The notes below the pieces were generated by a model. It was given only the letters and a program-made list of their open reading frames with translations, was not told the DNA's origin and made no database searches. From Metallosphaera sedula DSM 5348 (lineage in GTDB: Archaea; Thermoproteota; Thermoprotei_A; Sulfolobales; Sulfolobaceae): 64,000 nucleotides of DNA. Position 1 is the first letter of the stretch. Each line of letters begins with the position of its first letter. Shown in pieces: positions 1-64,000 of this stretch. Location of the stretch: positions 1,501,789 through 1,565,788 of the forward strand of contig NC_009440.1 of assembly GCF_000016605.1 (NCBI RefSeq). Direction: 5' to 3'. A program made the translations under genes and the position numbers.

Positions 1-1
1 A

Positions 2-17
2 TGTACTGATCAGTACA
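2..17. repeat. 16-bp perfect palindrome
   Basis: TGTACTGATCAGTACA reads the same on both strands. It lies just beyond the 3' end of the DUF202 gene, at the edge of the window. It could be an operator for a gene to the left or part of a transcript end; nothing in the window decides between these. Confidence 0.5.
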
Positions 18-50
18 CCAGTGCACCACAAAATAGTAAGTCCAAGAAGT

Positions 51-383
51 CTATATCACAAGAAGTGCTAGGCTTACTGCGACTATGAGTACCACTGCCG
101 CGAAGACTGAGTTGAGAACGTGCCTCGATCTGTACGTGTTGTTTTCCAAGTCCCTTTCCGTGAGATGATATATTAGTAGTCCATACACTATTACTGCCGC
201 TCCGAGAACAATCATTACTTCTCCGAACAACACCGACTGCCCCACTCCCTTTACGCCTTTCAGAATCTGGAGGAAGAGAGCGAATTTGGCTATCACAAAC
301 CCGAATCCTATAAGAGCAATTCCCGTTCTTACCCAGGCCAAAAACGTTCTCTCGTTTGCCATATGATCCGATGGAGAAACCAT
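51..383 (-). CDS. DUF202 family small membrane protein
   Basis: A 110-residue protein with the DUF202 (YidH-type) N-terminal motif ANERTFLAWVRTG at residues 9-21, followed by three hydrophobic segments (about 20-40, 50-72 and 90-110). The family is a widespread inner-membrane protein of unknown function. The ATG at 383 was chosen over the one at 362 because the residues SDH just before ANERTF belong to the conserved family motif. It starts 29 bases downstream of hdrB2 on the same strand, so it is probably the last gene of the sulfur-oxidation operon. No direct role in sulfur metabolism can be read from the sequence. Confidence 0.85.
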   Translation of the reverse strand: MVSPSDHMANERTFLAWVRTGIALIGFGFVIAKFALFLQILKGVKGVGQSVLFGEVMIVLGAAVIVYGLLIYHLTERDLENNTYRSRHVLNSVFAAVVLIVAVSLALLVI

Positions 384-412
384 GAGAAAAAGTATGAGGG
401 AAAGAAAAAAGC

Positions 413-1333
413 TTAGAGATATCTCTTAAGGACAGACATGGGGTTCGAGAGATTAGCAGTTAGTAAGGCCTCGTCTGGGCTATGGCCGAAGGCGAAGGCT
501 AACAACTGGGTGAAGTAAACCAGTGGCATTCTCAAGTCCTCACCGTACTTCTCAGCTATTTTGTTCATGTTGGTCTCTATGGCCACGTGTCCCAACGGGC
601 AATCGGTTATTAGGAGTTCTGCGCCATTCCTCTTAGCATCCTTCAGTATTCTGGCCTCGAGATGCAGTGAAGTGGTAACGTCGGAGTAAACGTGGGGTCC
701 TCCGCAACACATTGTCTTGGACTCGAATGGAACTACCTCAGCGCCGAGAGCCCTAAGCAACTCATCCATGAAGACTGGTCTCTCCGGATCATCCTTCATC
801 TTCATATATCCAGTGAGAGTGTAGGCCTTTGGCCTCGAATATAGACAGCCGTAGTATGGAGCTACCTTGAGTCCTTGCAATGGTCTCTTAACTCTAGCCT
901 TCACACCTTCTGGTCCCACGGTGTTGTAAATGAACTCCACTGCGTGGATCATGAGCAATTGCATGTCGTACTGCTTCTCACCCATCTTCTCTAGATAGGA
1001 GTTGACCTTCTCCCTGAGCTTAGGATACCTGGTCATGAAATACTGGGTCCTTGATAGGGAGTAGTGACATCCTGGGCAGGCTGACATGACAGCGTTGGCT
1101 CCCATCTGCCTTGCTAGGGATAGATTTCTGGCAGGAAGTAATAGTCCTGCCATGGTATTTACGTTCTTAACCTCTAGAGCTCCACAGCAGTTGTAGTCCT
1201 CAATCTTCTCATAGTTAATTCCAAGATCCCTCGCTACCAGCTGTAGTGATACGTCGTAAGACTTTCCTAACCCGTCAAGGGCACAGCCTGGATACAGTGC
1301 TACTTTACCGTAAGGGTTAGCTATCTCGGTCAT
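413..1333 (-). CDS. hdrB2: sHdr complex subunit HdrB2 (heterodisulfide reductase B-like)
   Basis: A 306-residue protein with two cysteine-rich CCG domains: YPGCALDG near residue 15, CCGALE at about 49, CPGCHYS at about 86, CCGGPH at about 210 and CPLGH at about 245. In methanogen HdrB, CCG domains hold noncubane [4Fe-4S] clusters that act on disulfides. Here it belongs to the sulfur-oxidising heterodisulfide reductase-like (sHdr) complex, a cytoplasmic system that oxidises protein-bound sulfane sulfur towards sulfite. Its ATG overlaps the hdrC2 stop as ATGA, so the two are translationally coupled. Assignment as the second B subunit follows from its being last in the dsrE-tusA-C1-B1-A-hyp-C2-B2 order. 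Confidence 0.93.
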
Positions 1334-2022
1334 TCTGGGGTCACCTCCTCCTTCATGGCCTCCTCAAGGACAGGCTTTATCCTGTCCCACTCCTTAACCC
1401 TACTGGGCTTCATGAGGTCCTTTATTAACCCTGATTTAAGCAGTGGTCCCATCATGGTGAGCAAATCCCTTAGGCTCATGGTAACAAACCCAGCCTTGGC
1501 TGAGGCCCCTCCTAGCAGAAGTTCGCTTATCCTCCCTCCGTTCTTCATTACTGTATCCAAGAAGAGTTCATCGAAAATGGTGCCTGGATCTGTCTTCACG
1601 AGTCCATGCTTCAGCAAGTAGTTGTGAATACTGTGTACAACTTCCTCCACTAACACTCCCTTGGGGCATCTATGGGTGCATTTCTGACAAGACACACATC
1701 TCCAGATACTGTCCTGTAACTCTATTAATGACTGCTTATCTCCCTTCCTGGCTAAGTCGATAAATCTTCTAGGGCTGTAGTTTGGATCGTACTCCCTCAT
1801 GGTACAACCGGAGGTACAGGTTCCACATTGCCAGCAGAGGCTTATTGTGGCGCCCTCAACTGTGTTGGCAATCTCGTCCCACACAGACTGATCGTAGCCA
1901 GTCTGGGTTCTCTCTATCATGAAGGCATTCCATGTGCCGTCTAACTCTACTCCATCTACTATTACCTTATCTTTTTGAATTAAACCCTTTATAATGGGTT
2001 TTTCTAAATTAGGTATGGGCAA
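1330..2022 (-). CDS. hdrC2: sHdr complex subunit HdrC2 (iron-sulfur protein)
   Basis: A 230-residue electron-transfer subunit with two ferredoxin-type [4Fe-4S] motifs: [11 protein letters not shown] at about residues 63-73 and [12 protein letters not shown] at about 109-120. HdrC proteins pass electrons between HdrB and HdrA. The start is TTG at 2022, 14 bases inside the preceding hypothetical gene, and the stop overlaps the hdrB2 ATG. No membrane segments are present, consistent with a soluble complex. Confidence 0.93.
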
Positions 2023-2731
2023 GTTTTATCACCTTTATATATGGTTTTAGGCCCATAACCAGGGCCGTGGTTGTGAGGTGTGTGGGGATTAACCCCGCAG
2101 CCTTTTTGTCGACTGCGAGGTGTGTGGTATAGTCTAAATACCTCACATACGCGTATACAAGAAAAATAGAAGTTGGATAATAGTTGCCTGTGGACAGACC
2201 GAAAACCTCAAGGACCTTCTTGAGCTCGTTTACCGAGGAGAGGAACTCCTCCGTGGACTTGAGCGTTAGGTTTTCCTTTAGGACATAGTTAATGGAACCA
2301 GTGTTCCTCTTCGGATTCCAGATCCATCTAGTCCATAGGGGATACTCCTCAGGATATAGGTAGTGAATTATCTCCCTGGCCATATCCTCAATATCCTCTT
2401 GGTCAGAGGCCTTCACAGCAGAGACAAACTTCTGCACTCTCTCCTGGTAAGAGACGTTATCATCTCTAAGGGTCTCTAAAGCCTTGGAGAACGCAGTTAC
2501 ACCGGTGTTTCTTAACACGTCATCATAATGCTTCCTAGCGTAGAAGACAGAATCGAAAACCTGCTTCATTTCCTCCTCAGTATCAACCTTTACGGTCCTG
2601 AGGAATTCGGTCTTTAATTTCATTGCCTCAAGTATGAGATTGAGGGACTTCTTAGCGTCCCCTGAGGCAGTGTTATTTACATCTACATTCAACATTGCAT
2701 TGTAAATTTCACGAACGAAATCGACGCTCAA
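2009..2731 (-). CDS. Conserved sHdr-cluster protein of unknown function (Hyp)
   Basis: A 240-residue protein between hdrA and hdrC2, the place taken by the conserved hypothetical gene in published sHdr clusters of bacteria and archaea. It is predominantly helical and soluble, has no cysteine motif and no transmembrane segment, and has a charged middle (residues 50-130). The start is TTG at 2731, 10 bases after the hdrA stop; the 3' end overlaps hdrC2. It is probably a structural or assembly partner of the complex; that role is inferred from position only. Confidence 0.85.
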
Positions 2732-2741
2732 AAAAACTGTG

Positions 2742-3839
2742 CTAATGATGGGCCACCTCGACCCTCTTCTTCGCGAAGTCCGACTCGTCCCATACGCCCT
2801 TTGTTACGTACTCATAGGCCTTCATGGCAGCTGCATATCCCTCAGTAATGGAGTCTGAGATGGTCTTGGGACCTGTTATGGCACCTGCCAGGAATATTCC
2901 CTTCCTGGTGGACTGTACTGGTAACCTGTCTGGGTCGATGGGCTTCACGAACCCGTGCTCCTCTAGCTCAAGGCCTAGGGCCTTAGCTACCTGCTTTGAG
3001 CCTAGCCCTAGCTCCATACCGTTTGCCAGGATCACCATGTCATATGGAACCACGAGAGCCCTATTCAGGTTCATTGTGTCCTCACCCTTGATTATCACTG
3101 TGTCATTTGGTCCCCTCATGAACTCAGATATCCTGCCTCTTATGTAACCAACCCTGTACTCCAGCTGAGACTTCCAGTACAACTTGTCTTCCATGAGACC
3201 ATACGTCCTGATATCCATGTAGTAAATGTGAACCACCGCATCTGGTACTCTCTCCTTTATCTCCATGGCCTGCTTCGTGGACACTGCACAGCAGACCCTA
3301 GAGCAGTAGGTGTTGCCTACAGTAGCGTCCCTAGATCCTACGCACAGAAGAATAGCTACCCTCTTGGGTGGCACACCCTTAGTTGTCACGAGCTTGTTCT
3401 CAGACAGCATTCTCTCAATATCGGAGATCTGGTAGATGTTGGGAATTATACCGTAACCATACTCGTACTTTCTCCTGGAATCGAAGTGCTCGAAACCAGA
3501 GGCTGCAATTATTGCGTTTACTTTCTCATTAGTTATTTTTCCCGATTTATCTTTAATGGAGACGGTAAAGCCTTTTCCCTCATCCTTAACTCCCTCAACT
3601 ATGCTCTCCATGTAAGTTTTTACTCCACTGGACTCAACGCCCTTTATCAGGGGGTCTAATACCTCTGAGGCTGGCCTAAGTTCTGGGAAAAGTAAACTGT
3701 ACTTTAGCTTCTTGGGAGTCCCTCCCAGATATGATTCCCTTTCAACTAAGACAACATCTACGCCAAGGTTTCTAAGCTCCTTAGTTGCCGAGAGACCGGC
3801 TGGGCCTGACCCTATTACAAGAACCCTTTCTCCTGCCAA
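2742..3839 (-). CDS. hdrA: sHdr complex subunit HdrA (FAD/iron-sulfur flavoprotein)
   Basis: A 365-residue flavoprotein with an N-terminal Rossmann motif (VIGSGPAGLSA, residues 8-18) and an LVERE segment closing the first beta-alpha-beta unit. The central cluster motif CVGSRD...YCSRVCC (about 180-199) is typical of HdrA, and a second nucleotide-binding region lies near residues 315-345 (GIFLAGA). It is much shorter than methanogen HdrA because it lacks the appended ferredoxin modules, as in sHdrA. It is the central electron-bifurcating or electron-collecting subunit. The start is TTG at 3839. Confidence 0.94.
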   Translation of the reverse strand: MAGERVLVIGSGPAGLSATKELRNLGVDVVLVERESYLGGTPKKLKYSLLFPELRPASEVLDPLIKGVESSGVKTYMESIVEGVKDEGKGFTVSIKDKSGKITNEKVNAIIAASGFEHFDSRRKYEYGYGIIPNIYQISDIERMLSENKLVTTKGVPPKRVAILLCVGSRDATVGNTYCSRVCCAVSTKQAMEIKERVPDAVVHIYYMDIRTYGLMEDKLYWKSQLEYRVGYIRGRISEFMRGPNDTVIIKGEDTMNLNRALVVPYDMVILANGMELGLGSKQVAKALGLELEEHGFVKPIDPDRLPVQSTRKGIFLAGAITGPKTISDSITEGYAAAMKAYEYVTKGVWDESDFAKKRVEVAHH

Positions 3840-3883
3840 ATTCCCACTCTCAGATCATTTTTAATAAAAATAATTAAAAAGGT

Positions 3884-5218
3884 TTACTTAGAAGTGTTTG
3901 GCACCTGGGCCTTATCGCCCTTGTACCACTTGACCCTCTCTGGGACTGAGAGATAGAAGTCAATCTTCCTGTGGGGCTTGTAGAGATACTCGGGCTCGGC
4001 TTTACCTTCTCTTAGATCGGCTAAGTACTGAATGAACTTCTCCTTGTAATCGTCCACGTTCACACCTATCTTCCTCATGAATCCTTCTACGTCAGTGGCA
4101 TGCCAGTGAACTTGGGCAATTGTGTAGGGATCAGCGCCCATTGCAATTGCCGCGAACTGAGCATCTGCCAATACTGGTAGGTTATAGTTGAAACCGTGAG
4201 CCTTTCCCGCCCACTGGCTCTTGTCTAGGGTTGTCACACATCCAGTGTCTGAGGTCACGAATATGTCAGCCTTTCCTTCCTCAACTGCAGGAATAACCTT
4301 CTTGAATAACGCAAAGCTTCTCGAGAACTCCCTCTCTGTCAGGATGTGCCTGAAACCGAAGCCGCAGCAGTCCCACCATGTGGAGTAATCGACTAGCTTG
4401 GCACCAAAGTTCTGGGCAGTACCGCTGGGAGCTGCCGGCCTCCTACCCTGGAATACCTCGGGGTCATATATTGTGTCCTCGGGCACCAACTTGTAAACGT
4501 GGCATGGAGTGTGAACTGCAGCCCTTATACCGCTAAGGTCATACTTCTTCTGCTGGGCTGCCTTCTTGCTCATGGTGTATAACCATTCTGAGTAGTGAAC
4601 TACCTCCTCTGGAATCACTATGTCCATGTCCATTTTCCTCATTATGGGCCTTAACTTGTCCCTGATCTCCTTGTGAAGGACTAGCATGTTCCTGATCTCC
4701 TTATAGTGACCGAATGAAGTTCCACAGTGAATGAGTGGGAAGTAATCTATTTCGTAAGCCCTCCACATGTTCCTAACATAGACTCCAGCCAGCGCTACTG
4801 GGTTGGAAGCACCGGAAGCGTGATAGTTCCATCCAGTACATGAGGTTTGGTGTGGCTCGTCCATGTAGTCTATTTCCATCTTATTCATCATCCAGAACAC
4901 AGAAGTTGGATAACCTGGGATGTGACCACACTGACCACAGCTCTTGTGTTGCCATAGCTTGGTGGTTGGAATGACCTTAGGGGTGCCGTTGAGGGTCTGC
5001 ATCTTCACGGGGTTGTTATAGGGCTTTATGTGATGTACTATTATTTCGCCCTTGTCCTCTAGCTTGTAAAGCTCTTCCTTTACGTGTTGTAGGCCGTGAG
5101 GGGTGCTGTACCTGTATATAATCCTCTGATATACCTCGTTCCAGTCGACGTTGTCAGCCATGGGGAAGGCTTCCTTGAGCTCTTCCTCCATTTTCTTATC
5201 CATTTCCTGTGTAGCCAA
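3884..5218 (-). CDS. hdrB1: sHdr complex subunit HdrB1 (long B-like subunit)
   Basis: A 444-residue CCG-domain protein, longer than classical HdrB by an N-terminal region of about 70 residues. Cysteine clusters visible are SCGQCGH (about 93-99), TSCTGWN (about 123-129), TPCHVY (about 238), WWDCCGFG (about 283) and the final TGCVTT (about 330). It is the B1 partner of hdrC1 and the likely site where sulfur bound to LbpA or TusA meets the complex; this is known for the system as a whole and not read from the sequence. The start is TTG at 5218. About 130 bases of AT-rich DNA separate it from hdrC1. Confidence 0.92.
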   Translation of the reverse strand: MATQEMDKKMEEELKEAFPMADNVDWNEVYQRIIYRYSTPHGLQHVKEELYKLEDKGEIIVHHIKPYNNPVKMQTLNGTPKVIPTTKLWQHKSCGQCGHIPGYPTSVFWMMNKMEIDYMDEPHQTSCTGWNYHASGASNPVALAGVYVRNMWRAYEIDYFPLIHCGTSFGHYKEIRNMLVLHKEIRDKLRPIMRKMDMDIVIPEEVVHYSEWLYTMSKKAAQQKKYDLSGIRAAVHTPCHVYKLVPEDTIYDPEVFQGRRPAAPSGTAQNFGAKLVDYSTWWDCCGFGFRHILTEREFSRSFALFKKVIPAVEEGKADIFVTSDTGCVTTLDKSQWAGKAHGFNYNLPVLADAQFAAIAMGADPYTIAQVHWHATDVEGFMRKIGVNVDDYKEKFIQYLADLREGKAEPEYLYKPHRKIDFYLSVPERVKWYKGDKAQVPNTSK

Positions 5219-5351
5219 ACTTTACACCTTCAATCATTATTATTCCTCAGGGTTATATACTTTACTTATTAAACATTTTATGTAACTATGAAAGGTTTTT
5301 CTATACTCTAGCAAATAGCGAGAAAAAGGGAAAATAAGGTAAAAAGAAAGA

Positions 5352-6194
5352 TTAAAGATCTAACCAGCTGTCTGGAAGTTCGTTCTCGTCCAGTTCCCCT
5401 TTCTGCCACTTCTCCTTAATCTCCTCTAACTGGGATTTCCTGTCCTCATAGATGTCCATTATCATGTCGTAGAGGTCCTTGTCAACTCCCCTGAGCGAAT
5501 CCATAACTCCCGACTCAATCATTATTGTCATCATTTCCACTGCGGTCTGAAGTGAGGGGTGCCATCCTATATCTGTCCTCTGCATCAAGTCCACTGGAAT
5601 GGCCTTCCTGTAAACATCCATGTTCTTGGACTCCTCGACTGCCTGTGGACCCCAGTCTGGGAAGGCATCCGGCTGGATCATGTCTGGAGTTACCTGGTTA
5701 CCCATGGTTAACACGGTGTAGAGGACCCTTCTATACGGGGCAAGGATTTCCTTCGCAGAGGGTAGTGCGAATTGAACTGAGTACTCCCTTAGGAGCATAA
5801 TGAGCCCAGCTATTTCGTTGTTGAAGGGGCATCTCATGGAACACGTGTAACACTGTACGCATGCCCATACCTTCTTGTTTGTGAACTCCCATATCTTGTC
5901 TACCTCATCCCTCATCATGTACTGTATCATTTCCCTGGGACCGAAGTCGTAAAACTTGGCTGCGGGGCAACCCGAAGTACAGACCCCACAGTTCAGGCAA
6001 CCTCTTAGATACTCATCATATCTGAAATCTGACTTTACGGCCTGCCAGAACTTTATGGCAGTCTCCCTATCCTGAGGCGATAGATTCGAGAGAAGGTTTC
6101 TATCCTCCTCCGGTACCGCACCTTGAACTTCGTATGCCATGTCTAGAAATCTTGGATCATCGGGTAGTTGGAGTATACTCTTTGCTTGAGCCAT
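5352..6194 (-). CDS. hdrC1: sHdr complex subunit HdrC1 (iron-sulfur protein)
   Basis: A 280-residue protein with two [4Fe-4S] motifs, CLNCGVCTSGCP and CVQCYTCSMRCP, spaced about 40 residues apart. An in-frame TTG at 6218 would add eight residues, but a TATA box (6226-6233) lies only 8 bases before it. Archaeal initiation about 26 bases downstream would put the transcript start near 6203, leaving ATG 6194 as the only start inside the transcript, with GTGG 6-9 bases ahead of it. It therefore has its own promoter in addition to any read-through from tusA. Confidence 0.93.
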   Translation of the reverse strand: MAQAKSILQLPDDPRFLDMAYEVQGAVPEEDRNLLSNLSPQDRETAIKFWQAVKSDFRYDEYLRGCLNCGVCTSGCPAAKFYDFGPREMIQYMMRDEVDKIWEFTNKKVWACVQCYTCSMRCPFNNEIAGLIMLLREYSVQFALPSAKEILAPYRRVLYTVLTMGNQVTPDMIQPDAFPDWGPQAVEESKNMDVYRKAIPVDLMQRTDIGWHPSLQTAVEMMTIMIESGVMDSLRGVDKDLYDMIMDIYEDRKSQLEEIKEKWQKGELDENELPDSWLDL

Positions 6195-6225
6195 CTTTCC
6201 ACAGGTAAATAATGACAAAAGGTGA

Positions 6226-6233
6226 CTTATAAG
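6226..6233 (-). promoter_or_regulatory. TATA box for the hdrC1-led transcript
   Basis: CTTATAAG, about 32-39 bases upstream of the hdrC1 ATG, with A/T-rich DNA and a run of A residues on the far side. Because the octamer is palindromic it fits both strands, but only the minus strand has a gene at the right distance. It sets the hdrC1 start codon. Confidence 0.55.
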
Positions 6234-6264
6234 TTTTGTTAAAAAAAATCTAAAATAAAATAAG

Positions 6265-6507
6265 TTACTTGGCCCTCTTCACGAGGATCCTAGTTACACC
6301 GCCCTGTTGTTGAATGTCCAGAATCTGGTGTCCTGTTCTCCTCGCCCATGCCTCAATATCTGGCTTAGCAGCTGGATCAGTTGCTAGGACCTCAAGGACT
6401 TCGCCCACATTTATTTGCTTTATTGCCTTGGCTGTCTCCATTACAGGGCCAGGACAATACATTCCCTTTACATCTAGGGTTTTGGCTATTTTTGTTTCTT
6501 GTGACAT
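6265..6507 (-). CDS. tusA: Sulfur carrier protein TusA
   Basis: An 80-residue TusA family protein with the CPGP motif; the active Cys is residue 18, the number I recall for the characterised Metallosphaera TusA. TusA accepts sulfane sulfur or thiosulfonate on this Cys and delivers it to sHdr. It has an ATG start with GGTGG about 7 bases upstream, 18 bases after dsrE2B, so the two form one unit. Two further TusA-like genes lie at 17742-18002 and 51633-51851, but only this one sits in the hdr cluster. Confidence 0.95.
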   Translation of the reverse strand: MSQETKIAKTLDVKGMYCPGPVMETAKAIKQINVGEVLEVLATDPAAKPDIEAWARRTGHQILDIQQQGGVTRILVKRAK

Positions 6508-6525
6508 TTATACCACCTTAAGAGT

Positions 6526-6942
6526 TTAGATAAATAGGGTTGTCCCTCCCTCGGCTCTATCCAGGAAGGTTGCAACGCCAACCACGTCGTCCACGAAGTC
6601 AGCTAGATCTTCCTTCTTTAGACCGAAGAATTCCATGGTTGTGGAGCATGCGTAGACCTTTACCTCACCAACCTCCTTGGCTTCTCTAACCATCTGATGC
6701 CACATGGGGAACTTCATGTCCATCATTCTCTTCATCATCATCGGACCCATTTGCTCGTAGTTTTTATCGACTTGCGGTTGTGCCTGCATTCCGTTCTTGC
6801 TAATTGCGTTTAAGCCCCAGAAGGTGAAGAAAAGGTTAACCTCATATCCTGAGGCAGCTGCGCCTGAAGCGAGAATACCCACAGGCATCAGCTTGTCTAC
6901 TGTTCCTGAGAAGACTATTATGGATAACTTCTTTCCTGCCAA
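6526..6942 (-). CDS. dsrE2B: DsrE2B-type sulfurtransferase
   Basis: A 138-residue DsrE family protein. The stretch FFTFWGL (residues 38-44) and a Met-rich region (65-83) are typical of DsrE2 (the so-called peroxiredoxin-like family), as is the active-site segment YACSTTMEFFG, with a single cysteine at residue 99. It lacks the membrane segments of DsrE2A, hence type B. The TTG start at 6942 has GGTGA 4 bases upstream, and a TATA-like CTTAAATATT (6972-6981) lies about 30-39 bases upstream. It is predicted to shuttle sulfane sulfur together with TusA and DsrE3A in the cytoplasm. Confidence 0.85.
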   Translation of the reverse strand: MAGKKLSIIVFSGTVDKLMPVGILASGAAASGYEVNLFFTFWGLNAISKNGMQAQPQVDKNYEQMGPMMMKRMMDMKFPMWHQMVREAKEVGEVKVYACSTTMEFFGLKKEDLADFVDDVVGVATFLDRAEGGTTLFI

Positions 6943-7136
6943 ACTTTCACCAAAATATCTTTTATATCAAAAATATTTAAGCTTTGTGGTGTTGTTTATA
7001 ATTTGTAAAAACATTCTTTAATTATCAATTAGATAGGTATGTAAGATACTTACCCTCTTTTCCCTAGAGATCCCTAGATGAATATGTTTGATAAAAAATA
7101 TAAGTAAGCTAAATTAAATAATCATGAGGGATAGAC
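6943..7136. promoter_or_regulatory. Divergent promoter region between dsrE2B and dsrE3A
   Basis: Two opposed promoters: CTTAAATATT (6972-6981, minus) for dsrE2B-tusA and AAAATATAAG (7095-7104, plus) for dsrE3A. Between them is an imperfect inverted repeat, GGTATGTA-AGA-TACTTACC (7036-7054, 7 of 8 arm positions paired), and a tandem pair of TCCCTAGA-type 10-mers (7061-7070 and 7071-7080). Both are plausible sites for a shared regulator of sulfur genes; binding is inferred only from symmetry and position. Confidence 0.5.
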
Positions 7137-7538
7137 TTGGCGCAAACCCAAACTGAACAAACACAGGAGGAACAGAAAAAGAAAATACTCATAGTTGTGA
7201 CCCACGGACCGGAGGATTTGGACAGGACCTACGCCCCCCTCTTCATGGCATCAATCTCTGCCTCAATGGAATATGAGACATCCGTGTTCTTCATGATAAA
7301 GGGCCCATTACTACTATCAAAGAAATGGCAGGAAGACGAGAGAAAGAAGGGAGGAAACCCGTTCATACACTTCTTCGATATGGCAAAGGACAACAACGTA
7401 AAGATGTATGTGTGCGTCCAAAGCCTTAAGGACATGTGCCACATGAACGAAAGCGACGTTGTGGATGGAATAGAGCTTGTGGGAGGATCAACCCTAATAG
7501 ATTTAACACTGGATGCGGACAGAACACTATTCTTCTGA
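7137..7538 (+). CDS. dsrE3A: DsrE3A-type sulfurtransferase
   Basis: A 133-residue DsrE family protein. With the TTG start at 7137 (GAGGG 6 bases upstream) the two cysteines of CVQSLKDMC are exactly Cys93 and Cys101, matching my memory of the M. cuprina DsrE3A that moves thiosulfonate to TusA. The C-terminal part ([13 protein letters not shown]) is the usual DsrE closing strand-helix. It is transcribed away from dsrE2B-tusA and followed after 5 bases by the flavoprotein gene, suggesting a shared transcript. Confidence 0.9.
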
Positions 7539-7543
7539 TTCCT

Positions 7544-8866
7544 ATGAAATTTGACGTCGTGATAATAGGCGGTGGCTCTAGCGGTTACGTAGCGGGATCT
7601 GTACTAGCTAGACATGGGAAAAATGTGCTCGTGGTCGAGAAGGAGAAGTTCGGAGGGGTCTGTGTAAGGTCAGGATGCGTTCCAAGTATTTTTTTATATG
7701 ATGTTTCTTTTTCCCTCTCTAGGTCCTCAGAGATTGGAAATTATAAGGGATTGACAATAGATGTTGGAGCGAGGGATATATTTGCCTCTAGAAACACGTT
7801 AATAGAATACCTTTCTGATGCTGGACAAAAACTGGTGGAAAACGCCGGTGGAACTACGCTGATCGGGGAAGCTAGGGTTAAGGGTTCGGTGGTTGAGGTT
7901 AACGGGAAGGAGATAGAATACGATAACATGATTATTGCCTCGGGCTCTTCCCCTCTTCTGCCCAGAATCAAGGGAGTAGAGGGTGGGATTACTGAGGACC
8001 AGGCAGTAAACCTGGATTACGTCCCTAAGGAGATGGTGGTGGTTGGAGGAGGATTTGCAGGCGTTGAGATAGCCCAGTTCTTCGCCAGGTTAGGATCCTC
8101 TGTATCCCTAGTTACACGAGGGAGAATTCTCCAGGAAATGAGTGAAGAAGCAAGGAAGATCATCCTAGATTCGCTGGAATGGGATGGAGTTACAGTGAAG
8201 GAAAATTGCGAACCTGTGTATCAGGATGGCAAGCTTCTGAAAACCACCTGTGGGGAGTTTAGGGGGGAGGTAGTTTACGCCACCGGGAGGAGACCAAACA
8301 TTCCCGAAGACGTTAGTTCCGTTGGAGTGAAGGTTAACTGCAATGGGATAGTGGTCGACAGGTACATGAGGACCAGCAATCCAAGGATTTGGGCCGTAGG
8401 TGACGTTGTGGATAAGGAAAGGAAGGTAGCCCACTCTGCGATGATGGAGGGAATTGTTGCGTCCCTTTCTATCCTTGGACAACCTGTGGAGGTTGATTAC
8501 TCGGTTGTACCGCAGGTAATCTACACAGATCCTCAAGTTGCAGTGGTGGGGAATAGGAGAAACGTAGTTAAGTTTAGTACTTTCCCGCTTAGTGCCTCGA
8601 CCAGAGCCATCATCCATGGTATCAGGGAAGGGTACGTGAGGCTGGGTTTTGACGAGAAGGATAGGATATGTTTTGGCGAAGTGGTGTCTCATTATTCGGA
8701 AGAAATAATTAACATCGTTTCGATTGCAATTAAGGCCGGAATGAGGGCAAAGGATTTAGCCCTAGTTCCATTTGTTCATCCCTCGATCTCAGAGAGCGTA
8801 AGCAATACAGCTAAAGCATTATTTAACTTGGATGTAGATGTATTCAAGGATAAAAATGGAACTTAA
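7544..8866 (+). CDS. lpdA: Dihydrolipoamide dehydrogenase-like flavoprotein
   Basis: A 440-residue class I pyridine nucleotide-disulfide oxidoreductase: FAD site GGGSSG (residues 9-14), redox disulfide CVRSGC (Cys40, Cys45), second nucleotide site GGGFAG, second FAD motif WAVGDV, and a C-terminal VHPSISE that retains the His-Glu pair of lipoamide dehydrogenases. The end of the second beta strand reads VTRG, not the acidic residue usual for NAD, so NADPH or another acceptor is possible. ATG 7544 was chosen; the longer in-frame start lies inside dsrE3A. Next to sHdr and with LbpA in the window, the likely substrate is dihydrolipoyl-LbpA, inferred. Confidence 0.88.
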   Translation: MKFDVVIIGGGSSGYVAGSVLARHGKNVLVVEKEKFGGVCVRSGCVPSIFLYDVSFSLSRSSEIGNYKGLTIDVGARDIFASRNTLIEYLSDAGQKLVENAGGTTLIGEARVKGSVVEVNGKEIEYDNMIIASGSSPLLPRIKGVEGGITEDQAVNLDYVPKEMVVVGGGFAGVEIAQFFARLGSSVSLVTRGRILQEMSEEARKIILDSLEWDGVTVKENCEPVYQDGKLLKTTCGEFRGEVVYATGRRPNIPEDVSSVGVKVNCNGIVVDRYMRTSNPRIWAVGDVVDKERKVAHSAMMEGIVASLSILGQPVEVDYSVVPQVIYTDPQVAVVGNRRNVVKFSTFPLSASTRAIIHGIREGYVRLGFDEKDRICFGEVVSHYSEEIINIVSIAIKAGMRAKDLALVPFVHPSISESVSNTAKALFNLDVDVFKDKNGT

Positions 8867-9197
8867 GGAATACCTAGAGAAGAAGAACTTCTCATACTCA
8901 AAGAGCGGTGACGTTGAAATGATAACTATGGATGACTATTCCTTTTACGTTAAGGGTACAGACGTTCATATACCCATACCACTTCCTACAGGCAAGGAGA
9001 AACTTGACGATCTAGTAACCATGGGAACGTATTACGCTAGGGCATCAAGGTTAGTTCAAGGAATAGGCATGCCGGTAACCTATGCGCTAAGGGAGACAAC
9101 TGTGGAAGTGATTGTTCACTTTAATGATCGAAATGAGTTGGAACAAAAGTTAATTAAAGCCCTTGAGGGAATTGAGAGTTTGAGGTATTTCATGTGA
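8856..9197 (+). CDS. Unknown small protein in the lpdA operon
   Basis: A 113-residue mixed alpha/beta protein that I do not recognise. The ATG at 8856 overlaps the end of lpdA by 11 bases, and the 3' end overlaps the next gene by 4 bases, so it is firmly part of the dsrE3A-lpdA transcript. It has no cysteine and no transmembrane segment. The overlaps and its place between lpdA and a disulfide-oxidoreductase-like gene suggest a role beside LbpA or sHdr. An alternative ATG at 8838 would add six residues. Confidence 0.75.
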   Translation: MELKEYLEKKNFSYSKSGDVEMITMDDYSFYVKGTDVHIPIPLPTGKEKLDDLVTMGTYYARASRLVQGIGMPVTYALRETTVEVIVHFNDRNELEQKLIKALEGIESLRYFM

Positions 9198-9757
9198 GTT
9201 ACGATAGCATTGTTAAGCAATATCTCAAGGTTATAAAGGGTCTCAAGATAAACCACTGTAAGGCCTCCGAACTAATATCTCAACTTAGCGGGGCCAATAT
9301 TCAGGTAGAGGAAAATGAAGGATGCGAAAAACCTCAGATTCATGTGTGGTCAAATGGCAGAAAGCACTTCTCATATCTCGGTATTCCAGCAGTAAATGAG
9401 CTGTGGCCTTTCCTGAATGCCCTAGTCAGGATATCCACCAACACTGTTCAACTGGATCCGCAGGAGCTGGACATGGCTAAAATGGTAAGAGGTAACGTGA
9501 AGCTGTTTGTTACACCCGATTGCACCAAGTGCCCCATCGCAGCTGAGCTTCTCTACCAAGTTGCCCTGGTTAACCAGAACGTAGAACTGGAGATCATAGA
9601 TAGTGAAACCTACGACGATTTAGCTAAGAAATATCACGTCTTAAGCGTTCCAAAGATAGTCCTTAACGACAAGACCGAGATACCTGGCGGATTTCCTCCC
9701 AACATTGTCCTGAAGATGCTAGTTAAGTCGAGCTCTAGTCAGGGGACACAACCTTAA
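9194..9757 (+). CDS. Glutaredoxin/protein disulfide oxidoreductase-like protein
   Basis: A 187-residue protein that looks like the tandem thioredoxin fold of archaeal protein disulfide oxidoreductases (PDO). The C-terminal fold has FVTPDCTKC (Cys110 and Cys113) and the cis-proline segment SVPKI near residue 155. The N-terminal half keeps a GIPAVNELWPFL segment resembling the PDO GIPAGHEF motif but has lost its own CxxC. It is shorter than the usual 220-230 residues. The start is GTG at 9194, overlapping the preceding gene by 4 bases. Possible task: keep LbpA, DsrE3A or Lpd cysteines in the right redox state. Confidence 0.78.
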   Translation: MSYDSIVKQYLKVIKGLKINHCKASELISQLSGANIQVEENEGCEKPQIHVWSNGRKHFSYLGIPAVNELWPFLNALVRISTNTVQLDPQELDMAKMVRGNVKLFVTPDCTKCPIAAELLYQVALVNQNVELEIIDSETYDDLAKKYHVLSVPKIVLNDKTEIPGGFPPNIVLKMLVKSSSSQGTQP

Positions 9758-10058
9758 CCCCTAGCCTTTCGGCCTCCTTCTTTACCTTTTCATCTGAGGC
9801 AATCAATATTGCCTGTAAATCTGACGCAACCATTATGGCCTCTGCCTCATGCATGGGTAACCCGGAAAAGGTCCCAGGTTTATGCGAGTAAGCTCTGACC
9901 CATACACCCCTATCCAGAGCGTAATCGATGTTAATGTGATTCTGGAGTGCGTAGGAGACACCGTACGTGGTGACAATTAACTTATACCCTGAAAACTTCT
10001 CGAGGATAAGTGCTAGCTTAGGGTAGGAACTCGGTGAGATTACGGCAAACATATTCAT
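9735..10058 (-). CDS. Small PIN-like domain protein
   Basis: A 107-residue protein whose C-terminal half (HEAEAIMVASDL, then LIASDEKVKKEAERLGVKV) resembles the second half of DUF3368/PIN-domain proteins: an acidic Glu, a central Asp and a Gly-Val strand. The N-terminal first-strand Asp of PIN nucleases is missing, so activity is doubtful. It is convergent with the PDO-like gene, overlapping it by 23 bases. No antitoxin-like partner is adjacent. Confidence 0.55.
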   Translation of the reverse strand: MNMFAVISPSSYPKLALILEKFSGYKLIVTTYGVSYALQNHINIDYALDRGVWVRAYSHKPGTFSGLPMHEAEAIMVASDLQAILIASDEKVKKEAERLGVKVVSPD

Positions 10059-10095
10059 TAAAATTATTTAAGTAATGATATATAAGGAGTAGTGA

Positions 10096-12345
<2,250 letters not shown>

Positions 12346-13129
12346 CTTCGTCTCCCTCCTTAAGGTCAAGTTTACCAAATATCCTGACCATGGGTTTTCC
12401 CCTGAACGCGAGGATGCTCTCCAGGAGAGGCAGACCGTCTACAGGTTTGTTGGCCATCACCCTAAATACTGAGTCATATTCCCAGTTCTTAATGAGTCCT
12501 CTCCTTCCCTCAAAGAGGCTGAGATTACGCCTTGTTCTAGCTATGCGGTACTCCCTCTTCCCCACAAGGATTTTCCCTCTACGTTCGATCCCAATTAACC
12601 CACCGTAACCAGCATATGGAAGACTAGCGTTTAGTATGCCACCGCAACAACCTAGACCAGTGAAGTCACCAGCACTGGCGTAGGTGGATAGCCTCACATC
12701 GATGAAATTTTCGGAGACTGTAACAACGTTACCTATGGCCTTGTCCTCTGGTGTCTCAACCGCAGGAAAGGAGAATCTGAGACCTTCTATGTGGGCGTGC
12801 CTGAAGTCTCCCCCCGTGTAGGGGGAGGATATCATCTTCCCCAGTGCCTCACCTGGTTTAATTTCCTCCCCCGGTTCAAGGTAGGGATCAACGTGAAGTA
12901 TCTTTAGGGTCTTGGAATTACTTTTCACCAGGATAAGGAAGTCGTGGTCCGTCTCCGCAAATCTATTGGGTCTCCCCACCTTAAACTTCTCCACGGACAG
13001 AACTACCCCGCTAAAAAAGGAGATAAACTCCAGTTTATCGTAAAAGCCCACATCCACGGCAGACACATTCACGTGAGAAGGAAAACCACTGGTGAAAAAA
13101 CTGACTAAGCTTCCCTCAGGAAAGTTCAT

Positions 13130-14197
13130 TTAGTTCAGGAACCTCTTCGCTAGAGGTAATCTTGAGGACTTAATCGCATTTAACGTCTGTTTCTCGTTTG
13201 GATACCATGGAATGTTCCTCAACCTATCTCCAGGTCTCTCGTTCGAGTAGGGCCTATTGCACCCAGGGCATCCGCTAGTCAGGAATGCACCTGATAGTTC
13301 TTGGAGAGTGATATCGGAACTCAGGTTGATGTCCACCAGCTGTCCCTTTTCGTCGAAAACGAAGTCCTCAGGCTTAACCAAGTCGTTCTCTATTAACCAC
13401 CTGGAGATCTGCATCCTCCTGTAAACGTGGACTGGGACTGGCTTCCTATTCTCCATGGGTGTGGATTCCTCCGGATAGAAGGCAAAGAGGCTTATCTTGG
13501 CACCCCTGGAATGGGCGTAGAGCATAAGGGAAACCGCCTCCTGCTCGGTTTCGCCAAGCCCAATTATTAGATGTATTCCAGCGTTCTTCTTACCAAAGAC
13601 CTCAACTGCGTCATCTATGGCGTGGATATATCTTTCCCAGCTGTGCATGCTTCTCACGGGTTTTCCTCTCACGGCATCAAATACCCTCTTGCTAGCAGCG
13701 TCTATGGCAACGTCTATCATGTTTCCACCTGCCTCCTTCATCTTGCGCATATCGTCCTTGCTTGTGTAGGTGGCTGTAACTAACTCGGAGATTTGAAGTT
13801 CTATTCCCTTCTCCCTGATTCTCCTTGTTATCTCCACAGAGTCGGGAGATGCCCTGGGATGAGCTAGTTGGCCAACGCAGATCCTCTGTAGTCCGTAGTT
13901 CGGATCTCCCTGTCTCTCCTTTATCCTATCAAGGACTGCATCCAAGGGACGCAATGGCCACTCCACCCTTATTAGGGTCTTGCACTCAGGGCCTTGGCTG
14001 ACCTCCCTGGCTTGACCGCAATAGATGCAGTTTGCCTTACAACCATCTGGATAGTACTGGAGAAGGTTTATGGTAGTGTTCAGAGCTCCCTTCAGAAACT
14101 TTCCGGGTGAAAAACCTAGTACCATGTCTGCCCCGAAGCTGAGCCTTACCCAATCAGGACTGCTTATGGATTTTACTTCATTTATTCTCAGATTCAT
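13130..14197 (-). CDS. Lipoyl synthase-type radical SAM protein (LipS1/LipS2 pair, 355 aa)
   Basis: A radical SAM protein with the cluster motif CKANCIYC (Cys53, Cys57, Cys60) and a C-terminal CPGCNRPY motif that could bind an auxiliary cluster. It resembles the biotin synthase-related group that forms, with a second radical SAM partner, the two-component lipoyl synthase LipS1/LipS2 of archaea and sHdr bacteria. Together they insert two sulfurs into octanoyl groups. The partner is the next gene upstream, overlapped by 4 bases. I cannot say from sequence alone which of the two is LipS1. The ligase and LbpA in the same window support the lipoate role over biotin. Confidence 0.85.
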   Translation of the reverse strand: MNLRINEVKSISSPDWVRLSFGADMVLGFSPGKFLKGALNTTINLLQYYPDGCKANCIYCGQAREVSQGPECKTLIRVEWPLRPLDAVLDRIKERQGDPNYGLQRICVGQLAHPRASPDSVEITRRIREKGIELQISELVTATYTSKDDMRKMKEAGGNMIDVAIDAASKRVFDAVRGKPVRSMHSWERYIHAIDDAVEVFGKKNAGIHLIIGLGETEQEAVSLMLYAHSRGAKISLFAFYPEESTPMENRKPVPVHVYRRMQISRWLIENDLVKPEDFVFDEKGQLVDINLSSDITLQELSGAFLTSGCPGCNRPYSNERPGDRLRNIPWYPNEKQTLNAIKSSRLPLAKRFLN

Positions 14198-15093
14198 AGG
14201 GACACCCGTAATAGGAAGTCATGTATCACATTGCCACAACATGCGTGGCTAAGAACCACCTCCCTCCTCCCCATGGCGTATTCTATGGTCTCTTGCGAGG
14301 GGAAAGCCATACCGTCTATTCCCTGATCTACTGCCATTTTCTCCACATCAAGGTAGGCTTTCCCCCTAGGTCTGGCACAGCCTAACATAACGGGGGAGGA
14401 GAAGAGCTCGCGAGCCCTCATGAGAACCTTTCCTAACTCCTCCGGGGAGGGTTCCTTGACTCCCCTGTAGGGGGTTCCTACCAGGGGCATCAGGCCCACA
14501 ACAATCACGGCATCCGGATTAACTTCCTGCAGGAGTTCCAGTGCGTGAAGATCTCCTTCTACTCCCCTCTTGCTAAGTCCAACTATTACGTGAGGCGCAA
14601 TCTTTATTCCTACCTCCTTAAGGTACTTAAAGGAGTTAAGATAGTCGTCAATCGTGAAGGGTTGACCTAAAACTTCGTTTATGGTCTCTTGGTCCCCGAC
14701 CATATCCAGTAAGGCAATCTTTACCCCGCTATCCCTGAACCTCTTAGCTATTTCTCTGGATTTCACAACTCCAGTGTGAGCTATCACAGTGACGTTTGGG
14801 TACTTCTTGAGGACGTCGCTATACTTCCACACGGGGACGTCCCCCCTTGGTGAAGATCCTCCAGACAGGATTACGCCCTTGTGGCCTGCCTTACTGACGC
14901 TTTCAAGTATTTTCTCGAACTTCTCTCTCGTGGATCCGTCCTCCATTCCCTCAAGGACCCTAGTTTCGCAATGTTTGCAACTAAAGGCGCAGGATGTGCC
15001 TGTCACGGAGATGGGTTTCCATCCTTCCTCCGAGCTAAGGTAATCAGTCTCGTACCTCTTAAGTGATGGGGCATAGAAGAATATGGGTTTCAT
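14194..15093 (-). CDS. Lipoyl synthase-type radical SAM protein (LipS1/LipS2 pair, 299 aa)
   Basis: The second radical SAM protein of the pair, with CAFSCKHC (Cys35, Cys39, Cys42) and a VILSGGSSPRGD segment that fits SAM binding. It is shorter than its partner and lacks the C-terminal CPGC motif, though HACCG occurs near the end. Overlaps of 4 bases with both neighbours (sLpl(AB) upstream, the 355-residue partner downstream) imply stoichiometric translation. Annotated by analogy to LipS1/LipS2; sequence databases often label this family as an uncharacterised biotin synthase homologue. Confidence 0.85.
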   Translation of the reverse strand: MKPIFFYAPSLKRYETDYLSSEEGWKPISVTGTSCAFSCKHCETRVLEGMEDGSTREKFEKILESVSKAGHKGVILSGGSSPRGDVPVWKYSDVLKKYPNVTVIAHTGVVKSREIAKRFRDSGVKIALLDMVGDQETINEVLGQPFTIDDYLNSFKYLKEVGIKIAPHVIVGLSKRGVEGDLHALELLQEVNPDAVIVVGLMPLVGTPYRGVKEPSPEELGKVLMRARELFSSPVMLGCARPRGKAYLDVEKMAVDQGIDGMAFPSQETIEYAMGRREVVLSHACCGNVIHDFLLRVSL

Positions 15094-16124
15094 CTCACTA
15101 ATCCCTCCAGAAATTGAATAAGTTGCTCCTTGTCCACCCCTAGAAACTTAACCCCTTGAAACCAATCCGAAACCTCTTTCCTAAGGTCCTCCACCCTGGA
15201 CCACTTCAACCTAGCCTCAAGGTCGTAAATGCTCCTCCTAGGCTCAACGAAGAAGTCTCCCGTGATTAGAACCGACTGTATTAGTCCCTTCCCCGCCATC
15301 TTAACCTGAACCCTGAAGAGCCCTCCCGGAAGCTTAATCTCTCCCTGCCTAACGTCCTCCCCTTCCAAGGTTTTCCTTAGACCGAAAACCCACTCCTGCG
15401 ATCTATACTTTAACTCGAGTTCCCTGATATTTTCTTCCTCTCTGGGTAAGTATTTCCCGTCGAGAAGTTCCACACCAAGCGACTCTTGAAAGGCTAATCT
15501 AGCCTCCTTTATGAGTTCCTCCATGGGAACAGAGAAACCCAGTTCCCTATTTAACCAGGTTATTCTCTCCCTGAAGTCCTTTGAGACCTTGTCCTTCATC
15601 TTCTCGGTGCTCAACTTTAGCGTATCCACCATGGCCTGTACATCAAAGTCCAGTAGAATAGTTCCAGTCACCGAGATGTACTTCCCCACGGAGAACGCTC
15701 CCAAACCTGAAATCTTTCTACCATTTATTTCAACGTCGTTTTTAGGCCTGAAATTAGCCTTGATCCCAAACCTTGAGAGGGTTGATATGACAGCGTCAGC
15801 CGAGCGCTTAATAGCCGATTCCACTGAGCCTCCCAAAAGTGATGACTCCGAATATATCTCCCAGCCCAGCTGATCGGGGCCCATGATAATTGTTCCTCCG
15901 CCCGTAGGTCTTCTACCCACATCCCATCCCCTCTCCCTTACCTTATCCAAGTTAACCTCCTGCTCTGCAGACTGGTGATATCCCAAGAGGACAGCAGTGG
16001 GATCAAAGATTACAAATCTGAGGATGGGATCTGATCCCTCAGCAACGGAATCCAGTAGGGCCTCCTCGCCGGCAAGGATCTTGTGCTGAGGTCCCCTCTC
16101 TACAATAAACCTAAAATTGGGCAT
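15090..16124 (-). CDS. slpl(AB): sLpl(AB)-type lipoate:protein ligase
   Basis: A 344-residue ligase of the LplA/BirA fold with the GRRPTGGGTI motif (residues 50-59) and the NGRKISGLG lysine-containing motif (about 132-140). A C-terminal domain of about 90 residues resembles the accessory LplB domain, so both parts are fused, as in the ligases dedicated to sHdr-type lipoate-binding proteins. It attaches octanoate or lipoate to the LbpA lysine. It is the first gene of the five-gene operon sLpl-LipS-LipS-unknown-HDAC; the TATA box at 16147-16158 lies about 29 bases from the ATG, so the mRNA is leaderless or nearly so. Confidence 0.88.
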   Translation of the reverse strand: MPNFRFIVERGPQHKILAGEEALLDSVAEGSDPILRFVIFDPTAVLLGYHQSAEQEVNLDKVRERGWDVGRRPTGGGTIIMGPDQLGWEIYSESSLLGGSVESAIKRSADAVISTLSRFGIKANFRPKNDVEINGRKISGLGAFSVGKYISVTGTILLDFDVQAMVDTLKLSTEKMKDKVSKDFRERITWLNRELGFSVPMEELIKEARLAFQESLGVELLDGKYLPREEENIRELELKYRSQEWVFGLRKTLEGEDVRQGEIKLPGGLFRVQVKMAGKGLIQSVLITGDFFVEPRRSIYDLEARLKWSRVEDLRKEVSDWFQGVKFLGVDKEQLIQFLEGLVR

Positions 16125-16146
16125 TTCGTTTACTTAATGTAGGATA

Positions 16147-16158
16147 TTATATATAAAG
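16147..16158 (-). promoter_or_regulatory. TATA box of the lipoate assembly operon
   Basis: TTATATATAAAG on the plus strand (CTTTATATATAA on minus) is centred about 29 bases before the sLpl(AB) ATG. Some 25 bases further upstream, TAAGTATCTT (16181-16190) repeats one half of the inverted repeat found between the divergent dsrE promoters. Confidence 0.55.
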
Positions 16159-16281
16159 ATTTTCCCCAAAAAACTTATTATAAGTATCTTTTTACTTTTT
16201 GTTTATTTTAAGCAAGGGGTGGCAATAGTTTAGGGTGAAGGTGTCAACAAGGTATTTTTTAAGGTAAGACTAGGGAAAGGC

Positions 16282-16830
16282 GTGATAAACGTTATAGGGA
16301 TACTGGTGACCGTGGGTTTAATCGCTATAGCTCACGGCCTCGAACCAGATCACATCTCGTCAGCAAGGTTGGTTAAAAAGAGTAGGAAACTGGTGGAGAT
16401 GGCAGTATTTCACTCTGCAGGTTTCGCCTTGATAGCAGTCCCAATTTCTCTCGTTCTAATCTACTTTAGTTACGCGAAAGCTGAGATAGAGGTAGCGTCT
16501 GACCTAGTGGGGATAATATTTGGCGTTCTTCTCTTGGTTTCAGGAATATTCGGAATGGAGTTTGAAGTTGAACCCAAGAGTACAGGCCTTCTTCAGGGCA
16601 TGTTTAACGTTACCCCTTCCAAGATAGTTACCATAATTCTGGCCATGAATACTGGGTCAATCCCTCTAGGAGCGGGAGTGATAGCCTGGTTCGCCGTGGT
16701 GACTAGCCTCTCAATCATACTTGTTGGTGTGATAACCTTGCGTGTGCCTAGAAACCTCGATAGGGTACTGGACGTCATTATTGGAACCATAACCATTGCG
16801 TTCTTCATTTTCCTGCTGAGCGAAAGGTAA
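16282..16830 (+). CDS. NiCoT-like small metal transporter
   Basis: A 182-residue membrane protein with about five hydrophobic segments. The first contains HGLEPDH (residues 18-24), which fits the HX4DH signature of nickel/cobalt permeases (NiCoT/NicO). It is shorter than classical NiCoT proteins (eight segments), so it may be a half-size relative or a sulfite-export-type relative. It is divergent from the lipoate operon. The start is GTG at 16282. Substrate unknown; cobalt or nickel is only suggested by the motif. Confidence 0.7.
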   Translation: MINVIGILVTVGLIAIAHGLEPDHISSARLVKKSRKLVEMAVFHSAGFALIAVPISLVLIYFSYAKAEIEVASDLVGIIFGVLLLVSGIFGMEFEVEPKSTGLLQGMFNVTPSKIVTIILAMNTGSIPLGAGVIAWFAVVTSLSIILVGVITLRVPRNLDRVLDVIIGTITIAFFIFLLSER

Positions 16831-16919
16831 CCTGTATCCCTTCAAATACCGTGTAAAATTCGATATTTGAATTGGAAACAAGTATTAACTTTTAAAATGT
16901 TAGACCCTTATATGAATTG

Positions 16920-17339
16920 ATGGAAGAAAGCCAGATAAGATATGTGTTAACCAACTTCAAGAGAATCGCTACAATTGGATTTTCCAAGGATCCAGAGAAA
17001 CCATCGCACAGGGTTCCCAAGTTTCTCATGGAACATGGATACGTAGTTTACCCCGTGAATCCCACTGTAACAGAGATCCTCGGAAGGAAGTCCTATCCTT
17101 CACTCAAGGATATCGAGGATGAGATAGAAGTTGTTCAGGTGTTTAGGCCCTCAAAGGATGTCCCTGTAATTATTGACCAAGTACTGGATAGGAAGAGGGA
17201 AAGAAATGACGTAAAGGCGATCTGGCTCCAAGAGGGAATAAGGGATGATAAATCCGCCGAGAGGGCCAGGGCCGAAGGTCTGATAGTTATCCAGGATAAG
17301 TGCATGTACAAGGAGTACGTAAAACTCTTTGGAGAATAA
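16920..17339 (+). CDS. CoA-binding domain protein (YccU family)
   Basis: A 139-residue Rossmann-type CoA_binding_2 protein: IATIGFSKDPEKPSHRVP at about 16-33, PVNPTVTEILG, then LQEGIRDD and the C-terminal DKCMYKEY. It is the same fold as the N-terminal domain of succinyl-CoA ligase alpha, but without catalytic residues. ATG 16920 was chosen over TTG 16917. A TATA-like stretch (TTTTAAAATG) lies about 25 bases upstream. Function unknown; probably ligand sensing. Confidence 0.85.
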   Translation: MEESQIRYVLTNFKRIATIGFSKDPEKPSHRVPKFLMEHGYVVYPVNPTVTEILGRKSYPSLKDIEDEIEVVQVFRPSKDVPVIIDQVLDRKRERNDVKAIWLQEGIRDDKSAERARAEGLIVIQDKCMYKEYVKLFGE

Positions 17340-17408
17340 TGTCGCGGTTTTGGGATGATGTCTGAAAAAATAGAAAAAGTTTTTAATGGACATACTTTAT
17401 AAATATTT

Positions 17409-17756
17409 ATGATGGAAGCTTTCGACACGTTCAAGGACACATTAAAAGAAAGGAAAGAGAGCATAAGATGTTGCTATAAGATTAGCGATACCGACGTTGA
17501 GTGCCTGTTTAAACTAATTGAACTTGGCGAGCCAAAGACGTCAGTGGAGCTCGGAAAGATAATGGGGCTAAGTAAGACTACGGTGGAAAATAGTATGAAG
17601 AAGCTAATAGAACTTGGATTAGTTGAAAGGATCAAGGTTGATGGCAAGAAGATTGGAAGGCCAAAATTCCTTTACGTCATTTCAGACAGCTTTCAGGAGA
17701 GAGTCAAAGCGGACCTCAAGAGATGTGCTGAAAAAATACTGTCAGCAACCTCCTAA
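17409..17756 (+). CDS. Winged-helix transcriptional regulator with cysteines (paralogue 1)
   Basis: A 115-residue winged helix-turn-helix protein: recognition helix around [13 protein letters not shown] (about 58-70) and a wing with IGRPKF. It is a clear paralogue of the regulator at 18208-18594; both share the order CY-ISDTD at the N terminus, the HTH, GRP in the wing and a cysteine in the last helix (Cys22 and Cys106 here). Those two aligned cysteines suggest thiol or persulfide sensing. TATA CTTTATAAATATTT (17394-17407) lies directly before the ATG, so this particular ATG may be preceded by a further upstream TATA. It overlaps the convergent TusA gene by 15 bases. Confidence 0.82.
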
Positions 17757-18002
17757 CTCCTGGACTTTACCTTCATTTCCGGATGAGGATCTCTTTTCGA
17801 GAACTAGGGTGTAGGTTCCATTCTGAGAAACGTGCTCTATAACCTTGCAATCCATCAACTTAACAGCCTCCATTATCATGTCGTCGCATTTGGGATCCTT
17901 AAACATGACCTTTAGCCTGCCCTCTTTCATTTTCATTAACTTTGCAGCTACTTTCATGAATGGTTCAGGACATTCTAGATCCAAAAGATTTAGCTCCTCC
18001 AT
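17742..18002 (-). CDS. TusA-like sulfur carrier protein (second copy)
   Basis: An 86-residue SirA/TusA family protein with the motif LECPEPFM; Cys11 is the likely sulfur carrier. It differs from the hdr-cluster TusA in having CPEP, not CPGP, and a C-terminal Ser/Gly-rich tail ending in Cys. It is flanked by the two paralogous regulators and a YHS protein, so it may report on or buffer sulfane sulfur for regulation. Confidence 0.85.
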
Positions 18003-18044
18003 GCAACTTAATGAATCCCAAAAAGCTAAAAAGTCTTCTTAATC

Positions 18045-18230
18045 ATGAGAGAAACCATGAAAGTTGTATGTCCTGTCTGCAACAGGCTATTTGAAGCTGA
18101 ATGCACTCCCTATCAGCAAAAGTATGAGGAAACTGTATACTATTTTGATACTGAGATATGCCAGCTCACTTTTATGAGAGAGCCCGAGAGATTCCGCTAC
18201 AAGTGCCCTAAGGCTTCGGAAAGCTCTTGA
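18045..18230 (+). CDS. YHS-domain metal-binding protein
   Basis: A 61-residue YHS-domain protein: [11 protein letters not shown] near the N terminus, [19 protein letters not shown] in the middle. YHS domains bind metal ions in copper and other metal-handling proteins. An alternative start at the ATG at 18057 would leave MKVVCPVCN. It is divergent from TusA-like and its last 23 bases overlap the convergent regulator gene. Confidence 0.8.
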
Positions 18231-18594
18231 GCTCTGCAGGAGTTAGACCACTAAAGAGCTGAGCGCAGTACTCGAAGTCCTTTACTATCTTATCAGTAAG
18301 AGCTTCCGCATCAACTGCTTTATATATGTACCTAGGCCTGCCTCCCTTAGATCCTTGATCCTTAACCCTCTCCACGAATCCAATGGAGATTAATTTATTC
18401 ACCGACCTATTTATGGACGCCTTGCTGAGCTTCAACACTGAGGCTAAATCATCCTCGGTCTTTGGTCCCATATTTATCAGTGCCTTAAGTATCTGAAAAT
18501 CCGTGTCAGATATATCGTAGCAGAAGCTTAGTGCCTCCACCAATCCTACTTCCCTTCCGGAAGGGAGTCTAGCTTTTAATTTTTGGACTTCCAT
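18208..18594 (-). CDS. Winged-helix transcriptional regulator with cysteines (paralogue 2)
   Basis: A 128-residue winged-helix regulator similar along its length to the 17409-17756 protein: [22 protein letters not shown] (recognition helix) and GGRPRYIY (wing), then a C-terminal helix with EYCAQLF. Cys25 and Cys110 align with Cys22 and Cys106 of the paralogue. A TATA element lies near 18624-18633, and a perfect inverted repeat TTTGCT-N6-AGCAAA (18636-18653) immediately upstream of it is a likely autoregulatory site. Confidence 0.84.
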
Positions 18595-18601
18595 TCTAAC
18601 T

Positions 18602-18653
18602 CACATAATATGTGGTAAAAACGTATATATAAATCTTTGCTTATTTTAGCAAA
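18602..18653. promoter_or_regulatory. Promoter and candidate operators of the 18208-18594 regulator
   Basis: Read on the minus strand it contains a TATA element (TTTATATATA, about 18624-18633). TTTGCT-TATTTT-AGCAAA (18636-18653) is an exact 6+6 inverted repeat just upstream of it, and CACAT-AAT-ATGTG (18602-18614) is an exact 5+5 repeat between TATA and the start codon. Both are classic positions for repressor binding. Confidence 0.55.
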
Positions 18654-18692
18654 AATGTATCTCGTGATTATTGCAAGAATAAAATATTCAGA

Positions 18693-19046
18693 TCAAGCCC
18701 AAAGCCCCCTCTTCATGTCCTCGAGCTTAGTAAACAGTGATATCTGAAAGTATCTCATTACCTCAATTGTAAAGTTTATAGCTTCCTGGTCAGGCATTTG
18801 AGATATTTTATTTCTAAGTTCGTTAACGAACCTAGTCATATCGTTGAAAGTTTGTTTAGTCAACTCGTACTTGGATAGGTCTAAGATTTGAATCAGTTCC
18901 TCCTTGGTCTTAGCCTGCTTTATGGCGTTATACATTTGCATCACGACGCCTTTCCCGGTTTTCCCAAACAGAGCTTCCTCTGGATTTCGCAGCCACCTGG
19001 CATATGTGGCTGCAAGTTTTTTAGCCTCATTCTCCTTGCTTTCCAT
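18693..19046 (-). CDS. Unknown helical protein
   Basis: A 117-residue, fully helical, charged protein without cysteine (EEALFGKTGKG early, then long amphipathic helices). I do not recognise a family. It has an ATG start and lies in a stretch of sulfur-related and regulatory genes, but nothing ties it to them except position. Confidence 0.65.
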   Translation of the reverse strand: MESKENEAKKLAATYARWLRNPEEALFGKTGKGVVMQMYNAIKQAKTKEELIQILDLSKYELTKQTFNDMTRFVNELRNKISQMPDQEAINFTIEVMRYFQISLFTKLEDMKRGLWA

Positions 19047-19080
19047 TAACTTATTTTCGTTTCATATTATTTAAAAAAGC

Positions 19081-19680
19081 ATGAAGTCCCTTTTCCTGGT
19101 ATCTGGTGGTCTCGATTCAACAGCGGGAATGTACAGGTTCAGGGAAATGGATTACGATTGCATGACTATCGATTACGGTCAGAGAGCATTCAAGGAGCAA
19201 GTGAAGTACGCGAGGATTAACTGCGAGAAACTTGGAAAGAGATTAATCGAGGTGAACATGAAAAAGGTGGGAGATCGTTTTAGAGAAGGGAAGTCCCTTA
19301 TTCCGCATGAACCCATCAGGCACAGGAATGCCGTGACCATCCCCTTCGCCCTAACATATGCCTCGGAAATGGGTTACTCGGCTGTTTACGTTTTCACAGT
19401 GAGTGAGGAGTGCCAGTATGAATCAAATAAGCCTGAGATTATATCTGCTCTACGGAAACTTGCCGAGGCTCTCCGCATAGGTCTGATCTTCCCATTCTTG
19501 GGGCTATCCAAAGCCCACGTCTTGAGGATGGGGATTGAGCATGGTATGGATCCCCTGAATACCTATTCATGCCTACTAGGTCATAGGGCTCATTGCGGAA
19601 GATGTTCCCAATGCGAGTCGAGAAAAATGGCATTTAAGATCGCAGGAGTAGATGATAAGACCAAGTACCTATGGCAGTAA
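19081..19680 (+). CDS. queC: 7-cyano-7-deazaguanine synthase-like (QueC)
   Basis: A 199-residue PP-loop ATP-pyrophosphatase: SGGLDST (8-14), DYGQR and ESNKPEII segments, and the QueC zinc site C-x7-C-x2-C-x2-C near residues 164-180. QueC converts carboxydeazaguanine to preQ0, the precursor of archaeosine in tRNA. It is shorter than usual (about 220-230), mainly in the central region after the PP loop. A paralogue with another nucleobase substrate is possible. The 3' end overlaps the convergent HAD-like gene by 12 bases. Confidence 0.85.
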   Translation: MKSLFLVSGGLDSTAGMYRFREMDYDCMTIDYGQRAFKEQVKYARINCEKLGKRLIEVNMKKVGDRFREGKSLIPHEPIRHRNAVTIPFALTYASEMGYSAVYVFTVSEECQYESNKPEIISALRKLAEALRIGLIFPFLGLSKAHVLRMGIEHGMDPLNTYSCLLGHRAHCGRCSQCESRKMAFKIAGVDDKTKYLWQ

Positions 19681-20160
19681 TTTCAGCCTTTCTAGAGAAC
19701 TTAGAACCTCGTTAAGATTCTTACCCTGAATGAAAGGACTGTACCTAGAACAATCTGCCCTTCTCACCACACATACTACCTTTATTCTGGAGTCGTAGAA
19801 TCTCGCTGAAAGGAGATCCAGAGGAGACGAGCCTATAATCACTAAGTTCAGGGGATCCAGCCCGTTCTCCGTTACAAGCCTCTCCGTTGGTTCCTTGGAT
19901 GGCTTAGTTCTTCCTGTGTTACACACAAATTTCTCGGCCAGCCCCACTTTCCTCAATATCTCTTGAGTGTCTTCACATGAGTAAGGGGAGAGAAGGTAAA
20001 TCCGAGCCCTAGACCTAACCTTCTCGTAAAACCCAGGCCAATCTACGTTCACTCTAGTGGTCATGGGGACTGGTACATTACCGCCCTTGTAATTGGAATA
20101 GAGGGAATCCGTCGTATCCACATCTAGGACGATACCGTCAAGCCATATCCCAAAATCCAT
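19669..20160 (-). CDS. HAD-like protein
   Basis: A 163-residue HAD-fold protein: [10 protein letters not shown] at the N terminus (motif I region), LLSPYS (motif II), KPSKEP (motif III Lys) and VIIGSSPLD (motif IV). The nucleophile region reads LDGIVLDVD, not DxDGT, and motif IV lacks the usual first Asp (GSS in place of GDS), so phosphatase activity may be altered. The substrate is unknown. It is divergent from lbpA, whose promoter lies in the 51-base gap. Confidence 0.7.
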
Positions 20161-20181
20161 GGGTTTTTTAATAAATTAAGA

Positions 20182-20189
20182 TTTATAAG
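20182..20189 (+). promoter_or_regulatory. TATA box of lbpA
   Basis: TTTATAAG, centred about 26 bases before the lbpA ATG at 20212, the standard distance from TATA to transcript start, so the mRNA should be leaderless. Confidence 0.6.
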
Positions 20190-20211
20190 TATTGATTACC
20201 GTAAATTCCAC

Positions 20212-20625
20212 ATGCAAATAAATGGCTTTTCATTCCCTGATGACCTTCTCTACGATCCGGAGAAACATGTGTGGGCAAAGCTAGAGGGTAACATTCTAAC
20301 TCTTGGTGTTACAGACTTAGGACAATACATGACTGGAAAGATATTCCAGGTATCTGCTAAAAACGTGGGAGATAAGATCAATCCTAGGACGCCAGTATTC
20401 ACGGTGGAAAGCGCCAAGTGGATAGGTAAGTTCAGGTTTCCGGTCCATGGCGAGGTGATAGAGGTAAATAGAAAGGTTTTGGATAACGCTAGCTTGCTTA
20501 ACGATGATCCATACGGGAGTTGGATTGTGAAGATCAGGGTTGACGAGATGGACAGGAATGCCTTCAAGCCCTTAAGTGAAGTGAAGGAGATATTCGAAAA
20601 GGAGGCCAGCAGAATTGCTAAGTGA
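20212..20625 (+). CDS. lbpA: Lipoate-binding protein LbpA (GcvH-like)
   Basis: A 137-residue protein of the GcvH fold with the lipoylation loop VESAKW; Lys69 is the expected lipoylated residue. LbpA proteins of sHdr organisms carry sulfur intermediates on lipoyl groups and differ from glycine-cleavage H proteins. No other glycine cleavage gene is seen in the window, while the sHdr cluster and a lipoate assembly operon are, which supports LbpA. It is transcribed leaderless and coupled to the following gene by an 11-base overlap. Confidence 0.9.
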
Positions 20626-20935
20626 CAAGGAGGTAGTGCTTCAGGCTATTGAGATGGTAGGTAAATGGGATGTGATGCTTGCTGGAATAAATGGCAATGA
20701 AATACTTATTGTCTCGAAGAGGGAGTGCCCTAACTCTCTGTCCATAGATGGTAGAAATCTTAATGTTAAGAGGTATGATCCAGATACCTACATCAATATT
20801 CTCCAGGAAGACGAGAACGTTTTTAGAAATTACAAGGTATATTACTTCGTCAAGGTCTACATGAGGAAAATTCTAGATCTCCTCGCCTATTTAGAGGTCT
20901 CAAGACTCTCTATGGACTTTAAGACGTTAGAGTAA
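20615..20935 (+). CDS. Unknown protein coupled to lbpA
   Basis: A 106-residue protein with a TTG start at 20615, GGAGG 9 bases upstream (20601-20605) and an 11-base overlap with lbpA. It has a strand-helix pattern with one cysteine (RECPNS) and a C-terminal helical part; I do not recognise a family. Tight coupling suggests it acts together with LbpA, perhaps in loading, protecting or regulating it. The 3' end overlaps a convergent membrane protein gene by 49 bases. Confidence 0.72.
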
Positions 20936-21456
20936 TCCCTTGACAGGGATATATACAGGAAGATTGATAGAAAGGTGTAATAGAGCGCAACTAATTCGAT
21001 TCCGTAGATCAGTCCTAGGTCCATCAGTTCGGCGTCATAGGGCAACAAGATCACAAGGGCCAAGCCAAGTATGCTGATCATAATCATGACCCTTACCTGA
21101 AAAGATATTGTCAATATTCTCGAAATTGTCCTATGGGCCTTCTCGAACCTGTTGATGCTATCCCCGATCTCACTAAGCTGGCTCCTTATATCTCCAATTC
21201 TAGTTCTCATGAAATCCAGCAGGTCCCTATCATTCATTCCAACCAGTGACCCAATTAGGCTCTGTTGAACCAGGTCGTTATCTGAAACGAAACTAACAAT
21301 TTGCTTGAAGGTGTATAGTAGAAAAAGATCTTCAACCTTCTGCGACGCCGGTTCTAGTTTCCTCACAAGTCTTTGAAGACCGTAGTATGAGAGCGTTAAT
21401 TCCAACAGGATTATTAGCGAAAATAAAAGCGCCTCCTGGACAAATGTTGTAGCCAT
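20887..21456 (-). CDS. Membrane protein of unknown function
   Basis: A 189-residue protein with an N-terminal membrane segment (about 8-28), a soluble part (30-115) with a coiled-coil-like stretch, and two or three membrane segments at 118-180. It starts immediately after the stop of the winged-helix gene, so the two are co-transcribed. A regulator plus membrane protein pair suggests a membrane-stress or envelope switch, inferred. Confidence 0.75.
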   Translation of the reverse strand: MATTFVQEALLFSLIILLELTLSYYGLQRLVRKLEPASQKVEDLFLLYTFKQIVSFVSDNDLVQQSLIGSLVGMNDRDLLDFMRTRIGDIRSQLSEIGDSINRFEKAHRTISRILTISFQVRVMIMISILGLALVILLPYDAELMDLGLIYGIELVALYYTFLSIFLYISLSRDYSNVLKSIESLETSK

Positions 21457-21741
21457 CTAAGATAATTCGTTCAGCGTTGAATTTAAGAGTTCATCCAATC
21501 TCAGCTCAAGTTTTCTGATTTCCCTGAAGTTAGAAAGGATCTGCTGTCCCTTCTCGGTAAGCACAAATGAACTATCTTTCTGTTTAATCAGTCCCTTATC
21601 CTTTAGTATGGATAGGTATTTCTCTGTTAGCCCTTCGCTCAGATTTGCATTCTTCATGATTGAGGACTTACTACCGCTACCACTACTAACAACCTCGAGG
21701 ATATCGGCAATTATTTCTATAGAAGTCCTTCGTGATCTCAT
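21457..21741 (-). CDS. Winged-helix DNA-binding protein
   Basis: A 94-residue winged-helix protein of the small Sulfolobales type: NANLSEGLTEKYLSILKDKGLI forms the HTH (about 35-56), followed by a hairpin wing (DSSFVLTEKG) and a C-terminal dimerisation helix. The ATG is at 21741. Probable regulator of itself and the membrane gene behind it. Two TGATTGGCCAG copies lie upstream (21789-21799 and 21839-21849). Confidence 0.82.
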   Translation of the reverse strand: MRSRRTSIEIIADILEVVSSGSGSKSSIMKNANLSEGLTEKYLSILKDKGLIKQKDSSFVLTEKGQQILSNFREIRKLELRLDELLNSTLNELS

Positions 21742-21991
21742 GAATGAATATTACCTTTGTTCTTTTTAAGTATTTCCATTACACATCATGATTGGCCAGG
21801 CTAACAAGATGTAAAAATTCAAAAGGACTAGTAGATCTTGATTGGCCAGTTTCAGCACAAGAAGGGGTTAGACTGGTTATCCAAATAAGGATATTTATGG
21901 GGAAAAACTGCATTGAAATCTTTAGACTTGTTCTAATCTTCGATCAAAATTGCTATCTATTTGACAGAAACAAGCTCGACCTGAGAATCTC

Positions 21992-22606
21992 TTACGTCTT
22001 CGATGATCCTGATTGGGATTGATTCTGTTTCGCTGTTAAGGACATTAGGTTCTTTATTACCTCTGCGTCTTTCTCTCCACGATATTTACCGATCAACTCC
22101 ACTAATTTCTCTAGTTCATCATTCGACGTCTCCTTCTCAAGTGTCTGAATCAGTTTCCCGAATAACTCCTTGCTTAGAAGCTCCATCATCTCGGTGTACT
22201 CAGGAATGGTGAGCTCAGGGACTTCGGAAAGAAGCTGAATGTAACCTGTGGACACTATTCTAAGCCCCTTTTCCACAAGGTTAGATATCTCCTCAGGCTT
22301 AGGTCTCTCTTGAGTTGAACCGAGGGATTTAAGCGATTCGAGAAATTTGGTTAACCTATACCTCTGGAACTCCAGCGAAATCATTGCGTTCCTGACGTTC
22401 TTACTCGCTATATACCTTATTTCGCCTGAATCCCTCACGACCAAAACGTACTGGGAGAAGTATAAATCCTCAATAAGTTTCACGATGGAGTCCCTACTAA
22501 GAAATGGAGATAGCGTGGTAAAGAGTTGATCAATGGATACTCCTCCATAACCCTCCTTAGCTATTGCCACCAGAACTGTCCTGTGCTTCTTGTCAAGAAA
22601 GTCCAT
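21992..22606 (-). CDS. Unknown protein with N-terminal winged-helix-like domain
   Basis: A 204-residue protein: residues 1-75 look like a winged helix (GGVSIDQLF, SRDSIVKLIEDL, RDSGEIRYIAS as wing), followed by a long helical, Glu/Lys-rich region and a Gln/Ser-rich tail. No membrane segment. Possibly a regulator; I cannot name the family. Confidence 0.72.
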   Translation of the reverse strand: MDFLDKKHRTVLVAIAKEGYGGVSIDQLFTTLSPFLSRDSIVKLIEDLYFSQYVLVVRDSGEIRYIASKNVRNAMISLEFQRYRLTKFLESLKSLGSTQERPKPEEISNLVEKGLRIVSTGYIQLLSEVPELTIPEYTEMMELLSKELFGKLIQTLEKETSNDELEKLVELIGKYRGEKDAEVIKNLMSLTAKQNQSQSGSSKT

Positions 22607-22725
22607 GTGAAAATTCTATAATCTTGAATAAAGAAATTAGCTATTTCCCGAGGAAGGTGCTCTATCCTAAAACGCGGAAAGTGTAACTGGAATAGTTTTA
22701 TCGCCTAAGCGAGCTACTACACCTG

Positions 22726-23694
22726 ATGCAAAGCTTTGAAGTGAGTGCTCCGGGGAAGGTCCTGTGGATCGGGAGCTACTCGGTGGTATTTGGTGGGATA
22801 TCGCATGTCATTGCAATTGACAAGAGGGTTAGGTGTAGATGTGAGGAGTCGGAAAGACTAGAATTTATAACGTCGTATGGTAACTTCTCCGAAGGCCAGA
22901 ACGAACTCATAGACAGTGTGCTCAACGAGGTTAGAACAATCTACGATATTCCCCGCTTGAGGGTATATCTCATAAACGATCCTGCATTTCAGATAGATGG
23001 GAAGAAAACTGGGTTAGGGAGCTCATCTGCAGGGACAGTGGCATTGACGGCTTGCCTCAGTTACGCCGTAACTGGAAAGTTTGATGTGGACCTGGTGTAC
23101 AAACTTTCACAGAGGGCGAACTATAGACGACAGAAGGGAATTGGTAGCGGTTTCGATATAGCTGCGGCGACCTACGGTAGCGTGATATACAGGAGATACA
23201 ATGACATCAACAAGGTTGATTCTGTGGTGGAAAGGCTAGACATCCCACAAAACATACAGATACTTCTAGGTTTTACGGGAAGGAGTGCCAGCACAGTGAA
23301 TCTAGTAAGGAGGTTTGAGGACACCAAGAACAATCCAAGGTTTAAGGAACTAATGAGTGAGATTGAGATAGATAATGAAATCGCAATAAAGCTGTTGAGG
23401 TTAGGGAAAATTGATGCTGCAGTTCCACACATAAAGCTGGCTAGACAGAACTTGAACCTGCTTTCGAAAGAGGTGGTAGGAGTGGAAATTGAAACAGAAG
23501 AGGATAGAAAGCTCATGAGCTTAGCCGAGAAAAACGGCGCCTTGATATCCCTGATGCCCGGGGCAGGTGGAGGAGATCTCATACTAGCTCTAGGGGAGAA
23601 CCTTGCGAGAGTCAAGGAGACTTGGGAGAGGATGAGCATTAGAACCATTAATGTGAAACAAGATGAAGGTGTGAAAATTGAAGCTAGAAGCTGA
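22726..23694 (+). CDS. Phosphomevalonate kinase
   Basis: A 322-residue GHMP kinase: [11 protein letters not shown] at the N terminus, [10 protein letters not shown]-loop (about 97-105) and MPGAGGGD near 275. It phosphorylates mevalonate 5-phosphate. Sulfolobales, unlike most archaea, use this with diphosphomevalonate decarboxylase; the next gene, overlapping by 17 bases, is that decarboxylase. The mevalonate kinase is elsewhere in the window (47347-48297). Confidence 0.9.
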
Positions 23695-24649
23695 GGCAGT
23701 AGCGCCATCCAACATTGCCATAGTAAAGTACTGGGGAAAAAGAGATAGGGAACTAAACCTACCCTTAAACTCCTCCCTTTCCATATCCCTGGACTCACTG
23801 TGGGTTAGATCCAGGGTGATATTTGATGAGTCCCTTGATAAGGATGAGGTAATCATAAACGGTAAAAGGTTAAGCGAAAACGAGGTAAGGGAGTACGCTG
23901 GAAGAGTCTTAAGGAGGTTCAGGGACCTATACGGAAAAGAGTTATTTGCAAGGGTAGAGTCCACAACCAATTTTCCCAGCTCAGCTGGATTAGCGTCATC
24001 AGCGGCAGGAATTGCAGCTCTGACCTATGCCTCAAATGCAGCCTTGGGACTTGGATTAAGTAATCGAGAACTTTCCAAGATTGCCAGAGTTGGATCAGGG
24101 AGTGCTTGCAGGAGTATGTTCGGCGGATTTGTAAAGTGGAATAGGGGTGAGCTAGAGAGTGGAGATGATTCTTTCTGCGAGGAAATTTTCCCTCCTGATC
24201 ATTGGCCAGATCTTGTGGATATTATACCTATTTTCGGAGAGGAGAAAAAGAAGGTGTCCTCGAGAACGGGAATGGAGAACACTGCTACTAGTTCTGCTCT
24301 AATGAGATGCAGACTTCAATTCATAGAGGAAACATTCAACGAAGTCATTGACGCTATTAGAACTAAGAATGCGGGTAAGTTCTTTCAACTAACAATGAGA
24401 CACAGCAACAGTATGCATGCAGTAATCCTAGATTCGTGGCCTCCCATGAACTATCTTAACGAGAAATCGTTCAGGGTGATGGAATGGGTGGTTGAGTTCG
24501 GTAAGGCTGCATATACCTTTGACGCTGGGCCTAATCCTCATATATTCGTACTGGAAAAGGACGTGGATGAGGTCTTGAAATTTTTAAACGAAATTGGGAG
24601 CACGAAGACCATTGTAAGCAGGGTAGGCAAAGGTCCCTATCTGATCTAG
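23678..24649 (+). CDS. mvaD: Diphosphomevalonate decarboxylase
   Basis: A 323-residue GHMP enzyme with [16 protein letters not shown] at residues 8-23 (the diagnostic N-terminal motif), [11 protein letters not shown] (about 91-101), and FDAGPNPH near the C terminus. It makes isopentenyl diphosphate for archaeal lipids. The start is TTG at 23678, inside the 3' end of phosphomevalonate kinase. Confidence 0.93.
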
Positions 24650-24682
24650 CTCCCTAGAGTTCTGTTAACCCAAGGCATATAT

Positions 24683-25905
24683 CTAGTCCTTACATTCGCT
24701 CAATATCTTCTCATATTTTCTTCCCAGATCGTCTCTGCTCACGTGATATCCCACTACCACTTTCCTTATTTCGCTCAGTGAACCAATCAAGGGAGATACC
24801 CTTTTCAACCTTTCCACTCCATGAGGGGTGAGTATATAAACAGCCTCATCCTTCTCCTCCCTATATGGAACATCGTTGAATTCGTGATAAATGAGGAGAC
24901 CACCCGACGATCTCATATCCTCACGTATCTCCTGTTTTATCGACTCCAATTTCTCAATGCAGTTAGGACTGGGTTCTATCTTGATTCTCCTGAAACCTTG
25001 CCTATACATTATGGCATCGCGTAACTCACGCCTGACATGTTGTAGCTTGGAAATCACAAAATTATCATCGAATACTAAAAAATCCTCCACTTCCACTGGC
25101 ATCTCTATGATCCCATCCCTAAGTAACTGGGCTATAGCCTGTGAAAGAATAGCGTTATACATTCCAACAACACTGTGGAAATACACGTTCTGAAACATGT
25201 ACATCCTTGCAAGGAGAAATTGCTCCACTATGGGCAAGACTTTGCCTAGAACAACCAACATGTCATTCTCGAAATATAGAAATCTCTTCATTCTCTCGAT
25301 GTCGAACTGCCCATATTCCACGCCTGCATAATATGAATCCCTGAGAAGGTAATCGCTCCTATCTGCGTCGATGAAATTGGAAATTATTAGATGAGCTAAT
25401 TTCTCTTCCCTGTTACGCGGTGTCTCCATCAGCACTCTAGTGACGAACTTGACGGGGTCCTCAAATGTCTTGAAATTCTTCTCCAGGTCAGATGCGAGAC
25501 CCTTCTCAATCAGTTGAGTGCCTAGAATTACGTGGGTTTTCTTATCTTTCTCAAACACATCTACGCCATAAACCTGCCTCGCGACCTGAAGGGCGTTCTC
25601 GAAGGTGTGGGAGAAGGGAAGGTGACCCACGTCATGGAGCATCGCAGTTACAGCTATCAGTTCCATGACCTCTTGGTCTAACTCGAGGGAGGAATTTTCC
25701 CGGATGTACTTTAGGAACTCAAGGGAAAGGTGCATGACCCCGAGGCTATGCTCAAAACGCGTATGGTTCATCCCGGGGTACACCATGTAAGCTAAGGCAG
25801 TCTGCTTCACGTATCTTAGACGCTGAAAAAGGGGATTTGATACGATGGGAAGTAGCCTATCTGGTACCTCTATGTAACCATGAACTGGATCTCTTATTAA
25901 TTTCA

Positions 25906-25906
<1 letters not shown>
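24683..25906 (-). CDS. HD-domain phosphohydrolase
   Basis: A 407-residue SAMHD1/dGTPase-like protein: DPVHGYI at the N terminus, HTRFEHSLGV (His ligand) and LHDVGHLPFSHTFE (HD pair) are intact, and an AHLIISNFIDADRSDYLLRD segment carries the second Asp. It likely cleaves nucleotides such as dNTPs. It is encoded directly after a nucleoside phosphorylase, with 1 base overlap (TAATG), which fits nucleotide salvage. Confidence 0.9.
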
Positions 25907-26622
<716 letters not shown>

Positions 26623-26731
26623 CTAGCATATCCCTTCATGGAACTTTTAAGATTAGCGTAGACTTGATATGGCCATTCCCATCGTGTCTTAGAATACGAT
26701 TTTATACAACCACGTATAAATCTAATTAGTG

Positions 26732-27274
26732 ATGGAAAAGAATGAAAAGGTTGTCGTAGATCTTGAGGGAAATAGTGTTAGATTTAACGGAGTTCCAGAG
26801 TCCTTTAGGGTTAACTCCATCCACGTTTCACCTCCCATGGACGGGTTAGTTCATTTTTACATCGAGGACAAACAACTGGTTCTCTCGCTTACTGAAGAGG
26901 AGTTAACCGAGGTCCTCTCCAGAGCAAGAAAAGAGGAGATCACTCCCTCACAAAAGGATTTTGAGATATCGCAGATAGGGCTGGTATATAAACTTCTCGT
27001 GGATTCACTTGAGGTGATCAATGTCTCCGATTGGTCCTTACAGACAATGTTCACCATAGTTAATGGGGAAAGGGCAAAGCTCACAATAGGCCCAAATTGC
27101 GAGTATAACGACTGCGTCTACCTAGCTCTCTTCTCGGCAAACGGGTTCATCTACTATCTTAAGATAAGGTTCTCAGACGGCTCCTTTGAGGTCTCAGTCT
27201 TCAGGATTACCCCATCGGTTCTGGAAAACGAGCTTGTGTTCCATATGCTTAACAAGACGTTTAGATTATACTAG
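26732..27274 (+). CDS. Hypothetical protein
   Basis: A 180-residue, strand-rich soluble protein of no recognised family, containing two cysteines in NCEYNDCVY. ATG 26732 was chosen over GTG 26729. A TATA-like CGTATAAATC lies about 20 bases upstream, so the mRNA is leaderless or nearly so. Confidence 0.65.
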   Translation: MEKNEKVVVDLEGNSVRFNGVPESFRVNSIHVSPPMDGLVHFYIEDKQLVLSLTEEELTEVLSRARKEEITPSQKDFEISQIGLVYKLLVDSLEVINVSDWSLQTMFTIVNGERAKLTIGPNCEYNDCVYLALFSANGFIYYLKIRFSDGSFEVSVFRITPSVLENELVFHMLNKTFRLY

Positions 27275-27329
27275 CTTTACTTTTACTTTGGAACTAAAGA
27301 AGGAACTGCATAAAGAAAGGTTTTAAAAA

Positions 27330-27548
27330 ATGAGACCTTACTATTATCTTATGAAAGAAAGAGAGGTCGAGGCAAAGAGGCTCGTGGGAAAGAAACAGGT
27401 TAGAGGAAAGGTTTATGAATACGAGTACTACACTCTTCCTCTAAACCTATATATTCCAAAGTCAATGGTAGAAAAATTCGGAAAAAGATACATGCTACAG
27501 GTGGACGAGGACACAGGAACAATAACAATAAAACCTAGAACCAGCTGA
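27330..27548 (+). CDS. Small AbrB-like protein
   Basis: A 72-residue protein; its second half (LPLNLYIPKSMVEKFG, then TGTITIKP) fits the swapped-hairpin pattern of AbrB/SpoVT-type DNA-binding proteins, with a basic N-terminal part. Could be a chromatin or transcription factor. An alternative ATG at 27351 would remove the first seven residues. Family assignment is by pattern only. Confidence 0.6.
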   Translation: MRPYYYLMKEREVEAKRLVGKKQVRGKVYEYEYYTLPLNLYIPKSMVEKFGKRYMLQVDEDTGTITIKPRTS

Positions 27549-27550
27549 GC

Positions 27551-28408
27551 TCATTTCCTCACTATTTTGGTCAAGATATCTCTTATTTCATACGGTGTCT
27601 TAGCCACAGGTATATCGGCTTTCTTGAATGCCTCTATCTTGCTTTCAAATGTTCCCATCCCCATGTAGACCACTGCCCCTGCATGACCCATCCTTTTCTC
27701 CCTCGGGGCAGTTAGCCCGGCGATATAACCCACGATGGGTTTCTTGATCTTTCCCTCCTTCTTCAGTTGTGCCACCCTTTCCTCCATCGTTCCCCCTATC
27801 TCTCCTATGATCACGATGGCCTCAGTGTTATTGTCCTTGTCGAACTCTTGAACGACCTCCTGAAGCTGAGTCCCAATTATGGGATCTCCCCCTATTCCTA
27901 TGACCGTGGACTGGCCCAGATCCCCAACAAGATGGGATACCTCGTAGGTTAGGGTACCAGACCTGGACACTATACCCACTGTACCTTTTCTGAAATATTT
28001 CGCTGGCAATATTCCTAGCAATGACTCACCAGGTACTATGAGCCCTGGGCAGTTAGGTCCAATTATCCTAGTACCCCTAGCCCTAGCATACCTAACAAAT
28101 TTAGCCACGTCAACGACGGGTATGTGTTCTGTGATAACCGTGACCAACTTTATCCCAGCATCTACTGCCTCATACACGGCCTCACTGGCGAAACGTGCAG
28201 GAACGAAGATTATTGACGCATCTATTTCATGCTCCTTGACAGCTTCCTTGACAGTGTCATAGACCGGAACTCCGTTCACCTGGGTTCCTCCTTTCCCCGG
28301 AGTGACTCCAGCTACAATCTTCGTTCCATACTTCAGCATCATTGAGGTATGGAAGCTTCCTTCCTTCCCTGTGATTCCTTGAACAAGAACCCTAGTCTGT
28401 GAATTTAT
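27551..28408 (-). CDS. sucD: Succinyl-CoA ligase alpha subunit, apparent AUA start
   Basis: With the first normal start (ATG 28342) the protein would have 263 residues and lack its N-terminal CoA-binding strand and loop. The sequence upstream, in frame and open, encodes exactly that: [16 protein letters not shown]. The only candidate codon is ATA at 28406-28408, which overlaps the sucC stop as ATAA, the same geometry as the common ATGA overlap. I therefore place the start there (285 residues). The phosphorylated His lies in RMGHAGA. Sequencing error is the main alternative. The enzyme makes ATP or GTP from succinyl-CoA in the citric acid cycle. Confidence 0.85.
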
Positions 28409-29418
28409 GAACGTAGGGCATCACCTATTGCGGTTAATGCATCTTCGTAAACTCTTATCCCTTGACTTTGGAGTATTTTCTTCCCTTCATCCTCATTCGT
28501 ACCAGTTAACCTGACGTAAATGGGTTTGTTTATCTTACGATAGGCCTCCACTATCCCCTTAGCTACCTCATCACACCTAGTTATTCCACCGAAAATGTTA
28601 ATCACTATCTTTTTCACCTTGGGGTTACTTCCAACCCTGATCACCGCAGACGCAACCTTTTCGGTATCTGCACCCCCTCCTACATCTAGGAAATCAGCCG
28701 GATTTCCCCCCATTAGTTTCACGAGATCCATGGTCGCCATTGTAAGACCTGCGCCATTACCCACTATGCCCACGTCTCCCTCGAGTTCGACGTAGGAATC
28801 CGCTGGAACTTTCTCCCTCTGTAGCTCCTTTAACAGTTCTTCGTGTCTATACAGTGCGTTATCATCTAGGATTACCTTGGAGTCGAGAGCCAGAGGACCG
28901 TTCTCCGTGATGGCGAGCGGATTAATCTCAGCCAATTCAGCGTCGTACTCCAAGATTAGCCTGAGTAAACCTTCTATGACCCCTCCGAGACCCCTATACC
29001 CAACATATTTCTCGATTGCATCCACATCGTACCTCATTAATTTTCTATCTATGGGGATAACAAAAGTCTTGACGTCCTTACTCTCCTCAATGTTTATCCC
29101 ACCAAATGGGGATGCCACTATCATCGGGTTCCCAGTCTCTCGATCCATCATAGCTGAAAGGTATATTTCCCTGGTGTGCGGGACAAATTCCTCTATCAAG
29201 AATGTGTTTATACCTTCCTTCATGAGTTCTTGAATCGTGCCGTAACTGTCCTCAGTTACCCTAACAAGCCCCCTCTTTCCCCTACCGCCCTCAAGTAGTT
29301 GTGACTTAACCACCACCTTCCCTTGAACGTGAACAGGGGACTTCACCACCTGTCCGCGAGGCACTGGGATGTTAACGAGCGAAAAAAGCCTCTTTCCCTC
29401 ATACTCGTAAAGCTTCAT
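28405..29418 (-). CDS. sucC: Succinyl-CoA ligase beta subunit
   Basis: A 337-residue ATP-grasp protein: YEGKRLF at the N terminus, [24 protein letters not shown] (metal-binding Glu-Asn) and [13 protein letters not shown] (phosphate and CoA region). It is somewhat shorter than the bacterial subunit (about 388), as usual in Sulfolobales. It starts 2 bases after the Nth-like gene and overlaps sucD. Confidence 0.94.
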
Positions 29419-29420
29419 GG

Positions 29421-30086
29421 TTATCTATAATTATATTCGCATACTTGTTTAAGAAAGCATCTATCACACTTAGGCTTGGTTAGTAAACAAAAAGCTTTTC
29501 CAACAGCACCTAAACCAGCATGCAAAATCTTATACAAGTATAGGTCCTGTTGAACATTATGGTAGACGAAGTTGGGTAAGTCACGTTTCTTCATTTCCTG
29601 CCCAGTTACCCTCCCTAGTACCCTCCTAGAATATTCAGTGTTTGGGAATACAGGTTGATGACCCGCGAAGAGAAGGATGGAATCAGCGGTCTCCTCACCG
29701 ACGCCCTCTTGGGTCAGAAGTAGAGGCCTCCTCTCAAGCAACAGGACTTTGTTTAGACCACCCATTTCCTTAACAAATTTAGCGAAGTTCAGAACCCTTC
29801 TAGCCTTAGTCCTGTAGAAATTGATGGGTCTGAAATAGCTCTCTAAAGTCGGGAGATCCAGCTCTGCTATGGAGTCCACCTTGGCAAGTCCGTGTTCCTC
29901 CAGTGTCCCAATTACCCTCTTTACTGATTCCCACTTGGTCAATTGGACAAGAAAGGCTGAGATCACAATCTTATCGGCTGAATCGAAGCCATCCCACCAC
30001 TCATAGGATTTGGGATCGGTAATAACCCAGCCTGTGTGTCTTATGACTTCCTTATTCCCCTCAAAGAGCTTAACGAGTTCATTCAA
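29421..30086 (-). CDS. Endonuclease III-like HhH-GPD protein lacking the usual catalytic Asp
   Basis: A 221-residue HhH-GPD fold protein with the hairpin [11 protein letters not shown] and an intact iron-sulfur loop C-x6-C-x2-C-x5-C at the C terminus. The bifunctional Lys of EndoIII is Glu here, as in monofunctional MagIII-like glycosylases, and the catalytic Asp of the VVDxY segment aligns with Thr in PNTEYSRRV. It may therefore bind damage without cutting, or use another residue. It is transcribed between a glycosyltransferase-like gene and sucC. Confidence 0.8.
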
Positions 30087-31029
30087 GATAATCCATGATC
30101 ACCTTCACTAACCTCTCTGTCCCAGGTTCATAATAGTTGGGCTTTTTACGCTTCTGAATGGCCTTAAGCAATTCCTCGTCTTCCCAAGTGGATGGATCGT
30201 CTAGAAATTCTGCACCTATTATTTCGGAGTATAGTTTCACATCCTCGTGGGTAGCAGCCCTGGTGAGGCTCTTGTTAAAGACAATGATTGTGGGTTTCCC
30301 ATAGAGCACGGCTGACTCCATGGCTGTTTTACCCTGATGAGTTATTACCAGGGAAGCTCCTGCGATAAATCTCTCAATATCTGGATCAAAGCTGAATGCT
30401 TTTACGCCACTTTTCACGTATGGCTCAGGAGATATCTTTCCAGTCTGCATTACCAGATTTGTTAGCCCTAGACTGGAAATCCTGTCAAAAAGGGCTTTGA
30501 AACCTTCGGTCCCCGCGGTGACTAGGATGAAACCCTCGTCCACTGGATCATATTTTCTCCTTTGAAGAATGGGCCCCACCACTATCCCGTTCTTATAAAG
30601 CCTAGATTGCTCCTTCCAGTGAAGGAACACTCCCTTGGAGAAGTGCGATAACACGGACACTGCCTTTCCCTTGGTCACAATCCTATCCTGGCTTTCTAGC
30701 GTGAAGAGAGTGGAACCCCTCAATCTTTGAAATAAAGAAGGTATCACTGAATGATTCGAGCCAGTAGCAATGACCACGTCATAACTTGGAAGAGAAATTG
30801 ATTGCGAGAGCGCCCTAAACCCCCTTGTTACCAAGGAAGTGTTTGGGCCCTTCGGATCCCTAGGCTTACTAACCTCGTATATCTTCTCAGCGTGAGGGCT
30901 CAAGAGCTTCCTGGAGTTTTCGTCGCCCTCAGGAATCACGAAGTCAACCTTAAAGGGTAAATACTCTGCGATGGCCTTGGCAAATCCTGTATGTCCCCCT
31001 CCGCTCGCTATAATGAGCAGCCTCTTCAT
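30079..31029 (-). CDS. Alg13/Alg14-like glycosyltransferase (GT28-type)
   Basis: A 316-residue GT-B protein: SGGGHTGFA (residues 9-17) as in Alg14/MurG, and a C-terminal half with VTAGTEGF and ITHQGKTAMES, the UDP-sugar-binding region of Alg13/MurG. In archaea such fused proteins add GlcNAc or another sugar to dolichol-linked glycans for S-layer N-glycosylation; here this is inferred. It overlaps the Nth-like gene by 8 bases. Confidence 0.8.
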   Translation of the reverse strand: MKRLLIIASGGGHTGFAKAIAEYLPFKVDFVIPEGDENSRKLLSPHAEKIYEVSKPRDPKGPNTSLVTRGFRALSQSISLPSYDVVIATGSNHSVIPSLFQRLRGSTLFTLESQDRIVTKGKAVSVLSHFSKGVFLHWKEQSRLYKNGIVVGPILQRRKYDPVDEGFILVTAGTEGFKALFDRISSLGLTNLVMQTGKISPEPYVKSGVKAFSFDPDIERFIAGASLVITHQGKTAMESAVLYGKPTIIVFNKSLTRAATHEDVKLYSEIIGAEFLDDPSTWEDEELLKAIQKRKKPNYYEPGTERLVKVIMDYLE

Positions 31030-31074
31030 GCTAAACTATAAGATTTTTACCCTTTTAGCCTATTTAGGGCTAAC

Positions 31075-32700
31075 ATGGAGTCCTATAGAGGATTGTGGCT
31101 AAAGGGAGCAATAGTAATGGCATTAAACATGTATGAGGCTGGGCTCACTCCAGTGGAGATAGGCCTAGGAGAGAGAGATTTTTACATTGATGTTCAGTCA
31201 GATTCGGCTCTTTCCCTTCAGGAGTCTGAGAAGTTTGCCCAGTGGAAAGATCACAAGTACGAGATCAAGGACGGAAAGGTAACCTATAACGGAAAACAAA
31301 TACTTCTTCAAGGGGACGTGACACCCTCTGGAGAACCAAGATATTTCAAGGTTCTGAACATCTCAGTACATCATCCCTCAGCTAACGTTCAGTTGGTGAG
31401 GATTAGGGGTATTGCCTTTGAGACCAAGGAACAAATGGACGATTACCTTCAGTGGTTGGAGAAGGCCTCCGAGACTGATCATCGTATTATAGGGGAGAGG
31501 ATGGATCTCTTCAGTTTCCACGAGGAATCTGGTCCAGGTCTAGTCCTGTTCCATCCCAAGGGCCAGCTAATTAGAAATGAGATGATAAACTACATGAGGG
31601 AGATTAACGCTTCCATGGGATATCAAGAGGTCTACACATCTCACGTGTTTAGGACTGTTCTTTGGAAGATAAGCGGTCATTACGATACTTACAGGGACAA
31701 GATGTTGATCTTCCAAAAGGATGATGACGAACTAGGAATAAAACCCATGAATTGTCCCGCTCACATATTAATCTACAAGTCAAGAGTTAGGAGTTACAGA
31801 GATCTTCCCATAAGGTTCTCCGAATTCGGCAACGTTTATAGATGGGAGAAGAAGGGGGAGCTTTACGGCTTACTTAGAACAAGGGGATTCACGCAGGATG
31901 ACGGTCATATCTTTTTAAGGGAGGATCAGCTGAAGGACGAGGTAAAGAATCTAGTTAGGAAGACTCTTGACGTCCTCGGTAAGTTCGGGTTTAAGGGAGA
32001 GGACGTTCGGATAAATCTGAGCACAAGACCAGATGAAAGTATAGGAAGCGATGAACAGTGGGAGAAGGCGACTAAGGCATTGCTAGATGTACTAAAGGAA
32101 CTTAACGTTCCCTATGTCGTGAAGGAGAAGGAGGGGGCGTTTTATGGACCCAAAATAGATTTTGACATAAGGGACAGCTTAAACAGATGGTGGCAATTGT
32201 CCACTATTCAGGTAGATTTCAATCTGCCTGAAAGATTCAAACTGGAGTACGTGGATGAGGATGGAAGCAAGAAGAGGCCGGTCATGGTTCACAGGGCCAT
32301 ATACGGCTCGCTCGACAGAATGATAGCCATACTTCTTGAACATTTCCGTGGAAAGTTACCCACCTGGTTGTCTCCCGTTCAGGTAAGGGTTCTACCCATA
32401 AGTGAGGACAACCTAGATTACGCTAAGAGGGTTATGGACGTGCTAGTGCAGAGAGGTATCAGAACGGAAATCGATCCGAGCGGGGAAACGCTTTCCAAGA
32501 GGATAAAGAGAGGTTATGATGACGGTGTTCCTTACCTTGTCATTGTTGGTAGGAAAGAGGCCTCTGAGGAAAAGGTAACCATCAGGGCCAGAGGAAACGT
32601 GGAGATAAAGGGGGTTCCTCTTTCCAGATTTGTGGATGAGCTCTCCCTAGAAATCGGGAACAGGGACGCTGAAAATACTCTGATTAAGAGGATTGGATAA
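31075..32700 (+). CDS. thrS: Threonyl-tRNA synthetase, catalytic (ThrRS-cat)
   Basis: A 541-residue class II synthetase with motif 2 ([18 protein letters not shown]), zinc ligand Cys in PMNCPAH, motif 3 near GSLDRMIA and a C-terminal anticodon-binding domain (from about residue 430). It lacks the archaeal editing domain, which is encoded separately at 46200-47360 in this window. This two-protein arrangement is known in Crenarchaeota. The next gene, ogt, starts at the base after its stop. Confidence 0.95.
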
Positions 32701-33171
32701 ATGATAAGATATGGGACATACATGAGCCCCTTTGGCCCTATTACCTTGGTTTCGGAAGATGAAAAGATAGTTATGCTGGATTTTTGTAAGTGCGCCGAAG
32801 AAAGCCTAGTGGATAACAATAGTTTTGTAGGTCTCTTCAAAAAACTTGACAATTATTTCCAGGGTAAGAGGACTGACTTCGACGATATACCAATCAGGCT
32901 TAACACGAACAGCTTCAGGATGAGGGTTTACAAGGAGGTGAGGAAAGTGAAATGGGGTGAAGTAGTTACTTATAAGGATATAGCGGAGGCTGTAGGAACT
33001 TCACCTAGGGCAGTGGGGGTTGCACTGTCGAAGAATCCAATTTTACTACTAATTCCTTGCCATAGGGTTGTAGCTGAAAACGGCTTAGGTGGTTATTCCA
33101 GGGGTGTAGAGCTGAAAAGGAAACTTCTGGAACTTGAGGGTAGCTTAATCAAAGTACCCTCAATAAAATGA
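32701..33171 (+). CDS. ogt: Methylated-DNA-protein cysteine methyltransferase
   Basis: A 156-residue AGT with the active-site IPCHRVV and the Asn hinge and helix-turn-helix region (YKDIAEAVGTSPRAVG). It repairs O6-alkylguanine by transferring the alkyl group to its Cys. It starts right after the thrS stop, so it is translated from the same mRNA. Confidence 0.94.
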   Translation: MIRYGTYMSPFGPITLVSEDEKIVMLDFCKCAEESLVDNNSFVGLFKKLDNYFQGKRTDFDDIPIRLNTNSFRMRVYKEVRKVKWGEVVTYKDIAEAVGTSPRAVGVALSKNPILLLIPCHRVVAENGLGGYSRGVELKRKLLELEGSLIKVPSIK

Positions 33172-33343
33172 GGGATATCTTACCCTTGTTTCACACCTAT
33201 ACTGTCATTTGGAAACATTTTCTTCATCTCATCAACTGAATATAATATTTAAAAAGTACAAAAATGAAAAGAAATATTGCTTCTCTGCACTTAACTAACA
33301 CTCACATAAGATCTGACCGAAAAACTAACTTGACGTAAATCCT

Positions 33344-33541
33344 TTACTGGTTTAAGCTGTACTCTAAATCCTCAGAATCGCCTATATACCAATCCCTGGT
33401 AGCTCTCTCTACTCCCTTCTCCTTTATCTCCTCTAACATGAAATTGAAATGCTCGTTAGCAATTTCCGCACAGTCCTCTGGAAGCCTCGAGATAAGCTCG
33501 TTAACTATTTTCCTTATTAGGCCTACGTTTTCTACATCCAT
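33344..33541 (-). CDS. Small hypothetical protein
   Basis: A 65-residue acidic helical protein (LIRKIVNELISRLPEDC, then a long amphipathic helix). I do not recognise it. ATG start, alone between ogt and the tRNA-Thr gene. Confidence 0.5.
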   Translation of the reverse strand: MDVENVGLIRKIVNELISRLPEDCAEIANEHFNFMLEEIKEKGVERATRDWYIGDSEDLEYSLNQ

Positions 33542-33827
33542 CGTAATATTTTGAAAGTTATATAATAGGGGGAGAATAACGTTAGTAATAATAGTTTAGC
33601 CAAGCCGTGTTGTCCTATATCGAGTGTAGTCATGTAGCGGAGTTCGAGAAGTTTAGGCTCTGTTGGGTAAGGGATTATTCTCGTTCTAATTCTCTACCCT
33701 TGTGAATGGAAAATCTAATTCTTCCCCCTTTCTATCTCTCGCTTCCTATCGCAAGACAACCAGGTCATAATCGCGAGGCTATAGTCATGAATAAAATTTT
33801 TGAACTACTCCATGCTCTACTTATCTG

Positions 33828-33915
<88 letters not shown>

Positions 33916-33917
33916 CC

Positions 33918-34271
33918 TCACATATAAGTTTGGGGCTGTTGAGCTATTGGAGATTTCCTTATCATGTTTTCAATGATCATGTTTCCCTTGCTAAGTTTTC
34001 TAAGAACGTAAATTGATAGCACTTTCAACTTTCTCTTTCTCAGATCATCCATTTCCATTTCTATTCTCCTTAATTCCAAGTCTTCATCTTCAAATTCATC
34101 TAGAACCGACTCTCTTGAATTTAGATCCCTGAGTATTTTCTCTATTTCAGAAGAAACCCTAAGTATTTTCTCATCTTCCTCCTCTTTCGTTAATTCTAAG
34201 ATCATTTTACCAGCCTTAGTTACATTTCCCTTATTCAGTTCATCAGCTATCTGAAGAAGAGTCTCGAACAT
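33918..34271 (-). CDS. Hypothetical coiled-coil protein
   Basis: A 117-residue charged protein, helical throughout with a probable coiled coil at 30-85 (ELRRIEMEMDDLRKRKL). Function not recognised. Its stop lies 2 bases from the 3' end of tRNA-Thr on the other strand. Confidence 0.65.
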   Translation of the reverse strand: MFETLLQIADELNKGNVTKAGKMILELTKEEEDEKILRVSSEIEKILRDLNSRESVLDEFEDEDLELRRIEMEMDDLRKRKLKVLSIYVLRKLSKGNMIIENMIRKSPIAQQPQTYM

Positions 34272-34371
34272 TAGAATAAATTATGTAGGTTGAGGTTATA
34301 AATAAGTTTTAATGTGATGCCCGGCATTCTTCATTTAGAAATATTTTGTGTAAAAATTACTCATCGTGAAA

Positions 34372-34794
34372 TCATCTAACTACCAGGACTGGGACTTTAG
34401 ACTCCTGGACAACCCTGGTAGAGACACTCCCCAACAGGACTCTTTTCATCGTAGATAGTCCCCTGCTTCCCATCACTATTAGCTTTATATCGTTCTTCTG
34501 AACATAATCAAGTATAACGCTAGCCGGATCCCCTTCCAATGCCTCACCTACACCCTTCAGTCCCGCATTTGTTATCTCCTTTAACGCGTAATCTAAGTCA
34601 TCTTTTGCCTTTTTCTCCATGGCCTTTACGGCATTCAAAGGAGGTAAGACGCCGGAGCCGTAGAATATGGCCTCATCTACTACTTCTATAACATATATCA
34701 CACTACCATACCTCTTCGCAATGTCTATGGCAACCTGAAGAGCCCTCTTTGAGTGTTCAGATCCATCGAATGGCACGAGAATTGAATCGAACAT
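34372..34794 (-). CDS. Universal stress protein (UspA family)
   Basis: A 140-residue UspA fold: VPFDGSEHSKRAL at the N terminus and the ATP-binding pattern VMGSRGLSTMKRVLLGSVS (G-x2-G-x9-GS) near the C terminus. It probably binds ATP. It is monocistronic, with a TATA-like sequence about 25-30 bases upstream. Confidence 0.92.
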   Translation of the reverse strand: MFDSILVPFDGSEHSKRALQVAIDIAKRYGSVIYVIEVVDEAIFYGSGVLPPLNAVKAMEKKAKDDLDYALKEITNAGLKGVGEALEGDPASVILDYVQKNDIKLIVMGSRGLSTMKRVLLGSVSTRVVQESKVPVLVVR

Positions 34795-35110
34795 TTCAAT
34801 TATACATTTGACAATATACCATTTAAAGCTCTACTAAGATAGAGTAAGGCCAAAAGTTGTATCACTGTTAACTTCTTAGGGTCCACGTAATTTCAATAAT
34901 ATTAGTTTGCGATATGACGGATCATAGATGAACTGGGTGTGCAGAATTGGACCATTTACCTTGTTATGAGCCTTGGAATTGAAGATGTGAGATCAAGGTT
35001 TATGTGGATTTGACGAGAGTTAATGCCGGGTTAGTCCTAGGACTAGAAAGACAGATGTAAGGGCTTCCAATTCAATAAATTCCTCTTTTCTCTCTAATTA
35101 TTTAGTCCCC
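34795..35110. other. Intergenic region, no gene seen
   Basis: About 316 bases between uspA and the glycosyltransferase gene. There is no credible reading frame, tRNA or C/D-box pattern. It contains the promoter side of uspA and a short CCTAGGACTAG stretch near 35035-35045 that is partly palindromic. Confidence 0.4.
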
Positions 35111-36430
35111 TTACTTGCTATGAATGTAACCTCTTTGAGCCTCCTCTAATGCTTCCTTTACTTTTCCTGACGCTGTTTGTACGGAACATTGTGGCAATGT
35201 CTCATAACCTCTTTGACCTAACTTGTCGTAATTCTTTACCGCTTCCACCAAAGCCCATGACATTTGATCTGGTTTATCAGGCGAAAAAGTGTATCCATTC
35301 ACCCCATTTATGATCAACTCACTTACGCCGGCTCCCTCGCTTACTACCACTGGCTTCTTGTAATTCCACGCTTCACATATTGTTAACCCAAACCCCTCGC
35401 TTCTTGAGGTCAAAGTGACCACGTCGCTTCTTTGATATAAAGCCATTAGTTCATGGTCGCTCACATATCCTGTGAAAATGACCTTATCCTGAACTCCTAG
35501 CTCCACCACTAAGTCCCTTAGCTTTCTTGCCCAAATACTAGCCTTATCATGGCCAAGGCTCTTACTGGTGAAACTTCCGTTCCCTGCCACTACCAGCTTC
35601 AAGTTGGTGTTTTTGATAGCCTTAATCGCTATGTCCTGACTCTTTATCGGGTCCATTCTTCCCACTAACAGGACTACCTTATCATCCTCTTTGATCCCAA
35701 ATTTCTCTGAAACAGATTCGACTTCGCTCTTGCTTACGTGGGAGTAAGCTGAGGGATCTATGAAGGGATATATTTGTCTAGCTTTCACCTTGGCACCTGA
35801 TCTGACTAAGCCCTCTAGGTCACGTTTTGTACTGGATATGATCAGATCGAAACCCTCAAATGCCCTAACTAGGAACTCTCTGACCCTATCACTTAACCTC
35901 TCTGGCACAAAGGGAATATGGTACCATAGGACTGCGGGAGCTGATGGGCCAATTATCCCTCCCACGAGTAACTGCTGGAAATCATTTATCAGATATACGT
36001 CTGTATCAGAATAGAATTCCAGGAGTTTAAGGGCAGAATGCCAGTTGTAGGAGGCATAAGCTATGTAGTCTGAGCCAACGATATTATAGTTGTACATGCC
36101 GTGAGCTTCATTGTATAATCCTTCCTTGAATCTGGTGTAACTGGATAGAAGAGTTGGAGGTAAATCGATGAAGTGAATATCTATTCCTTCCAGCACAACC
36201 TGAGGAGGGTATCCAGGTCCTAAGGCTACCCATCTGCTCCTCTCAAATCCTGAGGTTTTGACTAGGGACATCATCATCCTAGCTACTCCGCCCACTGAGA
36301 TCTGATAATCTTGGTCAGAAAGTGAGCTCAGATCCAGTGGGATTGGAACTTCTCCATATCTCTCCAAGAGTTCCTTGTAGGTGAAGTTGAAACGGATTGG
36401 AGGAGTTTGAGTATTAATGGCAATTCTCAT
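35111..36430 (-). CDS. GT-B glycosyltransferase (GT4/GT20-like)
   Basis: A 439-residue two-domain glycosyltransferase: [10 protein letters not shown] start strand, then [10 protein letters not shown] and WYHIPFVPE segments like trehalose-6-phosphate synthase (GT20), and a C-terminal GT4 region with [11 protein letters not shown] and [12 protein letters not shown] (the E-x7-E motif). An upstream ATG at 36517 would add 29 residues; the shorter start matches the first strand of the fold. Acceptor and donor are unknown; trehalose or another disaccharide is possible. Confidence 0.8.
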
Positions 36431-36546
36431 GCAGTAAGTAACGTAACTACCTGTTATAAAGATGAAGAACCCACGAGAATAGAGAGGAATGTCCCTGGTC
36501 GTTACTGGCGATAACATTTTTAGTCAAACGGTTAGATGAAGTATGT

Positions 36547-36636
36547 GGGCCGGTAGCTCAGCCTGGAAGAGCGCTCGGCTTGCAACCCACGGGCAGGATA
36601 CCGAGAGGTCCCCGGGTTCAAATCCCGGCCGGTCCA
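36547..36636 (+). tRNA. tRNA-Ala(TGC) with 15-nt intron
   Basis: Acceptor stem GGGCCGG with CCGGTCC (including the G3-U70 pair typical of Ala), D-arm GCTC...GAGC and T-arm intact. The anticodon stem CTCGG/CCGAG encloses 22 bases; removing 15 bases (36585-36599) after position 37 leaves a normal loop with TGC at 36581-36583. The variable region is 6 bases by my count, one more than usual. Sequence is very close to the tRNA-Ala(CGC) at 41127. Confidence 0.9.
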
Positions 36637-36768
36637 TACTATTTTATGAGTATTGTAATTATTAGCTTGACTATAGTATATTTTCTACAGCTTCTCACAT
36701 AGCTTACTGACCCGCCTAAATTAGAAATTCATTTAGTAGTAAGGCACATATAACTAAAATAAGTTCGA

Positions 36769-37230
36769 TTACCTCGCCTTTTTCCTGGTGAGCTGACGTT
36801 GACCGAGCCTCTTTTTTCCCTTCCTAGATATAACATATCTTGCTAAGGACCCGGCAACTATGAGGCTTCCAAGAGTTAACAGATCAGTATAGTTAAAGGG
36901 AGGAGCAAGTATCTCGATGATAATTTCTCTAGATACAAAGGATATCATCGCGTCTATAACGTAGACAACACTCCTTCCTTTTCCCCTAAAGAAGTCTAGG
37001 GCACTTAGATATACTTCTAGGAAAACGATAATTAAGAGTACATTCTCAAGAATCACAGAGGCAACGTAGATCAACCCCGCTTGAAATGCCGTAACTATCT
37101 GAACTGCAGTGCTGATAACTGTGAACCCTAAGCCTATTAGGAGCAGAATCTGCACTATTACTGATACTGTTTTAAAGACAAGTGAACTGCTAATTATTTT
37201 CACAGTATCATTTAATATTGGTCTATTCAA
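36769..37230 (-). CDS. PsiE-like membrane protein
   Basis: A 153-residue protein with four hydrophobic segments (about 20-45, 55-78, 85-100 weak, 115-132) and a basic C-terminal tail (KGKKRLGQRQLTRKKAR). Fits the phosphate-starvation-inducible PsiE family, of unknown function. TTG start at 37230. An inverted repeat (37290-37296 with 37314-37320) lies upstream. Confidence 0.75.
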   Translation of the reverse strand: MNRPILNDTVKIISSSLVFKTVSVIVQILLLIGLGFTVISTAVQIVTAFQAGLIYVASVILENVLLIIVFLEVYLSALDFFRGKGRSVVYVIDAMISFVSREIIIEILAPPFNYTDLLTLGSLIVAGSLARYVISRKGKKRLGQRQLTRKKAR

Positions 37231-37419
37231 ATAGTTATTGGTAAAGGATTCGAGAAACCTAAACTTTGAAGAGTAATGGTACGAATGTATGAAGGAATAA
37301 ATGGGAGTGATTCTCCTTCACGTGAACTTAAGGTCAAGCTTACTAGCTTCCAGATATGAAGTTAAAGATCTAGATCGAAATTATATCCCGAAATTACTTT
37401 TTATAACAATCTCCTGTGG

Positions 37420-37659
37420 CTAATGGACGTTATCCTCTATCATCTTTGCCATGTTTACTATTTCTTTTGGAATATCTGCATTCCAAAATCCATTAAATGA
37501 TAAATCTCTGTAGAAAGGTATTATTAACATACCAAATACGGGCTTAGAATTGATTTTAAAATTACGCTCTTCTCTTGTCATATTAATTACAATAAAGTCT
37601 AGGATTCCCCTAGCAGAGTCACTACTATTTCTGACTAACTCAATATATGATTCGATCAT
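37420..37659 (-). CDS. C-terminal part of a MinD/ParA-like ATPase (frameshifted)
   Basis: 79 codons that look like the second half of the ATPase encoded at 37640-38092: ILDFIVINMT followed by VFGMLIIPFYRDLSFNG matches the end of a MinD-type protein. The two frames overlap by 20 bases across a run of seven A residues (TGAAAAAAATG). With six A residues they would join into one protein of about 220 residues. Either the gene is broken, it is read by slippage, or this part is translated separately from its own ATG. Confidence 0.6.
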   Translation of the reverse strand: MIESYIELVRNSSDSARGILDFIVINMTREERNFKINSKPVFGMLIIPFYRDLSFNGFWNADIPKEIVNMAKMIEDNVH

Positions 37660-38092
37660 TTTTTTCAGTGGACATTATTACAAACTCTTGAGGACTACTG
37701 ACAGCTATAACATGCGTGGGATCACTCTTAACACCATAAAATGCGAGCATCTCTCCGGAAACTATTTTGTCATATATGTGAACACCGTAATCGATAATTA
37801 AATAGTCTGTCTCTGAGATTATTTCATCATACTTGTCTTTAATTTTACTCAAGTTAAAAGAGGAAGAAAGCTGAGAGGACATGGAAACTATCTTAAGGTT
37901 CCCCTGGTCTATCATGTAATCATGACCATCTTCCAAACTACCCCGAATCCCATGAATATTACATAGTGTCCGAGACGAACTGATATCCAGTATTGTTACC
38001 CTATGTCTTGCCGATAACACCTTTGCAATTCCATTTACTACAGTTGATTTCCCTACACCGCCCTTAGCTCCGATGACGGCTATTCTAATCAT
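37640..38092 (-). CDS. MinD/ParA-like ATPase, N-terminal part (probable frameshift)
   Basis: A 150-residue frame with the deviant Walker A motif KGGVGKST (residues 10-17), LDISS (switch region) and LIIDYGVH (Walker B region). It ends prematurely for a MinD protein (usually 220-260 residues), after PQEFVIMSTEK. The rest continues in the +1 frame from 37659. Such P-loop ATPases position or switch cellular machinery. Its neighbours PsiE-like and cobalamin adenosyltransferase give no further clue. Confidence 0.7.
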   Translation of the reverse strand: MIRIAVIGAKGGVGKSTVVNGIAKVLSARHRVTILDISSSRTLCNIHGIRGSLEDGHDYMIDQGNLKIVSMSSQLSSSFNLSKIKDKYDEIISETDYLIIDYGVHIYDKIVSGEMLAFYGVKSDPTHVIAVSSPQEFVIMSTEKNDRIIY

Positions 38093-38446
38093 TTTCTTGG
38101 TCTATAACATCTAGCAAAGAAAATATTTCCGCTTTCTCTTTGGCCTTGAAAAGCGTTGAGGTAGAAATTGGAATTCTCCTTTAGTGATAGCACTTCTTTT
38201 TCTGATGCGAAAACAAAAGTCATAGTTTACAACCTGATCTTAAAGGTCGAGTACTCATCGCGATCTTTCTAAGGCGGTGTATTTCTTTTACTACCTGTTA
38301 GCTACACGTAATCCTTCAAAGCGTCTGTCACTACGTCCACCTCAAAACACCTTTAAAAGCTGTAACACCTCCTTTTGTCTAGAAGGAGATAGTGGTGGTA
38401 ACCCGATGGCAATATTAATATTTGGAACCAGAGGGCACAGTATCAC
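38093..38446. other. Intergenic region with a probable promoter
   Basis: About 354 bases. A TATA-like CCTTTAAAAG lies near 38350-38359. A small frame beginning ATGGCAATATTAATATTTGG at 38405 (25 codons) overlaps the next gene and is not supported further. No RNA gene found. Confidence 0.4.
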
Positions 38447-38713
38447 ATGGTTAAACTTGTCAACTGGAGGAGAGCGACGTTAACTGAGCAGAAATTGAAC
38501 ATCACTTCCATACTTAAGAGAACCAGTGCTGATATAGTGATTATTCCCTTAAGTCACAGCAAATTAGTGGAATACATAAAGTCCACGGATCTAGATACCA
38601 TGGAGCCTTTAATCATAAGACTTGAGAAAAAGGGCAAACTCACGAGGGAACTCAACAAGCTGAAACGGGAAGGATTTGAGGTAAAGGTAGTTCTTCCTAA
38701 CCTAGATAATTGA
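38447..38713 (+). CDS. Small hypothetical protein
   Basis: An 88-residue basic protein without recognised domains (TSADIVIIPLSHSKLVEYI, then LTRELNKLKREGFEVKVV). It is an alpha/beta pattern of a small regulatory or nucleic-acid-associated protein; function unknown. The start could be upstream. It ends directly against the cobalamin adenosyltransferase gene on the other strand. Confidence 0.5.
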   Translation: MVKLVNWRRATLTEQKLNITSILKRTSADIVIIPLSHSKLVEYIKSTDLDTMEPLIIRLEKKGKLTRELNKLKREGFEVKVVLPNLDN

Positions 38714-39244
38714 TCATTTGCTTTTACCTTTCCAGATCACGTCCTGGTTTCCTGTCTTCTTGTTAACCCAGAGTCCCAGAACAAATAGTAAGCTTGAAAG
38801 TCTATTCAGGTAAATAACGTGGCTCTCTCTGGTTCTATTCTCTCGATAAAGACTGACTACACTTCTCTCTGCCCTCCTACACACAGCTCTGGCTAAATGT
38901 AGAAAGGATGAGGCAAGATGCCCACCGGGTAAGACGAAGTTCTTTAGGGGATCAAGCTGATTTCCGTAGATATCAATTAATTTCTCTATCTTCTCGATTT
39001 TATCCTTCTCAAATCCCATGTCAAATCCAGCAATTTCTGAAGAGATCTCAAAGATATCCCTCTGTATATCTTGAATTGGATCCCTTAGCTCAGGGTATAG
39101 GGATACCACCACCCCCAGGACCGAGTTTAACTCGTCTAGGTTGCCCAACGCTTCCACAAGCTTGTCGTCTTTCCAGACTTGTCCTATGGATGGGATCCTT
39201 GTGAGACCTGAATCACCTGTGCCCGTGTACCACTTTCCCGACAA
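38714..39244 (-). CDS. Cob(I)alamin adenosyltransferase (PduO type)
   Basis: A 176-residue PduO/MMAB-type enzyme: TGTGDSGLT (residues 7-15, ATP loop), [37 protein letters not shown] (helix with the conserved Arg/Asn region). It makes adenosylcobalamin, used for instance by methylmalonyl-CoA mutase in the 3-hydroxypropionate/4-hydroxybutyrate cycle of Sulfolobales. TTG start at 39244. Confidence 0.9.
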
Positions 39245-39402
39245 TGTGCGAGGCCATGGATCATCAACTCTTGGGACTTAAAAAGACTAGTACTCCAAGT
39301 GAAACAAAACGAATAGTGGCGAGAAGACCTTGATGAGCCCTGTGAGGTAGGGGGTGTTAGGCTCCTCATTGCACTACGTGCTACCTTAGAACCAAGTGGT
39401 AA

Positions 39403-40806
39403 CTATCTAGAGGCGCAATCGGTAACGATCCCCACTAGATCCTCGTAGGAGTAGTATGGATACTCCAGGATGGCTGCCGAGGCACAGTTCTCAACCTTGA
39501 GCCTATTCTGATACCACTCCCTGTAGAGTAATCTATCCGTAACTGGGGGAGGATTGCCAGACAGCTGTTGGACTAGTTTGTTATAGAGCGTTTCAAGCTC
39601 GGAGGCTCTTTCCTTAGCCTCGGTCAAGGCCTGCTCGTAGGATTGATCCATCCAGTCAATCAAGGTAGCAGAGGCCAGGGCTATGAAGGGAGCGAAGCCT
39701 ATCTCCGACAAGGCCTTCTTGAACCGTTCCGCGCCATCGAGGAGGGCCTGGAGCTCCGGCTCAAGGCTGAGCTCCTTAGCCCAGGTCCTGACACCGGTGG
39801 AGGTGAGCGGGGGAGGCCTCACAGCCCTCACGGCAACAACTTCGAGACCTTGAAGGGAAAGAGTCTCGTATCCCGAGACCAGTCCTGCTACCCCGAAGCC
39901 GGAGCAGGTGTTCCCGCAGGCTATTGAGGTGAGAATAGGGGCGCCCAGGTCGGCGTCGCCTATCCTAGTAAAGGACTTGCCAAAGTTGCATAAATTCTCG
40001 GGCATAATCTCGGCACAGATTGAGGCTAACTCCTGGCTAATCCCGTTCAGGGTAAAGAATGGGAAGTAAATGTTACCCAAGATGGTAAGACCACCTATCT
40101 GTATGGGCTTGGCGGGGGTAGCCCCTATCCCCTCATAGACGAAGGGGTATCCATCAGAGGACAAACGCATTTCATCTTCACCAGATCTAGACAGGTAATA
40201 ATTTCCCTTTTTGTCCCGGTACGTTAGAAATGTACTAGATCTAGCTCTCAGCTCTGGCGCATTGCTCAACAATCCCATGAAAACTACCTGGTAACTTGAA
40301 AGTACGTTCCAAATCCGCCCAGGGATTCCATTACAGTCCTCGAACTGAGCTGGGTTGTACCAGACTGGTGGCACTTCAGGTCTCTGCATGGGAAATATCC
40401 CGATCCCCACCTCGGCAAATCTCTCAAGGATAGCTAGCCCGATCTTCCCGTAGGAGGTTGCCTTACTCCCTCCTTGGTACGCTATTATGGTTCCGTTGGT
40501 CCAGTGGGGAGATACCCCACCCACATAGTACCACTCCCCTGTGTCCTCGGTCCTGAGGAGGAGACCCTGTCTGAATATCTTGTCCGGGTCGTTGTCAACC
40601 TCCTCGCTCACCCTGTGAGAGCTCGCGATCGCAAGGTAAACCTCGTATCTCCGCGCGCTTTGCTTCTCGTACAAAGAGAAGTAACCCCTTAACCCCTGCT
40701 GGAGGCACTGCTCCTGCTTCGTGTTCAGGCTTACCTCGAGACCAATGATTGGCCCCAGCGCTCGGCTCACACCTGAAATTGCTCCAGCTTCTTGATCCAT
40801 ATTCAT
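39403..40806 (-). CDS. Large hypothetical protein
   Basis: A 467-residue protein that I do not recognise. It has no signal peptide; residues 1-150 are mixed, with a Gly-rich, possibly strand-rich middle, and the C-terminal 100 residues are helical (TEAKERASELETLYNKL). Cysteines cluster in SIACGNTCSGFG near residue 295. Its base composition is GC-rich compared with its neighbours. ATG 40806 was chosen; GTG 40812 would add two residues. Located between the two tRNA-Ala genes. Confidence 0.7.
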   Translation of the reverse strand: MNMDQEAGAISGVSRALGPIIGLEVSLNTKQEQCLQQGLRGYFSLYEKQSARRYEVYLAIASSHRVSEEVDNDPDKIFRQGLLLRTEDTGEWYYVGGVSPHWTNGTIIAYQGGSKATSYGKIGLAILERFAEVGIGIFPMQRPEVPPVWYNPAQFEDCNGIPGRIWNVLSSYQVVFMGLLSNAPELRARSSTFLTYRDKKGNYYLSRSGEDEMRLSSDGYPFVYEGIGATPAKPIQIGGLTILGNIYFPFFTLNGISQELASICAEIMPENLCNFGKSFTRIGDADLGAPILTSIACGNTCSGFGVAGLVSGYETLSLQGLEVVAVRAVRPPPLTSTGVRTWAKELSLEPELQALLDGAERFKKALSEIGFAPFIALASATLIDWMDQSYEQALTEAKERASELETLYNKLVQQLSGNPPPVTDRLLYREWYQNRLKVENCASAAILEYPYYSYEDLVGIVTDCASR

Positions 40807-40812
40807 TTCCAC

Positions 40813-41126
40813 ATCGGGAATTTATTTATTCGTTATCGTCGCATCGAGGGTATTACCTGTTTTTGAAACATTAAATAGCTGGTCTGGCCAGAGCCTTACC
40901 CTGACATACCGTAATAACTACGTCTAGCCCCATGGCGTAACCTATGGTCCTCACATTTTCGTCCATTTCTCTGCGGAAATCTACTAGATGTCCTTGGCTA
41001 TAGCCTTACTAATTATGGATGCGGCGATACCACAACTGAGTTAAACCAGTCACATATCTTCTCAGAAAGAACCCTGGTCCTCTTAAAGGGTAAAAATAAA
41101 ACTAGATAACCGGAATTGATGGTGGT
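40813..41126. other. Region with possible decayed coding remnant
   Basis: 314 bases without an intact gene. On the minus strand, the reading CGIAASIISKAIAKDI is followed by stops, and a shifted frame then gives DFRREMDENVRTIGYAMGL to near 40880, which together look like the tail of a broken protein. I cannot name the parent family, so this remains weak. The promoter of tRNA-Ala(CGC) must lie in the last 60 bases. Confidence 0.35.
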
Positions 41127-41201
<75 letters not shown>

Positions 41202-41206
41202 CCTCG

Positions 41207-41782
41207 CTACTGCGTCATTAAGGCCTTTTCCTTGCTTCTTTCCCAGAACCTGACCCCAGCCAGGAAGGAGTTCCTGTTATTTTCATCCCTCAAGACCGAG
41301 AGGAAATCATCCCTCTCCAGGTACTGAGAGAACCTCGCTTGATAAACTACTCCAAGAAGAGCAGTGTTACACTTACCTGCTTTCCCTACGAGTTCATTGC
41401 AATCCAAGACATGTACTTTCCAGTCCCTTAACCTCTCGATTATCATTCTAACGTCATATTCCTGGACCTTAGGGAGGGAAGGCGGTTTCACTGACGCATT
41501 TAGGAAAATCTCTCCTTCCCTTGAAAGATACTCTACATTCCTGAGCGCCTCCGTTGCCTCTAATGCTATCATTATATCTGCCCCTCCGCGAGGTATGAGC
41601 GGAGCCTCCACGTTTCCGATCCTAACGTGAACGTTAACTGCACCTCCTCTCTGGGAAAGACCGTGAGTCTCAGCTTCGAAGACTCTGTAACCCTTACTCG
41701 CAAAGGCCTCAGCTATGATTTTACCCAACGTAACAACTCCCTGACCCCCTATTCCAGCTATTAATACGCTTAGCTTGTCCAT
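41207..41782 (-). CDS. iorB: Indolepyruvate ferredoxin oxidoreductase beta subunit
   Basis: A 191-residue gamma-type 2-oxoacid oxidoreductase subunit: [14 protein letters not shown] at residues 10-23, [19 protein letters not shown] (about 39-57). It partners with IorA for arylpyruvate oxidation in aromatic amino acid catabolism. ATG at 41782, overlapping iorA by 13 bases; its stop is 6 bases from the 3' end of the tRNA-Ala(CGC) gene. Confidence 0.93.
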
Positions 41783-43593
41783 GCCTCATCCCACCCCATA
41801 GGTTTCTCCCCCTCAAGTTTGATAGCGTTAAAGGGGCACACGGGAACGCATGCGCCACACCCAATACAATCCTGAGGATTAATTACCGCCTTCTTGTCAC
41901 TCCTTTTCAGGATTGCAGGACACGTAAAGTAATCATAGCAGATCGTACAGCCTGTACATTTATCGTAATTCACCACGGCTACCTGTGCGGGTTTTACCCT
42001 ATCTATGACCTCGAGGGCACAGGCCCTTTTCGCCACCACGACAGCTGGTGCCTGATTCCTCTTTACCCATTCAGATGCCCTAGCTACAACCTTGGCAAAA
42101 TCAGGACTAAAGGGATCCCCAACTTCCACATACTCAACGCCTAGGCCCTTAGCTACGTTCGCTATATCAATACTGGTTGATGGGCTACCCTGTTGGCCTG
42201 TCATGGCGGTGGAGCGATTATCTAACACGATCACGAGAACTGGGAACTTGTTATAGACGGCATTTGCGAGGCCTGGAAGTCCTGTATGGAAGAACGTTGA
42301 ATCTCCTATGATTGCCACGGGGATCGTGTGCGTCGACCTATAAACTCCATTAGCTATTCCTAAACTACTTCCCATGGATATCAAGCTATCTTGCTCGTTG
42401 AAAGGCGGGAGTACTCCCAATGAGTAGCAACCTATATCCCCAGAATAGAAGGTGCTTGAGATCCCGCCCAGGGATAGCCCCTTCTTGAGGAAGAAGAAGC
42501 TTGACCTATGCGGGCAACCTGGACACATGGCGGGAGGTCTCTTGGGTACATCTACGGGGGCCTTTAGGATCTGGTCCAGTTGAGGTTCCTCCTCAATACC
42601 AAGGAATTTAGCTATGGCTCTTGATACCCTTTCGAGGGACATTTCTCCCGCGTATCCCGTAAGTTTCTTTCCATCCACCTTAACGTGAAGTCCTTGGTCA
42701 AGTATCATGGATTTCAACTGATTCTCCACCACAGGATCCAGCTCCTCAATCACAAGGACTTTCTCGACGTCAGTAAGGTAATCTAGAATCTTCTCAGGCA
42801 ATGGTACAGAGCAGGATACACCTATTACCTTAACTTGCTCAGCCTTAAGTTCCCTCAAGGCCTCTAAGGCGTAAGAATATGAAATTCCTACCCCAACAAC
42901 AGCCACCTTACCTTCCCCGCGAGACTCCACCAGATGGGCGGTAAGCGACTTGATCTTCTCCCATCTGTTAAGTTGTTCCTCCCTATCCCTTCTGGAGACC
43001 TCAGGTACAAGGGAGTATCTTCCAGGGTTTTTCTGGAATTTCCCATAGACCGGTTCCCTCCTGGGAATTACATTAACCTGTGACCTAACATGGCTAATCC
43101 TGGTATTTGTGGAAATAATGACAGGATGACCAACCTCCGAGCTCAGGTTAAATGCCTCAACTGTGAGGTCATGAGCAGATTGGGGATTGAAGGGCTCAAG
43201 GACTGGAATCATACCCATAAGCCCATAATACCTGGTGTCCTGTTCGCTCTGCGAAGACCACATGCCTGGATCTCCTGCAGAGACCACCACAAGTGCCCCT
43301 GATACTCCCGTGTAGGATGACGACATAAGCGAATCTGAGGCAACGTTCATTCCCACGTGTTTCATGGTGACCAGGGCCCGGGCACCCATAATTGCAGCCC
43401 CGAATCCTGTCTCAAAGGCCACCTTCTCATTGGAACTCCATTCTGTGTAAACGTCCTTGAACTTCATAAGGGTCTCAATTATCTCGGTCGACGGAGTTCC
43501 GGGGTAACCTGCCGCAACCGCAACGCCGGACGCTAGAGCACCGTAAGCTATGGCCTCATTGCCTAACATTAGACTTGGCTTAACAACTAACAT
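41770..43593 (-). CDS. iorA: Indolepyruvate ferredoxin oxidoreductase alpha subunit
   Basis: A 607-residue thiamine diphosphate enzyme: [20 protein letters not shown] at the N terminus, [10 protein letters not shown] (about 358) and [10 protein letters not shown] (TPP domain), and a C-terminal di-cluster ferredoxin ([14 protein letters not shown] and [12 protein letters not shown]). It oxidises indolepyruvate and related acids to acyl-CoA, reducing ferredoxin. First gene of iorAB. Confidence 0.95.
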
Positions 43594-43726
43594 AACTATC
43601 GTGATAAACTTTACATGTAAACTTATAAAGATAAATACTATTAATTGTGTTAAGTGTAATAGGTTTTAATATTTACATGTTATCAACATGATAGATAAAG
43701 CCACTAGATGACAGATCGGAGACGGA

Positions 43727-43802
<76 letters not shown>

Positions 43803-43846
43803 TCGTCTCAAGTGAAGTTATAATATGCGCGTTATAAAAGTTTTCA

Positions 43847-44572
43847 ATGGCCACTGAATACGTTATAGAGAGCATTGCCAAGAGAATAGCCGGGGACATA
43901 GTGTGGAGCGAGAACCCAGGTCTCGCAATGAGGAAGTGGAGGGAGACCTTTGGGATTTCCCAGTCAGAGCTGGCTCGAATACTTGGGATGTCCCAATCGG
44001 TCATAGCTGATTATGAAAGGAATAGGAGGCAACCTGGAAGCTACGTAGTCAAGAAGTTCGTGGAAGGGTTGATAGAGGCCGACTCCAAAAGGGGTTACAA
44101 GGTGATAAATGAGCTAGGGAAACTCTTCTCCCTGAACTTTCCCTTCATACTAGATATGGCCGACTTCGTGTCTCCAATAACGCTCCAGGACGTCGTGATG
44201 GCCGTGGACGGGATACCCGTGATGGCAGATCTGAGCAACATACAGGTCTACGGCTATGTGATCACAGACAGTATTAGGGCTATCACGGCATTAAGCGGAA
44301 TGGAGTTCTACCAGTTCCTTTCCATAGTGTTCAACAGAATCCTCGTATTCACAAAGGTGTCAAGCGGAAGGTCGCCCATGATAGCCCTTAAGATTGCCCC
44401 CATAAGACCTAAACTCGTAATCCTGCATAGGCCGGTTAAGATGGATCCCCTTTCCATATACATTGCCAACAAGGAGGGCATAAACGTAATAGTTTCCACC
44501 AAGAGAACTGAAGATGAACTTCTTAACGGGCTTAAGAGCCTTGCCCTTCGGTCAGAGATAAAATTGCCTTAG
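43847..44572 (+). CDS. XRE-type HTH transcriptional regulator
   Basis: A 241-residue archaeal regulator: HTH at about residues 30-60 ([20 protein letters not shown], then [13 protein letters not shown]) followed by a 150-residue domain found in archaeal HTH regulators of unknown ligand. The 3' end overlaps the NAC gene by 41 bases on the other strand. Target genes unknown. Confidence 0.88.
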
Positions 44573-44879
44573 CTATATCCCCGTTGGCCTTGCTCAAGGC
44601 CTCCCTGACTTGCGCCTCTGGCTTCCCTGTCTGCTCCATAACGAACCTAACGTCATCCTCGTTAACTTCAACCTTGGGTTCGGCTTTGCTCTCTACCCTC
44701 GTAGTTCCTCCCACTATGGTAATTGCCTCCTGGCCCATCACGTTAGCCTTGGTCACCATGGGAGACTCGATCACTATCCTCTCATTGGGCGTCTCAATTA
44801 TTACTCGTAAAGCGTCTATGTTCTGAGTTTTTATGCCCATTTTCTCAAGCTTCTTGAGATCCTTGGGACTGACTTTCAT
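44532..44879 (-). CDS. nac: Nascent polypeptide-associated complex protein (aNAC)
   Basis: A 115-residue NAC domain (about 10-65: [36 protein letters not shown]) plus a C-terminal UBA ([20 protein letters not shown]). It binds ribosomes and nascent chains. ATG 44879 is used; the TTG at 44903 would lie upstream of the transcript start predicted from the TATA-like AATATTAAGT (about 44905-44914). Confidence 0.93.
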
Positions 44880-44937
44880 TAGACATTTTATGCTATTACT
44901 CAAACTTAATATTTGCGGTTAACCTTTACTAACAGAT

Positions 44938-46199
<1,262 letters not shown>

Positions 46200-46203
<4 letters not shown>

Positions 46204-47360
46204 TACTATTGTTCATACATGCGTCCGATTTCTCCTTTGAGGTAAAGCAGAAGGCATTGGAAACGGCTGAGGATCCTAATCCTGGGTCCTTTTCTTCTCA
46301 AAATACGTTAGTTACATTCATCTCTGTGGAGAAGGGAGATGACGAGGAGATATTGGAGAGAGCCCTGGAGAACATTCGCGACGTAATGAGTAAAACCAAG
46401 CCAGATACGCTTGTGTTATATCCCTATGCCCATCTATCCTCGAACCTGGCTGAGCCAAAAACGGCGATCCAGGCACTTAATTCGCTTTACGAAAGGCTTA
46501 AGGCGGAGAAAGAGAAGGTGGTTAAGGCACCCTTCGGATGGTATAAGGCCTTCACAGTGAGCTGTTATGGTCATCCACTAAGCGAGCTCTCGAGGAGGAT
46601 AACTAAGGCCGTAGAATACCAGAAGAGCAAGGAAATGGAGATCTGTACCAAGTTTGGGTTCCCAGGATCTCCTGAGTCAACTTTCATGAAGATGGCAGTT
46701 CTGGAGAGGTTAAAGAGAGATTTGGGTGCTAAGGGGGTTGTATACGGTGAAACTAGAGTCAAGGGCTTCCTGAGTGTTAGATTCTCTAGACCAGAGGGCA
46801 GGGCACTCCCCTGCGTCAACGAGGACCCCAGGATTGAGGTAGTTTACGAGAGTGATAGGGACCCTGACTTTCCCAGGGAATTTCAGGACTCGGTTAACAG
46901 GTTTCAGATCTGGAGCCGGAACGGGAACCTTGTTAGGGTAGACGTAGGGCTTCTGCTATACTACATACTCTTGAAGTCTAGGGAGAAGCAGACACCCACT
47001 TTACCCCTTTGGCTATCGCCAATCCACGTGAGGATACTAAAGGTCAGAAAGGAGGATAACGTTGAGGACTTTGCGAAATCCTTGAAGGAAAGGGGTATCA
47101 GGGTTCAAGTTGACGACCTTGAAGAGGGTTTGGGAAATAAGATACGTAGGGCAGGAATGGACTGGATCCCCTTTGTGGCCATAGCGGGAGAGAGGGAGCT
47201 CAAGACAGGGAACCTGACCGTAAGGGTGAGAGAGACCTCAGAGCAAAAACCCATGACTGTGGACGAGATAGAGAGAGTTGTTAAGTCGGCAGATGACCTT
47301 CTTCTGCCATCTAACCTGCCCCTGAGCCTGAAGGAGAGGTTAAATAATGAGGAGAGTTGA
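46200..47360 (+). CDS. Threonyl-tRNA synthetase, editing form (ThrRS-ed)
   Basis: A 386-residue protein: N-terminal editing domain of the archaeal DTD-like type ([18 protein letters not shown], then [18 protein letters not shown]), then a degenerate middle and a C-terminal anticodon-binding domain ([11 protein letters not shown]). Class II catalytic motifs are absent. It deacylates Ser-tRNA(Thr) in trans. Second component of the split ThrRS, with the catalytic form at 31075. Downstream gene overlaps by 14 bases. Confidence 0.92.
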
Positions 47361-48297
47361 GGCCATAGTACCCCTTAAGCTTACCCTATTCGGGGAACAT
47401 GCAGTAGTTTATGGGGAACCTGCAATAGCCATGGCAATTTCGGAGACTATGAAAGTTACCGTCACAGAAAGCGATAGAACCGTTATCTCCTCTTCTTCCC
47501 TTAACATTGGGAACATAAAGGTGGATTTGAGGGACATGAGGGTGGAGAGCGAACAGACTGGTAAGGCACTATCGTTTGCCCTAGAGGCCCTGAACTATTT
47601 TGACGAGAAAAAACCAGCTCTAATCTCCATAGAATCCTCCGTCGATCCCTCGGTTGGATTGGGAACTAGCGCGGCGGTTATTGTGGGAGTAGTATCTGCA
47701 TACTCGAAGTTTCTAGGTTACGACATGACCAACTTGGAGATTGCCAAGGTATCTAGACATATCGAGAAAAAGGTTCAAGGCCTAGGTAGCAGGATGGATA
47801 CCTTCACTACCTCACTGGGAGGGGTTCTGTACTTTCCTAGGAATTCGGAAGACGTGGAAAGGGTAAACTCGTCTTTGAACATCTCCGGAGGATACATAAG
47901 ACGAATCTCCTCTACTGCGGAGATCTTGAGAAGGGTTAAGGCAGTGAAGGATAAGAGTAGGGAATTCGACGATATACTTCACCTCATAGGGAAATTGGTA
48001 GACGAAGCCAGGTGGGGAATAGAGAGGGAGGACATGGAAACTGTGGGACAGTTAATGTACATCAATCACGGTCTTTTGATGTCCCTTGGAGTTACCTCGC
48101 CTGCAATAGACGAACTGGTTTCCACGGCCAGAAACATGGGCCTTCCGGGTTGCAAGATGAGTGGTGGTGGGGGTGGAGGATCAGTTGTCTGTCTCAAGTC
48201 GCAGAAGGCTGAACTCCTTTTAGAGTCAAGGGGCTTCAGACTTGTCAATACTGAACCAAATCAAACGGGTGTGGTGATAAAGGAAATAAATGACTGA
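47347..48297 (+). CDS. mvk: Mevalonate kinase
   Basis: A 316-residue GHMP kinase: FGEHAVVYGEPAIA (residues 13-26), VGLGTSAAV (about 105, P-loop), KMSGGGGGG near residue 275. It phosphorylates mevalonate to mevalonate 5-phosphate. It overlaps ThrRS-ed and lies 16 bases before glmS, so the aCPSF2-ThrRS-ed-MVK group probably shares a transcript. Confidence 0.93.
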   Translation: MRRVEAIVPLKLTLFGEHAVVYGEPAIAMAISETMKVTVTESDRTVISSSSLNIGNIKVDLRDMRVESEQTGKALSFALEALNYFDEKKPALISIESSVDPSVGLGTSAAVIVGVVSAYSKFLGYDMTNLEIAKVSRHIEKKVQGLGSRMDTFTTSLGGVLYFPRNSEDVERVNSSLNISGGYIRRISSTAEILRRVKAVKDKSREFDDILHLIGKLVDEARWGIEREDMETVGQLMYINHGLLMSLGVTSPAIDELVSTARNMGLPGCKMSGGGGGGSVVCLKSQKAELLLESRGFRLVNTEPNQTGVVIKEIND

Positions 48298-48313
48298 ACG
48301 TTAACCATGTATC

Positions 48314-50101
48314 ATGTGCGGAATTATTGGAGTAGCATCTATCGGAGCCAAGGATGCTGCCTTAGCCAATATAACTTTGGACGCATTAAAGAGCTTAGAG
48401 TATAGGGGATACGACAGTGTAGGAATGGCCTCGATGGATAGCTCTCACCTAGAGGTGAGAAAGGCTGCAGGTAACGTGGAGAAGTTCGAGAGGTTAAAGA
48501 ATCCTTTGAACATGAAGGGAAACATTTTCCTGGGCCACACCAGGTGGGCTACTCACGGTGAGCCAAATGATATTAATGCTCATCCCCATCTAGACTGCAC
48601 AGGGGAAATAGCGGTTATACATAACGGAACTGTGCTCAACTTTCTAGAACTTAAACAAGACTTGATTGCCAAGGGGCATAGGTTCGTAAGTGATACAGAT
48701 ACCGAGGTGATTGCCCATCTCATTGAGCATTACAGGAAGCTTGGAATGGACAACTTCACTGCGTTTAAACAGGCCATATTCAGCATACAGGGAGACCACG
48801 CAGTTCTAGCCATAATAAAGGGAGATAATAGGATATTTTTCTCGAAGAAGAACAACCCTCTGGTAATAGGATTAGGAGACGACATGAACCTTATATCCAG
48901 CGATGTTTGGAGCCTGGTTAAGGTTACTAACAGGACCATAACCATAGGTGACGACGAACTTGGATACATAACCGCTACCTCGGTTTACGCAGAAAAGATT
49001 ACTGGGGAAAAGGTCAACCTGACCTCTAGGCTCATTATTCAGCAAATAGACAGTTCCGCAACTTCCCTTCAGGGATACGAATCCTTCATGATGAAAGAAA
49101 TCAGGGAAAGCTGGGGAGCGGTTAGGGATACCATAGTTGGACTCATGAATGACATGGAGAAGCTTGGTAAGGCAGTGAAGGCTATGGACAAGGCACGCAG
49201 GATACTTGTGGTGGCAGCTGGGACAAGTTATCATGCAGGGTTAATTTTCGCCTCTAGGTTGATGAGGACTGGGAAGACCGTTATCCCAGTTATAGCCTCT
49301 GAGTATGAAAACGTTAAGGCTGGCGGGGAAGACGTTGTTTTAGTCATTAGTCAGAGCGGGGAAACCATGGACTCACTTCTAGCGATGAAAAGCTTCAAGA
49401 ACAGTGGGTCTTTCGTTGTATCCCTAACCAACACCCTTGGAAATAGTATCTCATACTACAGTGATATCGCCCTCCATACCAGGGCAGGACCTGAGATAGG
49501 TGTTGCTGCAACTAAGACCTTTACCTCTCAGGTTGGGGCTTTACTCCTTATTTCCTCCTTAATGATTGGAGAAAACCTGGATTACCTTAAGGAAGCTGAG
49601 AGTACAGTATCAAGTAGCTTCTCTAAGTCCATTGGTTATGCAGAAAAAATAGGGGTGGATGTTTCAAAGAAACAAAGCTTATACTACCTTGGAAAGGGAC
49701 TTGGAGTGCCCATGGCCATGGAGGGAGCGCTGAAAATTAAGGAGATAGCGTACATTCACGCAGAGGCTTATCCTGCAGGAGAGAGCAAACATGGACCCAT
49801 TGCGTTGGTAGAGAAGGACTTTCCCGTGATCTTTGTGAATACTGGCGAGCACGTAGATGAACTAAGAAACAATTTGAAAGAGATGCAGAGCAGAAAGGCC
49901 AGGGTATACGTGGTCAGTGCAGGCTCTGAGCTAAGAAGCGACCAGGAGGTTACTGAGATCATGATCGACATTAACGACGCTAGACTGGCACCTCTGGCTT
50001 TGGCACCTCCATTGCAACTAATTGCGTATTATGCAGCGAAGGAAAGGGGTCTGAATCCCGATAGACCCAGAAACTTGGCTAAGACGGTGACTGTTAGATG
50101 A
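48314..50101 (+). CDS. glmS: Glutamine:fructose-6-phosphate aminotransferase
   Basis: A 595-residue protein starting MCGIIGVAS: Cys2 is the glutaminase nucleophile. The two C-terminal SIS domains carry AAGTSYHAG, SQSGETMDS and the final NLAKTVTV (Lys). It makes glucosamine 6-phosphate for UDP-GlcNAc. Its stop overlaps the start of the GlmU-like gene as ATGA. Confidence 0.95.
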   Translation: MCGIIGVASIGAKDAALANITLDALKSLEYRGYDSVGMASMDSSHLEVRKAAGNVEKFERLKNPLNMKGNIFLGHTRWATHGEPNDINAHPHLDCTGEIAVIHNGTVLNFLELKQDLIAKGHRFVSDTDTEVIAHLIEHYRKLGMDNFTAFKQAIFSIQGDHAVLAIIKGDNRIFFSKKNNPLVIGLGDDMNLISSDVWSLVKVTNRTITIGDDELGYITATSVYAEKITGEKVNLTSRLIIQQIDSSATSLQGYESFMMKEIRESWGAVRDTIVGLMNDMEKLGKAVKAMDKARRILVVAAGTSYHAGLIFASRLMRTGKTVIPVIASEYENVKAGGEDVVLVISQSGETMDSLLAMKSFKNSGSFVVSLTNTLGNSISYYSDIALHTRAGPEIGVAATKTFTSQVGALLLISSLMIGENLDYLKEAESTVSSSFSKSIGYAEKIGVDVSKKQSLYYLGKGLGVPMAMEGALKIKEIAYIHAEAYPAGESKHGPIALVEKDFPVIFVNTGEHVDELRNNLKEMQSRKARVYVVSAGSELRSDQEVTEIMIDINDARLAPLALAPPLQLIAYYAAKERGLNPDRPRNLAKTVTVR

Positions 50102-51156
50102 AAGCACTGATACTCGCCGCAGGAAAAGGAGAAGGACTAAGCCCCTACAGTGATAAGGTGCAGAAGGAGACAATCCGAATTGTGGGTAAACCTGTAATAC
50201 AATACGTAATAGAAGGACTTGCTTCAGTTGGAGTTACAGAATTCGTAATCGTCGTGAACGAAAAGGAGGAGCAGGTATTGCAGGCAGTGAAGGACTTGAA
50301 CGTGAGGATTGAGACAGTTAGGCAGAGGTCCCCTGGAATCTCTGGGGCTGTACAGGATGGGATGGAGTACATGGATGACATGTTTGTTCTGGCCTTTGGA
50401 GATATAGTAACGCCCAAGGACTTTTACAGGGAACTGATTACCACGTACCACAGATCTGGTTCCCCTGTATTTTCCACAGTTCCCGTATCAACGGGTCTAG
50501 ACACCTACGGGCTCGTGAAGGTTGATCAGGGACTGCGGGTTGTGCGCGAGGGATCCACGCTTGCATTGGCAGGAGCCTACGTAATTCCCAAGAAACCGTT
50601 CAATGACTTTCTCCAGTACCTAGATGAAGTGGCCAGGGACGCTGACTATTTTGTATGGACAGGATCGTGGGTAGACATAGGATATCCGGAAGACTTAATT
50701 CAAGCAGTTGAGGAGCTACTGAAATCCGAGTCGTCAAGGATATCTAACAAGGCTAGCATAGCTAGCACTGCAGTGATAGGAAAGAGTGTAATAGTGGAGG
50801 ATGGGGCCACGATCGAGGATTTTGCGATAATAAAGGGTCCAGCATACATTGGAAGAAATGCGTATGTGGGTTCGTTCTCCCTTGTTAGGGATTTCTCGTC
50901 GATTGAGGAGAGCGCAATCATTGGAGCCTACTCTGAAATAGCCCATTCATTGTTGGGCCCCTACTCTGTCGTAGGATCTAAGTCGTACATTACTCACAGT
51001 ATCATAGGAGACAGAACTAGGGTGGGAGCATCTGTCATAACAGCTAGCTATCCCGCAACTGTGAAAAGGCAGGTCTCTGGAAAGTTTGGCGCTTTAATCT
51101 CTCCAGATGAGAGTATACCGCACGGGGTAGTGATTGGGCCCTCCTACAGGAAATAG
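50098..51156 (+). CDS. GlmU-like sugar-1-phosphate nucleotidyltransferase/acetyltransferase
   Basis: A 352-residue enzyme: nucleotidyltransferase domain with LILAAGKGEGL (residues 4-14) and a left-handed beta-helix of hexapeptide repeats (about 215-340, with IIGDRTRVGASV). It is similar to the Sulfolobus bifunctional enzyme that acetylates glucosamine-1-phosphate and makes UDP-GlcNAc, but shorter (about 400 there). Coupled to glmS, so it is the next step for GlcNAc in N-glycans. Confidence 0.88.
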   Translation: MKALILAAGKGEGLSPYSDKVQKETIRIVGKPVIQYVIEGLASVGVTEFVIVVNEKEEQVLQAVKDLNVRIETVRQRSPGISGAVQDGMEYMDDMFVLAFGDIVTPKDFYRELITTYHRSGSPVFSTVPVSTGLDTYGLVKVDQGLRVVREGSTLALAGAYVIPKKPFNDFLQYLDEVARDADYFVWTGSWVDIGYPEDLIQAVEELLKSESSRISNKASIASTAVIGKSVIVEDGATIEDFAIIKGPAYIGRNAYVGSFSLVRDFSSIEESAIIGAYSEIAHSLLGPYSVVGSKSYITHSIIGDRTRVGASVITASYPATVKRQVSGKFGALISPDESIPHGVVIGPSYRK

Positions 51157-51234
51157 ACCAGCTACGGCTCTAGGAGTCTTAATAACCAGCACATCTTTCT
51201 GCATCTTTTTAATTTGGCCATCTATCATAGAGTT

Positions 51235-51636
51235 ATGCCGAAACTGACAATTCTTCTCGCGGACAACAGTATGGACAAGTTATATCATGGGCTTGTGCTG
51301 GCACTTGACGCTAGATCCATAGACTGGACTGTGAAGTTCTTTGTGACATCGCAGGCTGTCTCGATCTTTACAAAGAAGTTCAAGGGTAAGTCTAAACTGA
51401 GGCTTGGTTTTCTGGCTAGGCTTTTCGTGGAATCGGAAATGAAGAGAATGAAGCTTCCAGATACTTCTGTGCTCATAGAGGAGGCCATAAAGGAGGGTGT
51501 GGAGTTTTACGTGGATGAAGTAGGGCTAAAGATAGCTCATTTAGGGAAGGAGGATCTGCTGGATAACGTGAAACTCTCTGGAGGAATTACGTATCTGAAG
51601 GAGGCTCAAGACTCTGACGTGGTGGTCACATTATGA
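51235..51636 (+). CDS. DsrE-like protein without cysteine
   Basis: A 133-residue DsrE-fold protein. It has no cysteine; the active-site position aligned with YACST in DsrE2B or YVCVQ in DsrE3A reads FYVDEVG. ATG 51235 chosen because a TATA (CTTTTTAATT, about 51205-51214) is centred 25 bases upstream, giving a leaderless start. Its ATGA overlap with the next gene ties it to a TusA-like protein. Possible roles: scaffold or regulator of sulfur transfer without itself carrying sulfur. Confidence 0.8.
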
Positions 51637-51851
51637 AAGAAATTGAGACAAACGAAGTCTGCCCTGTGGTGATCCTTAAGGTGATGAGGGAATGGAGAAG
51701 CGTTAAGGGGGAGGAAGAGCTAGTGATTAGAACTCCTTGGGAAGCAGTTACACAAGAACTCGAGAAGTGGTGTAATGAGACCGGGAATCAGTTCCTAGGT
51801 TACACCAAGGAGAAGGGAAAGTTCGTAATTAGGTTGAAATTAAAAAGATAG
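51633..51851 (+). CDS. TusA-like sulfur carrier protein (third copy)
   Basis: A 72-residue SirA/TusA fold with the motif VCPVVILKV; Cys10 is the possible carrier residue, but the CPxP proline is Val. It is coupled to the cysteine-free DsrE-like gene (4-base overlap) and followed by a cysteine-synthase-like gene 37 bases downstream. A function in delivering sulfur to cysteine or cofactor synthesis is suggested by this order only. Confidence 0.75.
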
Positions 51852-51888
51852 ATTATTATATCACCCAGATCTCCTTTTCTAAGGGTAG

Positions 51889-52779
51889 ATGCGTATTGTG
51901 TCCTCAGAAAAGGTATATTATAACCCAATCCAACTACTAGAGGAGAATTGGCCTACTCCTCTTCTTAAGTTATCCATTGGCCAAGACGTGTGGGCCAAAC
52001 TTGAGTTCTTCAATCCCTTCAGCAGAAGTATAAAAGATAGGACAGCCCTTTTCCTATTTAGAGAGGCACTTAAGGCAGATGCGACTCAGATAACGGAAGC
52101 AACTTCGGGAAATGTGGGGGTAGCCCTGTCTTCACTTTCAGCCATATACGGCAAGAAATTCGTTGCCTTCATCCCCACGCAGGCCCCGAGGGCATTCAAG
52201 ATTGCAATGAAAGTGTTGGGAACTGAGGTAATAGAGGCCGGAAAATCTACGAATGATCTAATCCCGCTCGTAAAGAGCTTCGCTAAAACCTCGGGAAGCT
52301 ACCATCTAAACCAGTTTAACAACCCCCTCAACATCAAGGCTCACATGGAGACTACCGCTAAGGAACTTGATGAACAACTGAAGTCCGTGAACAAGTTCCC
52401 GGAGAGGATAATCGCAACCATGGGAACTGGGGGCCATATTGCAGGGATATCCAAATATTTCAAGGAAAAATACGGTGATGAGGTAGAGATTATAGGGGTC
52501 CAACCCGCAGAGAATGACAGAATACCTGGAATAAAGAGGCAAAACGGTGATACACTGGTCTCCTCAGCCAAGGTAGATAGGGTGATTGACGTCACCTCAA
52601 AGGAAGCAATAGAAGGTGTTATTAAGGTAGCAAGGAGCTCAGGAATACTTATAGGACTTAGCTCGGGTGCAACAGTCGCAGCTTATAACAGGTTTAACGA
52701 TGAAAAGACCACTATCCTCATTTTCCCAGATGACGGCTTCAAATACCTTGATGAGCTTGAAAGATTTCTTCAGTCCTAA
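51889..52779 (+). CDS. PLP-dependent cysteine synthase-like enzyme
   Basis: A 296-residue fold-type II PLP enzyme: [10 protein letters not shown] (Schiff-base Lys), [12 protein letters not shown] (phosphate cup), [10 protein letters not shown]. It resembles O-acetyl/O-phosphoserine sulfhydrylases but may be another beta-replacement enzyme. Follows the DsrE-TusA pair on the same strand. An 8-bp inverted repeat lies after it (52797-52837). Confidence 0.88.
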
Positions 52780-52930
52780 ACACTTAGAAATTTAGTCCTG
52801 TTATCAATTTACACTTATTTTCCATATCCATAACAGGAAGATCTTTAAGCGGATAAAACTAGTTGACAACCCCTCCTCGAGTTCAAGGAAAACACTATGA
52901 GTTAAAAGATCGTGAATCCTATACACTGAC

Positions 52931-53593
52931 ATGAAAATAGAGGATGCCATCAGAGTGCTTTACGCTCAAACCAAGGTATTAGAGACACAGGGTCAAAAGT
53001 ACGTGGTTAAGTGCTATGACTCTAGCGTAGCCTTGAAATGGTACTTCATTTCTTCCATGTTCAGACCTTTTCCCTATGTGGCTAACCCCCTAACTAGGAT
53101 GAGCAGGGAGATGGAGTTCATGACCTATCCCTGGAAGAACCTAAAGGTGCCCAAAATAATAGACTTTGACATTAAGGAGAAGTGCGTGATCAGGGAGTTC
53201 ATCGAGGGAAAGATCCCTGAGGAGGAGAATGATTTCATTAATCTAGGAGTAGTATTGAGAGAAATACATGATAACGGCTTTGTCATGGGCGACACAAAAT
53301 TTGAAAATTTTCTGATAAACGATTCAATTTATGTAATAGATGCGGAAGAGGCCATAATGAGCGACGAACCTGAATTAAGGGCATGGGATATTCTAGTATA
53401 TTTCCTTTTTGTTGCATATAAATATATACAAGATCTTAAAGGTTTCGAAAATATCGTGCATGGATTTTTAGATTTATATAAACCGAGCAGAGAGGTAGCC
53501 CTTAATGCGATGAGCTTGAGAAATGTTCAACTCTTATCCCTATTCCCACCCATACACCTAGGCATACTTAGAAAAATCATTTCCGAATTTTAA
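52931..53593 (+). CDS. Kinase-like protein (RIO/Bud32-like)
   Basis: A 220-residue atypical kinase fold: the catalytic loop reads MGDTKFENFLIN and the metal-binding segment IDAEEA, so the catalytic Asp and Asn are present, but the N-lobe is small (Lys in KYVVKCY). It may phosphorylate proteins, lipids or small molecules; substrate unknown. Confidence 0.75.
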   Translation: MKIEDAIRVLYAQTKVLETQGQKYVVKCYDSSVALKWYFISSMFRPFPYVANPLTRMSREMEFMTYPWKNLKVPKIIDFDIKEKCVIREFIEGKIPEEENDFINLGVVLREIHDNGFVMGDTKFENFLINDSIYVIDAEEAIMSDEPELRAWDILVYFLFVAYKYIQDLKGFENIVHGFLDLYKPSREVALNAMSLRNVQLLSLFPPIHLGILRKIISEF

Positions 53594-53762
53594 TCAGAAC
53601 CGTGTTATCTGCTCTCTCCAAAGCTATCTCCGAGTCTGTTAGCTTAGTACCGCAGGCGGGACATCTGTAGAAATATCTGATAACTTTCCTGTTATTTGTT
53701 GTCTCCGCCTCAGATATGAATTCCATCCTTACACCACATCTGGGACAAATTACCTCGTTCAT
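53577..53762 (-). CDS. Zinc-ribbon protein
   Basis: A 61-residue protein from ATG 53762 with two CxxC pairs (CPRCG and CPACG) separated by a short strand region, a typical zinc ribbon. Possibly a nucleic-acid-binding accessory. It overlaps the kinase-like gene end by 17 bases. The upstream frame would add 8 residues from a farther start. Confidence 0.7.
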   Translation of the reverse strand: MNEVICPRCGVRMEFISEAETTNNRKVIRYFYRCPACGTKLTDSEIALERADNTVLIKIRK

Positions 53763-53800
53763 ATTCGAGTTTATAAGATCCCACACAGGTATAAAACTTA

Positions 53801-54754
53801 ATGATTGACAGGTATGGAAGGCCTTTAGAGGACTTGAGGGTTACCCTAACTCACGTATGCAACTTCTCCTGCTTCTTCTGTCATATGGAAGGTGAGGATA
53901 CGGAGTCCATGCAGGGATTGTCCCCTCACCAGATAGGTCTAGTCTCTAGGGTGGCTGTTGAGTTTGGCGTGAAAAGCGTGAAATTAACGGGTGGGGAGCC
54001 TACCCTAAGAAGGGACTTACCTGAGATCATTAGGGAAATTAGGACCTCAGGAGTTAGGGATATCTCCATGACCACTAACGGATTCCTCCTCGCAAACATA
54101 GCTGGCAAGCTGAAAGATGCAGGACTAGATAGGATAAACATTAGCTTACATGCCCTAACGAGAGAGAAGTTCAAGGACGTTACAGGGGTGGACGGAATGG
54201 ACAGGGTCATAGCTGGGATAAGAGAGGCAAAGAACCAGGGTTTTAAGCCCATAAAACTGAATTTCGTGTTAACCAAGAGAAATAGCGAGGAGGCTAAAAG
54301 GGTAATAGAGTTTAGTGAGGAGATCGGAATAGACGAGTTACATCTCATAGAGCTTCACCCTGTGGGTCTTGGCAGATCAACCTTCTCCTTTCACCAGGGA
54401 ATGGAAGAATTGGAGAAGGAAATCGCCAAGATTGCTGTGAAGTCAGAGATAAGAGAGAAACATTTCAGACCAAGGTATACCTTGCCCTCAGGACTCGTGG
54501 TGGAGATAGTTAAACCTTACGCAAACCCGATCTTCTGTGCAGGGTGTAATAGGGTAAGGTTGACTGTAGACGGCAAGTTGAAGACATGTCTCTACAGGGA
54601 TGATAAGGTAATAGACGTGATGTACGCCTTGTCCAACAAGGACTTAACCCTTGAGGAAAGATTGGAGCTCATAAGACATGGATTTGAGGCAGCTATTTCT
54701 ATTAGGGAGCCCAACTTTAAGTACATGATGAAAATTGAGGCTCAACAAGCTTGA
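53801..54754 (+). CDS. moaA: GTP 3',8-cyclase MoaA
   Basis: A 317-residue radical SAM enzyme: CNFSCFFC cluster motif (about 20-27), [10 protein letters not shown], and the C-terminal auxiliary cluster motif [11 protein letters not shown]...KTCLY. It starts molybdopterin synthesis from GTP. Divergent from the zinc ribbon; the TATA-like GGTATAAAACTT lies about 13-24 bases upstream. Confidence 0.95.
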
Positions 54755-55799
54755 GAAAATAAAGGAAAAGTCTAACGCGAAAAACCTGCTAATTGTCGGG
54801 GAGCCTAACCTGTTCTATTTCACGGGATATAGGGGAGTTGGTGGCTTACTGGACTGTGATGGTACAAGGACCCTACTGGTGCCATTACTGGAAAGGAATA
54901 GGGCCTTGGGAATCAAGGACTTGGATGTGAAGGTATATTACCCGGTAAAGCTCGAGGAGAACGTAATAGAGGGAACGCTAGTTTCAGCAGTAGAAAAACT
55001 CTGTCCTTCCACGACAGATAAAAAGCTCTTGATAGATTTGGGTTACGCCTCTGTGGATCTATTCCTTCAGTTGAGTTCTAAGTATGAAGCGAAGAACATC
55101 ACAGAAGATATACTCCAGACGAGGGCAATAAAGGAGGAAAAGGAAATTGAGGCTATCAGGCATGCTCAGAGGGCAACCGCCATGGCCATGAAGATGGCAA
55201 GCGAGTCTCTAGTAGAGGGAATATCCGAAATTGAACTTGCAGGCATAATTGACGAGACCATGAGAAAGGGTGGTGCTGAGGACTATGCTTTTCCCTCTAT
55301 AGTCGCCTTTGGTGAAAATTCGGCTGAACCTCACCATATTCCATGCGAAAGAAGGCTGAGAAAGGGTGATACAGTAGTGGTAGATATAGGGGCTAAATAC
55401 AATGGATATTCCTTTGACAGCACAAGGACATTCCTGTACGGAATCACAGAGAAAAGCAAGAGGATATATGACGTGGTTCTTGAGGCACAACTAGAGGCAA
55501 TCGACGCAGTCCAGGAAGGAATAGAGGCGTCTCAAATCGATAGGATAGCCAGATCCAGGATTGAGAAGGAGGGTTTCGGAAAACTATTCGTTCACTCCAC
55601 GGGACATGGGGTGGGAATCGAGGTCCATGAAAGCCCAGCAATTTCCATGAAGTCTAAAGACATCCTAAGGGAAGGTATGGTAATAACGGTAGAACCAGGT
55701 ATATACTTCCAAGGTGAACTGGGCGTTAGAATAGAAGATACAATCCTTGTCAGAAAGGGTAAACCGGAGGTCCTTGAGACCCTTTATAAGACCTTGTAA
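54735..55799 (+). CDS. Xaa-Pro aminopeptidase (M24 family)
   Basis: A 354-residue creatinase/prolidase: metal ligands in [17 protein letters not shown] (Asp, Asp), HSTGHGVG (His), ITVEPGIY (Glu) and RIEDTI (Glu). TTG start at 54735 overlaps moaA by 20 bases. N-terminal domain (1-120) is the usual creatinase N domain. Peptide degradation role. Confidence 0.92.
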
Positions 55800-55853
55800 G
55801 TCTATTTAATATAAGAATTTTTAGTAGATGTATCTTATGATACCTGTTTGGCC

Positions 55854-56483
55854 ATGGAAACTTCATTAAGCAAAGAAAAACTAGAGGAAGAAATAGCTAA
55901 GAGAGTTAGAGAAATTCTAGAGCTTCTGGGAGAAAATCCTGATAGAGAAGGATTGGTTGAGACACCAAACAGAGTAGCCAGAGCATTTCTAGAGATGACT
56001 TCCGCTCTGAGGACTCATCAGCCGGAAATAAAGGTGTTCAAGCTAGGAGAGGATGGAGTGACATATGAGGAGGACCAGATAGTATTAGCCTCAGATATTC
56101 AGTTCTCCTCCCTATGCGAACACCATCTTTTACCCTTTGTTGGAAAAATACATGTTGCCTACGTAGTCGGTGAGGAGGGTAAGGTTGCTGGATTTAGTAA
56201 GATAATAAGGATTGTGAACTATTACGCCTCTAAACCCCAAATCCAGGAGAGACTAGTTAGTGAAATTGCAGATGCCTTAATGCAGAGCGACCTACATCCA
56301 AAGGGTGTAATAGTGATAGGAGATGCGGTTCATATGTGCTCTTACGTTAGAGGAGTCAAGGATAAGGAAGCTAAGTTGCTGTCAATAGCTAGCAGAGGAG
56401 TATTCAAGACGAATAGAGCTCTAAGAAACCATGTATTTAGAATGCTAGAGGTGTCAAACAGAAGAGGATTTAGGTTGGGCTAG
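55854..56483 (+). CDS. folE: GTP cyclohydrolase I
   Basis: A 209-residue FolE type IA enzyme: [23 protein letters not shown] (zinc Cys and His), and HMCSYVRGV (second zinc Cys). It opens GTP for pterin synthesis, relevant to the archaeal modified pterins. ATG 55854 was used in preference to TTG 55848. Confidence 0.94.
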
Positions 56484-56535
56484 CCTAAATAAAAGAAAAT
56501 AGAATAAATAAAACCATATAAAGAAATAAAAGAAA

Positions 56536-57948
56536 TTACACATCCAGGTAATAGTATATTTCCATTGGATGTGGGTACATCTGAAGAGTTCTGCTTTCCT
56601 CCCTCTTCAAGTCTATGAAGGTCTCCAGTATAGATGAGTTGAAGATTGGTTTTAGGAACTCTGTATCAGATTCTAGCTCATCCAATGCTTCATCTAGCGA
56701 GCGTGGTAACTCTTTGATCCCCAGCTCCTTTCTCTTTTCAGGAGTTAGATGATAAATGTTAGTATCTACAGGGTTACCGGGATCGATCTTCTTCTTCACT
56801 CCGTCCAATGCTGCAGCAGCTATGGCAGCGAAGGCTAAGTAAGGATTGGTTGAGGGATCGGGAGCCCTGTACTCTATCCTCTTGGCTTTCTCCATCCCCT
56901 TATAGTACGATGGAACCCTTATCACGGCGCTCCTATTACCCTTACTCCATGCAACGTAGACAGGAGCCTCAAATCCAGGAATTAGCCTTCTATAACTGTT
57001 AACAGTGGGAGAGACTATGGCCGATAACGATCTTGCATGAGATAAAATTCCGCCTATTACATATCTCCCGAACTGGCTAAGCTCCGCATATTCGTCATTG
57101 GGGTCATACATTAAGTTCTTACCATTCTTGGTCCACAGGCTAAAGTGAGTGTGCATTCCTGTTCCATTATCGCCAAACATGGGCTTTGGCATAAACGTCG
57201 CAACGAGACCGTATTTAGCGGCTACGTTTCTGATAACATACTTCAAGGTTTGCAGCTTATCGGCAGCATCAACCATTGTCGAGAATCTGAAATCTATCTC
57301 TCCTTGACCTGCAGTAGCTACTTCATGATGTGCTGCCTCAATTGTAAAGCCAAAGTACTTAGTAAGGGTCTGGATGATATCTAACCTTACATCCATGAGC
57401 TGATCCACTGGCGGAGCTGGATAGTAACCTTCCTTGTATCTGATGATGTAGCCTCCACCACCGTTCCATGGAGCCTCTCTAGCGGTTATCTTGTAACCTG
57501 TACCCTGTTGAGGGGTCTTAACGTCCACATCAACACGGTCAAAAAGGAAGAACTCTAGCTCGGGCCCATAATAGGAAATGTAACCTTCACCTGATAAGAC
57601 ACTCTCCGCAGTCTCTGCAACGTATCTAGGATCCCTCTCAAATCTTCCCTTTCCACCTCCCCAGTACACTTTAGTTAAAACTCTCGCCACTGACGGGGAC
57701 CATGGTAAAGCAACCAGACTCTCTAGAACGGGTGAAAGAACCATATCGCTTTCGTATATTGTGGTGAAACCCTTGATGCTACTTCCATCAAGCTTACCGA
57801 AACCGTTCTTTATCTCCTCGACCGTGAAATCAGAGGCGGGTATAGTAACATGCTGTAGCCTTCCGGGTAGGTCGGTAAACTGTAAGTCTATCCATTCTAC
57901 CTTATTCTGTTTTACGTATTCTACGGCTTCTTCAGGTGTCTTAGGCAT
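56536..57948 (-). CDS. glnA: Glutamine synthetase type I
   Basis: A 470-residue [19 protein letters not shown] at the N terminus, [14 protein letters not shown] (metal site), [11 protein letters not shown] and NRSAVIRVP. Nitrogen assimilation. A TATA (about 57971-57978) and a short leader precede ATG 57948. The adenylylation region reads NIYHLTPE, so a Tyr is present but control by adenylylation is not established for archaea. Confidence 0.95.
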
Positions 57949-58068
57949 GTATTTGGCATAATTAGCTGGGTATAAAAGTCTGTTTGTATTTATAATAAAA
58001 AGAATTCAGGAACTTAAATTCTAAATTAAAAAGTACTCATGTTCTACCGTAATCTATAAAGCAAGAAA

Positions 58069-58674
58069 CTAGAATCTTTTCAAGAGAGAACCATTGCTCA
58101 TCACATAGTGATGGTCTGCATAATTAGAGTCCGAAATGTCCTGCGTGGTAAAGATCAAATCGAAACCGAAGGACTTTCTTATATCGATGAGGTTCTTAAG
58201 AAAAATCTCTTTGTCGCTAATATTTGCCATTGCCTCGTCCAGCAAGAGCAAATGTGGCCTTCTTAATATAGCCGTCACTATTGAGACCCTCTCCCTTTGA
58301 CCTAGACTTAGCTGTCTGACCTTGCCAGTGAAGTTAATGGAAAACTGGCTCTTAATTTTCTCAAGTTCAGCGTCTGTTACTGGAGAAGTGCTGAGTTTAA
58401 GGCCAAAACGTAAATGATCGTCAACTTTCATGGAGGGGATGAAGGAGTCTTGAGTAACTAAGACTATCCCTCTCTTTTCAGGAGGAAGCTGGGTTACGTC
58501 TTTTCCATACAACTTCACATAACCCTTATCAGGTTTGATGAAACCAGCAATAATGTTCAATAGGGTAGATTTACCAGATCCATTGGGACCAGTTACACAA
58601 ATGGTGCCCTGATCATTTAATTGTGCATTTAAAGTAAAATTTCCAAGTCTCTTAGTCACCATAACATCTATCAT
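58069..58674 (-). CDS. ABC transporter ATP-binding protein
   Basis: A 201-residue ATPase with Walker A GPNGSGKST (29-37), Q-loop VTQDSF, signature LSLGQRERVS (about 122-131) and Walker B LLLLDEAMAN. It is a short form resembling molybdate/tungstate or iron importers (ModC/WtpC). No permease or binding protein is adjacent, so the transported substrate is unclear. Confidence 0.85.
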   Translation of the reverse strand: MIDVMVTKRLGNFTLNAQLNDQGTICVTGPNGSGKSTLLNIIAGFIKPDKGYVKLYGKDVTQLPPEKRGIVLVTQDSFIPSMKVDDHLRFGLKLSTSPVTDAELEKIKSQFSINFTGKVRQLSLGQRERVSIVTAILRRPHLLLLDEAMANISDKEIFLKNLIDIRKSFGFDLIFTTQDISDSNYADHHYVMSNGSLLKRF

Positions 58675-58738
58675 TTTACACTTAATTAGTAAGAAAGAGG
58701 TAAAAATCTTTATTGAATAATCCTACAATGAGTAGAGA

Positions 58739-59137
58739 CTAAATGTATTTCTTTAAAGCGTTCTCCAAGGTGTCTTCGTCCACCGCCCCCACAAGGGTTT
58801 CCTTAACTTGACCATCCACCAGAATGAGAGTGGTAGGTATGTTCATTATCCCGAACTTATCTGCAGTCTTTGGATTCTCATCGACGTTTAACCTTCCAAA
58901 TAGTGCCTTGTCGCTGTACTTTGAGGCCACTCTCTTGAACACGGGCTCATAAAGATGACAGGGAGCACACCATTGTGCCCAGAAGTCTATAACTACAACC
59001 TTATTCTTGGAAAGTACCTCTTCCAGGCCGTCATCCGTTATGGCCACTATCTTTTCCTCGGTCCTCCTCTCTAGGGACAACGCCTTCTTATTCAATCTCT
59101 CTGAAATCTCCTTAGCTAACTGTTCAAGTTCACTCAA
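58739..59137 (-). CDS. Thioredoxin
   Basis: A 132-residue thioredoxin with WCAPC (Cys57, Cys60), cis-Pro loop NIPTTL, and an N-terminal helical extension of 30 residues. Overlaps the ligase gene by 8 bases. It reduces cytosolic disulfides. Confidence 0.92.
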   Translation of the reverse strand: MSELEQLAKEISERLNKKALSLERRTEEKIVAITDDGLEEVLSKNKVVVIDFWAQWCAPCHLYEPVFKRVASKYSDKALFGRLNVDENPKTADKFGIMNIPTTLILVDGQVKETLVGAVDEDTLENALKKYI

Positions 59138-60479
59138 GTTTGTTCACTATGTAGATTCTCTTTAACTTCTTATAAAATGCTACCTTCGAGTTAACGTAAT
59201 CTAGAAGCTCCTGTTCGCTCACCTTCTTCCTTAATGTGACCTTGGCGACCGGTTCCTGTCCTAGGTTGCCCGCATCTTCTCCAACAACTTCAGCTTTCTC
59301 CACCGCTGGATGAGTCAGAAGAATAGACTCAAGATCCCTGGGAAATATTGGATAGCCCTTGTATTTGAGCATCCTTTTCTTCACGCCCTTAAAGAAAAGC
59401 AGACCACGTTCGTCAATGGATACTAAATCTCCAGTTTTAAGCCAACCATTATACCAGACACGGTCGTTCTCCTTAGTGTCCTTGTATCCAAGCATGAGCC
59501 AAGGCGCCTTAGCCCACAACTCGCCAACCTCTCCAGGCATTGCATCCTTACCGTCCTCCATGACCACCTTGATATCTACGTGTTTGAGGGGCTTCCCGAT
59601 GGTTATTATCCCTGTGATGTCCCTAGGTTGGAGCGTAAGAACCAATCCCTCGGTGAAACCGTATTGCTGAATAATGTCCTTGCCGAACTTTTCCTTGAAT
59701 CCCTTGACTGTATTGGGAAAGAGAGGCGCAGCAGTGCTTATGCAAACTTCAAGGGATTGTAAACCATGCCCCCTCTCTATAAGGGAGTCATAAACCATGG
59801 GAACGGTTGCTAGGAAATTGACGTTATTCGTGTTGATCATTTCGCTAGCCTGTACGGGATCGAATTTCTTGACTGGTATAAGCTGTCCTCCAGCCTCAAG
59901 CGTTACACCTAGGACGCTATTTCCTAGGACGTGTGCTATGGGAACAGTGAGAATGGTTGAAATACGAGAAAGTCCAATTGACTCGTAAAGAACTCTATCA
60001 TTGAACTCAACCCTGGATCCGCTATGAATAACCTCCATCGTTCTCCCGGCTATCCCCGCGTAGTAGTAGGATAGACCCGGGGTGTTATCGTTGTACTCCT
60101 CAGGTCTCTCCTTAACTTCGCCCTCAAAGGATGGTATTACTGCCTTGAAATCCTTGAGTACTTCCTTCTCCCTACTCAAGGTTTCCTGATCAACTAGAAT
60201 CATGTCTGGAGAGCTGTCCTCTAGGATGAACCTAAGGTCCTCCGCTGAGGTCAAAGGATCTATTGCCACCACTTTAGTACCTGCCCAAAACCCGGCAATG
60301 TAGGAAAGTACCGATTCCGCTGAGTTGAACATAAAGTGTGCAACAACGCCACGTTCCGGTATCTTAGAGGCAAGCCTAGCTACCCTGTCCCTAGCCTGTT
60401 CATAGGTCATTACTCCTGGTATGAGGTAACTATTGGGTCTGACTTTACTCCACTTCTCAAGGAGCTTTGCGATACTCAT
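59130..60479 (-). CDS. AMP-forming acyl-CoA ligase family protein with atypical P-loop
   Basis: A 449-residue ANL-family enzyme: A5 QYGFTEGLVL, A7 GWLKTGDLVSIDERG, C-terminal Lys in YKKLKRIY. The A3 phosphate loop, normally SGTTGxPKGV, reads YYYAGIAGRTMEV, lacking the Thr-Gly pattern and the Lys. ATP use may therefore be altered. It is shorter than usual (500-550). Encoded with thioredoxin; substrate unknown. Confidence 0.8.
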   Translation of the reverse strand: MSIAKLLEKWSKVRPNSYLIPGVMTYEQARDRVARLASKIPERGVVAHFMFNSAESVLSYIAGFWAGTKVVAIDPLTSAEDLRFILEDSSPDMILVDQETLSREKEVLKDFKAVIPSFEGEVKERPEEYNDNTPGLSYYYAGIAGRTMEVIHSGSRVEFNDRVLYESIGLSRISTILTVPIAHVLGNSVLGVTLEAGGQLIPVKKFDPVQASEMINTNNVNFLATVPMVYDSLIERGHGLQSLEVCISTAAPLFPNTVKGFKEKFGKDIIQQYGFTEGLVLTLQPRDITGIITIGKPLKHVDIKVVMEDGKDAMPGEVGELWAKAPWLMLGYKDTKENDRVWYNGWLKTGDLVSIDERGLLFFKGVKKRMLKYKGYPIFPRDLESILLTHPAVEKAEVVGEDAGNLGQEPVAKVTLRKKVSEQELLDYVNSKVAFYKKLKRIYIVNKLE

Positions 60480-60674
60480 TGGGATCTACTTTCATTCTCT
60501 CCGAATAGCTTTTTAATTCTAGCCTTTGGGTCACGCTTGTTCTAAACACAATCGTGGTACAACCTATCTTGTCAGTTCCTAGGCGAGCGTAACTTAATCC
60601 TAGATTGTGAACGCATCCTCACAGGAACGATAAAGGAAGGGTTTAAGATTTTTCTCTCTCCCTGATCTTCAAGG

Positions 60675-61529
60675 ATGCTAACAATCAAGGGTCTTTCGAG
60701 AATTCACATCACTCTCTTCGACTTAGAGGGAAAGCATGGAAGAATTGATGGAGGTATGGGAGTCGCGCTGAAATATCCCAGGATAGTGGTGAACTCAGGT
60801 AACTGTAAGGAGGTAAAGGTAGGAAAGATTGAGACGTCGATTTGCGTCGAGGAAGATTACGAAGCGCATGTGGGGCTTGGACATACTACACAGTACTACC
60901 TTTCCGTGGCCAAACTGGCATCAGAACTCAATTTCGAGAGGAGAAACTCGCACGAACTGGCCAGGTTGGTTGGAAGAGGCGGAACTTCTGGTGTTGGAGT
61001 ACATCTCTTTGATAGGGGAGGGTTCGTGGTGGATGGAGGGCATTCTACCAGGGTTAAAGACTCGCCCTTACCCTCAGACTACTCGAGTGCTCCTCCTCCC
61101 CCCTTATTACTCAGGGTGAACTTCCCTTGGTATATTTACGTCAATATTCCTTCTGGTAAAAGGATATTTGGACCAGAGGAGATCAAGGCTTTCAGGCAAA
61201 ATGCCTCAGGGTTTGATGAGTTAGCTAGGGTTGTCCTCATGGAGTTCATCCCATCTGTGGTTGAGAGGGACCTATCGGGAGCTCTGGAAGGACTTTGGAA
61301 GATACAGGGTCTAGGTTTTAAAAAGGTAGAGGTAAGTCTTCAGACTGATACCGTCAGGGAGTACATGATAAGACTTTACAAGATGGGATTTCCCTCAGGC
61401 CTCTCGTCATTTGGGCCTGCCATTTTCACCTTCGTTTCCTCTAGGAGGGAAGGAGAGGAACTAGTATCCAGATTCGGAGGATGGGTAACCGAGCCCAATA
61501 ATAGAGGTGCAGAGGTTGAATGGTCCTGA
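60675..61529 (+). CDS. Beta-ribofuranosylaminobenzene 5'-phosphate synthase
   Basis: A 284-residue GHMP-fold enzyme: SRIHITLFDLEGKHGRIDGG at the N terminus, VGLGHTTQY, and GRGGTSGVGVHLFDRGG (about 101-117). It makes the ribofuranosyl-aminobenzene unit of methanopterin-type cofactors. TATA region GGGTTTAAGATTTTT at about 60638-60652. Overlaps the next gene by 23 bases. Confidence 0.9.
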   Translation: MLTIKGLSRIHITLFDLEGKHGRIDGGMGVALKYPRIVVNSGNCKEVKVGKIETSICVEEDYEAHVGLGHTTQYYLSVAKLASELNFERRNSHELARLVGRGGTSGVGVHLFDRGGFVVDGGHSTRVKDSPLPSDYSSAPPPPLLLRVNFPWYIYVNIPSGKRIFGPEEIKAFRQNASGFDELARVVLMEFIPSVVERDLSGALEGLWKIQGLGFKKVEVSLQTDTVREYMIRLYKMGFPSGLSSFGPAIFTFVSSRREGEELVSRFGGWVTEPNNRGAEVEWS

Positions 61530-62556
61530 GCTGATATATGACGAATTCGTGATGGAAGAGTTGAGGAGGGTATACGGGAGTTCGCTCAACGAGTACCTAG
61601 AATATCTGGGAAGGCCAAATCCTAGACTCTACATCAGGCTCAATACGTTGAGGAAACAAGAATTGAAAGAAGAGCTCCATGAATTCAAACAGGATGAGGA
61701 CTTTGAGGAAGCCTATTTCGTTGAGGTGAGGGGCCCAAACTTCCTTGAAATGCGCGATACCAAGGTAGTGGTTGACAAGAAGACGGCCGAAAGCGCAATG
61801 CTAGGTTCCAACGTGTACAAACCTGGAATTAAGAGGATCGAGGGGAATGGCTCTAGGGTTTCCGTTGTGTCGGAGACAGGGAATCATGTGGCCAATGGAA
61901 TTCTAAGGAGAGATAACATGATAGTAGAGGTTACTGAGTCCCTTTACTCGTCGATAAAGGTTGCGGAACTTGATGTGGTAAAGAGGGGGTTGGCGATCTC
62001 TCAAGGTAAAGCCTCAATGTACGTTGCCAAGCTTCTGGATCCGAGGCCTGACGAAATAATAGTTGATATGAATGCGTATCCGGGAGGGAAACTCACCCAT
62101 GTTTATCAGCTACAACCTAAGGCAAAAATCATGGGGTTTGACCATACAAGAAAAAAGATAGATAAATTAAGAAATATTCTGGATACCCTAAAGATGAAGA
62201 TGGATGTGTATGTGGCTGACTCCAGGTATCTGTACGAGGATCTGGGTATCAGGAACGTGGACAAGGTTATGATCGATCCACCCTGTTCTGCTCTAGGTGT
62301 TAGACCGAAAATCTTTGATAGAAAGACCAAGGAGGACATACAAAACTTCTCCTCCTATCAGAAGCAATTTCTTAACTCGGCGTACAAAATACTGAAGCCG
62401 GGAGGAACGGTCATCTACTCGACGTGTACCACAACTTTAGCCGAAAACGAAGAAGTAATTACAGATCCGCGCTTCGAGATAGAGTTCATGATCAGGTTCC
62501 ACCCAAACGTGCATCAGATGACCGGTTTCTTTATAGCGAAGTTGATCAAAAGGTGA
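61507..62556 (+). CDS. RNA cytosine-C5 methyltransferase (RsmB/NOP2 family)
   Basis: A 349-residue methyltransferase: N-terminal region with a PUA-like domain (ISQGKASMYV just ahead of the catalytic part), SAM-binding fold MNAYPGGKLTHV, motif IV DPPCSALG and motif VI YSTCTTT, so both catalytic cysteines are present. Start GTG at 61507. rRNA or tRNA substrate not decidable. Confidence 0.88.
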   Translation: MQRLNGPELIYDEFVMEELRRVYGSSLNEYLEYLGRPNPRLYIRLNTLRKQELKEELHEFKQDEDFEEAYFVEVRGPNFLEMRDTKVVVDKKTAESAMLGSNVYKPGIKRIEGNGSRVSVVSETGNHVANGILRRDNMIVEVTESLYSSIKVAELDVVKRGLAISQGKASMYVAKLLDPRPDEIIVDMNAYPGGKLTHVYQLQPKAKIMGFDHTRKKIDKLRNILDTLKMKMDVYVADSRYLYEDLGIRNVDKVMIDPPCSALGVRPKIFDRKTKEDIQNFSSYQKQFLNSAYKILKPGGTVIYSTCTTTLAENEEVITDPRFEIEFMIRFHPNVHQMTGFFIAKLIKR

Positions 62557-62558
62557 GT

Positions 62559-63077
62559 ATGCCCGTTGAAGAGTTTCTAGGTAAGAAACCAAGGATATCC
62601 CCTAAGGTCTACCTTCACCCCACATCTTATGTTATAGGGGATGTAACAATAGGGGAACTAACTAGCGTGTGGCATTACGCTGTTATAAGGGGCGACAATG
62701 ACAGTATATCAATTGGAAAAAGAACAAACATCCAAGAGAACTGTTCCCTTCATACGGACAAGGGATACAAGATAGAGATTGGCGACTTAGTGAGCGTAGG
62801 CCATAACGCCGTGGTTCACGGGGCAAGAATAGGTAACAACGTCATAGTGGGAATGGGAGCAATCCTCCTAAACGGGGCCAAAATAGGGGATAACGTTATC
62901 ATTGGAGCAGGTGCGGTAGTGACGGAGGGAAAGGAGATACCCTCCAATAGCTTGGTCCTGGGAGTGCCAGCCAGAGTAGTTAGAAAACTTACCGAAGAGG
63001 AGATTCACATGATTGAGGCGAATGCAATGGAATACGTTGAAGAACTATTAATAATGCTAGGAGAACATAAGGCCTAA
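62559..63077 (+). CDS. Gamma-type carbonic anhydrase
   Basis: A 172-residue left-handed beta-helix protein: conserved Arg in IRGDNDSI, His ligands in SLHTDKG and GHNAVVHGA. ATG 62559, 2 bases after the methyltransferase stop; a longer open frame from 62424 lies inside that gene. It interconverts CO2 and bicarbonate. Confidence 0.92.
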   Translation: MPVEEFLGKKPRISPKVYLHPTSYVIGDVTIGELTSVWHYAVIRGDNDSISIGKRTNIQENCSLHTDKGYKIEIGDLVSVGHNAVVHGARIGNNVIVGMGAILLNGAKIGDNVIIGAGAVVTEGKEIPSNSLVLGVPARVVRKLTEEEIHMIEANAMEYVEELLIMLGEHKA

Positions 63078-63934
63078 GTCTCAAAGGCTCTCCTATAGGC
63101 GTTCTCTAGGTCCTCTGTGACCAAGTGCGTGTAGATTTGCGTAGTTTTGATGTCCTTGTGTCCCATTAACCTCTGCACTGCAGGAAGTGGAACTCCTCTC
63201 CTTATGGCGTTGGTGGCGAACGTGTGACGGAGTACGTGCGGCCTCAACCAGGTTAGCCCGGTCTTTCTACCAAGCCTCTTTATGAGCTTGTACAATGCTT
63301 GGTAGGAGAGGTTGAACAGGGGAGCGTCATCGCTTTCCTTATCTTGGGTCTTCCTTAAGTATTGCCTAAGTAGGGTTGCCGTTCTAGAGGTGAAGAAGAC
63401 TATCCTTTCCTCTCCGTTCTTGGTCTCTCGAACCCTAATGAGCATTCTTTCCAGATCTACGTCGCTTCTCCTCAACGAGAGTAGCTCAGAGGAACGAAGA
63501 CCAGTGTCCACCAAGAGTGAAACTATGACCTTGTCCCTCAACCTCCTGCAGGCCGAGAGAAGAGCTACAATATCTTCCTCTCTCAAGGCCATCCTTTCAG
63601 GGCTCCTTATTCTGGGCACAGGAGGTTTCACATTTACCCCCAGCCACTTCAGAAATCTTCTCACCGCGATTACGTAGCTTCTGATTGTTGCCGACCTGCC
63701 CCTTTTATCCACTACCCTCGATCTTCCCTTTCTGGAGTTAAGGGAACCGATCCAGTCTATCACGTCCTGGGTGGTAACACTCCTAGGATCCTTCTTGACG
63801 AACTGTAAAAAGTCCTGGATGGCGGTAGAGTATAGCTTTATTGTTCCTTGACCAGCACCAGAAAACTTTAGTGACTCCATGAAATAAATGAAGGGATCTG
63901 CATCAGTGGGTGGCTCGCCAAGCTGAAGTTTCAT
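63074..63934 (-). CDS. xerA: Tyrosine recombinase XerA
   Basis: A 286-residue phage-integrase fold: N-terminal SAM-like domain (1-90), then TGLRSSELLSL (Arg), RETKNGEER (Lys), HVLRHTFA (His-x-x-Arg), GHKDI and the Tyr in TTQIYTHL. All catalytic residues are present. It resolves chromosome dimers at dif with no partner protein in archaea. No dif site was recognised here. Confidence 0.93.
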   Translation of the reverse strand: MKLQLGEPPTDADPFIYFMESLKFSGAGQGTIKLYSTAIQDFLQFVKKDPRSVTTQDVIDWIGSLNSRKGRSRVVDKRGRSATIRSYVIAVRRFLKWLGVNVKPPVPRIRSPERMALREEDIVALLSACRRLRDKVIVSLLVDTGLRSSELLSLRRSDVDLERMLIRVRETKNGEERIVFFTSRTATLLRQYLRKTQDKESDDAPLFNLSYQALYKLIKRLGRKTGLTWLRPHVLRHTFATNAIRRGVPLPAVQRLMGHKDIKTTQIYTHLVTEDLENAYRRAFET

Positions 63935-64000
63935 AAGAAAGTACTTGAGTGTAACACGATAAAAGCCGGAGTGCCACGATACTAGTACGCCTTGAGGCTT
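63935..64000. other. Upstream of xerA, nothing else seen
   Basis: 66 bases at the end of the window; they contain the start region of xerA and no other feature I can support. Confidence 0.4.

Follow-up and report, generated by a model that had tools for sequence, protein, structure and literature searches.

Cysteine-paired Lrs14-family proteins beside the sHdr genes of Metallosphaera sedula as candidate redox- or sulfur-responsive regulators

The hdr genes of Sulfolobaceae are induced by sulfur, and a sirA gene and a DNA-binding-protein gene are listed among sulfur-responsive clusters in the same source (PMC11323534). The literature we found does not name a regulator of sulfur oxidation for this family. 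The stretch of DNA analysed here (“the window”, 64,000 nucleotides of the single-contig, 2,191,517-bp M. sedula genome) carries sHdr genes and two genes for small winged-helix proteins, each with a pair of cysteines, which raises the question of whether these proteins respond to thiol or sulfur chemistry and which promoters they control. The reading we prefer, with a probability of roughly one half, is that they are autoregulated thiol-switch regulators of the Lrs14 family, tied to a TusA/YHS module and responsive to redox state or to sulfur.

Two Lrs14-family paralogues in a four-gene locus

Both regulator reading frames are found exactly where the original prediction had placed them, encoding proteins of 115 aa (LRS14s) and 128 aa (STA1). 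The locus contains the following features:

16917–17339, plus strand: gene for a CoA-binding protein (PF13380), directly upstream of LRS14s
17409–17756, plus strand: LRS14s, Lrs14-family winged-helix protein, orthologue of ST1889 (PDB 2d1h); NF040939, 120.9 bits
17742–18002, minus strand: TUSA2, a second TusA-like sulfur carrier; PF01206, 58.9 bits; CPxP Cys11
18003–18053, no strand assigned: TUSA2/YHS intergenic region, 51 bp, with a core, AAAAAGCTAAAAA, kept in six Metallosphaera genomes
18054–18230, plus strand: YHS-like small protein; weak PF04945 match, 22.3 bits, E = 1.4e-4
18208–18594, minus strand: STA1, Sta1-type Lrs14-family winged-helix protein; NF053606, 135.2 bits

LRS14s, TUSA2, YHS and STA1 are arranged as two convergent pairs whose 3′ ends overlap (LRS14s/TUSA2 and YHS/STA1), and TUSA2 and YHS are transcribed divergently from the 51-bp region. 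The TusA and YHS genes expected between the regulators are both present, the YHS match lying below the Pfam cut-off of 30.3 bits. Elsewhere in the region, 16282–16830 encodes a small membrane protein that, in the regions examined, occurs at this locus only in Metallosphaera. The 117-aa protein encoded at 18693–19046 matches no Pfam family above cut-off; its gene adjoins STA1/YHS in most Sulfolobaceae, and in S. acidocaldarius it is a neighbour of YHS within the sHdr cluster. A 417-aa protein with internal repeat segments (10102–11355) is encoded between the sHdr and radical-SAM genes in most Sulfolobaceae.

LRS14s and STA1 are paralogues, as had been proposed; they align over 94 aa at 40% identity (E = 2e-24 in a single comparison) and share the ISDTD and GRP motifs. 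The Lrs14 model NF040939 (cut-off 90) gives 120.9 bits for LRS14s and 133.8 bits for STA1. The Sta1 model NF053606 (cut-off 80) gives 135.2 bits for STA1 and 74.0 bits for LRS14s, which for this reason is not filed as Sta1. All 19 LRS14s orthologues and all 16 STA1 orthologues tested match the Lrs14 family at E <= 1e-5. The GRP motif is invariant among orthologues, and the structural models show a winged helix between N-terminal and C-terminal helices, closely matching 6cmv (AbfR2) and 2d1h. By contrast, with the ArsR/SmtB model NF033788 (cut-off 55) the two proteins reach only 15.5 and 13.1 bits, which rules out membership of the ArsR family; TrmB and MarR match them better than Pfam HTH_5 does (23.4 and 21.7 bits, cut-off 22). 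Among the closest known counterparts of STA1, which scores above both curated cut-offs (NF053606 and NF040939), are Sta1 of Saccharolobus solfataricus and Lrs14; unlike STA1, these have no sulfur locus.

The closest solved structure to LRS14s is 2d1h, ST1889 of S. tokodaii (121 bits); over 108 aa its sequence shows no difference from that of the protein encoded at this locus in a genome that we take to be S. tokodaii (G078). LRS14s and ST1889 are 56% identical orthologues with the same neighbourhood and the same Cys-Cys...Cys set. Since we found no other S. tokodaii PDB chain of the family, we infer that 2d1h is also the protein described as Sto12a, whose structure has intrachain and interchain disulfides, to judge from the title of Shinkai et al. 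2007 (via PMC4027180, PMC12529230; PMC9426492). The literature searched connects Sto12a/ST1889 neither with a function nor with sulfur genes. The families, and the structure of the LRS14s orthologue, are already known, and stable coiled-coil dimers that bind DNA have been described for Lrs14 relatives (PMC12529230).

Conservation, origin and predicted pairing of the cysteines

Cys22 and Cys106 of LRS14s align with Cys25 and Cys110 of STA1, in agreement with the original prediction, which was to fall if these residues were not conserved in orthologues. We find Cys25 and Cys110 of STA1 invariant in 30/30 Sulfolobaceae orthologues, and Cys21, Cys22 and Cys106 of LRS14s invariant in 31/31. The three cysteines are among only 16 invariant positions out of 115 in the 31 LRS14s sequences, and Cys21, which makes up a CC pair with Cys22, had previously been overlooked. 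In the neighbouring proteins, Cys11, Cys39 and the C-terminal Cys86 of TUSA2 are invariant in 27/27 sequences, as are C9, C12, C20, C39 and C54 of YHS in 26/26 (numbering from an in-frame start further upstream, at 18045).

YHS-type domains often handle metals. Together with the five invariant cysteines of the YHS protein, this would suit a metalloregulator, in which the regulator cysteines bind a metal ion or an iron-sulfur cluster and YHS and TusA serve as metal or sulfur handlers. However, each STA1 subunit has two cysteines only, with no conserved third ligand identified, and disulfides are reported for the ST1889 orthologue (PMC9426492); we consider this explanation highly improbable.

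Among 108 Lrs14-family members, 84 carry both Cys22 and Cys106, 24 carry neither, and none carries only one. On a tree built without these two columns, a single change explains the pair, pointing to one origin. Co-occurrence of the two residues therefore represents one event, and we dropped it as a statistical proof of contact. From alignment and tree, the two cysteines are an inherited, long-kept feature of one Lrs14-family clade rather than one particular to LRS14s and STA1. A third M. sedula paralogue with the pair lies at an unrelated locus (1,955 kb), where its neighbours are amidohydrolase and TatD genes. The pair is also present in Sta1-like proteins of three other families (f8, f9 and f11), in whose sampled genomes DsrE3A was not detected; in f8 the neighbours are Hsp20, RHH, SpoIIM and TatD, as read from the translations. 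In Sulfurisphaera (genus g6), there are two LRS14s-type CC...C genes, of which only one belongs to the sulfur locus (L100 9585–9908; L134).

A structural disulfide would produce equal cysteine conservation, and the chief rival to our reading builds on this. It holds that the disulfides are permanent and stabilise the dimer in hot acidophiles, and that LRS14s and STA1 are general Lrs14-type proteins, DNA-organising or autoregulated, which receive no sulfur signal and are retained by gene order. The age of the pair, and its presence in the f8 proteins and in the amidohydrolase/TatD-locus paralogue, fit such a role. So does the best-studied M. sedula relative, AbfR1 (msed_2175), a paralogue in the same genome that acts as a nonspecific nucleoid protein, binding DNA nonspecifically as a dimer held by an intersubunit disulfide from a cysteine in the C-terminal helix (PMC12529230). 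AbfR1 differs from LRS14s in having no cysteine at position 22, and its helix-4 cysteine lies one alignment column off Cys106. On the other hand, AbfR2-like paralogues in the same cells are without both cysteines, so that their fold does not depend on the pair. We regard the structural explanation as possible, with a probability clearly short of that of the thiol-switch reading.

The structural models suggest how the cysteines might be arranged. In the STA1 model (mean pLDDT 87.4), Cys25 ends helix 18–26 and Cys110 lies in the C-terminal helix 96–123. In the LRS14s model (mean pLDDT 88.8), Cys21 and Cys22 lie in helix 16–23 and Cys106 in helix 95–114. Neither sequence contains a CxxC motif, the redox motif of the Thermococcales regulator SurR. 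In alignment, Cys21 falls on the N-terminal cysteine of the template 3r0a (assuming an offset in residue numbering), which has in turn been aligned with C24 of OxsR from Haloferax volcanii, a residue that forms an intersubunit disulfide (PMC9426492). The position of OxsR C24 and MM_1094 C17 is thus occupied by Cys21 in LRS14s and by Phe24 in STA1. OxsR, a single-winged-helix protein of the TrmB family (arCOG02242), has one cysteine only, responds to hypochlorite and has no associated sulfur genes; cysteines of this arCOG02242 group, ST1889 among its members, have been proposed as redox sensors (PMC9426492), and the redox role of this position counts against purely structural disulfides. The simplest reading is that a pair of the Cys22-Cys106 type would bridge within the subunit in both proteins, and that Cys21-Cys21′ would bridge between subunits in LRS14s only.

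Linkage to TusA, YHS and sHdr genes

The sHdr marker DsrE3A is found in 31/31 Sulfolobaceae and in 0/166 other genomes of the order, and LRS14s-type genes have the same distribution (31/31 versus 0/166). At E < 1e-20, LRS14s is detected in 30 of the 31 Sulfolobaceae and in no other genome of the order, the remaining one having a divergent copy. TUSA2 is present in 29/31 and YHS in 30/31 Sulfolobaceae. The predicted linkage with TusA, YHS and sHdr genes is conserved: of the 30 genomes that carry STA1, 23 have it 6–12 kb (about 10 kb) from DsrE3A. Since the surrounding ~20-kb region is largely syntenic, including its non-sulfur genes, linkage by itself is moderate evidence, and the synteny also suits structural proteins retained by gene order.

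More telling are the loci that have been broken up. In four genomes from whose sHdr locus STA1 has departed, it still has TUSA2 (G042, G032) or YHS (G167, G171) beside it, and YHS or TUSA2 is retained in the sHdr cluster of G042, G163 and G179. That STA1 has kept these neighbours through rearrangement argues against a purely structural role. LRS14s tends to remain with the CoA-binding PF13380 gene, even in broken-up loci (G119, G163, G171 and G179). In G042, which we take to be S. acidocaldarius, both regulators are gone from the sHdr locus, STA1 lying near 103,976 and LRS14s near 1,057,463.

The original prediction went further, suggesting that the proteins may be an archaeal, separately evolved version of the bacterial repressors of sHdr and sox genes. 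Spelled out, this would be an independently evolved sulfane-sulfur sensor pair, in which polysulfide or TusA sulfur would bridge the cysteines and derepress sHdr and lipoate/LbpA genes. The proximity to DsrE3A, the shared distribution, the TusA gene embedded between the regulators and the induction of hdr genes by sulfur (PMC11323534) are all consistent with this proposal. Moreover, bacterial sHdrR, SoxR and SqrR have two conserved cysteines and are linked to sHdr and TusA genes, and sHdrR and SoxR use the cysteines for sulfane sensing with possible delivery by TusA (PMC12423496, PMC11582611). As a functional analogy the comparison is fair; the bacterial proteins belong to the ArsR family, unlike LRS14s and STA1. 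Sulfur- or thiol-responsive winged-helix regulators are already known in archaea, namely OxsR and SurR, the latter also an ArsR-family protein, whose cysteines sense elemental sulfur (PMC9426492). The part of the proposal that is not supported is specificity for sHdr or sox genes. The cysteine pair also occurs in the paralogue beside the amidohydrolase and TatD genes and in families f8, f9 and f11, where DsrE3A was not detected in the genomes sampled, and is therefore not tied to sHdr; the absence of both regulators from the sHdr locus of S. acidocaldarius points the same way, as do the promoters.

Promoters, candidate operators and a possible switch

The promoter elements considered are as follows:

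7084–7119, plus strand: DsrE3A promoter footprint, 36 nt invariant in six Metallosphaera genomes; ATGTTTGATAAAAAATATAAGTAAGCTAAATTAAAT
18602–18614, minus strand: second palindrome, in the STA1 leader, CACATATTATGTG; intact in 4/6 Metallosphaera, with variants in G022 and G072
18622–18635, minus strand: STA1 TATA/BRE region, GATTTATATATACG on the minus strand, assigned from sequence and conservation
18636–18653, minus strand: candidate autoregulatory operator, a perfect inverted repeat TTTGCT-AAAATA-AGCAAA, TTTGCTAAAATAAGCAAA, directly upstream of the STA1 TATA region

The palindrome at 18636–18653 is the sole clear operator candidate. TTTGCT-N6-AGCAAA occurs once in the 2.19-Mb genome. Its AGCAAA arm is kept in 6/6 Metallosphaera and its TTTGCT arm in 5/6 (TTTTCT in G159, one base changed); both arms are also kept in genus g2. 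The flanks upstream of it are unalignable. Lrs14 proteins are known to act as repressors of their own genes, from sites that overlap the core promoter (PMC12529230), and on this precedent autoregulation of STA1 through the candidate operator is likely.

Control of sHdr genes finds no such support at the promoter level. The STA1-type palindrome is absent from the sHdr DsrE3A promoter. When the 52 upstream regions of the window were compared all against all (1326 pairs), STA1-DsrE3A ranked 78th and LRS14s-DsrE3A 444th, and neither this comparison nor a word search revealed a significantly shared operator between LRS14s or STA1 and the sHdr promoter. We rejected TTTGMTAAAAWA, found only at the STA1 and DsrE3A promoters in the genome, as a common operator: it was derived from those two sites, shuffles lead one to expect ~3 chance sites per genome, and the rank of 78th arises from a different segment. 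Separately, the upstream flank of the DsrE3A core promoter is unalignable across the six Metallosphaera genomes. The divergent DsrE2B and DsrE3A promoters (6943–7136) have in common the near-repeat AATATkTTTGATAwAAAAkATA, ranking 4th of the 1326 pairs; judged by sequence, these elements are a candidate operator of another sHdr regulator. With these results, we think the sensor pair of the original prediction unlikely. We are equally doubtful of its fullest form, a dedicated two-regulator Lrs14 switch that senses sulfane sulfur, is charged by a TusA-like carrier and sets sHdr expression, as a counterpart of sHdrR/SoxR built on an unrelated family.

Returning to autoregulated thiol switches, the preferred reading can be set out as a mechanism. 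LRS14s (ST1889/Sto12a-type) and STA1 (Sta1-type) would be small dimeric winged-helix DNA-binding proteins with an inherited thiol pair, of which one cysteine ends the N-terminal helix and the other sits in the C-terminal helix, the one used for dimerisation. Cys22-Cys106 and Cys25-Cys110 could most likely be bridged within a subunit, by a disulfide or possibly with extra sulfur, while Cys21 of LRS14s, at the OxsR intersubunit redox position, could tie the dimer. Making and breaking these bridges would be expected to alter dimer geometry and, with it, DNA binding, and the palindrome at 18636–18653 is most likely the site from which STA1 controls its own promoter. Given the adjacent TusA-like carrier and cysteine-rich YHS protein, a plausible signal is the state of thiol or sulfur loading, relayed through TusA; TUSA2 or YHS may deliver it, and sHdr or TUSA2/YHS genes may be among the targets. 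Overall, a conserved cluster beside sulfur-oxidation genes and unchanging cysteines make LRS14s and STA1 good candidates for redox- or sulfur-responsive switches.

In the literature searched, no paper combines Lrs14 and TusA, and neither the conserved four-gene thiol module beside sHdr nor the idea of its regulatory role was found. The locus offers two named, genetically accessible candidates, a published orthologue structure, specific cysteines and one candidate operator. A thiol switch at this locus would offer a biological context for the disulfides of Sto12a, which have long lacked an explanation.
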